Shown: piece by piece, positions 1 to 64,000 of the stretch
Layout: every line of letters starts with the position of its first letter
How positions within the stretch are numbered: the stretch's first letter is position 1
Origin: Crocosphaera sp.
GTDB taxonomy: Bacteria; Cyanobacteriota; Cyanobacteriia; Cyanobacteriales; Microcystaceae
NCBI RefSeq assembly: GCF_030064895.1
Contig: NZ_JASJEB010000009.1
Coordinates: 1-64,000, forward strand
Length of the DNA stretch: 64,000 bases
Direction of reading: 5' to 3'
Notes under the pieces: model-generated
What the model was told of the DNA's origin: nothing
The model's database searches: none
Seen by the model: only the letters and a program-made list of their open reading frames with translations
Translations under genes and position numbers: made by a program

Positions 1-5
1 GGATC

Positions 6-113
6 TATAGCAATAGACAGGCTAGTTAGGACACATAAATTATATTTTAAGGGAACAGGGAACAGGGAACAGGGAACAGAAAAATGTCCTAATAGCTTTG
101 GCGACTGCTATAT
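6..113 (+). repeat. 108-bp direct copy of part of the HEPN gene
   Basis: This stretch matches 30356-30463 base for base as far as I can read, in the same orientation. It includes four tandem GGGAACA heptamers at 51-78. At the other site it lies inside an intact reading frame (the HEPN-like gene), so that copy is probably the source. Here it is fused directly to the middle of a cyclic-nucleotide-binding domain. It could be a recombination scar or an assembly chimera at a contig end. Confidence 0.9.
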
Positions 114-2660
114 ATTATTATTGAGGGTAAAGTAAGATTAGTTAATCAATTAGATGAAAAAATTGGAACCTTAGATAAAGGAGATACCTTTGGAGAATGT
201 CAGTTTTTTATTAATGATGGATTTGAACATTATAGTATTAGAGCAGGACTAAAAACAAAACTGATTTATCTCAACCCAGAAACCCTGTTTCCTTTAATTA
301 CTCAATATCCTCAAATACGAGAGCATTTTTATCAAAAAGCACAACAAATTAATCATAAATTAAATCCGACAAATGTTGAGGAATTTATAAATGATAAACC
401 CATTGATTTATCTAAGAAAACTATAGAAAATAAACCTCAAAAAATTATTAATAAGGCTTATTTTCCTTCCCCTACCCAAAGAGTAACTCATCTATTCCAA
501 AAAGTATGGCGACGCTACCCTTTTTATGCTCAACAAAGTGGTTCTGATTGTGGGGCAGCTTGTTTAGCTATGATCGCCCGTTATTGGGGTAAAAAACTAA
601 GTATTAATCGTTTGAGAGATATCGCCAATGTTGATAGAAATGGTGCATCACTAAAAGGACTTTGTCATGCAGCAGAAAGCATTGGTTTTTCTCCAAGACC
701 GGTTAAAGCGAGTTTAGATAAACTAGCTCAACAGGAACTTCCAGCCATTGTTCATTGGGAAGGAAAACATTATATTGTTGTTTATGAAATCACCAAGAAA
801 CAAGTTATTATTTGTGATCCTGCAATTGGTCAAAAAACCCTAAGTTATGAAGAATTTAAAGAACATTGGACAGGTTATAGCCTGCTATTAAAACCTACAG
901 TTTCTTTAAAAAATACACAAGAAGTCAAAACTCCTTTTTGGCAATTTTTTGAATTAGTTAAACCTCATGGCTTAGTTATATTTGAAATATTTATTGCCTC
1001 TTTGTTTATCCAAATTTTTGGATTAATTACACCCATTTTTACCCAGTTAATTTTAGATAGAGTGGTGGTTCAGCGATCCGGTGTCACTTTATTTGCAGTA
1101 GGGTTAGGATTAATCATTTTTGGTCTATTTCGAGTGGCTATGATGGGGTTACGTCAATATTTATTAGATCATACTGCTAATAAAATTGATATTACCTTAA
1201 TTGTCGCATTTATTAACCATACATTGCGCTTACCTTTAGGATTTTTTGAGTCTCGTTATGTGGGGGATATTATCTCTCGTGTACAGGAAAATCGTAAAAT
1301 TCAACGATTTTTAACAGGAGAATCTTTATCAATTATACTAGATTTAATTACCGTATTTATCTATGTTGGTTTGATGTTTTGGTATAGCTGGAAAATGGCA
1401 CTCTTATCCTTAGCTATTGTCCCACCTTTTTTCTTATTAGCTTTAGTTGCAACTCCATTTTAAAAGCGGATTTCCAGAGAAATTTTTGGAGAAATGGCCA
1501 AGGAACAAAGTTATCTTATTGAAGCTTTAAATGGGGTGAAAACCATTAAATCTAGTGCCGTAGAAAGAAGCGTTCGTTGGCATTGGGAAGAACTCTTACA
1601 TAAAGAAATTACTAAACAATTTTCGGGTCAAGTGATTGGTAACCGCCTACAGATTTTTAGTAATACTATCGAAACTTTAGCAACCACAGGTTTGCTATGG
1701 TATGGTGCATGGTTAGTAATTCAAAATCAATTAACTATTGGTCAATTAGTTGCCTTTAATATGCTATTTGGGAATGTGATTCGTCCTTTCCAAAGACTGA
1801 CGGTATTGTGGGAACAATTACAAGAAGTAGTCATTGCCGTGGAACGACTAAATGATGTACTTGACTACGAACCAGAAGAAGATTTACAACAACAATCACG
1901 ACAAATTTTGCCCCATCTTAAGGGAAATATTCGCTTTGATAATGTTACCTTTCGTTATCATCCAGAAAGTGATTTAAACGTGCTAGAAAACCTCAGTTTT
2001 GAGATTAAATCAGGTCAAACTGTTGCTTTAGTAGGCCGTAGTGGTTCAGGAAAAACAACCATTTCTAAAATGGTTTTAGGACTGTATCCTGCCACGGATG
2101 GAAAAATCTTAATTGATGGGCAAGATATCAATAGTTTATCTCTCAGTTCTTTAAGACAACAAATCGGTGTAGTGGATCAAGATACCTTTCTATTTGGCAC
2201 AACTATTCGAGACAATATTAGTCTTGCTCATCCTGATTCTACCCTAGAAGAAGTTATAGAAACTGCTAAATTAGCAGGAGCCCATGAGTTTATTCAAAAA
2301 TTACCGATGGGATACGAAACGCAAATAGGAGAAGGGGGAGGAATGCTATCAGGAGGACAACGGCAAAGATTAGCGATCGCCCGTGGTTTATTAGGCAATC
2401 CTCGCTTATTAATTTTAGACGAAGCAACCTCCCATTTAGATGCAGAATCAGAGCGTATTATTCAAACAAATTTAAACTCTATTTTACGTCATCAAACCAC
2501 TTTAGTTATTGCCCATCGCCTTTCTACTGTGAGGAAAGCAGACTTAATTTTAGTATTAGATAAAGGAGTATTAATTGAGAAAAGAACTCACGATGAATTA
2601 ATGAAAAAACAAGGACATTATTATTATCTCAACCAACAACAATTAGAGGTAACACCTTAA
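114..2660 (+). pseudogene. Truncated and interrupted peptidase C39 ABC exporter with cNMP-binding domain
   Basis: The frame is open from about 114 and encodes, in order, the second half of a cyclic-nucleotide-binding domain (114-330), a linker, a C39 bacteriocin-processing peptidase (catalytic Cys codon at 549-551 in SGSDCGAAC; His in WEGKHYIVVY; Asp in ICDPA), an exporter membrane domain, and an ATPase with Walker A (GRSGSGKTT), signature (LSGGQRQR) and Walker B (LLILDEATS). Such proteins cleave double-glycine leaders and export the peptide. Two lesions are visible. The 5' part is replaced by the repeat at 6-113, and an in-frame TAA at 1461-1463 splits the membrane domain (LVATPF-stop-KRISREIF) although homology continues in the same frame. 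It could be translated as two pieces (570-1463 and 1494-2660), but that is unproven. The HlyD gene follows 43 bp downstream. Confidence 0.85.
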
Positions 2661-2703
2661 TCTTATTGTCTACAATCTATCTATCAATTTTTGGAGTAAA
2701 CTC

Positions 2704-4224
2704 ATGACTGATGCAGCTAAAAATGAACACATTGATCACAATTTACAAGAAGAAGAAAATTTGTCTTCTGTCGTTAAAACAAGTATTAATTATCAAGATA
2801 ATTGGTCAAATTCAACCAAAGAAATTCTTGATAGTTTGCCCCGTGTTTGGACAAGAGGACTTCTCTATTTTTTATTTATTTTTGTGGGTATCGCTTTACC
2901 CTGGGCGATGTTAGGAAAAGTAGATGAAACGGGAACAGCAACCGGCAAACTAGAACCCGAAGGAAAGACCTTAAAGTTAGATGCACCGGTGGAGGGAAAG
3001 GTATCTTTAATTAATGTCAAAGAAGGAGACATAGTAAAAGCTGGAGATAGATTAATAGAAATCGAATCTGACATAATTCAAGCAGATTTAAAACAGCAAA
3101 GAAATAAACTAGAAGGACAAAAACAAAGACTGCAACAATTACAAATTTTAGAGAAGCAATTAGAGGTTGTTTTTCAGACACAAAAGCAACAAAATCAGGC
3201 TCAAGAATTAGAAAAATTAGCTCAAGTTAATCAAGCTAAATCTAATCTATCAATCCTGAAAAATGCCTACCATTTACAGCAGTCAGAAAAACAAGCTCAA
3301 GTTAATCAAGCTCAACAGGATTTAGAATATAATCAAGAAGCTATTAAATTAGCAGAAATTCATTTACAAAATGCTCAAGAAGTCAAAGATCGCTATGATG
3401 CGGCTATTAATGAAGGAATTGTTTCTGCGATTCAAGTATTAGAAAAAGAAGACGCTTTACAAGAAAGACAAAAAACTTATAAAAAATTAAAGTCAGATAT
3501 TGAAAAGGCAAAACATCGTTTAGCTGAACAAAAAAGTAGTTATAAACGAACGATGAAAGAAGCAAAAGGAGCAATTCAAGAAGCAGAATTAAAAGTAAGA
3601 GAACAGGACAATAGTTATCAAAGCATCAAGCAATCTGGTGAACTTTCTTTACTAAAAAATAAAGAGCAAATCAATAATATACAAAGAGATATAACCACTC
3701 TTCAATCAGACATAAAACAGACAAAAAGTAAAATAGAAAGTTTAGAGTATCAGTTAAGTCAACGAGTAGTAAAATCACCTATTGAGGGAATAGTTTTTGA
3801 TTTACCCATTGATGCAGAAGGGGCAGTTGTTCAACCCGGAAAGCGCATTTTAGAAATTGCACCTCAAGGAACAAATTTGATTTTAAGAGCGCAAATGGCT
3901 ACAACAGAAAGTGGTTCTGTAAGCCAAGAAATGCCAGTAAAAATGAAGTTTGATGCTTATCCTTTTCAGGATTTTGGTATCATTGAAGGGACATTAATTG
4001 AAGTTTCTCCAACAACATCAGAAATAGAAACCCCTGATGGTAAAACCTTGGTTTATGACCTGATAATTGAACTTGATAAGACCTGTATGCCAACCCCCGA
4101 TGAGTGTATTAAATTACGTCCAGGAGATACAGCGACAGCAGAGGTTGTTATTCGTCAACGTCGGATTATTGATTTTGTACTTGATCCCTTTAAAAAGTTA
4201 CACAATGGAGGATTTAAACTTTAA
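2704..4224 (+). CDS. HlyD-family periplasmic adaptor of the peptide exporter
   Basis: This is a membrane-fusion protein of type I secretion and bacteriocin exporters, linking the inner-membrane ABC protein to the envelope. The 506 residues show a cytoplasmic head, one membrane helix at about 52-72, a first lipoyl-like half near 80-120 (EGKVSLINVKEGDIVKAGD), a long glutamine/lysine-rich coiled coil at about 125-350, the second lipoyl half (SPIEGIVFDLPIDAEGAVVQPG) and a C-terminal beta-barrel ending near residue 500. The length is normal for the family. It begins 43 bp after the C39/ABC gene with GGAG just upstream, so the two were an operon. It looks intact although its partner is broken. Its last 120 bp are duplicated at 4651-4770. 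Confidence 0.92.
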   Translation: MTDAAKNEHIDHNLQEEENLSSVVKTSINYQDNWSNSTKEILDSLPRVWTRGLLYFLFIFVGIALPWAMLGKVDETGTATGKLEPEGKTLKLDAPVEGKVSLINVKEGDIVKAGDRLIEIESDIIQADLKQQRNKLEGQKQRLQQLQILEKQLEVVFQTQKQQNQAQELEKLAQVNQAKSNLSILKNAYHLQQSEKQAQVNQAQQDLEYNQEAIKLAEIHLQNAQEVKDRYDAAINEGIVSAIQVLEKEDALQERQKTYKKLKSDIEKAKHRLAEQKSSYKRTMKEAKGAIQEAELKVREQDNSYQSIKQSGELSLLKNKEQINNIQRDITTLQSDIKQTKSKIESLEYQLSQRVVKSPIEGIVFDLPIDAEGAVVQPGKRILEIAPQGTNLILRAQMATTESGSVSQEMPVKMKFDAYPFQDFGIIEGTLIEVSPTTSEIETPDGKTLVYDLIIELDKTCMPTPDECIKLRPGDTATAEVVIRQRRIIDFVLDPFKKLHNGGFKL

Positions 4225-4289
4225 ATATCCTTGGAGAAATATCAGATAAAACAAATTATTTATTACCTAATCCAAGAGGCAATTATACA

Positions 4290-4625
4290 ATGGACAAACT
4301 AGAGTTTTATCGTAGTGTAATCCAATCATTATTAACAGCTTATGCTGCTGTTCCTATTTCCAATGGAGCGATAGATTGTTATACAGTTTTTGACACGAAA
4401 CAAGACCATTACCAGGTTATGAATGTGGGATGGGATGGCCATCGACGGGTTTATGGTTCTGTTCTCCATTTAGATATTAAAAAAGGAAAGATTTGGATTG
4501 AGCAAAATATGACAGAAATGAGAATTGCTAAAGAACTTATTAAAAAAGGGGTTCCTAAAGAAGATATTGTCTTAGGATTTCAAGCTCCAGAAATGCGTCA
4601 ATATACAGATTACGCTGTTATTTAA
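4290..4625 (+). CDS. xisI: XisI-like fdxN-element excision controlling factor
   Basis: The 111-residue protein matches the XisI family by pattern: an N-terminal DKLEFYRSVIQSLL helix, the VGWDGHRRVYGSVLHLDIKKGKIWIEQ core and a PKEDIVLGF near the end. XisI was named for developmental excision of the fdxN element in Anabaena, but family members are common in unicellular cyanobacteria without heterocysts, where their role is unknown. The usual partner XisH is not present next to it. The gene sits between the intact HlyD gene and a duplicated scrap of its 3' end, which suggests that it arrived by insertion with a local duplication. Confidence 0.85.
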   Translation: MDKLEFYRSVIQSLLTAYAAVPISNGAIDCYTVFDTKQDHYQVMNVGWDGHRRVYGSVLHLDIKKGKIWIEQNMTEMRIAKELIKKGVPKEDIVLGFQAPEMRQYTDYAVI

Positions 4626-4650
4626 TTTTAATTAAAGATTCTTTAGAGAC

Positions 4651-4770
4651 TGTATTAAAGTATGTCCAGGAGATACAGCTAAAGAAGAGATTATTATTCG
4701 TCAACTTCGTATTATTTATTTTGTAATTGATCCCTTTAAAAAGTTACAAAATGGAGAATTTAAACTTTAG
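4651..4770 (+). pseudogene. Duplicated 3' fragment of the HlyD gene
   Basis: Translated in frame, this reads CIKVCPGDTAKEEIIIRQ followed by LRIIYFVIDPFKKLQNG and a stop. That parallels the last 39 codons of the adaptor gene (4105-4224: CIKLRPGDTATAEVVIRQ, then RRIIDFVLDPFKKLHNG). No start codon or upstream homology is present, so it is a relic. The two copies flank the xisI-like gene. Confidence 0.9.
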
Positions 4771-4805
4771 AAACCATAGTTAAAGAAGTTAGTAGTAAGA
4801 AGTAG

Positions 4806-4834
4806 GTAGGGACTTAATAACATTAAGTCCCTAC
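4806..4834. repeat. Perfect hairpin with 13-bp arms
   Basis: GTAGGGACTTAAT is followed by AAC and then its exact reverse complement. It belongs to a dispersed family of small palindromes with GGGG/CCCC ends and an AT-rich centre, also seen at 17261, 22466 and 22864. It could act as a transcript end for the genes to its left, because an A/T run follows. Confidence 0.8.
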
Positions 4835-4928
4835 AAAATTTTTTGTTGTAACAAATAATTACAAGTTAAAGGATATCTGTTTAACTTTAAACCTAATCAA
4901 AATATTTCAAATCTATTGATGAAGTTAT

Positions 4929-5096
4929 TTAAAGATTATCATCAATAACCAACCCAACAACAACAACTAAGAGTGCAACCTCCAAGATTTTTTTCCAATT
5001 CCATTTTCCACCGACAATACTCTCTAATTCTAAGTCAGATAATTCTGTATAGTCTAATTCAACAGGTTTAAGATCAGAAATAACTATGTTTGCCAT
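4929..5096 (-). CDS. Small double-glycine-leader peptide, bacteriocin-like precursor
   Basis: A 55-residue open frame runs on the minus strand from ATG at 5096, with GGAG ten bases before the ATG. Residues 19-30 are LSDLELESIVGG, which fits the consensus LSxxELxxIxGG of leaders cut by C39 peptidases at every position. Cleavage after Gly30 would release a 25-residue core: KWNWKKILE, a strongly hydrophobic run (VALLVVVVGLV) and an acidic tail DDNL. Core peptides of this kind (basic and aromatic start, then a hydrophobic segment) are typical of membrane-active class II bacteriocins or microcins. The gene faces the C39/ABC and HlyD genes, which would be its natural exporter. No immunity gene is recognised nearby. 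The leader assignment is strong, but any antimicrobial role is inference. Confidence 0.8.
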   Translation of the reverse strand: MANIVISDLKPVELDYTELSDLELESIVGGKWNWKKILEVALLVVVVGLVIDDNL

Positions 5097-5720
5097 TGTT
5101 ACATTACTCCATAATTAGTTGTGTTTTTGAAAAGCTTGAATTTGCTTGTCTTATTTATAAGATATCAAGTATTAATTAGTAGCGTCAATAGCAAAAAAAG
5201 CTTAAATTAATAACAATTAAACTAATTATTTCCTGATATTGTTTCAGAAAACTACCTTTGTGACTATGTAGATGGTTAAATGTGATCTAAACGTATATTG
5301 AGTTGTGATCTCGATCAATAATTTTCAGTGATTTTGTGCAATATCCAAGAATAAATTAAAACAATTATTTCTTTTTTAAATTATCTCACCTCTAGTTATG
5401 GTCTATTTTAACTTCCTATCTATAGGATGTTTGAAAAGTGTGAATTTTAATTTAGATCCTCTTAGTCCTTCTTTGAAAGGAGGTTTAGAGGAGCTTAGGG
5501 GCTTCTCAAACTGCCTCTTAGCTAATTTTGAATTTTTTTATCCCGAAGAAGAACTAAGATGAATAAAGACAATTTTGACGGTGTTGGTTCGATTAATAGA
5601 CTTATCAGCTTTTTCAATAGTGATCAATTCTTAAGTTTCCATCAACAAGGTAGCAGCAATATGGAGATCATAAATTTTTGATATAATTAAATTAAGAAAT
5701 AAATATTTCCAGCTAAAGCC
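5097..5720. other. Long AT-rich intergenic region upstream of the peptide and Uma2 genes
   Basis: Besides the likely promoter of the minus-strand peptide gene on the left, and a TATAAT at 5682-5687 ahead of the Uma2 gene on the right, I see no convincing gene. A 40-codon frame at 5559-5681 (MNKDNFDGVGSINRLI...) has only a weak GAAGAAG ribosome site and no recognisable family. The region may contain decayed parts of the export locus. Confidence 0.5.
5682..5687 (+). promoter_or_regulatory. Probable -10 box of the Uma2 gene
   Basis: TATAAT lies 33 bp before the ATG at 5721, in the context ATATAATTAAATTAAG. A near-identical context (GTATAATTAAATTAG) precedes the twin Uma2 genes at 21187. No good -35 box is visible. 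Confidence 0.45.
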
Positions 5721-6374
5721 ATGGAATTAGCCTTAGAACAAATTATCTTAAATCCTGGTCAACAATTACTTTTAAAAGAGCTTAACTGGGCAAAATTTGA
5801 GGCAATATTATCAGAATTAGGAGAAAGTCGTGCTTCTCGATTATCCTACAGTAACGGAGTATTAGAAATCATGGTTCCTTTACCTGAACATGAAAAGGAT
5901 AAAGAAATCATTGGAGATATTATTAAAATTCTCTTAGATGCACTCAACATTGATTTTGAAACGCTGGGATCAACCACATTTAAAAATAAACTTATGAATC
6001 AGGCCGTCGAACCTGATGCTTGCTTTTATATTGAAAACTATCAAGCTGTTATTGGTAAAAAAAGGCTAAACCTAGAAAGTGATCCACCTCCAGACTTAGC
6101 CATAGAAATTGATATCACTTCCCGTACCCGTTTAGATAATTATCGACTTTTAGGTGTCCCCGAACTTTGGCGTTATACTCAAAATAGTTTAGAGATTAAT
6201 GTGTTACGAGAAGGAGAATATATTGAGTCTTTAAATAGTCCCAATTTTACCAATATTCCGATTATTGAATTAATTAATCAAGCTGTTGAACAAAGTCAAC
6301 ATATTGGGAGAAGTGAAGCTATGAGAAACTTTAAAAATTGGATTAAGGAAAATCTTGATAATAACTTAACTTAA
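5721..6374 (+). CDS. Uma2-family (DUF820) PD-(D/E)XK endonuclease-like protein
   Basis: The 217 residues show the Uma2/DUF820 pattern: N-terminal helices (LNWAKFEAILSELGESRASRL), then the core strand-loop LEIMVPLPEHEK, the acidic site AVEPDACFYIEN and PPPDLAIEIDITSRT, which supplies the D...ExD residues of the PD-(D/E)XK fold. This family is strongly expanded in cyanobacteria and its biological role is mostly unknown. The C-terminus carries an extra helical tail (IELINQAVEQSQHIGRSEAM). It is not part of the twin pair at 21.2-22.4 kb, whose sequence is quite different. Confidence 0.85.
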   Translation: MELALEQIILNPGQQLLLKELNWAKFEAILSELGESRASRLSYSNGVLEIMVPLPEHEKDKEIIGDIIKILLDALNIDFETLGSTTFKNKLMNQAVEPDACFYIENYQAVIGKKRLNLESDPPPDLAIEIDITSRTRLDNYRLLGVPELWRYTQNSLEINVLREGEYIESLNSPNFTNIPIIELINQAVEQSQHIGRSEAMRNFKNWIKENLDNNLT

Positions 6375-6428
6375 AGGCAGAATTTATATTACTATTAAGA
6401 ATGAATATTTCAAGGAAAAAATTTCATT

Positions 6429-6644
6429 ATGTCATCACAGATCAACATTACCGAGCAAGATATTCTCAAACAACTTAAATTATCAGGAAAAGTCCCAGAA
6501 ATTCTCGAAGGGATAGTTAAGCAGACAATTATTACTGAAGAAGCAGAAAAAGCAGACATCACAATAGAAACTGAAGAACTACAAAAAGCCGCCGATCAAT
6601 TTCGGTTACTTAATGATCTTCGAATGGTTGAAAAACAAAGTTGA
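6429..6644 (+). CDS. Short SurA-N/peptidylprolyl isomerase-like fragment
   Basis: The 71 residues (NITEQDILKQLKLSGKVPEI, then a stretch ending ELQKAADQFRLLNDLR) resemble the N-terminal helical domain of PPIase/SurA-type proteins that accompany C39/HlyD peptide exporters in cyanobacteria. The family is normally about 240-260 residues with a parvulin-type domain behind. Here a TGA stops it at residue 72 and no matching continuation is visible in any frame, so it is a truncated remnant or a stand-alone short form. I recognise the similarity from memory only. It supports reading 1-6.7 kb as one old export locus. Confidence 0.55.
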   Translation: MSSQINITEQDILKQLKLSGKVPEILEGIVKQTIITEEAEKADITIETEELQKAADQFRLLNDLRMVEKQS

Positions 6645-6766
6645 GCAAATAGAGATAAACTTATCTTAACTGACGGAATAAAACCTCTAGTTACTGTTGT
6701 ATCCCTATCCAAAAATTATCTTATTATAAAAAATAATAATTCACATATAACTACTAGATTTTTTGG

Positions 6767-7807
6767 TTAGTTAATAACTAATTTTTTAAGCACATCTTGG
6801 TGCATAAAAGCGCGATCTTTTAAAGATTGAATCCTATCTTTAATTAACGGGTCCCCATTAACAAAATATTCTAACCAAGCGGTACTAATAACATTGGGAT
6901 CAGTGGGAAGTTGAGCTAAATCCCATCCAGGAATTTCGATTTCTTCCATTAAATAGTCCACTTTAGGATCATAACTGAGAGCAAAACATTTACACTCTTG
7001 TGAAGCGGCCATAATTAAACTGTGTAAACGCATCCCAATTATCATCTCTACCCCTTGAAAGAAACCCTTTAATTCTCTGGGATTTTCTAATTGAATAATC
7101 TGGTTAGTCCCTGGTAATTGTTTAGCAATAGAACGAGCAATTTCTAAATCTTGGGTTGCTTGGAAAGGAACCAATAAAAGACAGGTATTGGTGGCCTTTT
7201 GAAAATCAATTAAAGCTTGGGTTAATATCTTTAACCTTTGAGGGGTTAATAGACGATGACTCCGTAAATTAACTGCTACTCTCGGTGCCGGTAAATCCGC
7301 TAAACCTACCACAGATTTAGCCGTTAACGCCCAAACTGGATCAGGGGCAATCAAAGGATTTATATGCCATTTTGATAATAATTGTGCGGACTTATAATCC
7401 CTAACACTAACAGCAGTACAACCTAATAAAACTTGATGGGTTAACCAACGGGTCAAAGGATTATTTAAAGGGCCAATTCCTTGCGCCCAAGCAACAGTTT
7501 TTAAGCCTTTTTGTTGGGCTAATGCCATCAATCCTGCATAATAAATAGGACTAGCTAAACTGGTAACATCCTGCATCAAACTCCCCCCACCCCAAATAAA
7601 AATATCAGAGGTTTTTAGAGCTTCTAAAATAGCTAACCCAGAACGATTATGATAAGTTTGCACCCCATATTGTTCGTAAGTTTTACGAGGGTTTGCTGAG
7701 AGGACAATGGGTTCAACTTGAGAGGGTAACATCTGTAGCAAAGTCATCAATAAGGCTTCATCGCCCCCGTTTCCTTTGCCATAATAACCACTAATAACTG
7801 CCCGCAT
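6767..7807 (-). CDS. csaB: Polysaccharide pyruvyl transferase CsaB
   Basis: CsaB transfers pyruvate from phosphoenolpyruvate onto cell-wall polysaccharide, a modification that anchors S-layer proteins. The chain starts MRAVISGYYGKGNGGDEALL, the characteristic N-terminal glycine-rich loop. It continues with a glycosyltransferase-like core (WGGGSLMQDVTS, VAWAQGIGPL) and the MRLHSLIMAA motif near residue 270. I prefer the ATG at 7807 over one at 7828 because family members start with MRAV and GAGAAG precedes it. The earlier start would add MANREVK and overlap the ydcF-like gene. Only a few bases separate it from that upstream gene, so they are co-transcribed. Confidence 0.9.
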   Translation of the reverse strand: MRAVISGYYGKGNGGDEALLMTLLQMLPSQVEPIVLSANPRKTYEQYGVQTYHNRSGLAILEALKTSDIFIWGGGSLMQDVTSLASPIYYAGLMALAQQKGLKTVAWAQGIGPLNNPLTRWLTHQVLLGCTAVSVRDYKSAQLLSKWHINPLIAPDPVWALTAKSVVGLADLPAPRVAVNLRSHRLLTPQRLKILTQALIDFQKATNTCLLLVPFQATQDLEIARSIAKQLPGTNQIIQLENPRELKGFFQGVEMIIGMRLHSLIMAASQECKCFALSYDPKVDYLMEEIEIPGWDLAQLPTDPNVISTAWLEYFVNGDPLIKDRIQSLKDRAFMHQDVLKKLVIN

Positions 7808-7809
7808 TT

Positions 7810-8487
7810 TTACTTCTCGATTGGCCAAATAAGCTTAGTATACAGATAAGCGATGGTTTCCACAATCACTGATTTTATCCCCGCGCTGGTTTTCCACCAA
7901 GGTACGGAGGAAGGAGGAGTAAATGCGATCGCCCCCACTTTGATCTCTGGTTCTAAAATCCCTTTAAACACTAACCAACTACGGCGAGTGTGAACGTCAA
8001 AGGAATAGATATTGATAGCTTTAACAGCTAAATTTGATTCCAGTAACCATTGTTTCACAGCCTTGGCACTGGCGGCAGTTCGGTTAACTTGTACAGTAGT
8101 ATTAGGAACTGCAACAACCTGATTAGGGTTTAACCCCAAGGCAATGACTGTGGCAGCAGCTAGGTCAGCTAAGGTTTTATAGTCACTTAGATATTTTCCT
8201 CGGCCTATTTCGTTACCAGTGGTGATCATCAAACGATAATCTTTGTCTTTAAATTCTGCCATCGCTGCTTCTATTGTCTTATCACTCACCCATCCTTCTA
8301 CGATCATAACGTCTGCATCTAGGGGGCGAGACATCCTTAAAAATGGATGAATGGATAAGGCAAAACTGATTAATAGTAAAACTAGGACAAAAACCAAAAA
8401 TAACCACCCCTTAAGGCTCAAAGTCCACTGGGGTTTATATTCGAGTAAACCCCAAAATTTTTGGGGTGGGAGTTGGCAGAAAACCAT
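7810..8487 (-). CDS. YdcF-family (DUF218) membrane-anchored protein
   Basis: A 225-residue protein with one N-terminal membrane helix (about 26-46, WLFLVFVLVLLLISFALSI), followed by a DUF218/YdcF-like domain with VMIVEGWVSDKTIEAAM, ITTGNEIGRG and a Ser/Thr-rich centre. Some family members are linked to envelope polysaccharide or peptidoglycan metabolism. The substrate is unknown. It lies between a DUF2301 membrane protein (10-bp gap) and csaB on the same strand, which suggests a cell-envelope operon. Confidence 0.8.
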   Translation of the reverse strand: MVFCQLPPQKFWGLLEYKPQWTLSLKGWLFLVFVLVLLLISFALSIHPFLRMSRPLDADVMIVEGWVSDKTIEAAMAEFKDKDYRLMITTGNEIGRGKYLSDYKTLADLAAATVIALGLNPNQVVAVPNTTVQVNRTAASAKAVKQWLLESNLAVKAINIYSFDVHTRRSWLVFKGILEPEIKVGAIAFTPPSSVPWWKTSAGIKSVIVETIAYLYTKLIWPIEK

Positions 8488-8497
8488 AATTAATTGA

Positions 8498-9157
8498 CTA
8501 AGAAACAGAGGCAGATCGTTGTTGTTTTAGATAGGTAAATACGGATTTATCTCCAATATCAGGGATTAAGGGTTGAATAGATTTCCGTAGGGCAAAAATG
8601 ATAAATAAACCTGCCCAGGTACCCAATAATGCTTGTTCTATACCTACAGATAAAACACCAAATAAATGACCTAATAAAAGTAGGGGTACTAGAGGCGTTA
8701 ATAATTTTGTTTCCAGACGATTAAAACAAAACGCTTCCTTAAAATAAATCCCTGTTAAGGCAACAAAGATAAAACCAATTCCCAATAAAGTAAGGGGATT
8801 TTGATAAACATATAAAGCTAAAGGGTCTTGAGAAAATGTAGACAGAATTATAGCGGTTAGGGTTCCAATGCCCCAACATACCTGTAAGAAACGATGGAGA
8901 GGGATCAAGTAAATATGAATAGTTATTAAGCTAATGCCCAAACCAAGAGAAAATGAGGTAAACAAAGGAGTGAGTAAAGTTAGGGTTAAAGAGGTCGCCC
9001 CTTGCCCTAAAATCAAGCCACTTCCTAAAGCAAAACTGAAAGCCGATAGTAGCAACCCAAGACGATAGATTTTAACCCCTTGGAGGTCTTCTGAAGTAAT
9101 AGTATATTGTCCAAATTGACCTTGATAAACCTCTAAGGTTTCCGATGCTGTCTTCAT
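8498..9157 (-). CDS. DUF2301-type integral membrane protein
   Basis: The 219 residues contain about six hydrophobic segments and the short soluble start QGQFGQYTITSEDLQGVKIYRLG. The pattern FKEAFCFNRLETKLLTPLVPLLLLGHL is typical of the cyanobacterial DUF2301 family of uncharacterised integral membrane proteins. It is the first gene of a three-gene minus-strand run with the ydcF-like gene and csaB. Function unknown. Confidence 0.75.
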   Translation of the reverse strand: MKTASETLEVYQGQFGQYTITSEDLQGVKIYRLGLLLSAFSFALGSGLILGQGATSLTLTLLTPLFTSFSLGLGISLITIHIYLIPLHRFLQVCWGIGTLTAIILSTFSQDPLALYVYQNPLTLLGIGFIFVALTGIYFKEAFCFNRLETKLLTPLVPLLLLGHLFGVLSVGIEQALLGTWAGLFIIFALRKSIQPLIPDIGDKSVFTYLKQQRSASVS

Positions 9158-9552
9158 GATTATATTCTCCGTTAGTTAACGTTTAAATTGTATCGTTTTT
9201 TTACGAAAAAAAAGCACTTTTTTTCTAATCATAAAATTCATCTTAAATTTAAACGGTATACTGAATTTCTTGAGCTAGTATTATGGTTTAAAAAAGGATA
9301 AAAAGCCAGAGCAAATTAGCAATAAATAACCAATTGTAAAATAATCCTATGATTGTCACCTTTGAACAGAATTAAAGAGCTACAATGATTATTGTAATGA
9401 ATAAGGTGCTAGGCAGAGAGAAACAATTTAGCGACCGATAAAGTGTGGTGTGATGTAGTGAAAGTCCCGCGAACTAATCTAGTTTAGGGCAAATTAGCTC
9501 TTACAGCAGTTTGTTATTAAAACACTGCTCCTTACACTCTTTGGAGGTCAAA
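9158..9552. other. Intergenic region between divergent genes, long leader of the COP23 gene
   Basis: About 395 bp separate the DUF2301 gene (leftward) from the COP23-like gene (rightward). I see no tRNA, no reading frame and no clear terminator. A small palindrome ACAATGATTATTGT lies near 9383. The last 140 bp (from about 9410) are more GC-rich than the rest and may be a transcribed leader. Nothing decisive is visible. Confidence 0.4.
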
Positions 9553-10311
9553 ATGGTTAACAATTCAGCTAAGTTTATTGCTTTAGGTACAGTAGCAACC
9601 GTTGGTGTACTTGGTTTAGTTTCCGAAGCGCAAGCTCAACATTTCGTCTATCCTCAAGAATTAGAAAAAGAGGAAGAAATCGCTTATGTTGACTGGGACA
9701 GCAATCCTGGCCCCCGTGCTTTTGAACGCCAGATCCAAAAAGTTGTGTTTGAATGTGTTCCTCAAGCAGATGGCAGTTATGTCACTGAAGAACGGGTAGT
9801 AGAAATTACTTTTAATCCTGCAAAGGCTGCTCCCGTTGGTAGCACTTTCGATCCTCATAACCCCTATAGTGGTGGTGTTTATTCACGTGAGGATGTGTCC
9901 AATCAGTACATCGCATTGGGTGAATTAAGTGGACAACCCATGATTCTCTGGAATGAAGAAGTTGCTTCCAGTAATCCTGAAGGGTTATACACTCCCGAAA
10001 GTCGTTGTCAAACCGTTAGTGCGCGCCTAACCAATCTAGCCTATGCCTTTGGTGAAACTACTCCTGTAGGTGTTGCTCAAGCATTCACTGAAAGAATGGC
10101 TACTGGTGTTGTTAACGGAGAAAGAGTTATCTTTATCTCCTACGATCCAGAAAACGTTTCTACCGAAAATGTAGTCTTAACCTTAAGACCTGAAAATGGC
10201 GCTACATTCGCAGAATCTCAAAGAACCTTGGCTCAGTTCAACAATTCTCTTTCCCCCGCTATTGGTGGTTTAGAAGAAGATCCTACCAAGCTTCCTCCCA
10301 TTCAAGAGTAG
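9553..10311 (+). CDS. COP23-domain secreted protein
   Basis: The 252-residue protein starts at the ATG preceded by GGAGG (9543-9547). An upstream in-frame start at 9511 would put residues before a clear signal peptide (FIALGTVATVGVLGLVSEAQA, cut near AQA-QH). The mature part has VFECVPQADGSYVTEE, QPMILWNEE, TPESRCQTVSARL and ATGVVNGERVIFIS. These are the spaced cysteines and tryptophan of the circadian oscillating protein COP23 domain, first described as a rhythmic 23-kDa membrane protein in Synechococcus RF-1. The N-terminal 55 mature residues are extra. The molecular role is unknown. A strong terminator follows. Confidence 0.75.
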   Translation: MVNNSAKFIALGTVATVGVLGLVSEAQAQHFVYPQELEKEEEIAYVDWDSNPGPRAFERQIQKVVFECVPQADGSYVTEERVVEITFNPAKAAPVGSTFDPHNPYSGGVYSREDVSNQYIALGELSGQPMILWNEEVASSNPEGLYTPESRCQTVSARLTNLAYAFGETTPVGVAQAFTERMATGVVNGERVIFISYDPENVSTENVVLTLRPENGATFAESQRTLAQFNNSLSPAIGGLEEDPTKLPPIQE

Positions 10312-10364
10312 ATTATACCAACAGGGAAAGACGTTCAACATCTTTGTATTCTTTCCCTTTTCTC

Positions 10365-10400
10365 TAGAGAGTTAGTAAGTCACTACTCTCTATTTTTTTT
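10365..10400 (+). terminator. Intrinsic terminator of the COP23 gene
   Basis: The stem TAGAGAG / CTCTCTA, with further pairing inside (TTAGT/ACTA), is followed by eight T residues. It lies 54 bp after the stop codon. Confidence 0.85.
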
Positions 10401-10566
10401 GTCTACAAATAATAAAACTTGCAACTAATCTGAGAATTACGTTAAATTTAGTTAAGTTGGATCTGCAATTTCAGCAAAATTCTCGTCTTTATAACTAAAC
10501 TCTTGACAAAAAAAATATTTTGTGTTAAGAAAATCAAATTCACTCACCTAAGAGAAAACTTAACCT

Positions 10567-12453
10567 ATGAAAATATCTTGGAGAACCCTATTACTCTGGA
10601 CATTACCACTATTGGTGGTGGGATTTTTCCTCTGGCAGGGAGCTTTCCCCGCAACATCAACTCCCATGGGGAACAACACAGCTAACACCCGTATGACCTA
10701 CGGGCGTTTCTTAGAATATTTAGATGCCGGTCGTATCCTCAGTGTTGACCTTTATGAAGGAGGACGCACCGCCATTGTTGAAGCAGTTGACCCGGAAATT
10801 CAAGACCGCGTACAACGTTCACGGGTTGATCTTCCCATGAACGCCCCTGATTTAATCAGTAAAATACGTCAGTCTGATGTAAACCTAGAATCCCACCCCA
10901 TCCGTAACGAAGGGGCATTATGGGGCTTTTTGGGCAATCTATTATTCCCAATTCTCCTGATTGGGGCTTTATTCTTCTTGTTCCGTCGCTCTAGTAACTT
11001 ACCCGGTGGTCCAGGTCAGGCCATGAGTTTTGGTAAGTCTAAGGCTCGTTTCCAAATGGAAGCCAAAACCGACATTATGTTTGATGATGTGGCCGGTATC
11101 GACGAAGCGAAAGAAGAATTACAAGAGGTTGTCACTTTCTTAAAACAACCCGAACGTTTCACCGCAGTTGGGGCCCGTATTCCTAAAGGAGTGTTATTAG
11201 TTGGACCTCCTGGAACCGGTAAAACCCTCTTAGCTAAAGCGATCGCCGGAGAAGCTGGCGTACCTTTCTTCAGTATTTCTGGTTCTGAGTTCGTAGAGAT
11301 GTTCGTGGGTGTTGGTGCGTCCCGTGTTCGTGATTTATTTAAGAAAGCCAAAGAAAACGCCCCTTGTCTCATTTTTATCGATGAAATTGACGCAGTAGGT
11401 CGTCAACGGGGTGCTGGTATAGGTGGTGGTAACGATGAACGGGAACAAACTCTCAACCAGTTATTAACGGAAATGGACGGGTTTGAAGGCAATACAGGAA
11501 TCATTATTATTGCTGCTACCAACCGTCCCGATGTACTGGACTCTGCTTTAATGCGTCCGGGTCGTTTTGACCGTCAGGTAATTGTAGACGCTCCTGACTT
11601 CAAAGGACGGATCGAAATCTTAGAAGTTCACGCTCGCAACAAAAAATTAGCCCCCGATGTCTCTATTGAGACTATCGCCCGTCGTACTCCTGGTTTTAGT
11701 GGTGCTGACTTAGCTAACTTACTTAACGAAGCAGCTATTTTAACCGCCCGTCGTCGTAAGGAAGCCATTACTTTATTAGAAATTGACGACGCTGTTGATA
11801 GGGTTGTTGCTGGTATGGAAGGAACTCCCTTGGTTGATAGTAAGAGTAAGCGTCTCATTGCTTATCACGAAGTTGGCCATGCGATCGTTGGTACTTTAGT
11901 TAAGGATCACGATCCTGTACAAAAAGTTACTTTAATCCCCCGTGGACAAGCTCAAGGGTTAACCTGGTTTACCCCCAATGAGGAACAAGGTTTGACCACC
12001 AAAGCACAGCTTATGGCCCGCATTGCTGGAGCTTTAGGCGGTCGTGCTGCCGAAGAAGAGGTTTTTGGTTACGATGAGGTAACAACCGGTGCTGGTGGCG
12101 ATTTACAGCAGGTCTCAGAAATGGCTCGTCAGATGGTGACTCGTTTCGGGATGAGTGAACTTGGTCCTCTTTCTCTAGAAAGTTCCTCCGGTGAGGTCTT
12201 TTTAGGGGGCGGTTTAATGAACCGCTCGGAATATTCGGAAGAAGTGGCTATGAAAATTGACGCTGAAATGCGAATTTTAGCTGAAGACGGCCATAAATTA
12301 GCCCGTCAAATTGTCCGCGACAATCGTGAAGTGGTTGATCGCTTGGTTGAATTGTTGATCGAAAGAGAAACTATTGATGGAGAAGAGTTCCGTCAAATTG
12401 TAGCTGAATACACCGAAGTTCCTGAAAAAGAACAGTTTGTCCCCCAGCTATAA
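10567..12453 (+). CDS. ftsH: ATP-dependent zinc metalloprotease FtsH
   Basis: FtsH is a membrane-bound AAA protease. In cyanobacteria the closest paralogues remove damaged D1 protein during photosystem II repair. The 628 residues show an N-terminal membrane helix (about 9-27), a lumenal or periplasmic domain, a second helix (about 118-138, [14 protein letters not shown]), an AAA domain with GPPGTGKT (Walker A), [13 protein letters not shown] (Walker B) and the second region of homology. The zinc site HEVGH is near residue 437, followed by a C-terminal helical protease domain. Length and motifs are complete. A hairpin terminator follows the stop. The product looks like the FtsH2/Slr0228 type, but I cannot separate paralogues with certainty. 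Confidence 0.95.
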
Positions 12454-12470
12454 ACTAGATTAAAAACTAT

Positions 12471-12504
12471 AAAAAAAAGGCGCGATCGCTCGCGTCTTTT
12501 TTTT
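12471..12504 (+). terminator. Terminator after ftsH
   Basis: Eight A residues, a GC-rich stem containing the HIP1 core (GGCGCGATCG / CTCGCGTC) and eight T residues form a strong bidirectional-looking hairpin 18 bp after the ftsH stop. Confidence 0.85.
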
Positions 12505-12620
12505 GCTTAAAGAAAAGAATCATCTTGAGGTGGATGTAATTTTCCTTCTTTCCACAATTTTCGGGATCTTTGCACAATAATTATCGTTACGGCTTACGGC
12601 TAAATACTTACGCAAATTGC

Positions 12621-12941
12621 TTAAATTTCTTCCATTTCCAACTTAGCAGAGGTCACAGCAGCGAATGCAAAAGCAAAAACAATAGGCATGGGATTTCTTA
12701 ATATATAGCTTAAAACAACCGATACAATTGAGATTAAAATTGCAGTGGTTAACCAAGTTTTTTCTTCAGCACAAAATCCCTTTGTTGCTTTGATTAAGTA
12801 CAATACTTCAGAGGGAATTGGTTCTGGCATAACTGCACCTGGAGGAAAAGCCCAATAGTGATTGTAGCGTTCTCTAAATAAATCTGTCCATCCATTGTCG
12901 TCACACCATTCTTGTATCCATTCGTCTCTAAAGTGTTTCAT
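12621..12941 (-). CDS. Conserved hypothetical protein with two C-terminal membrane helices
   Basis: From the ATG at 12941 the product has 106 residues: a soluble start rich in Trp and acidic residues (FRDEWIQEWCDDNGWTDLF), a YHYWAFPPGAVMPEPIP-like segment (RYNHYWAFPPGAVMPEPIP), then two hydrophobic helices (TTAILISIVSVVLSYIL and PIVFAFAFAAVTSA). I prefer this start to the upstream one at 13004, whose extra 21 residues are basic and unlike a protein start. No domain recognised. Function unknown. Confidence 0.6.
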   Translation of the reverse strand: MKHFRDEWIQEWCDDNGWTDLFRERYNHYWAFPPGAVMPEPIPSEVLYLIKATKGFCAEEKTWLTTAILISIVSVVLSYILRNPMPIVFAFAFAAVTSAKLEMEEI

Positions 12942-13074
12942 AATTCTTTTAGATTTCCTCAATTTACTACTGGTTCTCGTCCTAATTAATCTATAGTTTA
13001 GCAATAGTTATCATTCATATTAGCAAAACCATTTTGGGTTGCTAGGTAACTTAATAAATCTTAATTAATACTTT

Positions 13075-13641
13075 TTAAGCATATATGCTTAGAATTTGCT
13101 TTTCTGTACAAATTGTCTTTAATTTTTGGTCCCAAGGTTCACAAGGAAGTTGAGATAAAAGGGCAAATTCAAAGATAATACCGACTGTGGGAATAGATTG
13201 CCATTGAGGAGAATTTAAGAGGCGATCGTAGAAACCTCCACCATAGCCTAACCGGTATCCATTATAATCACAAGCAACGGCAGGAATGAATATTAAATCA
13301 ACTTTTTCAGGGGTTAAAATCGGAGCGTTGGGTAAGGGTTCTAAAATCCCATATTTGCCTGTTCTTAGTGGCTCTTGGGGTTGCCAAAAATGCCAAATTA
13401 AGGATTTTTTTTCGCAGCGAGGAAACCCCCAATTATGGTTAGTTGAAAATAGAGAAGTTAAATCTGGTTCTTGACGTATGGGAAAGTAAGCTAGAATAGT
13501 TTTTGCTTGTTTAAATAATGAATAATTTTGTAAAATATTACATATTTTTTGGCTTTTTTCTTTCCAGTCTGTTTCTGATAAGCTTTCTCTCTTGCTTATA
13601 ATTTCTGCTCTCAGTTGTTTTTTTATTTCTTTTGTATTCAT
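13075..13641 (-). CDS. 5-formyltetrahydrofolate cyclo-ligase
   Basis: The enzyme converts 5-formyl-THF to 5,10-methenyl-THF with ATP, rescuing a dead-end folate. The 188 residues carry the family marks: a basic N-terminus with KKQLRAEIISKRESLSETDW, the AYFPIRQEPDLTSLF segment, PAVACDYNGYRLGYGGGFYDRL (ATP and substrate loop) and VGIIFEFALL near the end. Length is normal. It is 13 bp downstream of the DptD-like gene on the same strand, so they may be co-transcribed. Confidence 0.92.
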   Translation of the reverse strand: MNTKEIKKQLRAEIISKRESLSETDWKEKSQKICNILQNYSLFKQAKTILAYFPIRQEPDLTSLFSTNHNWGFPRCEKKSLIWHFWQPQEPLRTGKYGILEPLPNAPILTPEKVDLIFIPAVACDYNGYRLGYGGGFYDRLLNSPQWQSIPTVGIIFEFALLSQLPCEPWDQKLKTICTEKQILSIYA

Positions 13642-13654
13642 AATATTTTTTTTG

Positions 13655-14119
13655 TTAGAGAAATCGGGTTAAATCAAATTCTTGTTCTGAATTATTATTG
13701 GGGAATCTTTCTAGATTCAATAATAATAATAAGTGTTCCGAGTAGTCAACAATGCCTTTTAATTCTTGTTGTAATTGTTCTAGCCCACCGTTGGCATATT
13801 CTTCAAAAATTTTAACTCTTTTTTCTTCTGCTTCTGGGTCATTAACAGAAAGAATATTAGGGTCATTTGTCTCTGCGATCGCTAACAACTTTATGACAGT
13901 ATCATAACCCCGAGAAACAAAAATTTCTAAACTAATAGGTGCTGGTTCTTTAGAAATAACATTAAGAGGAATTCGCTTGTTATATTTTGAGCCTAATGTG
14001 GCCGCAAAAGTTATCACATCTGCGTAGGTTTGAAAGGGTCCAACCCCTCCATTGAAATCTACCAAAGATTTAACTAATTCTGATTTATCTTTACTTATTC
14101 TGATACGATTAATAGCCAT
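13655..14119 (-). CDS. Dnd/phosphorothioation-associated protein 4-like
   Basis: The 154-residue protein begins MAINRIRISKDKSELVKSLV and continues with FQTYADVITFAATLGSKYN. That is the pattern of the protein annotated as DNA phosphorothioation system-associated protein 4. That family normally accompanies dndBCDE or dpt genes that place sulfur on the DNA backbone and restrict unmodified DNA. No dnd/dpt gene is in this window, so this copy is an orphan beside a folate gene. It may be a leftover or act in something else. The family call is from memory of the N-terminal pattern. Confidence 0.6.
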   Translation of the reverse strand: MAINRIRISKDKSELVKSLVDFNGGVGPFQTYADVITFAATLGSKYNKRIPLNVISKEPAPISLEIFVSRGYDTVIKLLAIAETNDPNILSVNDPEAEEKRVKIFEEYANGGLEQLQQELKGIVDYSEHLLLLLNLERFPNNNSEQEFDLTRFL

Positions 14120-14147
14120 TTTTTATGATATCGTGGAATAAAAGAAG

Positions 14148-14153
14148 TATAAT
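14148..14153 (+). promoter_or_regulatory. Probable -10 box of the ABC ATPase gene
   Basis: TATAAT lies 28 bp before the ATG at 14182, in the divergent gap between the Dnd-associated gene and the ABC gene. A convincing -35 box is not visible. Confidence 0.4.
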
Positions 14154-14181
14154 TAAAGAGCAAAAGTAGTTTAGATTGATT

Positions 14182-14955
14182 ATGATCAGTGAAAGTCCAT
14201 CTTTAAGTGAAAATTTGCATCCAACCAATCAATCTGATGCTTATCATCCCATTATTATTAATTTAGAAGAAATTACCAAAATATATGGAAGTTACAATAC
14301 TAAAGTCAAAGCCTTAGATAAAATTAACCTAACCATCGAAAAAGGTGAATACTGTACCATTATGGGAGCATCAGGTTCAGGAAAATCAACCATGATGAAC
14401 ATTATCGGTTGTCTTGACCGTCCTTCTTCTGGAAAGTATTATTTAGATGGGATCGATGTGTCGGGATTGCCCGATTCTCAACTAGCTGCTATCCGTAACC
14501 GAAAAATTGGTTTTGTTTTTCAACAATTCCACCTTTTGCCACAAATGACCGCCTTGGAAAACGTTATTTTACCAATGGTCTATGCTGAGATATCTCCCTC
14601 TGAACGGCGAGAACGCGCCCTAGAAGCCTTGGAAAAGGTGGGTTTGGGGAATAGGGTTAATAACAAACCCAATCAACTCTCAGGGGGGCAGCAACAACGG
14701 GTGGCCATTGCTAGGGCCATCGTTAATGAGCCGGTGCTTCTCCTCGCCGATGAACCGACCGGAGCTTTAGACTCCAAAACCACCGAGGAAGTGTTAGGCA
14801 TCTTTGAAAGCCTTTATCAAGCTGGTATTACGGTAGTCGTCGTCACCCACGAGTCAGAAGTTGCTCGCCATTCTCGCCGAGTTATTTGGTTTCGGGATGG
14901 TCAAGTGATTCATAGCAATCTTAACCCTCAAGAATTACACTCGGTTATTGATTAG
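14182..14955 (+). CDS. MacB/LolD/DevA-type ABC transporter ATPase
   Basis: A 257-residue ATPase with Walker [11 protein letters not shown]-loop [17 protein letters not shown], signature [15 protein letters not shown], Walker [14 protein letters not shown] and the H-loop [11 protein letters not shown]. The pattern [13 protein letters not shown] is typical of the MacB/LolD/DevA subfamily, which drives substrate extrusion with a FtsX-like permease. No permease or HlyD-type partner is adjacent. The N-terminal 25 residues are a non-conserved extension. I prefer the ATG at 14182 to the TTG at 14176. Confidence 0.88.
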
Positions 14956-15100
14956 ACCCGGTATTAAATTAACAAATGTTGCGAAAAAAAGGAAGACCAA
15001 CCATAATAGTGAGTTAAGATATTTATATTTTTGTATACCAAATTTAATAAAACCTTTTTTTCCTATTTTCTTTTGAATTCAGAGGCATTAGTAGACGCTT

Positions 15101-16819
15101 GTGACTTTGCAAACAACCCAATCTCATTACCCCAGTCCCAAAATTCAACAGCAAAAACGCTATGATGCTGAGGCCATCGCCCGTTATTACCGCCTACGTC
15201 CTTGGGGAGTAATTAAACGGGCCATAACAGTTATCTGGTCTTTTGGCTGGTTTTTGCTCCATTTGCAATGGGATCAGTGGTTTAACTCCGATAAAGACAA
15301 TAAACAGCAGTGTGCAACCCAATTAAGGCGAATTCTCACCCGTTTGGGACCGACCTTTATAAAAGTGGGTCAAGCCTTATCAACCCGTCCCGATCTGATC
15401 CGGCCCGATTTTCTGCAAGAGTTGATCAAACTCCAGGATCAACTACCACCCTTCGATAACGAAATGGCTTTCTCTATTATAGAGAAATCTCTAGGAATTA
15501 GCATAGACGAAGCCTATCGAGAAATTTCTCCCCATCCCGTAGCAGCAGCTAGTCTCGGACAAGTTTACCGCGCTGTGTTGCATACAGGGGAAGAAGTAGC
15601 AGTTAAAGTACAACGGCCTAAACTCAGACCCATTTTAACCCGTGATCTCTTCTTAATGCGTTGGGCAGCTTGTCAGTTTGGTCGCTTTTTACCCCTTAAT
15701 TTAGGACACGATTTAACCCTAATTATCGATGAATTTGGGGTGAAATTATTTGAGGAGATCGACTACATTAACGAAGGAAGAAACGCCGAAAAATTTGCAG
15801 CTAACTTCCGAGAAGATGATGACGTTAAAGTTCCCGCTATTTACTGGTCTTATAGTAGCGATTGCGTTTTAACTTTAGAGTGGATACAGGGTTATAAATT
15901 AACTGATACTGACAAAATTATTGCAGCCGGATTAGACCCTTATGCTATTGTAAGAATCGGCGTAACCTCCGGTTTAAGGCAACTGTTAGAACACGGATTT
16001 TTCCATGCTGATCCCCATCCTGGTAACTTATTTGCCACCCTCGATGGACGCATGGCCTTTATTGATTTTGGCATGATGGATCAGTTAGAAGAAAACACCA
16101 AAGAAACCATTGCCAGTTCTGTTGTGCAGTTAATTAATCAAGATTATGATGCTTTAGCAAGGGATTTTGTGCAGTTAGGTTTTTTGACCTCTGACACCAA
16201 TATTGAACCAATTATTCCCGCATTAGAAAGGGTTTTAGGGAATGCGATCGGTCAAAGTGTAGGGGACTTTAATTTCAAAACTATCACCGATGATTTTTCG
16301 GAATTAATGTATGAATATCCCTTCCGAGTTCCGGCTAAATTTGCCCTAATTATTCGCTCACTTATTACTCAAGAAGGATTAGCCCTCAGCCTTGATTCTG
16401 ACTTCAAAATTGTGGAAGTAGCCTATCCTTATGTAGCCAGAAGGTTATTAACAGGAGAATCTCCCCAACTTAGAAAACGACTCTTAGAAGTATTATTTAA
16501 AGATGGGAAATTCCAGTGGCAACGATTAGAAAACATGATCAATATTGCCCGTTCCGACGAACAATTTGATCTTCTCCCAACTGCACAATTAGGATTACAA
16601 TATTTGTTATCTGATGAAGGAAGATATTTACGTCATCAATTGTTGTTAGCCTTAACAGAAGACGATCGCTTACACACCGAAGAAGTTCAACGTATTTGGG
16701 CGTTAATTAGTGACGATCTTCAACCCCAACAATTATTTGGTGTTGCTATGAAGGCATTTCAACAATTCTCGAGTGTAGGAGTTGCTGCCATTCTTCCCAA
16801 AACAGCCGATTTCAATTAA
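15101..16819 (+). CDS. UbiB/ABC1 (ADCK) family atypical kinase
   Basis: The 572-residue protein uses a GTG start. It carries the ABC1/UbiB signature: KxGQ motif in PTFIKVGQALSTRPD, the A-rich loop AAASLGQVYRAVL, the lysine-containing strand EEVAVKVQRP, and the catalytic HADPHPGNLF and FIDFGMM motifs. These proteins are linked to isoprenoid quinone biosynthesis and, in cyanobacteria and plastids, to prenyl-lipid and plastoquinone metabolism. The C-terminal 150 residues form the usual helical tail. A small membrane-protein gene follows 23 bp later. Confidence 0.92.
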   Translation: MTLQTTQSHYPSPKIQQQKRYDAEAIARYYRLRPWGVIKRAITVIWSFGWFLLHLQWDQWFNSDKDNKQQCATQLRRILTRLGPTFIKVGQALSTRPDLIRPDFLQELIKLQDQLPPFDNEMAFSIIEKSLGISIDEAYREISPHPVAAASLGQVYRAVLHTGEEVAVKVQRPKLRPILTRDLFLMRWAACQFGRFLPLNLGHDLTLIIDEFGVKLFEEIDYINEGRNAEKFAANFREDDDVKVPAIYWSYSSDCVLTLEWIQGYKLTDTDKIIAAGLDPYAIVRIGVTSGLRQLLEHGFFHADPHPGNLFATLDGRMAFIDFGMMDQLEENTKETIASSVVQLINQDYDALARDFVQLGFLTSDTNIEPIIPALERVLGNAIGQSVGDFNFKTITDDFSELMYEYPFRVPAKFALIIRSLITQEGLALSLDSDFKIVEVAYPYVARRLLTGESPQLRKRLLEVLFKDGKFQWQRLENMINIARSDEQFDLLPTAQLGLQYLLSDEGRYLRHQLLLALTEDDRLHTEEVQRIWALISDDLQPQQLFGVAMKAFQQFSSVGVAAILPKTADFN

Positions 16820-16842
16820 CCTATTATTCATTCGGGTTTTTC

Positions 16843-17205
16843 ATGTACTATTTACCTCAGCCTCCTTATTTCCTAATCTTTGCCGGTTTATTCATCGGCC
16901 TCACCTGTGGTTTAGCCTTTGAAGCTACCCTAAAGTCTCAAGTTAAAGTGATGTTAAATAAGCCTGTCGATCAAATGCTAAAAGGTTCTGGTTTACAGTT
17001 ACCTTTTTTTGGTATTTGTGTTGGTATTTGCGTCTTTCTTTCTTCGGGTTTAGAGATTTTTATTTTTGACCGTTGGCTATCTTATGCCCTTTCTTTACCC
17101 ATGACCATTTTTATTGCTGCTTTAGTATGGATACAACTGGCAAGCGTATTAAAACAGTTAAAAGAAGGTGGATCAAAAGCAATTGATTTAGACGCTTTTT
17201 ATTAA
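16843..17205 (+). CDS. Small conserved membrane protein
   Basis: 120 residues with three hydrophobic segments (about 10-30, 54-72 and 82-102) and a polar C-terminus KQLKEGGSKAIDLDAFY. It starts 23 bp after the UbiB-family gene and probably shares its transcript. No family recognised with confidence. Confidence 0.75.
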   Translation: MYYLPQPPYFLIFAGLFIGLTCGLAFEATLKSQVKVMLNKPVDQMLKGSGLQLPFFGICVGICVFLSSGLEIFIFDRWLSYALSLPMTIFIAALVWIQLASVLKQLKEGGSKAIDLDAFY

Positions 17206-17260
17206 AGAAATTGTAAGGATTCAGCGATAAGCTATCAGCTTACTTTCTAGAATACATTTG

Positions 17261-17283
17261 GGGGCTTAATAATATTAAGCCCC
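17261..17283. repeat. Small palindrome of the GGGGCTTAAT family
   Basis: GGGGCTTAAT, AAT, then ATTAAGCCCC. It sits between the converging genes at 17205 and 17378 and could serve as a bidirectional terminator. It is the same class as the hairpins at 4806 and 22864. Confidence 0.75.
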
Positions 17284-17377
17284 TACTTTTTAAATTTTGA
17301 ATTGTTGAATATATCTCCACCCTTCCCACCCTCATTCAACTGAAATATTGATACACCCAATTAAAAACTAATGTAAG

Positions 17378-17731
<354 letters not shown>

Positions 17732-17840
17732 TCAGTGACAATTTCTTATTTTATCATTTAGGGGCTTACTCATTCTGTATCTGGATCAAGTCAGGGACTA
17801 TAATAGATAATTAAATCTTTTTAGAGAAGAGGAATGAAAC

Positions 17841-17987
17841 ATGAATCAAGGTAAAATTGTTGCTGTTATTACCGGCGCTATTTCTATCTTTCTAGCAGTT
17901 GCTTATTTAGTGATTGTTCAATTATTGGACTTTCGAGGCGAAATGATACCTGCGCCAACTTTGGAGATGATCTTCAATCTTTTTTAG
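17841..17987 (+). CDS. 48-residue single-helix membrane protein
   Basis: The frame encodes MNQGKIVAVITGAISIFL, a continuous hydrophobic helix to about residue 28, then LLDFRGEMIPAPTLEMIF. GAAGAGGAA lies eight bases before the ATG. The helix plus the FRGEMxPAP tail looks like a small conserved cyanobacterial membrane protein, but I cannot name it. Confidence 0.65.
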   Translation: MNQGKIVAVITGAISIFLAVAYLVIVQLLDFRGEMIPAPTLEMIFNLF

Positions 17988-18099
17988 TTTATCAATAATT
18001 GTAACAGTTTGCAGACATCCTCTAGGAGTTCTCAAACTTTTCTCGTTACACTGAATAACTATATCTGCGCACCCTCCTTTTTTTGACTAATTTTTTGCT

Positions 18100-21000
18100 A
18101 TGATTCCTTTGCAACTTACCCTAAAAAACTTTTTGAGTTATCGAGATATAATCCTTGATTTTCGGGGGTTACATACTGCCTGTATTTGTGGGGCAAATGG
18201 TGCAGGAAAATCATCTTTATTAGAAGCAATAACCTGGGTTATTTGGGGAAAAAGTAGAACGGCAACAGATGAGGATATTATTCATACTACCGCAGCCTAT
18301 GTTAGGGTTGATTTCGAGTTTATTTGTTATGAACAAAGTTATCGGATTATTCGTAGTCGTCAACGGGGAAAAAGTAACACTTTAGACTTTCAAATTAATA
18401 GTGGTGATGAGTTTATTTCTTTGAGTGGTAAAGGTGTTAGGGCGACTCAAGATATTATTATTGCTACCTTGAAATTAGATTACGAGACTTTTATTAATTC
18501 GGCCTATTTACGTCAAGGAAGGGCTGATGAATTTATGTTACGGGGGGCAACAGATAGAAAAAAAGTTTTGGCAGAGTTATTAAAGTTAGAGGAGTATCAA
18601 AAATTAGCAGAAAAAGCCAAAGATTTATCTAAACAATATAAAGGACAAGTTGAACAAATCAAGTTGAACTTAGACAGAATTAACCAACAGATAGAAGAGA
18701 GAAAAAATATTAATACTCAGCAAAAAGTGATTAATGAAGAGATTGAAAAATTACAAAATTTACAACAAGCTGATCAACACAAATTACAAATAATTAAACA
18801 AAAAAATAATCATCGTCAAGCTTGGTTAGAACAATTTACATGGCATCAAAATAAACAACAAAATTTAGTAAAAGAAGCACATAAATTAAATAAGGAATCT
18901 GGTGAGTTAGCTAATAAAATTAATAATTCAGAAACTATGATTAGTCAAGAACAAGAAATTACTGAAAAATACGAAGAGCTATTAATATTACAAAAACAAG
19001 AAGAAACTTTGTCCCATCAATTCCAAATTTCACAGGAACTTCAACAGGAAAGACAAAAAATAGAACAAGAAATTTTCAAAAAAAATAATCAATTACAATT
19101 ACAAATTCGTCAAGAAAAAACTCGTTTAGAACAGTTAGAAGAAAATGAAAGAGAATTACAAAAAATAATTAGTCAATCCAAAGAAATTAAAGCAGCAGTA
19201 GAAAAGTTAAACAATCATCGTCAAAGATTACAAGAATTAGATAAATTACAACATAAAGTTACCCCTTTGTTGAAACAGAAGCAAAATTTAGAAACAGAAT
19301 TAGCAAAAATAAAAGCTAATCTAGAAGCAAAGTTAGAACAATTTGAAAATTTAGAAGCTCAGTACAATCAAGAATTGAAAAAAATACCAGAAAGACGACA
19401 ACTTCTTTTAGAGTTAGATAGTCAAATTCAAGAAATTGATAATCAGAAAGTTTATCAGATACGGGTTAAAGAAAAATCGCAAGAAAGAAAATTGAAACAA
19501 GAAAAATTAATAGTTAATCAACGTAACTATACAGAAAAAATAGACGAATTACAGCAAAAAATAAACTTATTAAATAATCCAGACTCTGCTTGTCCTTTAT
19601 GTGAACAAGAATTAGATGAAAGTCGTCGTCATAATGTTGTTGATAAAACTCATCAGCAACAGCAGAGACTTCAAGAACAGATTTGGTTTTTACAAGAGGA
19701 ACTATCTGTTATTAAGCGAGATATTAAATCATTAACTATTGAAGATAAGCAGTTAGAAAATAAGCTAAAAAATTCAGAAAGTATTCAACAAGATTTTTCT
19801 AGAATAGAGGCACAACTTGATCAAGCAGGAGAGGTAAAAATTAAGTCAAAGAAATTACAAAAAGAAAAAGAATCTATTGAAAACTTAATCCAAACAGAAA
19901 CCTACGGAATGGATATACAAAATGATATTAAAACTATTAGTAAAAGATTAGAAGAACTGAATTATGATGAACAAAGTCATGGTTTAGCTAGGGGAGAAGT
20001 TGATCGATTAAGATGGGCAGAAATTAAACAAGCTAGAATAGAAGATGCTATCCGTAACCAAAAGAAAATAGCTCAAAAAAAGCCAGAAATTATAAATAAA
20101 ATTGAAAAATTAGAAACAGAAATAAAAAAATTAGAAACCGATTCAGAATTAAGACAAAAAATAGACAAAATAGAAGGGGAATTAAATAACTTGAACTATG
20201 ATAGAGCTTATCATCAAAGAATTTCTAGTTATATTCGTAAATCTCAATCTTGTGTGGTTGATTATCAAAAATTGCAAGATATTAAACAACAATATCCTCA
20301 ATTGAAAGAACAGTTAGAAACTGTTACAAATAAAATCAATAATAATCAAGAAGAAAAAAAAGATACAGAAAAATTTATACAACAATTATCAACTCAATTA
20401 GAAACTATTGAAGATTATACAGAAGAAATTGAAAGATTAGAAACACAACTTAAATTAGAAAGGAAAAAATTAGATAATTTACTGGGTAAAAAAGGAAGAA
20501 TAGAACAATCTTTATCTCAATTAGAAAGCTTTAAAAAAGACCAAGAAGAACAAGAAAAACAATATAAAAATATTCGTAAAAAATATCGAGTTTACACAGA
20601 ATTAACTCAAGCTTTCAGTAAAAATGGTATTCAATTATTAATGATTGAAAATGTTTTACCACAATTAGAAGCAGAAACAAATCAAATATTATCACGATTA
20701 ACAGGTAATCAATTTCATATTAGATTTGTAACACAACGTGCCGGAAAAAGTGGCAGTTCTCGAAAAAAATCAGCTAAAATGATCGATACCTTAGATATTA
20801 TTATTTCCGATACAAAAGGCAGTCGTGCCTATGAAACTTACTCAGGAGGTGAAGCATTTAGGATTAATTTTTCTGTGCGTTTAGCCTTAGCTAAATTATT
20901 AGCACAAAGGGCAGGAACTACATTACAAATGTTAATTATTGATGAAGGTTTTGGAACGCAAGATGCAGAAGGATGTGAACGTTTAATTGCAGCTATTAAT

Positions 21001-21126
21001 GCTATTTCTTCTGACTTTTCTTGTATTTTAGCTGTCACCCATATGCCCCGTTTTCAAGAAGCTTTTCAACATCGTATTGAAGTATATAAAACTAATCAAG
21101 GATCAAAAATTAATTTAGTTAGTTAA
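18100..21126 (+). CDS. sbcC: SbcC/Rad50-type DNA repair ATPase
   Basis: The 1008-residue SMC-like ATPase is the partner of nuclease SbcD/Mre11 in processing DNA ends and hairpins. Walker A is ICGANGAGKSSLLEAITW at about residue 30. Two long glutamine/lysine/glutamate-rich coiled coils flank a zinc hook with SACPLCEQEL at about 496-505. The ABC signature (YSGGEAFRINFSVRLALAKLL) and Walker B (LIIDEGFGTQD) are near the C-terminus. The length is usual. No sbcD gene is adjacent. The coiled-coil DNA is very A-rich. Confidence 0.93.
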   Translation: MIPLQLTLKNFLSYRDIILDFRGLHTACICGANGAGKSSLLEAITWVIWGKSRTATDEDIIHTTAAYVRVDFEFICYEQSYRIIRSRQRGKSNTLDFQINSGDEFISLSGKGVRATQDIIIATLKLDYETFINSAYLRQGRADEFMLRGATDRKKVLAELLKLEEYQKLAEKAKDLSKQYKGQVEQIKLNLDRINQQIEERKNINTQQKVINEEIEKLQNLQQADQHKLQIIKQKNNHRQAWLEQFTWHQNKQQNLVKEAHKLNKESGELANKINNSETMISQEQEITEKYEELLILQKQEETLSHQFQISQELQQERQKIEQEIFKKNNQLQLQIRQEKTRLEQLEENERELQKIISQSKEIKAAVEKLNNHRQRLQELDKLQHKVTPLLKQKQNLETELAKIKANLEAKLEQFENLEAQYNQELKKIPERRQLLLELDSQIQEIDNQKVYQIRVKEKSQERKLKQEKLIVNQRNYTEKIDELQQKINLLNNPDSACPLCEQELDESRRHNVVDKTHQQQQRLQEQIWFLQEELSVIKRDIKSLTIEDKQLENKLKNSESIQQDFSRIEAQLDQAGEVKIKSKKLQKEKESIENLIQTETYGMDIQNDIKTISKRLEELNYDEQSHGLARGEVDRLRWAEIKQARIEDAIRNQKKIAQKKPEIINKIEKLETEIKKLETDSELRQKIDKIEGELNNLNYDRAYHQRISSYIRKSQSCVVDYQKLQDIKQQYPQLKEQLETVTNKINNNQEEKKDTEKFIQQLSTQLETIEDYTEEIERLETQLKLERKKLDNLLGKKGRIEQSLSQLESFKKDQEEQEKQYKNIRKKYRVYTELTQAFSKNGIQLLMIENVLPQLEAETNQILSRLTGNQFHIRFVTQRAGKSGSSRKKSAKMIDTLDIIISDTKGSRAYETYSGGEAFRINFSVRLALAKLLAQRAGTTLQMLIIDEGFGTQDAEGCERLIAAINAISSDFSCILAVTHMPRFQEAFQHRIEVYKTNQGSKINLVS

Positions 21127-21186
21127 CTATCTTAAATCTCTAAAAAATCCTAGTATCTAATAGTGTTATATTTAAAATAAATTTGG

Positions 21187-21192
21187 TATAAT
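21187..21192 (+). promoter_or_regulatory. Probable -10 box of the twin Uma2 genes
   Basis: TATAAT in the context GGTATAATTAAATTAG, 34 bp before the ATG at 21226. The similar box and spacing before the Uma2 gene at 5721 suggest a shared promoter type. Confidence 0.45.
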
Positions 21193-21225
21193 TAAATTAG
21201 GGTTTTATTATTGAGGTCAAAAAAT

Positions 21226-21801
21226 ATGATTAATCCTCTAGAAATAAACTGTGATTCTTTACAAATGACAGATGAACAATTTTTTCAACTGTGTCAAGAC
21301 AATCGTAATTTAAGGTTTGAAAGAAATAGCAATGGAGATATATTAATTATGCCACCAACTGGAGGAGAAACAAGCAACCGTAATATTGAAATTTCTTATC
21401 AAGTTCAAGCATGGAGTCGTCAAAATAAATTAGGAATAGCGTTTGATTCTTCTGGAGGGTTTACACTACCAAATAAGGCAGATAGGTCTCCTGATGCGTC
21501 TTGGATACCTCTAGAAAAGTGGAATGATTTAACATCAGAACAGCGTCAAAAATTCTTACCTTTATGTCCTGATTTTGTTGTTGAATTACGTTCTCCTAGT
21601 GATAGTTTAAAGACGTTACAAAACAAGATGAAAGAGTATTTAGAAAATGGCACAAAATTAGGATGGTTAATTAATCCAAAAACTAAACAAGTGGAGGTTT
21701 ATAGACAAGGTAAAGATGTAGAAATATTAGATAATCCTAAAACTTTATCAGGGGAAGATATATTACCTGATTTTGTTTTAGATTTAGAATTAATTTGGTA
21801 G
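21226..21801 (+). CDS. Uma2-family (DUF820) protein, tandem copy 1
   Basis: 191 residues from the ATG that follows TTGAGGTC. The upstream in-frame TTG at 21211 is rejected because the GAGG ribosome site would lie inside the gene. It has the compact Uma2 form: MTDEQFFQLCQDN start, ILIMPPTGGE strand, ADRSPDASWIPLEKW (first acidic site), FVVELRSPSDSLKTLQNKM (E-x-R/S-P-S-D active-site strand) and a GTKLGWLINPK end. It is the first half of a 612-bp tandem duplication, probably translated from one mRNA with copy 2. Confidence 0.9.
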   Translation: MINPLEINCDSLQMTDEQFFQLCQDNRNLRFERNSNGDILIMPPTGGETSNRNIEISYQVQAWSRQNKLGIAFDSSGGFTLPNKADRSPDASWIPLEKWNDLTSEQRQKFLPLCPDFVVELRSPSDSLKTLQNKMKEYLENGTKLGWLINPKTKQVEVYRQGKDVEILDNPKTLSGEDILPDFVLDLELIW

Positions 21802-21837
21802 AATGAAATTAGAGCTTAATTATTGAGGTCAAAAAAT

Positions 21838-22413
21838 ATGATTAATCCTCTAGAAATAAACTGTAATTCTTTGCAAATGACAGACGAACAATTTTTTCAA
21901 CTGTGTCAAGATAATCGAGATTTAAGGTTTGAAAGAAATAGCAATGGAGATATATTAATTATGCCACCAACTGGAGGAGAAACAAGTAACAAAAATAGTT
22001 CAATAAACTATCAACTTTACGCCTGGAATCTTCAAAATAAATTAGGTATTACCTTTGATTCATCTACAGGTTTTAAGTTACCAAATAAGGCAGATAGATC
22101 ACCTGATGCGTCTTGGATACCTCTAGAAAAGTGGAATAATTTAACCCCTCAACAGCGTCAAAAGTTCTTACCTTTATGTCCTGATTTTGTCATTGAATTA
22201 CGTTCTCCCAGTGATAGTTTAAAAACGTTACAAAATAAGATGAAAGAGTATCTAGAAAATGGCACAAAATTAGGCTGGTTAATTAGTCCAAAAACTAAAC
22301 AAGTTGAAATTTATAGACAAGGAAAAGAAGTGGAAATATTAGATAATCCCAAAACATTATCCGGGGAAGATATATTACCTGATTTTGTTTTAGATTTAGA
22401 ATTAATTTGGTAG
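21838..22413 (+). CDS. Uma2-family (DUF820) protein, tandem copy 2
   Basis: 191 residues. The ribosome-site context and the first 35 and last 70 residues are almost identical to copy 1. The middle (about residues 46-90) differs at many positions: SNKNSSINYQLYAWNLQNK here against SNRNIEISYQVQAWSRQNK. Active-site elements (ADRSPDASW and FVIELRSPSDS) are intact in both. The uneven divergence suggests gene conversion of the ends or selection for change in the middle. Confidence 0.9.
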   Translation: MINPLEINCNSLQMTDEQFFQLCQDNRDLRFERNSNGDILIMPPTGGETSNKNSSINYQLYAWNLQNKLGITFDSSTGFKLPNKADRSPDASWIPLEKWNNLTPQQRQKFLPLCPDFVIELRSPSDSLKTLQNKMKEYLENGTKLGWLISPKTKQVEIYRQGKEVEILDNPKTLSGEDILPDFVLDLELIW

Positions 22414-22465
22414 AAAAAGTATTAATTTTTACAACAAAATATTGACATCATTAATAATTACTTAG

Positions 22466-22486
22466 GGGTTTAACACTGTTAAACCC
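22466..22486. repeat. Small palindrome GGGTTTAAC-ACT-GTTAAACCC
   Basis: Perfect 9-bp arms and a 3-nt loop, lying between the converging Uma2 copy 2 and DUF433 genes. Probable bidirectional terminator and member of the small palindrome family. Confidence 0.75.
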
Positions 22487-22497
22487 ATCTTGATATA

Positions 22498-22707
22498 TTA
22501 TGCTGCTAACAATAAACAAGCTTGAATATCTTCAGATTCTAAGTCAGGAAAATCAGCTAATATTTCTGATACTTCTACATTCAAAGCTAACATTTCTAAG
22601 ATATCTGTTACCCTAATTCTCATACCACGAATACAAGGTTTTCCTCCACATTGTTGAGGGTTATAAGTAATTCTATTTAATAATTCTTGTTGTTGATTCA
22701 TTGTCAT
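22498..22707 (-). CDS. DUF433 protein, antitoxin-like
   Basis: 69 residues: RITYNPQQCGGKPCIRGMRI, then VTDILEMLALNVEVSEILADFP and LESEDIQACLL. This is the usual DUF433 helix-turn-helix pattern. DUF433 proteins commonly precede a PIN-like DUF5615 toxin gene. No such gene lies downstream (the Uma2 gene follows on the other strand), so this is an orphan antitoxin-like gene. A start at MNQQQE (22701) is equally possible. Confidence 0.85.
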   Translation of the reverse strand: MTMNQQQELLNRITYNPQQCGGKPCIRGMRIRVTDILEMLALNVEVSEILADFPDLESEDIQACLLLAA

Positions 22708-22710
22708 ATC

Positions 22711-22822
22711 TACCGTAGGGTGGGTTAGACGGGGATAATATCAATTATAACCAGTATTTAACTATCCGTCGTAACCCACCAATATACATAAATATCGCAC
22801 GGGTTTAACACTGTGTTTTACC
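22711..22822. repeat. Dispersed inverted-repeat element, copy 1
   Basis: About 110 bp beginning TACCGTAGGGTGGGTTAGAC and ending in a GGGTTTAACACTGTGTTTTACCC palindrome. Inside, GGTGGGTTA and TAACCCACC are complementary, so the transcript would fold. A near-identical copy lies at 22930-23041. Confidence 0.85.
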
Positions 22823-22863
22823 CATTCTCTAAGAATAACAATCTAGCTTAATCATAAAGGATT

Positions 22864-22884
22864 GGGCATAATATTATTATGCCC
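22864..22884. repeat. Small palindrome GGGCATAAT-ATT-ATTATGCCC
   Basis: Perfect 9-bp arms followed by CCTACAAGG, between the two copies of the larger inverted-repeat element. Same family as 4806 and 17261. Confidence 0.8.
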
Positions 22885-22929
22885 CTACAAGGTTTATAAT
22901 TCAATTAAATATTTAAAATTGATATCAGT

Positions 22930-23041
22930 TACCATAGGGTGGGTTAGATGGGGATAATATCAATTATAACCAGTATTTAACTATCCGTCGTAACCCACCA
23001 ATATACATAAATATCGTAGAGGTTTAACATTGTTAAAACCA
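22930..23041. repeat. Dispersed inverted-repeat element, copy 2
   Basis: Second copy of the 110-bp element at 22711. Its central 70 bases are identical to copy 1, with changes at the GTAGGG/ATAGGG start and in the terminal GGTTTAAC palindrome. The whole 22.7-23.1 kb gap consists of such repeats and holds no gene. Confidence 0.85.
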
Positions 23042-23139
23042 TGTCAGTAATTTATATAGTAGATAATAAATAATCTTGAAGATGTCTTGCTTCTCAGTTA
23101 TAATACGTTAGGATAGAGTATCATTATCTGAATATTACT

Positions 23140-23805
23140 ATGCTTAATAGTTTACTTGATTTTTTACGAGATCCAGCTTGGACAGCAATAGGAGTTATTT
23201 TTAGCTTGATATTTGGATTTATTGGATTTTATTATACAGCAAGAAATAAATTATGGCTGTATTTATCCATAATAGTTGCAGTATTTATTCTTGGTTTAGG
23301 GTTAGGAACTGGATGGGAAAATCAACCCCTTGTTTCTGCTTCTGAAGCTCCTTTAATTCCAGTAGATTCGACGAAAGGTTGGCAATCAACAGGTATTAAT
23401 GTAAAGAAAGGAAATACAGTAATAATTAGTGTTAAAGGTGGAAGTTGGACTCTAGGGAGAAGATTAATAGATATTAAAAAATATCCAGATATTGATCAAG
23501 CATATATATCTACTCCTAATCTTGATGAATTATGGCATCAATTTTCTGAAAATACCGGAGAAGGATATGAGTCTTTAAACTGTGTAACTTTAGAATGTCC
23601 TGCTGCTCAAATCAAGGCAAAGTTAGGAAGTTTAATTGCGAAAATTTCTAATGAGAAAAATCCTAAACTTGACGAATTTTTTGAAGTTGGTAAAGAAACT
23701 AGATTCACATCACCTATAGATGGGATTTTATTATTAACAATGAATGATAGGGATAAAAATGATAATTCTGGAATACTTTTAACAAAAATAAATGTTGTCC
23801 CATAA
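23140..23805 (+). CDS. Membrane-anchored protein with a LecA/PA-IL-like lectin domain
   Basis: 221 residues with two N-terminal membrane helices (about 15-32 and 37-56), then an extracytoplasmic domain. WQSTGINVKKGNTVIISVKG, the AKLGSLIAKIS segment and the end ILLLTMNDRDKNDNSGILLTKI resemble the beta-sandwich of PA-IL/LecA-type galactose-binding proteins, including the ND...DNSG calcium/sugar loop. A cysteine pair (CVTLEC) interrupts the domain. Sugar binding is inferred from the loop only. The gene stands alone between repeats and gltS. Confidence 0.6.
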   Translation: MLNSLLDFLRDPAWTAIGVIFSLIFGFIGFYYTARNKLWLYLSIIVAVFILGLGLGTGWENQPLVSASEAPLIPVDSTKGWQSTGINVKKGNTVIISVKGGSWTLGRRLIDIKKYPDIDQAYISTPNLDELWHQFSENTGEGYESLNCVTLECPAAQIKAKLGSLIAKISNEKNPKLDEFFEVGKETRFTSPIDGILLLTMNDRDKNDNSGILLTKINVVP

Positions 23806-24242
23806 GTTGAAGACTATATGAAAATTCTCTAGGATGAATAGGTTGTAAATATAAATCATTCATAATTAATAATTGAGAACTAATCTAAACACTATCTTAT
23901 CTAGAATTATATTAATCTTGTTCTCTCTTTCATCTCAAAACCTTAAACGAATCTTAAAAAAATCAGAGCAAATATAAGAACATCCCGAAAAAACCGTTAA
24001 AATCAAAATCCTGTAGTATAACTTGTCTTAAGAAACACCATAGATCAAAAACTCTTAGTTTCGATAGCATGGGAAATAGAGGCCCGTTGATTCACCCAAC
24101 CGTTAAATACTTGTCCCCCCATAGACACAGGTTCAACTAACACCTTCTAACCGAATCGATACCTTAACCATTCCTTAAGCTACGGTTGAGTTGCAGACTA
24201 AACCCACTTAAGCAACCTAGTTACCCTTAAATTTTGACTCGT
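23806..24242. other. Upstream region of gltS
   Basis: About 435 bp without a reading frame. It is likely to hold the gltS promoter and leader. I looked for an NtcA site (GTAN8TAC) and found no convincing one. The last 200 bp are richer in C and carry several CCTTAA/TTAAGC half-palindromes. Confidence 0.4.
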
Positions 24243-27200
24243 ATGGATGAGCGCAACATAATGAATATGACCCAAAATACCCATAACCAACCCAACGCAA
24301 CCTATATGGGAATACCCTCCCTAGTTGAAGAAAGAGACGCTTGTGGGGTAGGATTTATAGCAGATGTGAAAGGTAAAGGCAGCCATAAACTGATCCAACA
24401 AACCTTAACTGCGTTAGACTGTATGGAACATAGAGGCGGTTGTAGCGCAGATAATGACTCAGGAGATGGATCGGGGATCATGACCGCTATTCCCCGTGAG
24501 TTATTAGCCTCCTGGTTTGCCGAAAAAGGCTTAACTATGCCTCCTGTGGAACAGTTAGGGGTGGGGATGGTATTCTTGCCTCAAGATAGCAGTAAAAAAG
24601 AAGAACAAAGATCCTACGTTGAAAGCGTTGTTAAGGGTGCAAACTTAACCGTTTTAGGATGGCGTGAAGTTCCTGTTAAACCTGAATTTTTGGGAGTTCA
24701 AGCAAAGGAAAACCAACCCCATATTGAACAAATAATGATCACGTCTCCTGAAGGGTTATCCGGGGATAAGTTAGATCGGGTTTTGTATATCGTGCGATCG
24801 CAGATCGGGAAACGGTTAGCGGATGATTTTTATATCTGTTCCTTTAGTTGTCGTACCATTGTTTATAAAGGGATGGTACGCAGTGAGGTATTAGGACAAT
24901 TTTATCAAGATTTAACCGATCCTAACTATATTAGTCGCTTTGCTGTCTATCATCGTCGGTTTAGTACCAATACTATGCCGAAGTGGCCTTTAGCTCAACC
25001 AATGCGCTTATTGGGTCATAATGGAGAAATTAACACTCTTATCGGTAATATTAACTCCATGACCACCAGAGAAGTTAAATTAAATGCACCAGGGTGGAAA
25101 ACAGAGGAACTAGAAGCATTAACCCCCGTTGTTAACACAGCAAACAGTGATTCCTATAACTTAGATAGTGCCTTAGAATTATTAGTAAGAACCGGTCGCA
25201 GTCCCTTAGAAGCGGCCATGATCTTAGTTCCCGAAGCTTACAAGAATCAGCCCGATCTCAAAAATTATCCCGAAATTACCGATTTTTATGACTATTATAG
25301 CGGTTTCCAAGAACCTTGGGACGGTCCAGCATTACTAGCATTTAGCGATGGTAAAATGGTAGGTGCTTGTTTAGACCGCAACGGTTTACGGCCTGCAAGA
25401 TATTGTATAACCAAAGATGATTATGTAGTAGTTGGTTCAGAAGCAGGAGTTGTAGATATTCCTGAAGCAGATATTATCGAAAAAGGAAGACTTGGCCCCG
25501 GACAAACCATTGCAGTTGATTTAACTAGCCAAGAAGTGTTAAAAAATTGGCAGATTAAACAACGTATTGCTAAAACCCATCCTTACGGGGAATGGTTGCA
25601 AACCCATCGTCAACAACTAACCCCTCAAACCTTCTCAGATACCCTTCTCTTAAGCGACAAGCAACAACTCTTACAACAACAAACCGCTTTTGGTTACACC
25701 GCAGAAGACGTAGATATGATCGTGGTTCCCATGGCCACCCAAGGAAAAGAACCCACTTTCTGTATGGGAGATGATATTCCCTTAGCTGTGTTATCAGACA
25801 AACCCCATCTACTCTACGACTATTTTAAACAACGGTTTGCTCAAGTAACTAACCCTCCCATTGATCCTTTACGGGAAAGTTTAGTCATGTCGTTGAAGAT
25901 GTTGTTAGGGGAAAAAGGAAACTTACTCGCTCCTAAAGCAGAAGACGCTAAACTACTACAAATAGAAAGTCCCGTTCTCAACGAAACCGAACTAGAACAG
26001 ATCAAAAACTCAGATTTTAACGTTACCGAGTTATCCACCCTGTTCGATATTACAACAGGGCCAGAAGGGTTAAACACTGCTTTAGAGAGACTCTGTAATG
26101 AAGCAACCGCAGCAGTAGAAAACGGTTCAAAAATTCTCATTTTAAGCGATCGCCTTGTGGGAGTCACAAGTATTAATGAGACAACCAGTTATATTCCTCC
26201 CTTACTCGCAGTAGGAACCGTCCACCATCATTTAATTAAACAAGGGTTACGCTTAGAAACCTCCTTAGTGGTAGATACGGCCCAATGTTGGAGTACCCAT
26301 CATTTTGCCTGTTTAGTCGGTTATGGGGCCTCTGCTGTTTGTCCTTATTTAACCCTAGAAACCATCCGTCAATGGTGGAATGACAGCAAAACTCAGAAGT
26401 TAATGGCCAACGGGAAACTAGCAACCATTACCTTAGATGAAGCATTAGGAAACTATCGTCACGCAGTAGAAGCAGGGTTATTAAAAATTCTCTCCAAAAT
26501 GGGAATATCCCTCTTAGCATCCTATCATGGGGCCCAAATATTTGAAGCCATCGGCCTCGGTATGGAGTTAGTCAACATGGCCTTCAAAGGGACAACCAGT
26601 CGTGTTGGTGGTTTAAACATGGCAGAACTCTCTCAAGAGATAATCGCCGTTCATAGTCGCGCCTTCCCCAGTTTAACCGATAAAAAACTGAAAAACTTCG
26701 GCTTCATTAACTACCGTCCCGGGGGAGAATACCACATGAACTCCCCAGAAATGTCCAAATCTCTCCATAAAGCTGTTAAAGCCTATAAAATTGGACAAAA
26801 TGGGGCAAATAAAGAGGCTTACGATCACTACGAGATGTATCAAAAATACCTCGAACAGCGTCCTATTACTGCCTTACGAGACCTCTTAACCTTCAAAAGT
26901 GATCAACCCTCTATCCCCGTCCAAGAAGTTGAACCAGTGGAAGACATAGTTAAACGCTTCTGTACCGGCGGAATGTCCTTGGGTGCATTATCAAGAGAGG
27001 CCCACGAAACCTTAGCGATCGCCATGAACCGCTTAGGGGCCAAGTCCAACTCAGGAGAAGGAGGAGAAGATCCCACCCGTTTTATTCGTCTCTCCGATGT
27101 AGATGCAGAAGGACATTCCCCCACATTCCCCCATCTTAAAGGTTTACGCAACGGTGACACTGCTAGTTCTGCCATTAAACAGATCGCTTCAGGACGCTTT

Positions 27201-28916
27201 GGAGTCACCCCCGAATACCTGATGAACGGTAAACAGTTAGAGATCAAAATGGCCCAAGGTGCAAAACCAGGAGAAGGCGGCCAGTTACCAGGCAAAAAAG
27301 TTAGTTCCTATATTGCCATGTTACGCCGTTCTAAAGCTGGTGTTACCCTCATTTCTCCCCCTCCTCACCACGATATCTACTCCATCGAAGACTTGGCCCA
27401 GTTAATCTTTGACTTGCATCAAATTAACCCTAGTGCTAAGGTATCCGTTAAATTAGTCGCAGAGATCGGCATCGGAACCATCGCTGCTGGTGTGGCCAAA
27501 GCTAACGCAGACATCATTCAAATATCTGGTCACGATGGTGGTACAGGTGCATCACCATTAAGTTCTATCAAACACGCTGGTTGTCCTTGGGAACTAGGTG
27601 TTACAGAAGTGCATCGGATGTTGATGGAGAATAAACTCCGCGATCGCGTTATTTTACGGGCTGATGGTGGCTTAAAAACTGGTTGGGACGTAATGATGGC
27701 CGCCTTGATGGGTGCAGAACAATATGGTTTCGGTTCCATTGCTATGATCGCCGAAGGATGTATTATGGCGCGTATCTGTCATACTAATAACTGTCCCGTT
27801 GGTGTTGCAACGCAACAAGAGAAGTTGCGTAAAAGGTTCACCGGAGTTCCTGAAAATGTAGTCAACTTCTTCTATTTTATTGCTGAGGAAGTCCGTTCAA
27901 TTTTAGCAAAATTAGGCTATCGTTCCTTAGATGAGGTCATCGGACGCTCTGATCTGCTTAAAATGCGCTCACAACCCAATTTAACTAAAACTAACTCCCT
28001 TAACCTAGACTGTTTGTTGAACCTACCCGATGTGAAAAGCGATCGCAGTTGGTTAAACCACGAAGAAGTCCACAGCAACGGGCCGGTGTTAGACGATGAG
28101 TTGTTAGCTGATCCTGCCATTGCTTCGGCCATCAACACTCATGGAAGGGTAGCAAAAAATGTGAAAATTGTCAACACAGATCGCACAGTTGGGGCGCGTA
28201 TTTCTGGAACATTAGCCAAAAAATACGGCAATACAGGCTTTTCTGGGGAATTAACCTTTAACTTTACCGGTGCTGCTGGTCAAAGCTTTGCCGCTTTCAA
28301 CCTTCCTGGTATGATTATGCACCTAGAAGGAGAAGCAAACGACTATGTATGCAAAGGAATGCACGGAGGAGAGGTTGTCATCGTTCCCCCCAAACCTGCC
28401 ACCTACGAAGCCGCAAATAACGTTATCGTCGGTAATACCTGCCTTTACGGGTCAACTGGCGGTGTATTATACGCCAATGGCCGCGCCGGTGAACGGTTTG
28501 GGGTGCGTAACTCTATGGGTAAAGCGGTTATTGAAGGTGCAGGGGATCACTGTTGTGAATACATGACCGGTGGTGTTATCGTTGTCCTTGGTTCCGTTGG
28601 CCGTAATGTTGGCGCAGGAATGACCGGAGGGATCGGTTATTTCTTGGATGAAGATTACAGTTTCCCCGAAAAAGTTAACCCCGAAATTGTTGATATTCAA
28701 CATATTTGTACGGAAGCAGGGGAAGCACAATTAAAAGGATTAATTGAGTCTCATTTTGAACGCACTGGCAGTAAAAAAGCCGAACATATCCTCAATAACT
28801 GGGGAGAATATGTGAGCAAATTCTGGCAAGTAGTTCCCCCATCTGAGGCAAACAGTCCTGAAACGAACCCTAACCCCGTTATGATTGAAGAAAAGACCTT
28901 AACCCCTGTTAAATAA
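24243..28916 (+). CDS. gltS: Ferredoxin-dependent glutamate synthase
   Basis: Fd-GOGAT makes two glutamates from glutamine and 2-oxoglutarate with reduced ferredoxin, closing the GS-GOGAT nitrogen cycle. The chain of about 1557 residues has a short propeptide, then the class II amidotransferase domain with catalytic Cys in [12 protein letters not shown]. The central domain follows, then the FMN-binding synthase domain ([15 protein letters not shown]) with the 3Fe-4S cysteines in [15 protein letters not shown]. The C-terminal glycine-rich beta-helix runs to residue 1540 ([20 protein letters not shown]). The single long chain without an adjacent gltD supports the ferredoxin type. The start is uncertain among ATG 24243 and 24261. 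Confidence 0.95.
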
Positions 28917-28923
28917 TTAACTC

Positions 28924-28948
28924 GTAAGGTGGGTATTGCCCACCTTAC
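28924..28948 (+). terminator. Hairpin after gltS
   Basis: GTAAGGTGGG, TATTG, CCCACCTTAC: perfect 10-bp arms starting 8 bp after the gltS stop. There is no long T-run, but position and stability fit a transcript end. The same GTAAGGTGGGCA/TGCCCACCTTAC sequence family is common as a dispersed repeat, with a half copy near 32121. Confidence 0.75.
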
Positions 28949-28972
28949 TTGTTTATAACGAGAACTAAAATT

Positions 28973-30067
28973 ATGGGAACAATTGAATACAAAAAAACCT
29001 TTTTCAAAGTAGCTGATTTTGTCTCTTGGCAAAAAGATGAAGCATTAATTTTATCCCCTAAATTTCAACGTAGATCAGTATGGAAACCTGGAACTAAATC
29101 TTATCTAATTGATACAATTGTTAGAGGTTTACCAATTCCTATTATTTTTTTAAGGGATCTTCCTATTGATCTTGAAACTTTACGGCCAAAACGTGAAGTA
29201 GTTGATGGACAACAAAGATTAAGAACTGTTTTGAGTTTTGTTGCACCTCAATCTTTACCAGACTATAATTCTCAACAAGATTATTTTACTATACAAAAAA
29301 ATCATAACAAAGAAATAGCAAAAAAAACCTTTCAAGAACTCGATGATGAAATTAAGCGAGAGATTTTAGAGTATGAGTTCAGTGTTCATATTCTCTCTCC
29401 AAGAATGGATGATAGAGAAGTTATTGACATATTTCGTAGAATGAATTCAACCTATTATCAGTTAAATAAACAGGAAATAAGAAACTCTCAATATTTTGGA
29501 GAATTTAAAACCCTTGCTTATAAACTTGCATTAGAATGTTTCTGGTATTGGAAAAACTGGAAAGTTTTTACAGATGATGATATTGCACGAATGAAAGAAG
29601 TAAAACTAACATCAGAACTTATTATGATGATGTTAGATGGTGAATTAATGGGTAGCAATGATAAGACGATAGACAATTATTATAAAAAATATGATGATTC
29701 CATACCTCATAAAAATAGAATATATAATAAATTTCATAAGACTATGGAAGTTATTGATAAGAATTTTAGGGATTTTTTGCCATTTTCAAAGTTTCGTGAA
29801 CAAACCAAAATCTATATTTTCTTTGCTGTAATTTATGATTTAGTTTTTGGACTAAATAGTATAAAAAACTCCGAATCTGATGACAAGCAAAAAATTTCTG
29901 AAGCAGTTGTACAAAGAATAAAAATAGCTAATGACAAGGTAAAAAATAAACAGCTAATTTATTCTAATTCTAAAGTTCAAGAAGTATTTGATGCTCGACG
30001 ACAAAATATTAAGGAGAGAAAAATAATGTTTGATTATTTGATTCATTTTGTTAAAGACTCTGATTAA
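28973..30067 (+). CDS. DUF262 (ParB/Srx-fold, GmrSD-N-like) protein
   Basis: 364 residues from the ATG at 28973. The earlier TTG start would lie in the gltS hairpin. It shows the DUF262 marks: LSPKFQRRSVWKPGTKSYLI, the conserved FLRD and EVVDGQQRLRTVLSF (DGQQR catalytic motif of this ParB/Srx-like fold), then a helical C-terminal half. DUF262 forms the N-terminal part of GmrSD type IV restriction enzymes, where it uses nucleotides. Here the DUF1524 HNH nuclease half is absent. The next gene, 4 bp away, encodes a HEPN-type protein, so the two probably act together, most likely in defence. Function is inferred. Confidence 0.85.
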   Translation: MGTIEYKKTFFKVADFVSWQKDEALILSPKFQRRSVWKPGTKSYLIDTIVRGLPIPIIFLRDLPIDLETLRPKREVVDGQQRLRTVLSFVAPQSLPDYNSQQDYFTIQKNHNKEIAKKTFQELDDEIKREILEYEFSVHILSPRMDDREVIDIFRRMNSTYYQLNKQEIRNSQYFGEFKTLAYKLALECFWYWKNWKVFTDDDIARMKEVKLTSELIMMMLDGELMGSNDKTIDNYYKKYDDSIPHKNRIYNKFHKTMEVIDKNFRDFLPFSKFREQTKIYIFFAVIYDLVFGLNSIKNSESDDKQKISEAVVQRIKIANDKVKNKQLIYSNSKVQEVFDARRQNIKERKIMFDYLIHFVKDSD

Positions 30068-30071
30068 AGTT

Positions 30072-30800
30072 ATGCAAGAAAACGCGGAAATACTATTGAA
30101 TGAATTTAGAGCCAGGGTAGAAAAGAAAGAATTAACAAGAACAAAAATAGAAAACTTATTTGTTGATAATAGTCTAGATGAAAGTGATGTTCTAACTGTT
30201 TATGATGGTCTATTTTTAGGTTTATTCACTGATTTTGAACAATTACTGGAAGAATTATTCTGGGGATTACTTGAAGGAAAAATTACGATTAATGGATACC
30301 AAATTAACAAAATTCGTAAAGTTACAATTTCTCCACAATCAGAAATTAATGCAGTTATAGCAATAGACAGGCTAGTTAGGACACATAAATTATATTTTAA
30401 GGGAACAGGGAACAGGGAACAGGGAACAGAAAAATGTCCTAATAGCTTTGGCGACTGCTATATTTTGGGAGGACAAAGATATCTTGACTGGTTGCCTTAT
30501 GACAACACAATAAAACGAGCAAAAATTTTTTTCCATAATGGTATTCCTTTTGATAATCTTGACGACGATCAAAAAACTTATTTAGGACGTTATCATAAAA
30601 TTAGAAATGCGATCGCTCATAAAAGTCCTAAATCGCAAGCAGATTTTAATAAAATCATTCAAAACCTCCCCTTATTACCTTCACAAAAAAGTCCAGCAGG
30701 ATATTTAAGAAGCAAACCAAGGGGACAACAAACCCAATATGAAATTGCATCTGCTCAACTAATACAAATTGCTTTAAATTTATGTAGAATTAATGTGTAA
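30072..30800 (+). CDS. HEPN-like nuclease of the MAE_28990/MAE_18760 type
   Basis: 242 residues from the ATG 4 bp after the DUF262 stop. It contains the HEPN RNase signature R-x4-H in KIRNAIAHKSP, and upstream DFEQLLEELFWGLLEGKI and LGGQRYLDWLPYDNTIKRA, which I associate with the MAE_28990 group described from Microcystis. HEPN proteins are usually RNases in toxin-antitoxin, abortive-infection or restriction systems. An in-frame insert of four GGGAACA heptamers (30401-30428) adds roughly GTGNREQGTE in the middle. The frame remains open, so the protein may be functional or altered. The 3' end abuts the broken toxin gene. Confidence 0.7.
   Translation: MQENAEILLNEFRARVEKKELTRTKIENLFVDNSLDESDVLTVYDGLFLGLFTDFEQLLEELFWGLLEGKITINGYQINKIRKVTISPQSEINAVIAIDRLVRTHKLYFKGTGNREQGTEKCPNSFGDCYILGGQRYLDWLPYDNTIKRAKIFFHNGIPFDNLDDDQKTYLGRYHKIRNAIAHKSPKSQADFNKIIQNLPLLPSQKSPAGYLRSKPRGQQTQYEIASAQLIQIALNLCRINV
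30401..30428 (+). repeat. Four tandem GGGAACA heptamers inside the HEPN gene
   Basis: Heptamers at 30401, 30408, 30415 and 30422, coding in frame. The same block is found at 51-78 and a shorter one near 40836-40847. Heptamer tandem repeats are typical of cyanobacterial intergenic DNA, so presence inside a gene is unusual. Confidence 0.9.
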
Positions 30801-30940
30801 TACTTAAGTGGTTTAATATTAGGATGTTGATAAGGATTTTTAGACAGTTGATCAAAACAACGATTTAATCGAGACGCTAAAGACTGATCAGCTTGTTGAT
30901 AAAATCGCTGTGCTTTACGAGTTAAGATTAAATCATACAT
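30755..30940 (-). pseudogene. Truncated RelE-type toxin gene
   Basis: The frame starts like a RelE/ParE-family mRNA interferase: MYDLILTRKAQRFYQQADQS and CFDQLSKNPYQHPNIKPLK. Homology stops after about 46 residues (near 30803). The C-terminal half with the catalytic strands (the expected GxxRxRVGDYR part) is replaced by sequence antisense to the HEPN gene's last codons. The ATG overlaps the antitoxin's end by 8 bp, as in intact pairs. The toxin is therefore very likely dead. Confidence 0.75.
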
Positions 30941-31163
30941 TGCGACGAATAGCCTTAAATGAGACTAAATCTTCTGTTGCTGCTTGTTCTTCTGCTTCTT
31001 TTAAATCATTTTCAAAACCAACAATATTTAATAATTCTTCCGTTGCTTCATTATCTTCTCTTTCTACTAAATAAGACAAAGAATCAGCAGCAACTAACAG
31101 TTTTTCTTCTGATAGTTGATTAATATAGGATTCAACTTGCTCACGAATTCCTAAATCACTCAT
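30933..31163 (-). CDS. Antitoxin partner of the truncated RelE-type toxin
   Basis: 76 residues, acidic and helical: MSDLGIREQVESYINQLSEE, then LLVAADSLSYLVEREDNEAT and a C-terminal toxin-binding tail ending FKAIRRNV. It overlaps the toxin start by 8 bp. It is the usual antitoxin-first arrangement. The gene is intact although the toxin is truncated. Confidence 0.75.
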   Translation of the reverse strand: MSDLGIREQVESYINQLSEEKLLVAADSLSYLVEREDNEATEELLNIVGFENDLKEAEEQAATEDLVSFKAIRRNV

Positions 31164-31212
31164 AAATAAAGCATAATGGATTTTGATAAGATTATATCAT
31201 ACATTTTTAAAT

Positions 31213-31285
31213 GCGATCTCGAAGAGATCCGCTTTGCGGCGCGCTAATTTTGTAGGTTGGGTTAATAAAAGGAAACCCAACATAA
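31213..31285. repeat. Composite palindromic repeats
   Basis: GCGATCTCGAAGAGATCCGC (GATCTC/GAGATC palindrome) and the GCTTTGCGGCGCGC stretch are followed by TTGGGTT...AACCCAA with an intervening 10-nt loop. These are two familiar types of cyanobacterial dispersed repeats placed in tandem. A reading frame through them (31183-31386) is not a gene in my view. Confidence 0.7.
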
Positions 31286-31412
31286 CCCTTACTGATAAAC
31301 TCGACCATGAGATGCTATTAATAGGTATTTTTCAACAATATGGTATAAGATATGAATATGATATTGATTATCTTTTATCAATGTAACCGATGAGATTAGT
31401 TATTCTTTCTTT

Positions 31413-31700
31413 ATGCACATTATTTCTCGTAAAGCATTACATCAATTCTGGGAGAAATATCCTGATAGTAAAAATAGCTTGACTCGTTGGTTTAAACTCA
31501 TTAAATCTGCAAATTTTAAAAACTTTGAAGAATTGCGTTATATTTTTCCCAGTGCTGATTTAGTTAATGACTGAGTTGTGTTTAACATTGGGGGTAATAA
31601 ATATCGTTTAATTACTTCAATTCACTTTAATCGTCAGAAAGTTTATATTCGTTACATATTGACTCATTCAGAATACGACAAAGACAAATGGAAAACATAA
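31413..31700 (+). pseudogene. HigB-family toxin gene with an in-frame TGA
   Basis: Read in one frame it encodes MHIISRKALHQFWEKYPDSK, LTRWFKLIKSANFKNFEELR and FPSADLVND, then TGA at 31572-31574, and continues VVFNIGGNKYRLITSIHF, VYIRYILTHSEYDKDKW. This is a complete HigB RNase toxin except for the stop at codon 54. The catalytic C-terminal half would not be made. Its end overlaps the next gene by 13 bp, as in intact higBA operons. Confidence 0.85.
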
Positions 31701-32110
31701 CAATCCTCTCCCCAGATATTAACACCCATTGGCAGGCTATTGCCCCTATTCTAATAATTCGTAATGAAGAAGAATATAATCAAGCTGTTGAAAGATTAAA
31801 TGCTTTAATTGATGAAATTGGCACGAATGAAGAACATCCCCTTTATAATTTATTAGAGACTCTGGGAACATTAATTGAAGTATATGAATCAGAAAATTAC
31901 CCTATACCTGATTGTAGTGGTAGTGAAATATTAGCTTATTTAATGCAGGAAAATGGGTTAACTGTATTAGATTTACCCGAAATTGGTACACCTGAAATAA
32001 TAGAAAGGATTTTAAGTAAAAATAAAACCTTAACTTTTGCTCAAATTCAACAGTTAGCAGAACGTTTTAATGTAAATTATCAAGTATTTATGAGTTCAAC
32101 AAACTCTTAG
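31688..32110 (+). CDS. HigA-like antitoxin
   Basis: 140 residues. The C-terminal half has a Cro/XRE-like helix-turn-helix (GTPEIIERILSKNKTLTFAQ and IQQLAERFNVNYQVFM), preceded by a helical region with EEHPLYNLLETLGTLIEVYE typical of cyanobacterial HigA partners. It overlaps the broken toxin gene by 13 bp. The antitoxin is intact. Confidence 0.82.
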   Translation: MENITILSPDINTHWQAIAPILIIRNEEEYNQAVERLNALIDEIGTNEEHPLYNLLETLGTLIEVYESENYPIPDCSGSEILAYLMQENGLTVLDLPEIGTPEIIERILSKNKTLTFAQIQQLAERFNVNYQVFMSSTNS

Positions 32111-32197
32111 GCTAATGCACTGCCCACCTTACGTTAGAATAAGAATTCTATTATAATTAATAATTATATAATTTGAATAGAATCGAGATAAGGCGAT

Positions 32198-32647
32198 ATG
32201 GAAACAATAAAAAAAATCACGTCAAACTTATACGAAACTGATTACTTGCAATGGATAGAAAGCAACTTAGAAAAATTACGACAGAAAAACTATCAAGAAG
32301 TAGATTGGGAGAATTTATTAGAGGAAATTGAAGACATGGGTAAACGTGAAAGGAGAGCCTTAGAAAGCAATTTAATTGTCCTTTTGCTTCACCTACTAAA
32401 ATGGCAATATCAACCTGAAAAACGTACAGGAAGTTGGGAGAGAAGTATTCTTGAACATCGACGACGTATCAAAAAAGCCTTAAAAGAATCCCCTAGTTTA
32501 AAGCCCTACCTTAGCACTATTATTGATGAAAGTTACAGCGAAGCTATCAAACAAGCTAAAGCAGAAACTCAATTACCTCTAGACACTTTTCCGCAACAAT
32601 GTCCTTACCCATTAATCTCCATTCTCGATGAGCAATTTTTTGAGTAA
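32198..32647 (+). CDS. DUF29 family protein
   Basis: 149 residues with the DUF29 pattern: LYETDYLQWIESNLEKLRQK, VDWENLLEEIEDMGKRERRA, a LLLHLLKWQYQPEKRTGSW centre and a helical end. DUF29 is highly repeated in cyanobacterial genomes and its role is unknown. It stands next to the toxin-antitoxin remnants, consistent with an accessory island. AATAAGGCGAT before the ATG is a weak ribosome site. Confidence 0.9.
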   Translation: METIKKITSNLYETDYLQWIESNLEKLRQKNYQEVDWENLLEEIEDMGKRERRALESNLIVLLLHLLKWQYQPEKRTGSWERSILEHRRRIKKALKESPSLKPYLSTIIDESYSEAIKQAKAETQLPLDTFPQQCPYPLISILDEQFFE

Positions 32648-32735
32648 ATGCGATCGCTGACTAAATTTAGGTATGTTAAAAAATAAAATAAGGAGAAACA
32701 GAGAAGCTTAACTCTGTCATCTGTTTCCCCATCAA

Positions 32736-34595
32736 TTAAAGTTTGGTGCCACATTCTGGGCAAAACTTGTTAGTTACAGGGCTATCAGTACCACAGTAAC
32801 TACAACGGATTAATTCCGTCTTCACATTTGTCGATTTTAACTCAGGAAGTCCCAACATTTGGGCATTACTTTTTCCAGGAGCAACCATAGGATAACAATT
32901 TTCATCCCGTTTCACATGAACATCCATCAACACAGGACCATCATGAGCTAACATTTCGGCGATCGCACCAGCCAACTGAGAATGCTCTGTAACCGTTATA
33001 CCTTTGATCCCGAAAGCCTTAGCCAACAGTTCAAAATCAGGCATTCCTGACTGCATATTAGACGAGGCGTAACGCTCACCGAAAAACGTTTCTTGCCATT
33101 GACGTACCATTCCCTGCCAACCGTTGTTAATAATCACGGTTTTCGCAGCAATACCATACTGAGATAAAGTAGCCAACTCTTGCAGATTCATCTGGAAACT
33201 AGCATCACCACTAATACAGATTACCTCTTCCTCTGGTAAAGCAACCTTAGCACCCATTGCTGCCGGCATCCCGTAACCCATTGTTCCTAAACCTGCGCTA
33301 GAAATCCAACGCCGGGGTCCATTATTTAAGAATTGAGCAGCCCACATTTGATGCTGTCCTACATCCGTTGTGTAGTAAGCGTTTGGGGCCTGACGACCAA
33401 TTTCCACAATCACTTCTTGGGGGGAGATAGTATCGTCATAATGGGGTGCAACCAGGGGATATTGTTCGCGCCAACACTGAATCCGATGTAACCAAGCTCG
33501 AGTTTTCTCGGTATCCAGAGGAACATCTATTTCTCGCGATCGCTGTAATAATTGTTCGAGTACCTGACGCACATCCCCCACAATGGGAACATTCGGCATT
33601 CGGTTTTTCCCAACTTCCGCGGGATCGATATCCATATGGATCACCTTTGCACGGGAAGCAAACTCATCTAATTTTCCGGTTACGCGATCATCAAATCTCG
33701 CCCCCACAGCGATCAACAGATCGCACTCACTGACCGCAAAGTTAGCGTAAGCGGTTCCGTGCATTCCCAACATTCCTACCGATAGGGGATGATGTTCATC
33801 AAAGGAACCAAGTCCCATTAACGTCGTTGTTACGGGAATTTGGAAACGTTCAGCAAATTCTTCTATTTGCACGTGAGCATTAGCGGCGATCGCTCCACCA
33901 CCGACGTACAGTAAAGGACGTTCTGAAGTTTCGATTAAAGATAAGGCCGCATTTATTTGACGGGGGTTTCCTTTGACCGTCGGATGATATCCAGGTAATT
34001 TAACCTGACCGGGTTCAACCGGGATATAGTCGCATTCTTCCAGTCCTACATCTTTCGGCACATCGATTAATACAGGGCCAGGCCGTCCGCTACTAGCGAT
34101 ATGGAAAGCTTCGGCCACGATATTAGCCATATCCTCGGCATGGCGTACCACGTAGGAATGTTTTACGATGGGGAGAGTAATACCAAAAATATCCGTTTCT
34201 TGGAAAGCATCGCTACCAATGGCGGCTCGTCCCACTTGTCCGGTTACCACCACCATCGGGATAGAATCCAGATGTGCTGTAGCGATCCCTGTGACGAGAT
34301 TGGTTGCCCCAGGGCCGGAGGTACCGAAACAGACTCCCACTTTACCGGTAGCCCGAGCGTAACCATCGGCTGCATGGGACGCGCCTTGTTCGTGACGCAC
34401 TAAGAAATGTTGAAGTTCTCCCCTGGCTTCGGCTCGGTATAATTCGTCATATATGGGGAGAATGGCTCCACCAGGGTAGCCAAAAATGTGTTTAACGCCG
34501 TGACGTACTAAGCTATCAATGAGGGCGTAGGCCCCTGTACAGCGTTGGGGTGTTTCTGCTAAGGATGAAGTTATTTTTTCTATTGAAGAAACCAC
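32736..34595 (-). CDS. ilvB: Acetolactate synthase large subunit with C-terminal zinc ribbon
   Basis: AHAS condenses pyruvate units in branched-chain amino acid synthesis, using thiamine diphosphate. The 619 residues show the N-terminal PYR domain ([14 protein letters not shown], catalytic Glu in [17 protein letters not shown]), the central FAD-binding domain, and the PP domain with [14 protein letters not shown] plus the metal-binding asparagine. An extra C-terminal segment has [19 protein letters not shown]: two CxxC pairs forming a small zinc ribbon, not part of the enzyme core. No ilvH gene for the regulatory subunit is adjacent. Confidence 0.93.
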
Positions 34596-34742
34596 AGGGC
34601 AAACCGCCTCACTTAATTTCTGTCTATATTTTCTATTTTAGTCGCGATCGCCGATCCTGCCTCAATCTATTTCGAGAAAGAAGTCAGAAACGGTGGACAT
34701 TGTAGTTCAAGGGGGTTTTGAGGGTAATACAAAACAAGAATT

Positions 34743-34782
34743 AAAGGCGATACTGACAAGTTTTCTCTGAGTACCGCCTTTA
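34743..34782 (-). terminator. Hairpin downstream of the 202-residue gene
   Basis: AAAGGCG and CGCCTTT arms with internal TAC/GTA pairing, about 60 bp after the stop of the gene ending at 34846 (minus strand), with A/T-rich flanks. A likely transcript end. Confidence 0.6.
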
Positions 34783-34845
34783 TTTTACCAATAATTAAGT
34801 TTTGCTCTTGTCACTAAATTCTCTAACTCCCTGATTACACCAACC

Positions 34846-35448
34846 TTACCACATACCAGGGATAGGTTCAGGAGCAGGGGCAATTTCAACTGTATTTTCG
34901 GGCATGGGAGGTAAACTTACGTCAGGACGTTCCCAACTGATATTTGTCCGTACTACTTCAGGCACTTCCCGTAAATCTAAACGAGATACCCAGTAAGGAC
35001 GAGCATAAGCTTGCTGCGAACGGTAGTAAGAACGCTTGTCTCCGACGATAACAAATTCACCATCAACAACTTTCATGATTACATCGGAACCAGCTACTAA
35101 ATTAGGCCATAAATGAGGCATTTGAGCGGTCACTTTCCAAACATCACGTTCTCCGGTGGTAAAACCTACATCATGAGTTACTCGAACGTGGGCATCCTGG
35201 GTGATACCAGCAGAAATGATCTGAATTTGAGCTACATCTCCGGTAACGCCACGAATACGACCGACGATATAATCATCAAATTTAAAGTCTAACCAGTCTT
35301 GACGATAAACGTCGATGGGATCTTCTAATTCGTGACCAGCCAATTGACTGATGAGAACTTCTTTTTGTGCGGGTTCTGCTTGAGCAGGAGAAATTCCTAA
35401 TAGGGATAAGCCAAGAGCTAACCCTGCTAACATATGTGAGTGTTTCAT
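34846..35448 (-). CDS. Conserved exported protein, function unknown
   Basis: 200 residues starting MKHSHMLAGLALGLSLLG with signal-peptide cleavage near AQA-EP. The mature part has FKFDDYIVGRIRGVTGDVAQ (an OB- or SH3-like beta stretch), ITQDAHVRVTHDVGF, and a proline-rich end (VSLPPMPENTVEIAPAPEP). It looks like a periplasmic protein conserved among cyanobacteria. No named family is recognised. Confidence 0.7.
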   Translation of the reverse strand: MKHSHMLAGLALGLSLLGISPAQAEPAQKEVLISQLAGHELEDPIDVYRQDWLDFKFDDYIVGRIRGVTGDVAQIQIISAGITQDAHVRVTHDVGFTTGERDVWKVTAQMPHLWPNLVAGSDVIMKVVDGEFVIVGDKRSYYRSQQAYARPYWVSRLDLREVPEVVRTNISWERPDVSLPPMPENTVEIAPAPEPIPGMW

Positions 35449-35589
35449 GAACACGATGACCTCACTCCAACTTAATTGGGTAAACTATATTGAATAAATT
35501 GTCTATTGACACCTTTCAGGATAATTTAGTTCCCAGAAAAAAGCTAGGAATTTTAACTATACTTTTATTTTTTTATGGTCAGAAAGGTC

Positions 35590-36861
35590 TCAACTATCTA
35601 AGTCAAGGTCTCCTGGTTCATTGTTTTCTCCTGTTATCGTTTGTTTTAAGGTTTCAATTAGATATTCTTGGGTTTTTCCTTCGGTTTCAATCACTTCTTG
35701 ACTGTTTTCTTCAACATAAATAGTTTCAGTCGATTCAAGAGGTTCTGTTTCTGGTTCTATTATTTGTTCGATGGTTTCAGTTGACTCAAGAGTTTCTGTT
35801 TCTGGTTCTATTATTTCTTCAATGGTTTCAGTTGACTCAAGAGTTTCTGTTTCTGGTTCTATTATTTCTTCAATAGTTTCAGAGGGAATGTTTTCCTCAC
35901 TTGGTATTGGTTCTGAAGTATAGACATAATTGGGATCAACAATGGAACGGGCTATCTCTAATGATAGTTCTCCTCGTACAAGTTTCGAGAGGGTGTCTTC
36001 TCCATTGGGTTGATAGGTAATGACTCTAACCGTATCATTAAAGGCGTTATTAACTTCTTGTCCTTGTTCATCTATGAACTCTAACTGAACCCAATTTTCC
36101 CCAGGTTCCAACCCTTGTAAATATATGGGTTGCCAGGTATCAATTAAGAAGTTTTCCCCGTTAATCGTAGCTTTAATTCGCCAATCGATAATATCATCAT
36201 CGGGATCGTTTTGGGCTACAAAATGCAAGGGGGCATTGGTTAGATAAAAATCTAACATGATCGGTTCGGCTCCGTAACTGCCTTGAGGCTGACTATAGGT
36301 TAACAGAGGAAGAGAGTATGAAGGTGAGTTATCTTCTGTTTCGGTAAAAATACTAAAGGTTGTTTCTGCGTAGGCCCCTTCGTTTTTGAAACTTTCGTGC
36401 CACGGACGAGAGGCAAACACTCTGATAGTATGGGTTCCTGGGCTTAAGTCTTCTAAAATAATCGGTTCATCAAGGTTATAAACGGCCTGGTAGGGTTTAT
36501 TATCCACAAACAAATGTAAATTTGGTCCTAGTCCTAACTTTTCGTCTTTGAAGAGGGGATAATCTTTAACCTCTAGTTGTACCGGTACTGAGGTTTCTGA
36601 GAATATTTCCTGTGGTTTAGGACTAATAATAGCGACTTGAGGATTATATTGGGCTAAAATCTCTTTTAGTTCTTGGATCACCGTTGGGGGGGCAACTTCT
36701 GTTAATTTACTGGTGTTGACCGCAACTTTAGAGGTTTCTTGCACTTGGGAAGATGTTTCTAGGCGATCGCTGCACCCGATCAAACCCCAACTGAGAAGGA
36801 AAATTAATACTAAACTTGACAGAAACGTGATCAATGGCGATCGCTGATTTAACCCAAACAC
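35590..36861 (-). CDS. Lipoprotein with acidic C-terminal tandem repeats
   Basis: The 423-residue product has a lipoprotein signal peptide (LVLIFLLSWGLIGCSDR, lipobox LIGC). Two Ig-like or carbohydrate-type domains follow, with PQEIFSETSVPVQLEVKDYP, GTHTIRVFASRPWHESFKNE and LEPGENWVQLEFIDE. Near the C-terminus a 17-residue unit (ETIEEIIEPETETLEST) occurs three times, encoded by three 51-bp DNA repeats at 35723-35875. The repeats make a highly acidic spacer. Function unknown. Confidence 0.8.
   Translation of the reverse strand: MFGLNQRSPLITFLSSLVLIFLLSWGLIGCSDRLETSSQVQETSKVAVNTSKLTEVAPPTVIQELKEILAQYNPQVAIISPKPQEIFSETSVPVQLEVKDYPLFKDEKLGLGPNLHLFVDNKPYQAVYNLDEPIILEDLSPGTHTIRVFASRPWHESFKNEGAYAETTFSIFTETEDNSPSYSLPLLTYSQPQGSYGAEPIMLDFYLTNAPLHFVAQNDPDDDIIDWRIKATINGENFLIDTWQPIYLQGLEPGENWVQLEFIDEQGQEVNNAFNDTVRVITYQPNGEDTLSKLVRGELSLEIARSIVDPNYVYTSEPIPSEENIPSETIEEIIEPETETLESTETIEEIIEPETETLESTETIEQIIEPETEPLESTETIYVEENSQEVIETEGKTQEYLIETLKQTITGENNEPGDLDLDS
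35723..35875 (-). repeat. Three 51-bp coding tandem repeats
   Basis: Units begin at 35723, 35774 and 35825, each opening with GTTTCAGT on the plus strand. They encode the acidic ETIEEIIEPETETLEST repeats of the lipoprotein. The second and third units are nearly identical in DNA, so copy number probably varies between strains. Confidence 0.9.
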
Positions 36862-36987
36862 TTTTGACTCTCCTATGATGGCAATATCAGTCTATCCATC
36901 TCTGACTATATCAGTTATCAGTGGTAAAATTTAGTTTATCTTAAATATCGTGCAAAGCACCTTGTCAATTCTACTATTTTAATTTTG

Positions 36988-38169
36988 ATGAAATATTATT
37001 TAGTTTATAGTCAACTTTCACAACAGGCTGATTCTGCTCACGAAATTCATGATGTTATGTGTGCTAATGCTATGGCTAATTTAGGCTATGAGACTATTTT
37101 AACTTACCCTGATAACCCATCATCTGATTTAGATTTAGGTTCGTTATTTTCCCCTTTTAACCTACAAAAACCTCAACCTTTTTTTGTTGAGTTTTATGAT
37201 GTTCAAGATCAACTTAATATTCTACCCTTATTTATTCCTAATCTGATCCGTAAAGGAATCAATCGTTTTAATTTAAGTAGTTTGGTGTGCAAATATTATT
37301 TACCATTTCATCTCAAAAATAAAGTTAATGTGGTACATACTAGAAATTGGAATTTTGCTAAAGCTGCGGTAAAAAATAAAATACTAACTATTTTTGAACG
37401 TCATTATTTTGCTGACAATAAATTTGAGGCTGAGATTGTTAATGATCCTTATTTTCGGGTTTGTATTACTCAATCTGAATTAACGAGACAGAGTATGATT
37501 GAAGCTGGTATTCCCTCAGAAAAAGTCATTTGGTTAGATAATGGTTTTAATCAAAATTTCTTGGAAAGACAGCCAAAAGATGCTCTAAATTGGCGTGAGC
37601 AACTATTAAAAAAGAACCGTAAAAAGTTAGTTGTTTATTCTGGCGCGCTCTATCCTTTTAAGGGAGTTGACTTATTAATTGATGTGGCTAAATTATTACC
37701 TAATATCCAATTTTCTGTTACAGGCGGAACAGAAGAACAAGTTAAACATTATCAAGAATTGGCTCAAAGTAAAGGGGTTGAAAATATAGATTTTTTGGGT
37801 TGGATAGTACCACGATCCCGTTTAATTAGTCTATTTCAAGCTGCTGATATTTTAGCCCATCCTCATCTTTCAGGTAAGTCAGCCAATTTTACTAATCCTG
37901 TTAAATTTTTCCAGTATTTAGCATCAGGAACTCCTCTCGTTACTACAGAAATTCCTCCTTTAATGTCCTTTAAAAAGACCATTCCTATGGCTGTTTGGTG
38001 TCCTCCTGATCAGCCATCTAGTTTTGCTGAATCAATCGAGAAAGCCTTAGAATTGTATCCTCGAAAAACAACAGGATATACAGAAAATATTGAATATGCA
38101 AAAGGATTTTCTTGGGAAAAAAGGGCAGAGAAAATAATTAAATATCTTCCTGAATTAACAACATTATGA
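36988..38169 (+). CDS. Family 4-like glycosyltransferase
   Basis: 393 residues from the ATG at 36988. It has a GT-B fold layout: N-terminal domain with SQQADSAHEIHDVMCANAM and VVHTRNWNFAKAA, hinge IPSEKVIWLDNGFNQNFLE, then GT4 sugar-nucleotide domain KLVVYSGALYPFKGVDLLID, FLGWIVPRSRLISLFQAADI and the E-x7-E-like region NPVKFFQYLASGTPLVTTEI. The acceptor is unknown. It is a single gene without a polysaccharide cluster. Confidence 0.88.
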   Translation: MKYYLVYSQLSQQADSAHEIHDVMCANAMANLGYETILTYPDNPSSDLDLGSLFSPFNLQKPQPFFVEFYDVQDQLNILPLFIPNLIRKGINRFNLSSLVCKYYLPFHLKNKVNVVHTRNWNFAKAAVKNKILTIFERHYFADNKFEAEIVNDPYFRVCITQSELTRQSMIEAGIPSEKVIWLDNGFNQNFLERQPKDALNWREQLLKKNRKKLVVYSGALYPFKGVDLLIDVAKLLPNIQFSVTGGTEEQVKHYQELAQSKGVENIDFLGWIVPRSRLISLFQAADILAHPHLSGKSANFTNPVKFFQYLASGTPLVTTEIPPLMSFKKTIPMAVWCPPDQPSSFAESIEKALELYPRKTTGYTENIEYAKGFSWEKRAEKIIKYLPELTTL

Positions 38170-38298
38170 TATTAATTTATTCTATAAACCCTGTCTTAAT
38201 AAACTTTCAGCTTCTTGAGTAGTGAGGAGAAGATTAAACAAGTATCCTTGACCCAACATTGAACATTGAAAATTTTGGTTAAGAGTCTATATGGGAAT

Positions 38299-38320
38299 CC
38301 CTCGCGCTGAAAGCGACGGG
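38299..38320. repeat. Hairpin resembling an IS200/IS605 right-end relic
   Basis: CCCTCGC, GCTGAAA, GCGACGGG, followed by AGGTTCAAC. This looks like the subterminal hairpin and tail found at the right ends of several cyanobacterial TnpB elements. No coding sequence is attached, so it may be the scar of an earlier insertion next to the tnpB gene here. Confidence 0.4.
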
Positions 38321-38427
38321 AGGTTCAACTTCTTAACAGCTTATCAATATTTGGGTTGAGTAAGTGTGGGGAATATAGAAATGGTGGGGAGTGTGAGAAG
38401 TTAAGCAATTTTAATGTTTAACCTAAT

Positions 38428-38476
38428 GTCGGGCAGAATTCCCTTATCCTCTACAGGTTAGGGATGAATGCCCGAC
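38428..38476. repeat. Inverted repeat GTCGGGCA...TGCCCGAC
   Basis: Perfect 8-bp outer arms with a second arm pair (TCCCT/AGGGAT) inside, 115 bp before the probable tnpB start. It may be part of the left end of the TnpB element. Confidence 0.5.
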
Positions 38477-38502
38477 CAACAAATAAACTACGAAGTATCC
38501 AC

Positions 38503-38543
38503 GCCAGTTGCTCCACTTGGGGAGACCCCAAGACCGCACTGGC
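38503..38543. repeat. Hairpin GCCAGT...CTTGGGG-aga-CCCCAAG...ACTGGC
   Basis: Nested complementary arms (outer 6 bp, inner 7 bp), 50 bp before the tnpB start. This palindrome type is a common dispersed repeat in cyanobacterial DNA. Confidence 0.7.
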
Positions 38544-38592
38544 TCCACTTTCTATTATCTTGTGTTATACTTTTATCATAAACTTATTTTGT

Positions 38593-39810
38593 GTGAAACC
38601 ATTGTACAGAGCAGTAAAGGTACGAATTTACCCAACATCTGAGCAATCCCTAAAACTTAGTCAGGTTATGGGGTCTGCTCGTTGGTGGTGGAATTATGCT
38701 TTGAATCTGTGCAATGAAACTTACAAGGAAACAGGTAAAGGGTTGAGTCGAGTAGCACTAAACAAAGTCTTACCAAAGCTCAAAAAAGAAGAGGAAACTG
38801 CTTGGTTAAAGGAATGTTATTCCCAGGTCTTGCAGTCAACTACTCTTAACTTAACTAAAGCTTTCAAAAACTTTTTTGATAAGAGAGCTAAATACCCTAG
38901 ATTTAAGTCTTATCATGGTAAACAATCTTGCCAATACCCCCAAAACTGCGAGGTGGTAGATAAGGGGGTCAAAGTTCCTCAAGTGGGGGTGATTAAAGCC
39001 TCTATCCATAGGTTATTTGAAGGTCAATTAAAGACTGTAACTATTACTAAAACACCCACAGGTAAATACTATGCTTCCTTGTTGTTTGACACTGAACAAG
39101 AGACTCCTGAAGTAGTTCAAAGGGTCAAAGTCACAGGAATTGACCTTGGGCTAAAGGACTTCTGTATTACATACAATGGTGAAAAAACATCTAAGTATGC
39201 TAACCCTAGACACCTAAAAAAACATGAAAAAAACTTAGCTAGAAAACAAGCCAAATTAGCCCGTAAAAAGAAGGGAAGTTTTTCAAGAGAAAAAGCACGA
39301 AAGCTAGTAGCTAGAGTTCACGAACGTATTAGTAATGCCCGTCAAGACTTTCTACATAAATTATCAAGAAAAATTGTTGATGATAATCAAGTAGTAGTCG
39401 TTGAAAATTTGAACGTCAAGGGTATGGTTCGTAATCACAACTTAGCTAAAGCTATTTCTGATGTAGGGTGGGGAATGTTTGTCAATTTCCTCGCTTATAA
39501 ACTAGAACAAAAAGGTGGTTTATTAGTTGAGATTGACCGATTTTTCCCTAGCTCTAAAACTTGCTCTAATTGCCTATATCAAATGTCAGAAATGTCATTA
39601 GATATTCGGGAGTGGACTTGTCCGAGTTGTGGAACACACCATGACAGAGATGAAAACGCTGCTAAAAACATTAGAGCAGAAGGCATCAGACAATTATCGG
39701 TCTTGGGAACCAGGACTGCTGCTGAAGGAGGGGAAGTAAGACCAAAAGGTGGCCGTAAGTCTATCTTGAGGCATTCCCCTGTGAGTTCAGAAGCCCCAAC
39801 TTCAGCGTAA
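38593..39810 (+). CDS. tnpB: TnpB-type RNA-guided nuclease of an IS200/IS605 element
   Basis: 405 residues if translation starts at GTG 38593. The reading frame extends further upstream, but the residues before VKPLYRAVKVRIYPTSEQ are unlike the family. It has the full TnpB set: N-terminal WED/REC-like part, RuvC-I Asp in GIDLGLKDF, RuvC-II Glu in VVVENLNVKGM, zinc finger CSNCLYQMSEMSLDIREWTC with CGTHH, and RuvC-III Asp in DRDENAAKNI. TnpB cleaves DNA guided by the right-end transcript (reRNA). No tnpA transposase is adjacent, so it is an orphan TnpB element that could be mobilised in trans. Confidence 0.9.
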   Translation: MKPLYRAVKVRIYPTSEQSLKLSQVMGSARWWWNYALNLCNETYKETGKGLSRVALNKVLPKLKKEEETAWLKECYSQVLQSTTLNLTKAFKNFFDKRAKYPRFKSYHGKQSCQYPQNCEVVDKGVKVPQVGVIKASIHRLFEGQLKTVTITKTPTGKYYASLLFDTEQETPEVVQRVKVTGIDLGLKDFCITYNGEKTSKYANPRHLKKHEKNLARKQAKLARKKKGSFSREKARKLVARVHERISNARQDFLHKLSRKIVDDNQVVVVENLNVKGMVRNHNLAKAISDVGWGMFVNFLAYKLEQKGGLLVEIDRFFPSSKTCSNCLYQMSEMSLDIREWTCPSCGTHHDRDENAAKNIRAEGIRQLSVLGTRTAAEGGEVRPKGGRKSILRHSPVSSEAPTSA

Positions 39811-39829
39811 GCAAGTTGGGGTAGTTCAC
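39794..39829 (+). ncRNA. Right-end hairpin of the TnpB element, 3' part of the guide RNA
   Basis: CCCCAACTT and AAGTTGGGG form a 9-bp stem that overlaps the tnpB stop codon, followed by TAGTTCAC. In IS200/IS605 elements the reRNA covers the tnpB 3' end and the right end, and its guide is the sequence just beyond. Here that would be ATATGGAATGC onward. The same TAGTTCAC tail ends the relic at 60046. Confidence 0.6.
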
Positions 39830-39885
39830 TATATGGAATGCTATCAACTGTTATGATTAGATTATGATGAATTTTAGGATGAAAA

Positions 39886-40098
39886 ATGGGTGAAGCCAAA
39901 CGCCGTCAAAACGCTTTAGGAGAACAATACGGTAAAGAGGAGCGTATTTTATCTTGGGTTCCTATTTCAAAGCGTCAAGCTGGTGATTTCTATCAATGGA
40001 CAACCCGAGGTGCTTGGGTTGGTATTGGTATTATGGTGGTTATCTGGCTAACAGTTCGCTTTATTGGCCCAACTTTTGGTTGGTGGGATGTTCAGTAA
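39886..40098 (+). CDS. DUF2839 small membrane protein
   Basis: 70 residues: MGEAKRRQNALGEQYGKEER, SWVPISKRQAGDFYQWTTRG and one membrane helix ending FGWWDVQ. It matches the DUF2839 family of cyanobacteria and chloroplasts. Function unknown. The TnpB element ends just upstream. Confidence 0.85.
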   Translation: MGEAKRRQNALGEQYGKEERILSWVPISKRQAGDFYQWTTRGAWVGIGIMVVIWLTVRFIGPTFGWWDVQ

Positions 40099-40140
40099 GC
40101 TGTTTAGCAGTTAACTCAGGTTAATTGATGTTAGCTTAAA

Positions 40141-40734
40141 TTAAAAAGTATGACGATTTGTATTTACATATTTGACAAGTTGCGGAAAAAATAACAGAAA
40201 ATCTGCTTCTAATTCCTGATAATTTTGTTCTAGATCATGGTGAGCGATCGCAAAATTATTGGGACGTTTTATCCGTTTACTAAGTCGTTGACAAGTTCGT
40301 TCAATTCCTTCTATTTTCTTGTAAGAAACTAACCAGTTTTCTAGAATAATTCTGGGTAAGATTAATTGCAATTTTTTGGGAAGTAAATGATTATTTTTTT
40401 GGAGGATAATATAATTGTTTTCGGCAAATTTTTCTAGTTTTTCTGAGGAAAATAACTGCCAATGATTAGCTAAAAAGTGATCGTAAAATACATCGATCAA
40501 AACAACAGAAAAACGTCCTTGAGATGAGTAGATTCTTTTCTTGCTTCTTTTAAAAATTTCATGGGTATCGGTAAACTTATCTACTTTGAAATGGGTTCTA
40601 ATTCCTTTAAGAATAGCTGGAGAATAGGGTGATTTTTTTCCACCTATATTTCCTTTCATAAAATCACCCAATAAATTTCCGATCCGAGATTCTGGATTAT
40701 TTTCCGCTAACAATAAATGAGCCAGATAATTCAT
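40141..40734 (-). CDS. acpH: ACP phosphodiesterase (AcpH family)
   Basis: 197 residues beginning MNYLAHLLLAENNPESRIGN with LLGDFMKGNI, and VLIDVFYDHFLANHW in the middle. These are the histidine/aspartate metal-binding residues of acyl-carrier-protein phosphodiesterase (DUF479), which removes the phosphopantetheine arm from ACP. In cyanobacteria the physiological role has not been settled. It lies alone on the minus strand. Confidence 0.85.
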   Translation of the reverse strand: MNYLAHLLLAENNPESRIGNLLGDFMKGNIGGKKSPYSPAILKGIRTHFKVDKFTDTHEIFKRSKKRIYSSQGRFSVVLIDVFYDHFLANHWQLFSSEKLEKFAENNYIILQKNNHLLPKKLQLILPRIILENWLVSYKKIEGIERTCQRLSKRIKRPNNFAIAHHDLEQNYQELEADFLLFFPQLVKYVNTNRHTF

Positions 40735-41107
40735 AATCTATTAAACCTGAATTATTTAATAAATAATTATAGCATTTATTTGAGTTATATAATATTACAA
40801 AAAATAATTAAGACACATATATTTTTGTTTTAACGAACAGGGAACAGAAAAAAATAATATAATCTCTTAATATTCATTCTTAGGATTATATCATTGGTGA
40901 TAATTAATTTTTAATAAGCTGCTTTACCAAAACTTAAATAACGCTTATTCTTTTTTTTATCTACAACTTATAGCATTGATTTGTTATGAATTGAAGTGAG
41001 TTTCAAGGACAAATATTTAGATTTTTTTAATGGGAAACACCATTGATTTTATCTAAGAAATTGTCTTATTGAAATGAACTAAAATTTACACTTACTCCTC
41101 AAATTCA
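40735..41107. other. AT-rich intergenic gap
   Basis: About 370 bp with a short GGGAACA-like fragment near 40836 (GAACAGGGAACAG). I see no gene, RNA or clear terminator. It carries the promoter region of the nucleotidase-type gene. Confidence 0.5.
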
Positions 41108-44068
41108 ATGGTAGCAACCGACATATTTATTTCCGAATATATTGAAGGAACTTCCTTCAATAAAGCTTTAGAATTGTTTAATAGTACAGGGGGTGTAATT
41201 GATCTATTAGCAAGTAATTACACCCTAGAACTTTACTCCAATGGAAGAAGTTACCCGATAGTATCTCATACCTTTGACCCTGGGACAAGGAATGCTGGTA
41301 TTACCATCACGGGAACACCTCAAGTGTTGGAACAAGGAGAAACCACCGATACTTACACCATTGCCTTAGATACCACACCCACAGGAACCGTTCAAGTTCA
41401 AGTCGCCGCAGCCGATGGACAAACGCGCCTTAGCATCGATGGCATTAACTTTTCTAATTTATTAACTCTTAGTTTAACCGATACCAATGCAACTACTGTC
41501 ACTGTTCAAGCAGTGGATGATAATGTTGCGGAAACGTTACTACACGCAGGAAACATTACCCATTCCATTGTTAGTAGTGGAGATCCCAATTATTCCCAGA
41601 GCTTAACTCCCATTGCCGACCAAACCGTTGACATTATGGACAACGATACTACCCCCACCCTCATTCATGATATTCAAGGGACTGTTGACCCTTATCGCAG
41701 TTCTGACCACGATCCCATTATTGTTGGTTTAGATTTAGACTCTAACACCACCAATGAGCCATTTACCCTACAATTATTCCATGCGGCTGACCAAGAAGCA
41801 GGAATTACAGCCCTAGATGATGCACCTCGGTTTAGTGCAGTTTTAAACGCTTTACGAAACCAAGACATCGATAATGACGGAGAGGCAGGATTTGAAAATA
41901 CCTTAACCCTCTCCTCAGGGGATGCTTTTATTTCCGGATTATTTTTCGATGCTAGTCAGGAAGTTTTCGGTGGTCAAGGTCGTGGAGATATCCTCATTCA
42001 AAACGAATTGGGCTTTCAAGCGATCGCAATTGGTAACCATGAATTTGACGATGGTACAGGGACTCTACGAAATTTAATTCTCCCCGACACAGAAGGCTAC
42101 GAAGGCACACAATTTCCCTATCTAAGTGCCAATATAGACTTTAGTGGAGAGGATAATCTAGATGATTTAGTGGTGGCCAACGGACAAGAGGCCAGCAGTA
42201 TTCCCAATTCCATCGCTGAAAACACCATCATTACCCTTGATAGTGGGGAAAGAATTGGTGTAGTTGGTGCAGTAACTCCCACCCTACCAATAATCACTAC
42301 TTCAGGAAACTCAACGGTTTCCCCGAGTCTTCCTTGGGATCCAAACAATGATGCTGATTTAAACGCTTTAGCAGCCGAAATTCAAACCTCAGTTGACGCT
42401 TTACTGGCAGATAATTCGGACATCGATAAGGTTATTTTACTGGCACATATGCAGCAAATTGAGGTGGAATTAGCCTTAGCTGAACGTCTCAGTGATGTGG
42501 ATATTATTGTTGCTGGTGGTTCCAATACTCGCTTATTCGATAGCAATGACCGACCAAGGGCTGGAGATGAGCAGCAAGGGGATTATCCCATCTTTAGTAC
42601 CGATGTGGATGGTAATCCAGTAGCGGTTGTCAACACAGATGGTAATTACAGATATGTGGGACGTTTGGTCATTGACTTTGATAGTAACGGTCATATCATC
42701 GAAAATAGCTATGATCCCAATGTTAGTGGGGCTTATGCTACCGATGAACAAGGGGTTGAAGATGTTGGGGGAACAGGTCTGGAAGACCCGGAAATTGTAG
42801 AAATCACCAATCAGTTACGAGAGGTAATTGTTGCCCAAGAAAGCAACGTTTTCGGTGTTAGTCGTCAATTTCTCAATGGAAACCGTTCTGGGGGGGAAAC
42901 AGACGGTGTAAGAAACCAAGAAACTAATTTAGGTAATTTAACCGCCGATGCTAATTTAGCTATTGCGCAACAAAGCGATGCTAGTACGGTCATTAGTTTC
43001 AGGAATGGGGGGGGAATTAGGGCTTCAATTGGTCGTACTGTTGTTCCAACTGGTTCTACAGGTGATGTGGTGCGAACGGTTACCGAGGCAGTACCGGATG
43101 CCAATAAACCAGAAGGGGGAATTTCACAGGCTGATATTGCCAATACCTTAGCATTCAACAATGGCTTAACCCTGGTAACGGTTACGGCACAAGAATTATT
43201 AGATATTCTCGAACACGGGGTGTCTGATAGCACCAATAACCCCACCAGTTCTCAAGGTCGTTTTCCTCAAGTGGGTGGACTTTCTTTTAGTTTTGATTTA
43301 ACCCAACCAAATGACAGCCGAATTCAATCTTTAGCAATTAAGGATGAAAATGGTGTGACAACGGATGTGGTTGTGGAAAATGGAGCATTAGTAGGAGATC
43401 CTAATCGGACTTTCCGCATGGTAACATTGGGCTTTTTAGCCAATGGTGGGGATGGTTACAACATTCCTCAAACTGATCGCGTGGATTTATCCGATTCTGC
43501 TAATGAAATCTTTACCGGAGAGGCGACATTTGCCCCGGATGGGACAGAACAAGATGCGTTGGCGGAATATCTCAAGGATAATTTCTTTGATACACCCTAC
43601 ACCGAGAAAGATGTCACCCGTGAGTTCGATACTCGTATTCAAAATCTCAACTTCCGTAGCGATACGGCCCTGTTATCTAACATTACAGGTACTGCAGGAC
43701 GAGATAGCTTAACGGGAACTGCATTTGATGATGTCATCACAGGTTTGCAAGGTCGAGACACCATTACTACCCTTGCAGGAAACGATCGCATTGTTTACAC
43801 CCAAATTGGCGATCGCTCAGACACTATTACGGATTTTGAGGTGGGAAGCGATGTCATCGATTTGTCTCAACTGTTAGACAGTGTGGGTTATACAGGAACA
43901 GACGCAATTGCGGATGGATATCTCGGTTTCCGCAGTCGAGGCAGCAGTAACAGCATTATCACTTTTGATAGCGATGGATCTGGCGGTCCTGGTCGTGCAT
44001 CCTCCTACATCCTTGTACAAGGTGTCAGTGTTGTTGACATAAATAACTCCAGTAACTTTGTTTTCTAA
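41108..44068 (+). CDS. Secreted 5'-nucleotidase-type protein with calcium-binding repeats, internally deleted
   Basis: 986 residues. Residues 1-55 look like the start of a lamin-tail domain (ISEYIEGTSFNKALELFNST) that stops abruptly. A beta-sandwich (Calx-beta-like) repeat follows, then HDIQGTVDPYRSSDHDPIIVGLDLD. SDHDP is the C-terminal motif of endonuclease/exonuclease/phosphatase domains, but the rest of such a domain is missing. Next comes a complete 5'-nucleotidase (LFHAADQEAG; GNHEFDDG; LAHMQQIEVE; then the C-terminal domain with FRNGGGIRASIG and AFNNGLTLVTVTAQELLDIL). Last is a hemolysin-type GGxGxD-like region (TAGRDSLTGTAFDDVITGL). There is no classical signal peptide, so type I secretion is likely. 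Confidence 0.8.
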   Translation: MVATDIFISEYIEGTSFNKALELFNSTGGVIDLLASNYTLELYSNGRSYPIVSHTFDPGTRNAGITITGTPQVLEQGETTDTYTIALDTTPTGTVQVQVAAADGQTRLSIDGINFSNLLTLSLTDTNATTVTVQAVDDNVAETLLHAGNITHSIVSSGDPNYSQSLTPIADQTVDIMDNDTTPTLIHDIQGTVDPYRSSDHDPIIVGLDLDSNTTNEPFTLQLFHAADQEAGITALDDAPRFSAVLNALRNQDIDNDGEAGFENTLTLSSGDAFISGLFFDASQEVFGGQGRGDILIQNELGFQAIAIGNHEFDDGTGTLRNLILPDTEGYEGTQFPYLSANIDFSGEDNLDDLVVANGQEASSIPNSIAENTIITLDSGERIGVVGAVTPTLPIITTSGNSTVSPSLPWDPNNDADLNALAAEIQTSVDALLADNSDIDKVILLAHMQQIEVELALAERLSDVDIIVAGGSNTRLFDSNDRPRAGDEQQGDYPIFSTDVDGNPVAVVNTDGNYRYVGRLVIDFDSNGHIIENSYDPNVSGAYATDEQGVEDVGGTGLEDPEIVEITNQLREVIVAQESNVFGVSRQFLNGNRSGGETDGVRNQETNLGNLTADANLAIAQQSDASTVISFRNGGGIRASIGRTVVPTGSTGDVVRTVTEAVPDANKPEGGISQADIANTLAFNNGLTLVTVTAQELLDILEHGVSDSTNNPTSSQGRFPQVGGLSFSFDLTQPNDSRIQSLAIKDENGVTTDVVVENGALVGDPNRTFRMVTLGFLANGGDGYNIPQTDRVDLSDSANEIFTGEATFAPDGTEQDALAEYLKDNFFDTPYTEKDVTREFDTRIQNLNFRSDTALLSNITGTAGRDSLTGTAFDDVITGLQGRDTITTLAGNDRIVYTQIGDRSDTITDFEVGSDVIDLSQLLDSVGYTGTDAIADGYLGFRSRGSSNSIITFDSDGSGGPGRASSYILVQGVSVVDINNSSNFVF

Positions 44069-44354
44069 AAGGAGGCAGGAGTTGAAAGGCAGGAGGCAGG
44101 AGGGTTTTCCAGTCTTAACCTATCAAGTTTGTCAAAGGGCTATCTAAAGCGGATTGGGTATTAACCCACATCTAACCGAAGACCACCAAGACAGGCTTTA
44201 GTTTAACTAAAAATTTTCCCTCCTGTTCCCCTCCTGGAAGGGGTTAGGGGTGGGTTGTCCCCTGCCTTTTGCCTCTCCCGAAGGGCTATTAGTTTCTGGA
44301 AACGTCTAATTTTCTCATTTCGTACTATTTCAAGCACAAAAAAAGGAATCATCC
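44069..44354. other. Repeat-rich gap with GGCAGGAGG tandems
   Basis: Contains GGAGGCAGGAGTTG, AGGCAGGAGGCAGGAGGG and a later CCTGTTCCCCTCCTGGAAGGGGTTAGGGGTGG stretch, broken here by description because it is repetitive. Such purine-rich modules recur in several gaps of this window. No gene is seen. Confidence 0.55.
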
Positions 44355-44897
44355 ATGAATAATTTTGCTAAATTTACCACTGCTTCTATTTTCGCCTTGG
44401 GTTTATCTACTATCAATGTTTCCAACGTCCATGCAGCAACTATAACTTATGATATTAGTGGTTCAATTGAGACTGGAGAACCTTCTTTAATTGGTACAAA
44501 TTATACAGGACAAGTTACTTTTGATGATCTGACAGAAGAGGTAACATCAGTGACGTTCAATATTTTAGGATCAACTTTTGATGAAACTGATGCAGACATA
44601 ACACCAGCAGTTGTGTTTGATGGAGATATTTTCTTAGGCTTAGAATATACAGTTACCGTAGTCGATGCGGCCTTTGAGTTAGCTAGTTTCACTTTGTCTA
44701 CAGGATTTGATCCATTAGACGCACTTTTTGACTATATTCCTCGAACTGGGGACGCAGGTGATGGTCTAGTTACCTATACACTTGTCGATACTTCTGATAC
44801 TTTTAATACTTCTGTGCCTGAACCTTCTTCTGTAATTAGTTTAATTGCATTAGGTTTATCTGGTGTTGCTTTTTCCCTCAAAAAAAGGTCTAGCTGA
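44355..44897 (+). CDS. PEP-CTERM sorted exported protein
   Basis: 180 residues with a signal peptide (KFTTASIFALGLSTINVSNV, cut near HAA) and a beta-rich body ITYDISGSIETGEPSLIGTN. The C-terminal sorting signal is VPEPSSVISLIALGLSGVAF followed by the basic tail SLKKRSS. PEP-CTERM proteins are cut and anchored by an exosortase and usually linked to exopolysaccharide. No exosortase is in this window. AAAAAGGAATC precedes the ATG. Confidence 0.88.
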   Translation: MNNFAKFTTASIFALGLSTINVSNVHAATITYDISGSIETGEPSLIGTNYTGQVTFDDLTEEVTSVTFNILGSTFDETDADITPAVVFDGDIFLGLEYTVTVVDAAFELASFTLSTGFDPLDALFDYIPRTGDAGDGLVTYTLVDTSDTFNTSVPEPSSVISLIALGLSGVAFSLKKRSS

Positions 44898-44999
44898 TAG
44901 CAGTTTTCGGTTGAGTGAGTGTGGGGAGTGTGGGAGGGTTGGGAAGTGTGGGTAGTATTTTTCTTTGAGTTTGTAATCTATGCAAATGAAAATTGCTAT
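44896..44999. repeat. ATAGCAGTTTTC inverted-repeat element, copy A
   Basis: Starts ATAGCAGTTTTC and ends GAAAATTGCTAT (11 of 12 complementary). Inside are GTGTGGGGAGTGTGGGAGG-type tandems and GTAATCTATGCAAATG. The last codon of the PEP-CTERM gene overlaps its start. Copies B (46472) and C (from 57393, reversed) follow. Confidence 0.8.
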
Positions 45000-45215
45000 A
45001 AATACTTACCAACCTTAGTTCGACATAAGGAAATTGATAGAGAATTGGCAAAATTGACAAGTCTCAAACCCTAATGATTTCGTTGCTAAAATTATAACTC
45101 CGAACTCCTAACTCCTAACACCGAACTCAGGTTACCAGTTATGAATTGCTTGAGTTAATTAAATTATGTTATCTTTAATAGGCAATTTTATCTTCTAGTA
45201 AAAGGTGATTTAACT

Positions 45216-46466
45216 TTGAGCAATTCATTGGATATTATTATTATTGGAGGAGGTGCAGCAGGATTTTTTGCAGGGATTATTTGCGCTGAAACTTATCCTC
45301 ATAGTCGTGTGACTATTATTGAAGCAAGTGCCAAAGTTTTGGGGAAAGTTCGTATTTCTGGGGGAGGACGCTGTAATGTTACTAATCATTGTTTTGAACC
45401 GGCACAATTAGTAACTTATTATCCCCGTGGTGGTCGTGAACTAAGAGGTGCATTTACTCGTTTTCAGCCCCGAGATATAATCAATTGGTTCGCGAAAAAA
45501 GGGGTCAGTTTAAAAACAGAAGCAGATAACCGTGTTTTTCCTATAAGCGATGATTCTCAAACTATTGTTAATTGTTTAATGAAAGCAGCAGAGAATGCGA
45601 AAATAAATATAAAAATCAAGTCACAAGTAGTAGCTATACAGTCAGAAAATAAACTATTTAACGTCAGATTAAAACAAGGAGAAAGCTTAAAATGTGCGCG
45701 GATATTACTAGCAACAGGCAGTAGTACTGTGGGTTATAAATTAGCTCAATCTCTAGGTCATGAAATTATTACTCCCATTCCATCTTTATTTACATTTAAA
45801 ATTAAAGATTCACGTTTTAAAGGCTTAGAAGGTATTGCAGTTAATTCCGTGGGATTAAAATTAAAATTGTCTGGCAAAGGAAAAAAACAAACTATTCAAC
45901 AGTCAGGCTCTCTATTAATTACTCATTGGGGTATTAGCGGTTTTGGAGTTCTAAAATTGTCAGCATTTGGTGCAAAAATATTGGCGGAAAATAACTATAA
46001 AATGTCCCTATTAATCAATTGGCTTTTCCCAAATAACCCTCAACAAGTCGAAGAAAAGTTACTCAAAATTAAAGCAAGAAATAACCAATCTAGACAACAA
46101 ATCTCTTCTTTCTGTCCTCTTCCTTTACCAAAAAGACTTTGGCAAAGAATTCTAGAGTATCTATCTATTGATACTCAAAAAAAATGGTCTGAACTTTCCA
46201 AAAATGAAATAATTAAACTCGCTAAAGAATTAGCGCAAGGAGAGTATAAAATTCTAGGCAAGGGTGTTTTTAAAGATGAGTTTGTAACCTGTGGAGGAGT
46301 AAAATTAAAAGAAGTTAATTTTTCAACAATGGAAAGTAAAATTTGTCCCAATTTATACTTAGCTGGAGAAGTTTTAGACATTGATGGAGTGACCGGAGGG
46401 TTTAATTTTCAAAGTGCTTGGACTACTGGATATTTAGCTGGATTAGCTTTAGGTAAATCTCAATAA
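45216..46466 (+). CDS. HI0933/BaiN-type FAD-dependent flavoprotein
   Basis: 416 residues beginning with the FAD-binding fold DIIIIGGGAAGFFAGIICAE, then GKVRISGGGRCNVTNHCFEP, the GxG loop LLATGSSTVGYKLAQSLGH and the C-terminal EVLDIDGVTGGFNFQSAWTT. This pattern is the HI0933-like (YhiN/BaiN) family, whose substrate is not settled. GTGATTTAA and a TTG start (GAGCAATTC context) are used, and SNSLDI follows. No partner genes are adjacent. Confidence 0.88.
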   Translation: MSNSLDIIIIGGGAAGFFAGIICAETYPHSRVTIIEASAKVLGKVRISGGGRCNVTNHCFEPAQLVTYYPRGGRELRGAFTRFQPRDIINWFAKKGVSLKTEADNRVFPISDDSQTIVNCLMKAAENAKINIKIKSQVVAIQSENKLFNVRLKQGESLKCARILLATGSSTVGYKLAQSLGHEIITPIPSLFTFKIKDSRFKGLEGIAVNSVGLKLKLSGKGKKQTIQQSGSLLITHWGISGFGVLKLSAFGAKILAENNYKMSLLINWLFPNNPQQVEEKLLKIKARNNQSRQQISSFCPLPLPKRLWQRILEYLSIDTQKKWSELSKNEIIKLAKELAQGEYKILGKGVFKDEFVTCGGVKLKEVNFSTMESKICPNLYLAGEVLDIDGVTGGFNFQSAWTTGYLAGLALGKSQ

Positions 46467-46471
46467 TTCTA

Positions 46472-46585
46472 ATAGCAGTTTTCAATTTATTGTATTCATA
46501 TTTCCTTTGAGTAATGTGCGGAGTGTCGGGAGTGTCGGGAGTCTTGACATTTTAATCTGTAATCTATACATAAGAAAACTGCTAT
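46472..46585. repeat. ATAGCAGTTTTC inverted-repeat element, copy B
   Basis: The terminal 12-bp inverted repeats are perfect (ATAGCAGTTTTC and GAAAACTGCTAT). The interior has GTGTCGGGAGTGTCGGGAG tandems and GTAATCTATACATAAG. Its right end is 31 bp before the shared promoter block of pebA. Confidence 0.85.
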
Positions 46586-46615
46586 AAGTGCGAATTATTG
46601 CATTATTATTTTCTT

Positions 46616-46656
46616 ATATTACGAATTGTGACTTTCTGGGTGAAAAATGAGACAGA
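46616..46656 (+). promoter_or_regulatory. Shared promoter block upstream of pebA
   Basis: ATATTAC, 4 bases, TGTGACTTTCT, 7 bases, AAATGAGACAGA. All 30 non-spacer bases are identical to the block at 57524-57564 upstream of cpeB, with equal spacers. It lies 54 bp before the pebA ATG. See the finding on co-regulation. Confidence 0.8.
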
Positions 46657-46710
46657 GGGGACGGTTTTTATTTATCTTCAGGAAAGGTTTTACTATCTCT
46701 TCTTCAGTTT

Positions 46711-47439
46711 ATGTTTCAGCCTTTTCTTCAACACCTAGAAAAAGAACTGTTTAGTCGCTTTGAACTAACAAGCAGACCAATTACCCCAGAATTAGAGTTC
46801 AAAATCAGCGAACGGGGTAAAAATCCAGCCATGATTGAAAGTTGGTGTTATCAATGTCCCCAGTTGCGAAAAATACGCTACACTTACATTAATGCTGGAG
46901 AAACTGCCCAAATTTTTAATAGTGTTATTTATCCAAGCCATCAGTATGATTTACCTTTACTGGGTATTGATTTTTTATCTTTTGGGCAGAAAAAAATCTT
47001 AGTTGTTTTAGATTTTCAACCCTTATTTCGTGACCCAGATTATTTAGAAAAATATATTGAACCAATAGCACCTATACGGGCAAAATATAATGAATTAGCG
47101 CAAGATTTAGAAATGAAGTTTTATGATTCTAATCAATATTTTTCACCCTATTTATTATTCGCAAAAACTGATGCGCAGACCGTTGTGGAAAGACTTTTTC
47201 CTGCTTATCAAGAATATCTCCAATTATATTGGCAACTGGTAGAACAAGCTGAACCAAAGACAGATTCAAACGAAATTGAACGGATCATCCAAGCACAAAA
47301 AGATTATGATCAATATAGTGCAGAAAGAGATCCTGCCTCGGGACTATTTAATAGCTATTTTGGTCATGAATGGTCTGAAGAATTTCTCCATAACTTTTTG
47401 TTTGAAGATTCTGTTGCCGTTGCTGTCAAAAAAAGTTAA
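46711..47439 (+). CDS. pebA: 15,16-dihydrobiliverdin:ferredoxin oxidoreductase PebA
   Basis: PebA reduces biliverdin IXalpha to 15,16-dihydrobiliverdin with ferredoxin, the first step to phycoerythrobilin. The 242 residues fit the ferredoxin-dependent bilin reductase family: QCPQLRKIRYTYINAGETAQ, the LPLLGIDFLSF and VVLDFQPLFRDPDY segments with the substrate-binding Asp, and a C-terminal AERDPASGLFNSYFGHEWSE. It is followed 107 bp later by pebB in the canonical order. The window's order and the lower length support PebA rather than PebB or PcyA. Confidence 0.92.
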   Translation: MFQPFLQHLEKELFSRFELTSRPITPELEFKISERGKNPAMIESWCYQCPQLRKIRYTYINAGETAQIFNSVIYPSHQYDLPLLGIDFLSFGQKKILVVLDFQPLFRDPDYLEKYIEPIAPIRAKYNELAQDLEMKFYDSNQYFSPYLLFAKTDAQTVVERLFPAYQEYLQLYWQLVEQAEPKTDSNEIERIIQAQKDYDQYSAERDPASGLFNSYFGHEWSEEFLHNFLFEDSVAVAVKKS

Positions 47440-47546
47440 CGCTTAATTTTTTAGATAGTTGCATTACTTTTCTAGCTACAAAATTGAGCGAACTTTTGTT
47501 AATTGTCAATTATTAATTGTGCCAATATTATTAAATTTCTAATCCT

Positions 47547-48287
47547 ATGACCCTCTACAAACCTTTTTTAGACTATGCTATCTCTCTAATGCAAGACAAA
47601 CTTTCCTTGCAACCTTATCCCATTCCTCAAGGGTTTGAGAAAAAAGAAGAGATGACAGGGAAAGGAAAAAAGCAGCAAAGGGTTGTCACTACCAGCTATG
47701 CTTTTAAATCTCCCAAACTAAGACAAATTCGAGCTGCTCACATCGAAGGGGGTGGTTCCCTACAAGTTCTCAATTTTGTCATCTTCCCACAGTTAAATTA
47801 TAATTTACCCTTTTTTGGCGCAGATTTAGTTACATTGCCCGGGGGTCATCTCATTGCCTTGGATATGCAGCCATTATTCCACGATCAAGCCTATCAAAAG
47901 CAATATACAGAGCCAATCTTACCCCTTTTCCAAAGCCATCAACAACATTTACCCTGGGGGGGAGATTTTCCAGAAGACGCAAAACCCTTCTTTTCTCCAG
48001 CATTCCTATGGACTCGTCCCCAAGAAACACAAGTGGTAGAAACAAGAGTTTTTCAAGCTTTTAAGGACTATCTCCAAGCTTATTTGGATTTTGTGGAGCA
48101 AGCAAAACCAATTACTGATAGTCAAGGACTCGAAGATATTCTGCAAGCACAAAGGCGTTATATTGGCTATCGTGCGGAGAAAGATCCGGCTAGGGGGATG
48201 TTTACTCGTCTCTATGGGGAAGCATGGACAGAAGAGTATATTCATGGATTTCTGTTTGACTTAGAACGCCAACTGGTTGCGGTTTAG
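47547..48287 (+). CDS. pebB: Phycoerythrobilin:ferredoxin oxidoreductase PebB
   Basis: PebB takes the dihydrobiliverdin from PebA and reduces the A-ring to phycoerythrobilin. The 246 residues have [40 protein letters not shown] with the MQPLFHDQ motif, and [20 protein letters not shown] near the end. PebA and PebB are about equal in length and share the last motif. The two enzymes are known to channel the intermediate. Confidence 0.92.
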
Positions 48288-48545
48288 TAATTGAGGGAAA
48301 CGAAAAACATATTAAGTTTTTTGACAAAACTGTACTTTAAACACCCTTGATGCCATAAGCTCGAGACTAATAAAAATTGAGTTAACAGTCAAAAACGGAA
48401 TTCGAGTAGGGAAAAAGGATCAAGAATTAGTTGGATTTTGAAACCTGATACTAGCAATAGTTTAAGCCTGATTCTAACCATCTAAGACAGTTGCTTTTTC
48501 TTCTCTTGAAACTCCCATTTTATACCCAATACACTTTCTGAAATT

Positions 48546-49292
48546 ATGACAATACCCCTACTCAGCTATTCCCCCACCAGTCAAAACCAACGGGTCTCCG
48601 GCTTTGAAGTCTTTGGTGACGAACAACCCAGAAACTACAACACAGATAATCTTCTCTCACCTGCTGATATGGATAATTTAATCCAAGCAGCCTACCGACA
48701 GATTTTTAACGAGCAGCAACTCCTAGAGTATAACCGCCAAAAAGCCTTAGAATCTCAACTAAGATATGGTCAAATCACGGTAAGGGATTTTATTCGGGGG
48801 CTATTGCTTTCTGAACCCTTTGTTATGCGCAATTATCAACCTAATAGTAACTATCGGTTTGTAGACATGTGCGTCCAACGGGTTTTAGGACGGAATGTTT
48901 ACAGCGAGCAAGAAAAAATGGCTTGGTCTATTGTCATCGCCACTAAAGGTTTAGGAGGGTTTGTTGACGACTTGCTAAACAGTGAAGAATACCTCAATAA
49001 CTTTGGCGACGATACTGTTCCCTACCAACGGCGGCGGATTTTGCCGAGTCGGTCTCAAGGGGAGTTACCCTTTGCCCGTATGCCTCGATACGGAGCCGAC
49101 TACCGCGCTAAATTAGAGGAAATCGGCTATTTCCGTCCTCTACAACCTGCTTATTACTGGAAATGGCAGCAGCCTCCTTATCCAGCATGGGTTCGTTTGA
49201 TAGGTAAAGTCATTACTCTGGGCGGGGCTGCGTTATTAACCATTCTTGTAATTGCAACTGCCCTGGCCGCCTGGGGTATCATTCGTCTCTAA
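48546..49292 (+). CDS. cpcL: Membrane-anchored rod linker, CpcL (CpcG2) type
   Basis: 248 residues with a phycobilisome linker domain (residues 35-175: [60 protein letters not shown]). It ends with a hydrophobic helix (about 222-246, [20 protein letters not shown]). That tail is the hallmark of CpcL/CpcG2, the rod linker that builds membrane-attached, core-less phycobilisome rods feeding photosystem I. Its position inside a phycoerythrin region is notable, because it could attach phycoerythrin-containing rods to photosystem I. Confidence 0.85.
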
Positions 49293-49387
49293 TCAACTGA
49301 ATTATTGACTAATTCCCTACCCATAAATATTCATATTTTGGGTGGGGATGAATGTCAATCAAGAAAAAATACACAGTGGAGAAAACT

Positions 49388-49969
49388 ATGAGTAGTCAAT
49401 TAAGCGAAAGAGCTAAACAATTAATTCCCAAAGCTAGAATCGTCAGTTTTAAGCGTTGGCAAAGCTCCTATTCAGATCAAGTATTGCAAATTTTTCAGCA
49501 AGCAGATGATCAAGGCCGCTATCTTACTGATGAAGACTTAGCGCAAATTAAAGCTCTCAACCCCGAGCAATCATCAGCAGTTGAAAACGCAAGATTGTTG
49601 CGAGATAACGCCGATTCAATTGTTAACTATGCCAGAGAACAAGTTTTAGCAACCTATCCTAACATTACAGAATTAGGTGGTGGTCTGTATCCCCCTCAAA
49701 GAGCAGAAGCTTGCTGGCGAGACTTCTGGCATTTTCTACGCTGTATCACCTATGGAATAGCCGGAAACAGTCCTCAATTTACTAGCCTAGAAGGACTTAA
49801 AAATATGGACTTGCTATATCAAGAATTACAAGTTCCTCTTAATGCCATGATTTGCGGCTTAGAAAACTTGAAAGTCTATAGCTTACAGCAATTTACACCT
49901 GAACAACAGCAGGAATTGAGTTCTTATTTTGACCATTTAATTGCTCATCTTCAGGAATTTCATAGATAA
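49388..49969 (+). CDS. Phycobiliprotein-like (phycobilisome) protein
   Basis: 193 residues from the ATG after GTGGAGAAAACT. An upstream start at 49352 lacks this ribosome site. Two helices with RYLTDEDLAQIKALNPEQSS and a globin-like core with AEACWRDFWHFLRCITYGIA fit the phycobilisome protein fold (PF00502). The single Cys in FLRC could be a bilin site, as C-x-R/W patterns around Cys82 are. I do not recognise it as a known subunit. It may be a paralogue with an accessory or assembly role. Confidence 0.75.
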   Translation: MSSQLSERAKQLIPKARIVSFKRWQSSYSDQVLQIFQQADDQGRYLTDEDLAQIKALNPEQSSAVENARLLRDNADSIVNYAREQVLATYPNITELGGGLYPPQRAEACWRDFWHFLRCITYGIAGNSPQFTSLEGLKNMDLLYQELQVPLNAMICGLENLKVYSLQQFTPEQQQELSSYFDHLIAHLQEFHR

Positions 49970-50042
49970 ACCTAGTCAAGACAAGAATCTCCCGTGACAA
50001 TCTGTCATTTAACGGGAGACTTTTTATATAAAATAGTAGGTT

Positions 50043-50585
50043 TCATGAAACAGAAACACAACGACGTTCAGAACAGTAACCCATCAAATTAACCCCGTTC
50101 ATCATCTTAACCGTAGTAACCCTGACCCGAAAATCATCGGTTAGAAACCAACAGCGTTCTTGACCTTGATTCCGCTCATATTCCGTCTCAATTGTCAATA
50201 CTCCATTCTCAGAAAAATTGTAGACACTGACCACAGGAATCCCTTCTACATAACCACGATTTCGTAAAAATTTACCCTGGTGAGGATTAGGTCCATAAGG
50301 AACGTCCACTAAAATCGCAGCATAGTTCTCGTTAGGTTCTTTCTCCTCTAAGTTATCCTGCCAGGCGAAACTAGCACCACCAGTGACCAGGTTGGAATCT
50401 ACTCCTTGTTCTTGACAAACCTTCAGAACCCTTGGGTCATTTTTGTCCAACACTTTAATAATCAAGTTAGACAGTCCTGACTCATCAGCCAGGGAATCAA
50501 AACGATGGACTGTACGCTGGGAAAACCAGACTCCCTCACTTTTACGAAAAAAATCCATCATGGTCATAGGAGGTGTCAGTAACAT
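50043..50585 (-). CDS. CpcS/CpeS-family bilin lyase
   Basis: 180 residues of the CpcS/CpeS lipocalin-like lyase family: MDFFRKSEGVWFSQRTVHRF, GGASFAWQDN, GYVEGIPVVSVYNFSENGVL and ERCWFLTDDFRVRVTTVK. These enzymes attach bilins to the Cys82-equivalent. It differs from the second family member at 52744 and probably serves another subunit (CpeU/CpcS-like), which I cannot decide. AAGGA nine bases before the ATG supports this start. Confidence 0.85.
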   Translation of the reverse strand: MLLTPPMTMMDFFRKSEGVWFSQRTVHRFDSLADESGLSNLIIKVLDKNDPRVLKVCQEQGVDSNLVTGGASFAWQDNLEEKEPNENYAAILVDVPYGPNPHQGKFLRNRGYVEGIPVVSVYNFSENGVLTIETEYERNQGQERCWFLTDDFRVRVTTVKMMNGVNLMGYCSERRCVSVS

Positions 50586-50635
50586 TTATGTTTTATCCTT
50601 AATTACAAAAATTCACTCAACTAACTCATTTTCCC

Positions 50636-51457
50636 ATGAAAACCCTTGCTACTTTCATTAGCTCTATTCCTCTCTCTCTTGATGAAGTCAAATCCACTTT
50701 AAGCAATAGCAGGAGCCTTACCAATAGTAATTTACAAGGCATAAATCTCAGCCAGATGGATTTATCCCAAACCAATTTAAGCGGTGCTATCTTAATTGGG
50801 GCTAATCTTCAGGGAACCAACTTGCAGGGGGCTAACTTACAAGGGGCTGACTTGCGAGGGGCCAACTTACAAGGAGCGAACCTCACCGATGCTGACTTAC
50901 AAGACAGTTATTTACACCGGACCCAGTTACAAGGGTGTAATTTAAGCGGTACCAAGTTAGACTCAGCTAAACTGCAACTGGCACTCTACGACTCTCTCAC
51001 AGTCTGGCCTGAAGGCTATAATTATCGGAATTCTGGGGCTGTGGGTCCTTATGCTAACCTTGCAGGGGTTTTCTTGAATACAGCTAATTTGAGGGGCGCA
51101 GACCTCCGTTATGCTAACTTGAGAGGAGCTTATTTGAGTGGGGCTGATTTGACGGGGGCAAACTTGGAAGGAGCAGCCTTAAGTGGAGCTAACCTTCAAG
51201 GAGCATTTCTCACAGGGGCTTATTTATCCCAAGCTCGACTCATTAGTGCGGAGTTACAGGGAGTCGACCTGCGAGGGGCCGACTTAACTGAAGTGAGTTG
51301 GGAACAGTTACAGAGTATTGCTGGAGCAGACTTTACAGGAACTAAGGGATTGAGTGAGTCTGACAGGGTGTTTTTATGCAGTCGTCCCTCCCAAGAATTA
51401 GGGACTTGGAATTCTTTCACTCGCTCTAATACAGCGAAAAGTCTTGGCTGTAGTTAA
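50636..51457 (+). CDS. Pentapeptide-repeat protein
   Basis: 273 residues. A(D/N)LxG-type pentapeptides fill two blocks, about 34-105 (SGAILIGANLQGTNLQGANL) and 138-215 (GADLRYANLRGAYLSGADLT). They form a right-handed beta-helix. The N-terminal 33 residues and the WPEGYNYRNSGAVGPYANLA insert are conserved-looking features. It faces cpeR across the G-rich minisatellite. Function unknown. Confidence 0.9.
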   Translation: MKTLATFISSIPLSLDEVKSTLSNSRSLTNSNLQGINLSQMDLSQTNLSGAILIGANLQGTNLQGANLQGADLRGANLQGANLTDADLQDSYLHRTQLQGCNLSGTKLDSAKLQLALYDSLTVWPEGYNYRNSGAVGPYANLAGVFLNTANLRGADLRYANLRGAYLSGADLTGANLEGAALSGANLQGAFLTGAYLSQARLISAELQGVDLRGADLTEVSWEQLQSIAGADFTGTKGLSESDRVFLCSRPSQELGTWNSFTRSNTAKSLGCS

Positions 51458-51704
51458 TGGAGTGTGGGGGGTGTGGGGAGTGTGGGGAGACGGGGGAGGC
51501 AGGGGTGACGGGGTGACGGGGAGACGGGGGAGGCAGGGGTGACGGGGTGACGGGGTGACGGGGTGACGGGGTGACGGGGTGACGGGGAGACGGGGGAGAC
51601 GGGGTGACGGGGTGACGGGGTGACGGGGTGACGGGGAGACGGGGGAGACGGGGGAGACGGGGGAGACGGGGGAGGCAGAGGAAGCAGAGGAAGCAGAGGG
51701 GGAA
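51458..51704. repeat. G-rich minisatellite (GACGGGGT-type octamers)
   Basis: About 247 bp of imperfect tandem units TGACGGGG and AGACGGGGG, with GTGTGGGGAG at the left and GGCAGAGGAAGCAGAGG at the right. It fills the gap between the convergent pentapeptide and cpeR genes. More than twenty runs of four or more G on the plus strand make G-quadruplex folding plausible. Confidence 0.9.
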
Positions 51705-51757
51705 ATTAATTTATTTTTAATATTCTAATGGTTTGCAGACAGAGCCTATAACCAATA

Positions 51758-52063
51758 TTAAGGATTTTCAGAAAATCTGGTATGAAAACTACCGTTTTTA
51801 AACCAATATTGTTTCAATTCATGATGGGGAGTATGCAAGCTTGCTTTGGCTTGATAAAGAAAAATTTGTCGGTGATTTCCTAACCAAACTCGCTTTTTGG
51901 GGTCAACACAAATTAAACTTCCACCTAAACTAATAACACATTTTTCAAATCGTTCAATGGTGGAATAATCTAGGGTTTCAAAAATGAAAAAATTACCCTC
52001 ACAGATTAAGTGACGACTGCGAATCCAAGCTTGCATTTTTTTCCGAGCAACTGGGGGAAGCAT
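51758..52063 (-). CDS. cpeR: CpeR, activator of phycoerythrin genes
   Basis: 101 residues from MLPPVARKKMQAWIRSRHLI, the conserved start of CpeR. An extra seven upstream residues are possible from 52084. FIFETLDYSTIERFEKCVIS and WLGNHRQIFLYQA are shared family features. In Fremyella, CpeR is the last gene of cpeCDESTR and activates cpeBA and pebAB in green light. Here it lies at the end of the minus-strand run cpeC, cpeD/E, cpeS, cpeT, cpeR, in the same order. Confidence 0.9.
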   Translation of the reverse strand: MLPPVARKKMQAWIRSRHLICEGNFFIFETLDYSTIERFEKCVISLGGSLICVDPKKRVWLGNHRQIFLYQAKASLHTPHHELKQYWFKNGSFHTRFSENP

Positions 52064-52116
52064 AACGAATAGGAACAGATTCAATAATTAATAATTAATA
52101 ATTATTCGGTGATTTT

Positions 52117-52725
52117 TTATATGGAAGCTAAAATATCGGGAAGTTCATGGGCAAAACTTTCACGTTTTTCAAATTTCAAGGAATCGGTTGCTGTTCCCCA
52201 CACCTGTTCATGACTATTAATATCTAACCCTCGATCTAAACTGGCGAAAGTATTTTCAGTTAGTTCTACTTGACTAACTAAATAAGTGTCGCAACCATTT
52301 CTAGTAATTAAACACTGGTTTCCCTCAACTTTTCCCCGAAACAAATTTCCTTCCTGTTGAAAAATCATCGAACAGTTATAACGACGTTCTATACAATCAG
52401 GGGTAATGGTTTTAAGAATGTCTCGATCTCTTCCTGCACCAGCATAAAGTATAGGCTCTTTTAGTCCATAATTTTCAATATAAACTTGTCCCTCTTGTTC
52501 AACAAAGCGATGAATTCCTTGACGATAGGGACTCCAAAGATCATAATCGTAAGCTTGCTCAGAATAAAAACCAATTCCCTCAAAAAAATCCCAAGATAAA
52601 GGACGAAAAAACACCCGAATATGAGGGTAATCTTTGGGACTAGAAGCAGCTTGTTTTTGGTTACTAAAATCCCCTGCAAGCCAGTGAGCTAATTTTACAC
52701 TCAATTGTTCTTTAAGTTTCAGCAT
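52117..52725 (-). CDS. cpeT: CpeT bilin lyase
   Basis: 202 residues of the CpcT/CpeT family: LAHWLAGDFSNQKQAASSPK start, the beta-barrel lyase core with FFRPLSWDFFEGIGFYSEQA and YDLWSPYRQGIHRFV, and a CDTYLVSQVELTENTF end. CpeT-type enzymes attach phycoerythrobilin to the C-terminal cysteine of CpeB. It is 19 bp from cpeS. Good length. Confidence 0.92.
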   Translation of the reverse strand: MLKLKEQLSVKLAHWLAGDFSNQKQAASSPKDYPHIRVFFRPLSWDFFEGIGFYSEQAYDYDLWSPYRQGIHRFVEQEGQVYIENYGLKEPILYAGAGRDRDILKTITPDCIERRYNCSMIFQQEGNLFRGKVEGNQCLITRNGCDTYLVSQVELTENTFASLDRGLDINSHEQVWGTATDSLKFEKRESFAHELPDILASI

Positions 52726-52743
52726 TTTTCAAAGTTGGATAAA

Positions 52744-53283
52744 TTATGATTTAGGTTCAAGAACACGAGTTTCTGAGGAAAAAGAAGCCGTAACAACCCC
52801 TGACCCTTGGCTTGTTTTAATCAAAGATACTCGCAGACGAAAATTAGGATTGACAAACCAAATTTTTTCTTCAGCCATAGCACGGTCATAGGGTGTTGTT
52901 AACACAAATGTACCATCTTCCATAATTTGATACTGACCCACAGAAGGAATAGTTTCTGCATAACCCATATCTCGCAGCAATTTTCCAGCTTTGGGATTGC
53001 CTGGGTCTGGTATAGGAACTAAAATGGTAGTCCCCTCAAAAGTTTCCTCTTGGTCATCCCAGTCTGTTTCTCCTTGCCAACTCATGCGAAAAGGATGAGC
53101 CGCTAAAGTCGGGTCAATCTTGTAGGATTGACAGAGATCAATAACTTCCTTATCTGACTCTTTTAGGCCAATAATATCAATGGTTGATGTTACTTCTTCA
53201 AAGTGTCTGAAAGCGAGATGATGGGCGCTACGTTGAGAACGCCAACTGCCCAGGGACAGTTCAACAAATTTAGTAATATCCAT
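52744..53283 (-). CDS. cpeS: CpeS bilin lyase
   Basis: 179 residues: MDITKFVELSLGSWRSQRSA start, the RMSWQGETDWDD strand, LLRDMGYAETIPSVGQYQIM and EEKIWFVNPNFRLRVSLI. It fits CpeS, which attaches phycoerythrobilin to Cys82-type sites of CpeB/CpeA. It sits between the linker gene and cpeT, as in cpeCDESTR operons. Confidence 0.9.
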   Translation of the reverse strand: MDITKFVELSLGSWRSQRSAHHLAFRHFEEVTSTIDIIGLKESDKEVIDLCQSYKIDPTLAAHPFRMSWQGETDWDDQEETFEGTTILVPIPDPGNPKAGKLLRDMGYAETIPSVGQYQIMEDGTFVLTTPYDRAMAEEKIWFVNPNFRLRVSLIKTSQGSGVVTASFSSETRVLEPKS

Positions 53284-53546
53284 GACAAGTTTTCAACAAA
53301 GAGAGCGAATTGTTTAATTCGCTCTAAAAACAGTTAAGAGATGCTATAAACAGTATCTCATGAATTTTTATACCATTTTTATTAATTTAGACTACAGATA
53401 TTTATTTTGTAGGGGTCAACGGCCGTTGACCCCTAGACCGAATGTGTAGCTAGATTTTTTGAAATTGGTATTAGTTATTGAGATTTTTAGATGGGGACTC
53501 ACCTAAAATTTTTTTGAAAGCATCACAACAGTTTGACCGAAAATGA
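53284..53546. other. Gap between linker and cpeS genes with a perfect palindrome
   Basis: 263 bp within the operon, unusually long. It holds the palindrome at 53410-53435. The gap could separate expression levels of linkers from lyases. Confidence 0.55.
53410..53435. terminator. 26-bp perfect palindrome, copy 1
   Basis: TAGGGGTCAACGG followed at once by its reverse complement. It could be an attenuator after the linker genes. A 28-bp copy with one more base at each end lies at 55984. Such sites are also dispersed repeats in related genomes. Confidence 0.6.
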
Positions 53547-54314
53547 TTAAGCAACTTCAGTAATGCTGACAATCTTGCCACCAGCGCGATGAATGCGTTG
53601 AATTTGCGGAGTCATACGGTCTCCAGGGACAATATACTCGGTGGTACTAACACGACGAGGAGAATCAAACTTTGCTCCTTTAACCAAGATTTTAAAGGTC
53701 TTGGTGGTAGCATCTGGAGAGATTCCCAAACGTCCTCCCTTGCTGGGTAGGACAATTTTTCCTCCACTATTGCTGGCCACTTCATCGACTAAACGAGAGC
53801 CTTTAAAGGCACTATCAACACCAGCATAGCCTTGATAGAGGGATAAAGTGCGATTGTAACCCACTTGCTTGGAACCCACTTGGCTTTGCGCCCCTTGATA
53901 GTAAGGGATGATATTCTCGCCGAATTTCGCCTGATATTCGTCGCTATCGAGATAAGAATCGATTTCTGCTTCATATCCAGACTCAATACAGAGACGAATA
54001 TGGCTGGAAAGTTCTGCTTGGTCTTGGGGGGCGCGTCCTAATAAGTGTTTGAAGTTCACTTCAACAAAGCGATAAGGGGCGCAGGATTCAAAATAGCGAC
54101 TACGGTAAAAGTCAGACTTTGCCACCTCGCGAACAAATTCTCGGACGGTTAACTCCCCATTAGCTAGGCGAGATTCAGCACTAATTAAGCGTTCGCTCTC
54201 CATAACGTGGGGGTTGCCTAATACTTGCTTGTAGACTCCCCGAATAACGATAGCTACCTCATCAGTGTTTCGAGAAGGAAAGAGTTCCACGGGATTATCT
54301 AAAATTACACTCAT
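53547..54314 (-). CDS. Phycoerythrin-associated rod linker (CpeD/CpeE type)
   Basis: 255 residues. A phycobilisome linker domain (about 20-150: VAIVIRGVYKQVLGNPHVME, YRFVEVNFKHLLGRAPQDQ, IDSYLDSDEYQAKFGENIIP) is followed by a CpcD-like C-terminal domain (KTFKILVKGAKFDSPRRVST, ending QIQRIHRAGGKIVSITEVA). Lengths near 250 fit CpeD or CpeE, and I cannot choose between them. It lies 318 bp downstream of cpeC in the same direction. Confidence 0.88.
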   Translation of the reverse strand: MSVILDNPVELFPSRNTDEVAIVIRGVYKQVLGNPHVMESERLISAESRLANGELTVREFVREVAKSDFYRSRYFESCAPYRFVEVNFKHLLGRAPQDQAELSSHIRLCIESGYEAEIDSYLDSDEYQAKFGENIIPYYQGAQSQVGSKQVGYNRTLSLYQGYAGVDSAFKGSRLVDEVASNSGGKIVLPSKGGRLGISPDATTKTFKILVKGAKFDSPRRVSTTEYIVPGDRMTPQIQRIHRAGGKIVSITEVA

Positions 54315-54632
54315 TTGAGTTCTCCTAGTTTGTTATTGGTTTGAAAATCCAAAGTTTTCCATAATTGATAACTGAATCATCAATTATTGGTTTAAATTGG
54401 AAGATCAAAAAATCAGAGTTTTAACCCCAATTCTTTAATCTTCCGATGTTTGATTTATAGGGTTTCTCGGACTAATGAGGTACACCTAACATCTAACTCC
54501 GAACTCCGAACTCCGAACTCCGAACTCCGAACTCCGAACTCCGAACTCCTAAAACTAGAAAACTGTGTACCTCACAAGTATGAGAATTGCTATATCTAGA
54601 CTAAACTGACAGTTATTTAGTGTTTAAGCAGA
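54315..54632. other. Inter-linker gap with CCGAACT heptamers
   Basis: 318 bp between the two linker genes, holding seven heptamers (54499-54547) and AT-rich flanks. No reading frame. It may regulate the downstream linker. Confidence 0.55.
54499..54547. repeat. Seven tandem CCGAACT heptamers
   Basis: Perfect, uninterrupted units from 54499 to 54547. The heptamer type recurs in degenerate form near 45104-45126 (CCGAACTCCTAACTCC). Confidence 0.92.
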
Positions 54633-55508
54633 TTAAACAGCAGTAATACTAGAAATGACACCCCCTTGTTTGTGGATGCGCTGGTATTCTTGGGAGAGTT
54701 TATCAAAAGGTACTAAATAAACTTTGTTGCTCCGACGGAATTTGGAAACACGATTGACCTTACCAGGAGAGCTATAACCAGTTACCTCGATACGGTAAAC
54801 TTTTCCTTGATCACTAGCTCCCACACCTTGACGAGTACGAGATCCTGTAGGAGTATCTTGGAAAGACCAACCTTCTCCAGCACTACCACTAGAAGGAGGA
54901 ATCACAGCTAGAGGGGTATCTTGGATCACATATTTGTTGAGAACTGGTTCTTTTCCTGATAGACTTCCTTTAAGGTCACTGCTAGAAGCTCCCCGTAACA
55001 TAGCAAACATATGGGTGAAGCCCACCATTGTCTGTCCAGGTTGGGTTTTATAGCCTCGGTAGTAAGGAACAAAGAATTCCCCATAGGCGTTTTGGTATTC
55101 GTCGCTATCGAGGTAAGAATCGATTTCTGCTTCAAATCCTTGGGTATCTAAGATGGTGCTATGCGCTCTCATCTCTTCTAACCCGTCGGGGGTACGACCA
55201 AGAAAATGTTTAAAATTGAGTTCAATAAACCGATAGCGAGGACAAGAGTCAAAAAAGCGACTGCGGTAAAGATCAGATTTAGCCAAAGCACGCACAAACT
55301 CACGGACACTCAATTCTCCCCGTTTTAATTGGGATTCAGGAATACTAGCCCGTTCGCTTTCCATTACATAGGCATTGCCTAAAATTTGACGGTAGATAGC
55401 GCGGATAACGGTTTCTACTTCTTCTGCTGAACTCCCTGGTATTAGTTCTACTGGGGGGGTCTCTTCAAACAAACTGACTCCTAATTGAGAGGCAGGTCCA
55501 AAAACCAT
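54633..55508 (-). CDS. cpeC: Phycoerythrin rod linker CpeC
   Basis: 291 residues. Linker domain about 30-165 (VETVIRAIYRQILGNAYVME, YRFIELNFKHFLGRTPDGLE, IDSYLDSDEYQNAYGEFFVP), a variable glycine/serine spacer (SSGSAGEGWSFQDTPTGSRT), and a C-terminal CpcD-like domain (VYLVPFDKLSQEYQRIHKQG). The longer length and first position support CpeC, which joins the phycoerythrin hexamer nearest to the phycocyanin. GGAGA lies about 13 bases before the ATG. Confidence 0.88.
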   Translation of the reverse strand: MVFGPASQLGVSLFEETPPVELIPGSSAEEVETVIRAIYRQILGNAYVMESERASIPESQLKRGELSVREFVRALAKSDLYRSRFFDSCPRYRFIELNFKHFLGRTPDGLEEMRAHSTILDTQGFEAEIDSYLDSDEYQNAYGEFFVPYYRGYKTQPGQTMVGFTHMFAMLRGASSSDLKGSLSGKEPVLNKYVIQDTPLAVIPPSSGSAGEGWSFQDTPTGSRTRQGVGASDQGKVYRIEVTGYSSPGKVNRVSKFRRSNKVYLVPFDKLSQEYQRIHKQGGVISSITAV

Positions 55509-55679
55509 TGATGTAAGTCTCCTCGTGTTTTTATAGTTTATTTAGCTCTACTTATATAACTTTTTGGGTTTTCTTTATTTAAATAAATGTAAACACTCAA
55601 TAAATCTTAAAATATAGGTTAATTACAGAGAAGCCTTCAGTATAAAATAATTATTGGTATTTTATCGGGGATAACAGAT

Positions 55680-55934
55680 ATGAACTCTACTCCAGACTCT
55701 ACATCGATCAGTTTACAAGAAACTCAAGAGAATAAGAAACCAGTGACTGCACAAGATTTAGCAGAAGTCATTGAAGAATTTGAAAAATATCGGGAGCGAC
55801 TCGTCTCCGAAATGGAAACAACGGCCAAACGAGCTAAAATGCCTAAGAATGCAGCAATGGCTCAAATAAAACCTCAACTAGACCAAATTGACGCAACACT
55901 CTCAAGTCTTCGTCAACAGCAAGCTTCAGGTTGA
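55680..55934 (+). CDS. Small coiled-coil protein divergent from cpeC
   Basis: 84 residues, charged and helical: NKKPVTAQDLAEVIEEFEKY, then RERLVSEMETTAKRAKMPKN and a second amphipathic helix LKPQLDQIDATLSSLRQQQ-like (MAQIKPQLDQIDATLSSLRQ). It is transcribed away from cpeC with a 170-bp shared promoter region. No family recognised. The location suggests a phycobilisome-related or regulatory role, which is inference. Confidence 0.65.
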   Translation: MNSTPDSTSISLQETQENKKPVTAQDLAEVIEEFEKYRERLVSEMETTAKRAKMPKNAAMAQIKPQLDQIDATLSSLRQQQASG

Positions 55935-55983
55935 GATTCCCCGGATTAAAAGCATAGGGTTCTCAACAAAATTATTCATATTA

Positions 55984-56011
55984 GTAGGGGTCAACGGCCG
56001 TTGACCCCTAC
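55984..56011. terminator. 28-bp perfect palindrome, copy 2
   Basis: GTAGGGGTCAACGG plus its reverse complement, between the converging genes ending at 55934 (+) and 56013 (-). The position favours a bidirectional terminator. Its core is the same as the palindrome at 53410. Confidence 0.7.
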
Positions 56012-56012
56012 T

Positions 56013-57359
56013 TTAGTTGATTCTGTGTCCTTTGATTCGACATCCCACCCCTCCCCTTTCTTGGAGACTCTTATGTGCTGCATCTTTAGGACTGAAAATT
56101 ACTTTTTTCACTACTTTCCACTCTTCAACCATCAAAGTTTGAAACTTTTCCTCCTGCTCTTGTGGCCCTCCGTTGGTGATGTAATAGTTAAATCCATCCT
56201 TTCCCTCTACAAACTCACCATTGAAGAAGTTATAAAGCAGATTATTTTCTAGTTTGTCTCGTCTGACTTCTAAACCAGCAGTTTCTAAATCTTTTGTAGC
56301 TTCTTTCTCTAGTTGACATTGTAACTTCAGTTTGGCCGCCATTTTTTCCGTTGTTAAACAAGGGGCTATTTCTGCCATTTCCATTGCATCTTTAAGACTC
56401 TCCCTACTATCGTTGACAATAACCACACCATTTCCTATAAACAGCATACCCATGTCCAGATGAAATTGTCCTGGTTGTTCGACACAAATAACCTGCTGAA
56501 TACCTTCTAAGCCAAAATCTTCACAGATAATTCTCCTCACATCGTCGTCATTCAGTTGATATATATGAGCAGTTGCTCCGATCGCATCTTTGCCAACGAT
56601 AATCACTGGTTGGCCTGTTTTATCTTCTCCTGTAATCATATTCCCTCCTTCTATATATGCTCTAAGGTGACAAATATTTTGTCCCTTAACTTGTGTCGCA
56701 CACTCTCGCTCCAATCCTACTTTGACTGTGTTAACACTTATCCCGAGAGGAATCCATAAGAGATCATCTCGTAGTGCCTCTTCCAAGTTCTCAGGGTCAA
56801 TTTTTCCTGTCCATCGATGTCTTCTGCTTTCTGTCATTGCCCATTGCAGAAGTTGCTCATCGAATGGGTAAAGTATAGCTGTTCGTCCATTTTCTAAGTA
56901 TTCCACACCGTCTTCTGCCCACTTCCAGACAGGTTTCTGGCTTTCTATTATGGTGTAATTGAGTAACTGATATTCATCTTTGACTAATTCCTTTTCAATA
57001 TCCCCCCGACTTTTTTCGTTAGTCAAGATTTCTAGTTGTAATCCTAATTCTGCAACTGTCCTAGCAAAGAACTTCAAGTGAGCAATTTCTGTTTCAATCA
57101 GTTCATCTGTCTGATTTCGGGTATAAGTCATCTGCAAAACTTGTATTCTGCCATTTGGGGTCTTCTTATAGGGTAGTGCCTTCCCTGTATCAACACTGGG
57201 GAGAAGTTCCCTAATATTTTGCTGAATTAACCTGATGTCTCGTCCGTTGGGATGAGCTTCACTTGTCATATTTCTGAGCTTTTTGTGCAGTCCATCTAAC
57301 AACTGCTCCTTGGCTGTTTGTGTTTGATAACGGCTCAAGTTTTCTTCCATTAAAATCAA
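56013..57359 (-). CDS. Pentein-superfamily enzyme (guanidino-modifying type), substrate unknown
   Basis: 448 residues. After a helical N-terminus (1-95), the chain shows the active-site set of penteins (arginine/agmatine deiminases, amidinotransferases): W147-A-E-D150 in VWKWAEDGVEY, E237 in RAYIEGGNMITGE, H300-L-D302 in GQFHLDMGMLFIGNG, and C440 in ERGGVGCRIKGHRIN, the usual glycine-rich loop with the nucleophilic cysteine at the C-terminus. All four are present, so it should be active. It is not a close match to agmatine deiminase, ADI or PAD as I remember them. The gene lies between the linker genes and cpeBA. Confidence 0.7.
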   Translation of the reverse strand: MILMEENLSRYQTQTAKEQLLDGLHKKLRNMTSEAHPNGRDIRLIQQNIRELLPSVDTGKALPYKKTPNGRIQVLQMTYTRNQTDELIETEIAHLKFFARTVAELGLQLEILTNEKSRGDIEKELVKDEYQLLNYTIIESQKPVWKWAEDGVEYLENGRTAILYPFDEQLLQWAMTESRRHRWTGKIDPENLEEALRDDLLWIPLGISVNTVKVGLERECATQVKGQNICHLRAYIEGGNMITGEDKTGQPVIIVGKDAIGATAHIYQLNDDDVRRIICEDFGLEGIQQVICVEQPGQFHLDMGMLFIGNGVVIVNDSRESLKDAMEMAEIAPCLTTEKMAAKLKLQCQLEKEATKDLETAGLEVRRDKLENNLLYNFFNGEFVEGKDGFNYYITNGGPQEQEEKFQTLMVEEWKVVKKVIFSPKDAAHKSLQERGGVGCRIKGHRIN

Positions 57360-57392
57360 ACTCCATATATTGTTGCCAAAATGTATTTTCTC

Positions 57393-57490
57393 ATAGCAGT
57401 TTTCATTTCAATAGACCTAATTATCTCAATCAAAATTACCCCCACACTCCCCACCCTTCGCACACTTGACACACTTCCCACACTCCCGAA
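57393..57490. repeat. ATAGCAGTTTTC element, copy C (reversed, one end)
   Basis: Begins ATAGCAGTTTTCATTTCAAT and contains the complement of the GTGTGGGGAGTGTGGG tandems (CCCACACTCCCCACC and CACACTTCCCACACTCCC). The second inverted-repeat end is not found. It ends 34 bp before the shared promoter block of cpeB. Confidence 0.65.
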
Positions 57491-57523
57491 ATTGAAGACC
57501 AAAATCAAGGTCTGAGTTTCAGA

Positions 57524-57564
57524 ATATTACAAAATGTGACTTTCTTTTGCACAAATGAGACAGA
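57524..57564 (+). promoter_or_regulatory. Shared promoter block upstream of cpeB
   Basis: ATATTAC, AAAA, TGTGACTTTCT, TTTGCAC, AAATGAGACAGA. It matches the pebA block at 46616 in all conserved positions. It lies 113 bp before the cpeB ATG. Confidence 0.8.
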
Positions 57565-57647
57565 AGAAACCTTTAGCCTTTATTCTTTTTCTTGAGTTGG
57601 TTAGTCAAAAACAACCAAAAGGTTGACTAAGCAATTTCAAAAACTAA

Positions 57648-58232
<585 letters not shown>

Positions 58233-58305
58233 TTTGATTAACCGAAAAGATTTAATCAACCAAGAAATTCAAAAATAGTCAAAACCACTAATAGGAGATC
58301 ATTAA

Positions 58306-58803
<498 letters not shown>

Positions 58804-58825
58804 TCTCTTAATCGATAGATAATAT

Positions 58826-58841
58826 CGTCACATTCGTGACG
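58826..58841 (+). terminator. Hairpin CGTCAC-ATTC-GTGACG after cpeA
   Basis: Perfect 6-bp stem 23 bp after the cpeA stop. A second long-range inverted repeat, GCAAGTCTAGA (58859-58869) and TCTAGACTTGC (58922-58932), follows. These could stabilise the very abundant cpeBA transcript or end it. Confidence 0.6.
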
Positions 58842-59075
58842 GGATACATTATACAACCGCAAGTCTAGAGATTCTTCGCTCTTTTGCCATTCCTAATGGG
58901 GTTAGGTAATAGCCAAGGATTTCTAGACTTGCTACTATTTTGATAATAAGTAATAGCTGCACAATCAAGAGATTGGCAGCGTCATTTCATTTATCATTTA
59001 TCATTCGTTTGGAAGTAGACTTGAAACCTCTCCCAAACTTCTTTCTCCTTTTAGGGAGAGGCTTGAAACCAAAAT

Positions 59076-59103
59076 GAAAGATGAAAGATGAAAGATGAAA
59101 GAT
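59076..59103. repeat. Four tandem GAAAGAT heptamers
   Basis: Units at 59076, 59083, 59090 and 59097, in the gap between cpeA and the cpeF-like gene. This is the third heptamer sequence type in this window. Confidence 0.92.
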
Positions 59104-59139
59104 GTTTGGTCAAGTTAAAAAAGAAATTGCTGATTGTTA

Positions 59140-60006
59140 TTATTCGGTTTCCTTGTGCATACGTTCAAGTTGAGAAATGGCTAATTTTATGATTGGTTGA
59201 ATTGTTGTTGTTGATTCAGAGTTTAAGGCTTTTTGTAAGGGTTCTAAAGCCGTGATATCGCCAATTTTCATTAGAGATAATGCTGCTGATTTTCTGGTTT
59301 CATCATCAACATGATCTAGTAATTCAACAAGGGTAGGAATCGCGGGTTGATAAGTCAGGTTTCCTAGCACTGCTGCTGTTTCACAACGTACATTCGAGTC
59401 AGAATCATTGAGAGAATTAACCAGGATAGCCAATAAATCTTGATCCGGTTCTTCAGCAACTACTTTTGCGATCGCTCCGACAACAGCACCACGAACCACT
59501 GGAGAGTCATTATCAATGGCCTGTTCTAAATATTGTTTACCTTTTACCCCAATAAATGATAATGCCCAAGCTGCATGACCTTTCGCACTTTCTGGAATAT
59601 CTGGGGAACCTAAAATATCTAGTAAAGGAATAACTCCTGCTTCTCCCATTCTCGCCAATGCTCCTACAGATGACCCTTGAACCACGGTATCTTCATCATT
59701 GAGGAAAGAATGAACTAACTGGGGAATAGTGTCAGGATCAGCAATCAGAGTTAAGGTTTTAGCTGAAGCCCTTCTGACAACGACGTTTGAATGATTAGCT
59801 AAAGCATCTAACAAAAAAGGAGTTGCTGGTTGACCAATTTCTCCGAGGGTTTGTGCAGCCCTAAGTCGAGTCATACCCCGTGTATCCCCTAAACATTCGA
59901 CCAGAGACTTCAAAAGATTCTCATCATTACTGTTGAAAGTTTTGAGGCTGATTTCTTCAAGAACCTTCTCAAGTAAGTTATCTGTTTGTTCCTGAGTTAA
60001 TACCAT
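59140..60006 (-). CDS. cpeF: HEAT-repeat bilin lyase, CpeF-like
   Basis: 288 residues made of HEAT/PBS-lyase repeats: MTRLRAAQTLGEIGQPATPF, VVVRRASAKTLTLIADPDTI, SDSNVRCETAAVLGNLTYQP, with the N-terminal KTFNSNDENLLKSLVECLGD. This fits the CpeF/MpeV-type E/F lyases that attach phycoerythrobilin to the doubly linked cysteine pair of CpeB. An IaiH-like protein is the alternative. The start is 40 bp from the end of a TnpB relic, which may have replaced its promoter. Confidence 0.75.
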   Translation of the reverse strand: MVLTQEQTDNLLEKVLEEISLKTFNSNDENLLKSLVECLGDTRGMTRLRAAQTLGEIGQPATPFLLDALANHSNVVVRRASAKTLTLIADPDTIPQLVHSFLNDEDTVVQGSSVGALARMGEAGVIPLLDILGSPDIPESAKGHAAWALSFIGVKGKQYLEQAIDNDSPVVRGAVVGAIAKVVAEEPDQDLLAILVNSLNDSDSNVRCETAAVLGNLTYQPAIPTLVELLDHVDDETRKSAALSLMKIGDITALEPLQKALNSESTTTIQPIIKLAISQLERMHKETE

Positions 60007-60045
60007 TGAATAACACCTTTTCTTTGACGGTTAAATATTCCTCAA

Positions 60046-60280
60046 GTGAACTACCACACACTCATCATATCGGATAGAGTGTGGGCTTCCTACCCAATCG
60101 GCCGCTTTCTACTGCAAGCAATAGCGAGTCTTACGCCAAGGCCATAGGCTATCCCCCTTGTCCCAAAGGTTCAAAGTTCTTTAATTACTATGCTTTTGAT
60201 CACAGCTTCTGCAAGTCCACTGTGGAGGGTCGGGTTCAGCAAGATACGTCCTTCTTTCCTCTCTCGCCCGAATCATAAAC
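60046..60280 (-). pseudogene. 3' relic of a TnpB gene with its right end
   Basis: On the minus strand one frame reads QWTCRSCDQKHSN, the second half of a TnpB zinc finger, then stop-interrupted text including GDSLWPWRKTRYCLQ. The end is a hairpin (CCCACACTC / GAGTGTGTGG) followed by TAGTTCAC at 60046. The element at 38593 ends with the same TAGTTCAC after its own hairpin. The plus-strand reading frame 60081-60278 is a spurious antisense frame. Confidence 0.75.
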
Positions 60281-60456
60281 CCAAGTCATTACCTTGTAGA
60301 CCTATCAAGCGATGTGTTTATTTTAGATTAGTTTGCTGCGTTTGTCATTCCTCAACTAAAAAGTGAATTGTATAACACCATCAAGGCTTTTTATATTAAG
60401 ATTTGATCTCGCAACTTTTGGACAAACTTAATTAATTTTTGCTCTCAAGATCAAGG

Positions 60457-60462
60457 TATAAT
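60457..60462 (+). promoter_or_regulatory. Probable -10 box of cpeY
   Basis: TATAAT in GGTATAATTATAAG, 31 bp before the ATG at 60494. No clear -35 box and no copy of the shared pebA/cpeB block is seen here. Confidence 0.45.
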
Positions 60463-60493
60463 TATAAGTCAGCTACACTTTGCCATAAAATTT

Positions 60494-61756
60494 ATGGATA
60501 AACGATTTTTTAACATCTTCAATCTGACAGAAGACCAAGCAATCGCCCTTTTGGATACACCTCAAGACCAGATTAAAGAAAATGATTCTCGCTACATCGC
60601 TGCATCTCATTTGATTAACTTTCCCACAGAACAAGCGATCGATGCTTTAATACGGGCCGTACAAAATAACGATCCCACTCTCGATAATCGCATTGTCCGT
60701 CGCAAGTCGGTGGAAACTCTAGGAAGACTCGAAGCAAAACAAGCTTTAGATGTTATTCACACCTGTTTAAATGATGATGACCGCTATACAGTAGAAAATG
60801 CTGTTTGGGCAGTGGGAGAAATTGGTACGAGTGATGTAAATATTCTTGAAGATATTGCTAAATTGCTTGACAAACCTGGGCAAACTCATCGCGTTATTAT
60901 CCACACTCTAACTAAGTTAAATTATGAACCGGCCTTGGAGCGAATTCGCCAATTTGTAAATGATCTTGACCCTCTTGTTGCTAGTGCTGCCATTACTTCG
61001 GTTTGCCGTTTTAGCAAGGATTATTCTCAGATGGGGAAAGTAATAGCCATGTTGCAGCACAAAAATGTCTTAGCAAGGCGGCTATCTATTCAAGATTTGA
61101 TCGATTCTCGTTACTATAATGCCATTCCCAATATAGCCCGATGTCCTGTTTCGTTGGTGTTTCGTTTACGAGGTATTCGGATGTTAGCAGAAACGGGTAT
61201 TCCTAGCAAAGAAATCACATTTGAAATGATTCAAGCGCCTTTAGAGCAAACCCTACGAGATCATCCCGATGATTTGGGTTTAGTTCATAGCTATGAGACA
61301 ACCCCAGATTTAACGGTTTTAGTACGAACCTTATACGAAACCGATTTTGGAAAATGTTATCTTGCGAGTAAAACGATTCTTGACCATTATGCAGACACTG
61401 CCCCATCTGCTCTCTTGGCCAATTATAAAGAAGAGGCTTATGGTGATTATGGAGCGCACTTTCATGTCGTCAAACTATTAGGGTGGTTGAAATATGCTCC
61501 GGCCTATGATTTACTACTGGAAGCTTTACATAATCTTCAACCTCAATTTCAAAAATCACGGGCTGCTGCTGCGATCGCATTAGGGGAACTGGGGGAAACA
61601 AAAGCTATTCCAGTTCTAAAAGCTACCCTCTCTGAAAAAAACTGGGTTTTAAAATACACTGCATTAATGGCACTGGAAAAACTTGGTTGCAGGGATGGTC
61701 ATGAAATCGCACTCAATGACTCTGACTGGTTGATTCGGGCAAAAGCCTTGACCTAA
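60494..61756 (+). CDS. cpeY: CpeY, subunit of the CpeY-CpeZ bilin lyase
   Basis: 420 residues starting MDKRFFNIFNLTEDQAIALL, followed by HEAT-like repeats (SRYIAASHLINFPTEQAIDA, RRKSVETLGRLEAKQALDVI) and a distinctive centre with RLSIQDLIDSRYYNAIPNIA, RCPVSLVFRLRGIRMLAETG and YGAHFHVVKLLGWLKYAPAY. CpeY with CpeZ attaches phycoerythrobilin to Cys82 of CpeA. cpeZ follows 151 bp later. Confidence 0.9.
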   Translation: MDKRFFNIFNLTEDQAIALLDTPQDQIKENDSRYIAASHLINFPTEQAIDALIRAVQNNDPTLDNRIVRRKSVETLGRLEAKQALDVIHTCLNDDDRYTVENAVWAVGEIGTSDVNILEDIAKLLDKPGQTHRVIIHTLTKLNYEPALERIRQFVNDLDPLVASAAITSVCRFSKDYSQMGKVIAMLQHKNVLARRLSIQDLIDSRYYNAIPNIARCPVSLVFRLRGIRMLAETGIPSKEITFEMIQAPLEQTLRDHPDDLGLVHSYETTPDLTVLVRTLYETDFGKCYLASKTILDHYADTAPSALLANYKEEAYGDYGAHFHVVKLLGWLKYAPAYDLLLEALHNLQPQFQKSRAAAAIALGELGETKAIPVLKATLSEKNWVLKYTALMALEKLGCRDGHEIALNDSDWLIRAKALT

Positions 61757-61907
61757 AACTCCCAGTCATTAATTAAGGGAAATAAGTAGTCGCAGATAAA
61801 TAAAGCTCACTGTGTAAGTATTTGTAAGCATAGCTATAACCCTACTTCTGCCTCCTGCCTTCTGCCTCTTCTCAACTGTAACGTTTATTTTTGTCGAGGT
61901 ACTTACT

Positions 61908-62522
61908 ATGACCACAGATTCTTTATTTGACAGATTAAAACACCCTAACCCCCATTTGCGAGAACAGGCAATGTTGGAAATTGCCGAGTCTCGGGATGAA
62001 AATACTATTCCTCGTCTGATGAGTATTTTGGATGAAGAAGACACAACTTATCGTCGGGCAGCCGTCAAAACATTAGGGGTAATTGGGGCCGATGTTGTCC
62101 CATCGGTTGTTGAAGCGTTGCTGCATAGTGACAATGTAACTGTACGAGGAAGTGCAGCTAAAGCATTGGCCCAGATTGCTGTTAATTATCCCAATTTACC
62201 CTTTCCTGAAGCTGGTTTACAGGGATTAAAGGCTGCTATCAATGATCCTAACCCTGTGGTTCATATTGCATCAGTCATGGCCTTGGGTCAAATGGGTTCG
62301 GCTGCATACGACATTTTAGTGGAGTCGCTGAAAACAACGGATAATGTGGCGGTACAAGTGGCCATTGTTAATGCACTCGCCTCAATTGGAGATCAGAGGT
62401 GTGCTGAAGTCCTGACAACATTTGCCAATGATGAATCAGTAGATTCCTATGTACGCGAATCAGCTACAAGTGCTTTATCCCGTTTGGATTTAGTGATCAA
62501 CTTTAACGCTAAGCGGACATAA
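61908..62522 (+). CDS. cpeZ: CpeZ, subunit of the CpeY-CpeZ bilin lyase
   Basis: 204 residues of HEAT-like repeats: TTDSLFDRLKHPNPHLREQA, YRRAAVKTLGVIGADVVPSV, VTVRGSAAKALAQIAVNYPN, and an end VRESATSALSRLDLVINFNA. This length and order after cpeY fit CpeZ, which acts as partner and chaperone-like factor. Its last 14 bp overlap the end of the convergent AAA ATPase gene. Confidence 0.9.
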   Translation: MTTDSLFDRLKHPNPHLREQAMLEIAESRDENTIPRLMSILDEEDTTYRRAAVKTLGVIGADVVPSVVEALLHSDNVTVRGSAAKALAQIAVNYPNLPFPEAGLQGLKAAINDPNPVVHIASVMALGQMGSAAYDILVESLKTTDNVAVQVAIVNALASIGDQRCAEVLTTFANDESVDSYVRESATSALSRLDLVINFNAKRT

Positions 62523-64000
62523 TCAAACTTTTGAGGAAATCCCAGTCTGGTTTAGTGGCTGGTTTTCCACCGCCTTCTTGGAGAAGTTTGAGATATTTAG
62601 CCAATAAAGCTTGCATAGAAGGTGTTCTATATTGAGGGGTAATTTGTTCTAAGGCTTGTAGCCAATCTTTTTCAGTGGGAACTTGGTCTAAGTCTGCAAT
62701 ATAAATTGTTTCTTTGACCAGTTTATCCAATTCTGCGCCGGAAAATCCAGAGGTTCTATCCACTAAAAACTCAAAATCAATTGCTTCAATATTCGCTAAT
62801 CGATAAAATTCTGAACGTTTTTGTAATATTTCTAGTCTTTCATTTGCATTAGGTGGCATAACAATAAAAACCTCATCAAAACGACCCGCTCTAAATAATT
62901 CTGGGGGAAGTTGTTCTCTATTATTGGATGTAGCAATAAAAAAGATCGGATATTGGTGATCATTTAACCATGCCAAAAATGTCCCAAACTGTCGAGTGGA
63001 AACCCCAGAACTATCACCCCCAACCCCGGAAAAAGCCTTTTCAATTTCATCCATAAAAAGAATATTCGGTGCAGAGGCTTCAATTGCTCTTAATGCTTGA
63101 TAAGTATTACTTTCTGATTCCCCTATCCATTTGGATTGTAAGCGAGAAATTTCAAAATTGATTTGAGGAACACGCCATTGTTGAGCGATCGCTTTGGCAA
63201 TAAAGGATTTTCCACAACCTGGAAATCCCTCTAAAAGAATGGCACGGGGACGCATTTCTGGTCTAATATCCTGTTCAAACCAAGAATAACGGCTTTGTAC
63301 CCAAGTTTTTATTTCTTCTAAGCCCCCCACATCCCTCAATCCCTCTCCTTGGGGTGCATAATATTCCAAAACCCCTGTTTTTCTAATTTCTTGTTTTTTC
63401 ACTTCTAAGAGTAATTTTCCTGCTTCTTGAGAACTTGACCACAAATCCCGCGCAGTAATCAATTTAGCGGTTTGAGCAGCGGCTTGTTGGGAAATTCCTT
63501 GGGCTTGTTCGGCTAATCTTTCGGCAGCTTCTTCTATCACCCCATAACGATTCACGGCAAATTTAAAGACATTTTGATAGAGTTCTTTGCCAATGGGTAA
63601 TTCTAAATCCAAAATATGAACGTTATTGCGTAAAATGGTGGGAATTGACCAATCAGAAGCGACGATAATCAAGGTCATTTTTGGACGAGGTCGTTTTTGC
63701 TCAATATCAATGACTAATTCTTTGAGTTGTCGGGCGGTTAAATCCGCATCAGGCTGGATAAATGCTGGCCAATCGGGCAAAATATAAGTATATTTATTAT
63801 CACTATTCTTGTTTGCTTCTTGTAACTGTCCTCGCAAGGTTGCCAAGGCTTGTAAAATAGGGTCTTGGTCGGGCCTGGGTGTTCCACCGATTTGGGTCCA
63901 TGCGGCGATATCTGGGTTATTGTCTTGAACTGTGCGTTTTTGAAAACCTTCTATACTACTCCAACGAGCAATTACCCCTTGGTCAAGTTTGGGGTTAGCT
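62509..64000 (-). CDS. Ycf46-like AAA ATPase, 5' end outside the window
   Basis: The frame is open from 64000 (first residues ANPKLDQGVIARWSSIEGFQ) to 62509 and is cut by the window edge. An N-terminal non-catalytic region is followed by a hinge DVGGLEEIKTWVQSR. The AAA module has Walker A EGFPGCGKSFIAKAIA, Walker B NILFMDEIEKAF, sensor SNNREQLPPELFRAGRFDEV, and a lid. This is the Ycf46 family of cyanobacteria and algal plastids, involved in CO2 utilisation in Synechocystis. The C-terminus overlaps cpeZ by 14 bp, tail to tail. Confidence 0.88.
   Translation of the reverse strand, partial: ANPKLDQGVIARWSSIEGFQKRTVQDNNPDIAAWTQIGGTPRPDQDPILQALATLRGQLQEANKNSDNKYTYILPDWPAFIQPDADLTARQLKELVIDIEQKRPRPKMTLIIVASDWSIPTILRNNVHILDLELPIGKELYQNVFKFAVNRYGVIEEAAERLAEQAQGISQQAAAQTAKLITARDLWSSSQEAGKLLLEVKKQEIRKTGVLEYYAPQGEGLRDVGGLEEIKTWVQSRYSWFEQDIRPEMRPRAILLEGFPGCGKSFIAKAIAQQWRVPQINFEISRLQSKWIGESESNTYQALRAIEASAPNILFMDEIEKAFSGVGGDSSGVSTRQFGTFLAWLNDHQYPIFFIATSNNREQLPPELFRAGRFDEVFIVMPPNANERLEILQKRSEFYRLANIEAIDFEFLVDRTSGFSGAELDKLVKETIYIADLDQVPTEKDWLQALEQITPQYRTPSMQALLAKYLKLLQEGGGKPATKPDWDFLKSLIMSA

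Follow-up and report, generated by a model that had tools for sequence, protein, structure and literature searches.

A double-glycine precursor peptide gene near a disrupted C39/HlyD exporter in Crocosphaera sp.

Reading frame, leader and core

We asked whether a short open reading frame (ORF) in a 64,000-nucleotide stretch of Crocosphaera DNA (the window) encodes a genuine secreted peptide, and whether the C39/HlyD exporter encoded 2.3 kb away is its working partner. An earlier note had claimed a 55-codon ORF at 4929–5096 with a double-glycine (GG) leader and a ribosome-binding site; coordinates, length, leader and GGAG were all confirmed, on the minus strand. From the ORF reading and the leader homologues, the product divides into the leader MANIVISDLKPVELDYTELSDLELESIVGG and the core KWNWKKILEVALLVVVVGLVIDDNL. 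The leader (5007–5096, minus strand) comprises 30 residues ending in GG, carries a charge of -6 and follows the consensus MANIxIxDL...ELSxLELxxIxGG of our alignment A1. The core (4932–5006, minus strand) comprises 25 residues with KWNWKK, a 15-residue hydrophobic run and DDNL, and contains no Cys, Ser or Thr. The ribosome-binding site GGAG (5107–5110, minus strand) is located 10 nt before the ATG. The core had been described as basic, then hydrophobic. This holds for the basic KWNWKK start and the hydrophobic run; however, the tail is acidic and the net charge is 0 because of E, D and D, and the computed hydrophobic moment is low.

The claimed full match to the leader rule LSxxELxxIxGG was also correct, as every position is satisfied in the leader sequence LSDLELESIVGG; the gene is a short ORF fitting the GG-leader consensus L-12 S/T-11 E-8 L-7 I-4 G-2 G-1. 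A simulation of 112.8 Mb with the triplet statistics of the window yielded a single occurrence of the strict motif, all frames counted, which corresponds to 5.7e-4 per 64 kb and places the leader far above chance. For a relaxed leader motif with an upstream Met, the simulation gave 0.007 expected per 64 kb. All matches to curated models were to GG-leader families and below cut-off (score/cut-off: TIGR03949, 19.8/21.5; TIGR01847, 15.5/15.7; PF10439, 13.1/27.1), and the lactobin/cerein 7B model reached an E value of 5e-4, slightly under that model's cut-off. The leader rule is shared with class II bacteriocins and microcins having TIGR01847-type leaders. Unlike class II bacteriocins, however, the precursor passes no model cut-off, and no immunity-like ORF adjoining the gene was seen at the locus. 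We conclude that 4929–5096 is a genuine small GG-leader precursor of the C39/HlyD-linked type.

Upstream region and relatives of the leader

A sigma-70-like promoter, TTGACG-N18-TATCTT (5159–5188, minus strand), is conserved before the GG genes of two sister species, and a 27-bp box, AAATAATTAGTTTAATTGTTATTAATT (5205–5231, minus strand), lies further upstream. The upstream regions of the precursor gene, two genes of the congener G002 and one gene of G008 could be aligned and have in common TTGAC(G/A)-N18-TATNTT and the box pattern AAATAATTRNTTNMATTRTTATTAATT. Among nine genomes of the genus, this pattern occurred without mismatch five times, each time upstream of a GG-leader ORF: at the precursor, the two G002 genes, the G008 gene and a GG gene in contig 164 of G003. 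Four of these five sites had served to define the pattern, which leaves the G003 site as the independent case. The shared promoter and box are the strongest evidence we have, and they point to 4929–5096 as a real, regulated gene that would be transcribed from its own promoter. Box matches with one or two mismatches (contigs C103 and C125 of the window genome; contig C128 of G006) were taken as chance, with no convincing GG ORF following them.

Far upstream, the DNA before the precursor is similar to that of G002 gene B, and near the start it is similar to both G002 genes, which hints at recombination between repeats. The promoter that best matches the precursor's upstream region belongs to a G002 peptide (stretch L055, 13002–13148) whose leader ends in ILG-LG, not GG.

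A leader profile made from alignment A1 (13 rows, the precursor included) matched the precursor, as a member of the profile, with an E value of 1.8e-16; it detected one such gene in the window genome and up to eight matches, some weak, in a sister species. Leader relatives were also found in genomes of the same family and in another family of the order (49–61% over 31–39 residues), and the matches end at GG or slightly past it. Same-family matches with E above about 0.1 lay mostly within long unrelated frames and were discarded. The homologues thus conserve the leader and not the core. No core homologue was found among 386 genomes drawn from the phylum (E≤0.001), among plasmids or in a search of genome contigs, in which the sole match was the leader of Nostoc sp. 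MG11 (65% over 31 residues), and the claim that the core is unlike any known stands across these sets. When the core and 3' region were aligned to the sister genes, similarity was near the level of shuffled sequence in what is a noisy comparison.

The exporter and its neighborhood

A CAP_ED-C39 exporter is present in six congeners; it is absent from the congener G007, which we counted against our preferred reading. Downstream of hlyD, G002 and G008 encode GG peptides that differ in their cores and, like the precursor, are read from the strand opposite to hlyD. The G002 peptides read MANITISDLKK...IKGG followed by FIETPIGFGVWW, and MSRIAINDLE...ILG followed by LGK...; the G008 peptide reads MFRIEINELN...IFGG followed by DHFEP.... 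One GG peptide of a different leader type lies downstream of hlyD in G005, with three tandem peptides after the gene for the peptidyl-prolyl isomerase (PPIase). Further GG genes lie beside PPIase and Uma2 genes in G003 and in a probable continuation contig of G006, and none was recognized at the G004 locus.

We also assessed 22 remote leader loci, using stretches of up to 20 kb around each match. A C39 domain 65–81% identical to that of the window was present in 17 of the 22, most of which also had HlyD and a PpiC-type isomerase, although 17/22 is not an unbiased estimate because the leader profile was built partly from exporter-linked members. With the precursor peptide itself as the query, four loci were found. 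Two have a C39 exporter, HlyD and PPIase; a third has ABC, HlyD and PPIase where the stretch ends; and the fourth has none of these. These remote loci and the synteny in congeners show that the leader family is genetically linked to C39 exporters; the precursor occupies a syntenic position and has its promoter in common with the sister genes. Many remote loci encode LxmK-like and HopA1 proteins or a TIGR04103 radical SAM maturase. The three tandem GG precursors of G005 (stretch L057, 14392–17649), with cores such as STTVCYVVIGYLIAKK, adjoin HopA1 and LxmK-like proteins and are probable class V lanthipeptides with GG leaders.

The earlier note had placed the precursor opposite the C39/HlyD exporter. 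Pairing with a working exporter in this strain is not supported, as the exporter gene is doubly disrupted. The CAP_ED-C39-ABC exporter (114–2660, plus strand) is a pseudogene whose 5' codons lie on another contig, C161, beyond a MITE-like repeat of 108 bp (6–113) with terminal inverted repeats, TA at both ends and at least 40 copies in the genome. The window starts at a contig end, and its similarity to intact exporters, such as the 903-aa protein of G002, sets in at position 111. The missing N-terminus was found at the end of C161 (82% identical to G002 residues 1–56), and this end overlaps the window exactly over 116 bp, an overlap in which the repeat is flanked by exporter sequence on either side. 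The MITE splits the exporter near codon 55. The repeat contains stops in the exporter frame, and the next in-frame ATG, GTG or TTG is only at 570, after the catalytic Cys. In addition, a nonsense codon TAA (1461–1463, plus strand) falls between the two membrane halves of the exporter; six congeners have TTA (Leu) at this site, and the TAA call depends on a single base in a draft assembly. Codons for the C39 catalytic residues persist, and the frame of the HlyD-type membrane fusion protein (2704–4224, plus strand) is intact. The exporter dN/dS between this strain and G002 (0.10) is similar to that of intact pairs, which suggests that inactivation was recent. A second MITE copy lies at 30356–30466 of the window, and the repeat includes short GGGAACA repeats.

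The exporter 2.3 kb away had been called the only peptidase of the right type. Indeed, no other catalytic C39 domain was found in the assembly, but the exporter gene is interrupted by the MITE and carries the in-frame TAA. A second C39-like CAP_ED exporter, on contig C9 (L061/L027), has GVGSAC where the active motif is DCGAAC, with Val at the catalytic Cys position, and its C39-like domain is presumably inactive as a peptidase. Of the two exporters with C39 or C39-like domains found in the assembly, one is split and stopped and the other degenerate. Maturation requires a functional C39 exporter in the same genome, whereas membership by descent does not, and a C39 peptidase on missing DNA could still process the precursor, the assembly being about 98% complete.

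The loss extends beyond the exporter. The PpiC/SurA-like PPIase (6429–6644, plus strand) is truncated to 71 aa compared with 253 aa in G002; its homology stops at 6621, and csaB starts at 6767. In G005, about 8 kb containing radical SAM, LxmK/HopA1 and Nif11 precursor genes separates the isomerase gene from csaB. No full-length TIGR04103 maturase was found in the window genome; four congeners have one.

The last 123 bp of hlyD (4101–4223) are duplicated at 4647–4769 with about 88% identity, beyond xisI (4290–4625). G003 and G008 likewise have xisI and a second hlyD tail, whereas the loci of G002 and G005 gave no match to xisI, which apparently entered at the 3' end of hlyD.

Origin and possible roles of the peptide

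The explanation that we consider likely is that 4929–5096 encodes a genuine class II-like GG precursor with its own promoter, located in a recently collapsed cluster and now orphaned. In the intact relatives, the adjacent CAP_ED-C39-ABC exporter would bind the leader through its C39 domain and cut it after Gly-Gly, and the core would leave through an ABC-HlyD-outer-membrane channel. C39 domains are known to cut GG leaders during export (PMC10986499; PMC6363468). The region downstream of hlyD has a conserved promoter and leader but a core that differs from species to species, a pattern that would fit a competition or communication peptide under fast diversification. In this strain, the cluster has collapsed, with the MITE and nonsense codon in the exporter, the cut in the PPIase and the absence of the radical-SAM segment, leaving the precursor orphaned and most likely not matured. 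The cluster for peptide secretion is probably dying, with the precursor as its last member still intact, and the product of the precursor is probably a short, unmodified, membrane-active peptide of class II (double-glycine).

Active maturation and export by the adjacent exporter in this strain, as a bacteriocin or signal, would agree with the intact ORF, ribosome site, promoter and HlyD and with the catalytic residues that are still encoded. We nevertheless consider it improbable, because the exporter is split by a stop-carrying MITE, has no in-frame ATG, GTG or TTG ahead of the catalytic Cys and carries TAA between its membrane halves. The absence of a core homologue and the decay of the cluster could also be read as signs of a chance ORF or a decayed remnant without a product. 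With the strict motif expected about 6e-4 times per window, and with promoter, ribosome site and leader intact and common to sister genes at the same place, this reading is very hard to sustain. It is also quite unlikely that the gene encodes the precursor of a modified peptide whose maturase was lost here, either the radical SAM TIGR04103 or the class V lanthipeptide pair LxmK/HopA1. Both enzyme types occur in the relatives' clusters, and several leader relatives adjoin LxmK-like and HopA1 proteins, as do type-B class V lanthipeptide precursors (PMC9486802). Unlike those precursors, however, the core has no Ser, Thr or Cys, and no HopA1 match was found in the window genome. With Tyr missing as well, both lanthionine formation and Tyr-Gly splicing are ruled out for the core. 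Moreover, G008 has GG peptides at the locus, yet neither a full-length TIGR04103 match nor a HopA1 match.

The reading that competes most closely concerns function. In Synechococcus elongatus, biofilm formation requires the GG motifs of EbfG1-4 as well as the C39 exporter PteB (PMC4997328). The present family could possibly consist of such self-acting matrix or colony-state peptides rather than antimicrobials, and we hold this with some doubt. In one cyanobacterium, GG peptides whose mature parts are not conserved have a role in biofilm development (PMC4997328), and no immunity-like gene was seen beside the precursor gene. On the other hand, the core, at 25 residues, falls far short of the 6–7 kDa of mature EbfG, for which the biofilm role was shown, and core replacement species by species fits competition better. 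The likeness to EbfG1-4 and PteB is that both systems have small secreted GG-motif proteins tied to a C39 ABC exporter; by analogy, a biofilm role is possible for the precursor group. For the orphaned class II-like precursor that we prefer, species-specific cores favor interaction between strains, and a bacteriocin or signalling role is possible; sequence alone does not decide between killing, signalling and matrix building.

The earlier note had also called the peptide a candidate new bacteriocin or signalling peptide. Novelty as a kind is not supported, as Wang, Fewer and Sivonen (2011; PMC3140520) already described 145 cyanobacterial clusters and 290 GG precursors, hundreds of them beside CAP_ED-C39 exporters, with little-conserved cores, many precursors unannotated and some clusters disrupted. 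Their groups I and II contain a long-type CAP_ED-C39 ABC transporter, HlyD and SurA/rotamase. The congeners have this content, and this strain has all of it with the exporter and rotamase broken. The transporter domain order, HlyD, the rotamase protein and short precursors with unconserved cores all agree with those clusters; however, the exporter, rotamase and radical-SAM parts of this strain are broken or lost. The locus extends that kind by its orphan state, by cores that are replaced at one position and by a promoter box that the genes share. With this precursor, a core that was seen nowhere else joins the secreted peptides of cyanobacteria, a group that is large and mostly untested. The locus also provides a clean natural case of exporter loss, with sister species that have intact exporters and varied cores on one side and a species with an orphan precursor on the other, which allows one to ask whether precursors outlive exporters and whether cores have effects between strains. 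Co-regulated precursors could readily be sought by means of the conserved 27-bp box.

Nif11-type precursors (N11P, TIGR03798; PMC2887384) likewise have a GG end and hypervariable cores, and those in the relatives are probably served by the same exporter; unlike them, the precursor has a short leader and no TIGR03798 match. Some Nif11-type precursors, in whose cores (M/L/I/A)YG motifs are repeated, lie beside the TIGR04103 radical SAM protein (L122, 8350–11978; L118, 1050–3139; L121, 35–791) and may resemble substrates of Tyr-Gly splicing (spliceotides).

An HTH protein of 176–196 aa, similar to the N-terminal part of IS630 transposases, is encoded directly before the CAP_ED-C39 exporter, both here and at about 20 other loci across the order. 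No transposase catalytic domain was found in it, and it is a candidate domesticated regulator. We doubt, but do entertain, that the promoter and leader form a genus-wide fixed acceptor unit into which cores are swapped by recombination between repeated units, perhaps under this IS630-derived protein with the 27-bp box as its operator. The copy of the HTH gene in the window genome is on contig C161 (stretch L120, 321–851).
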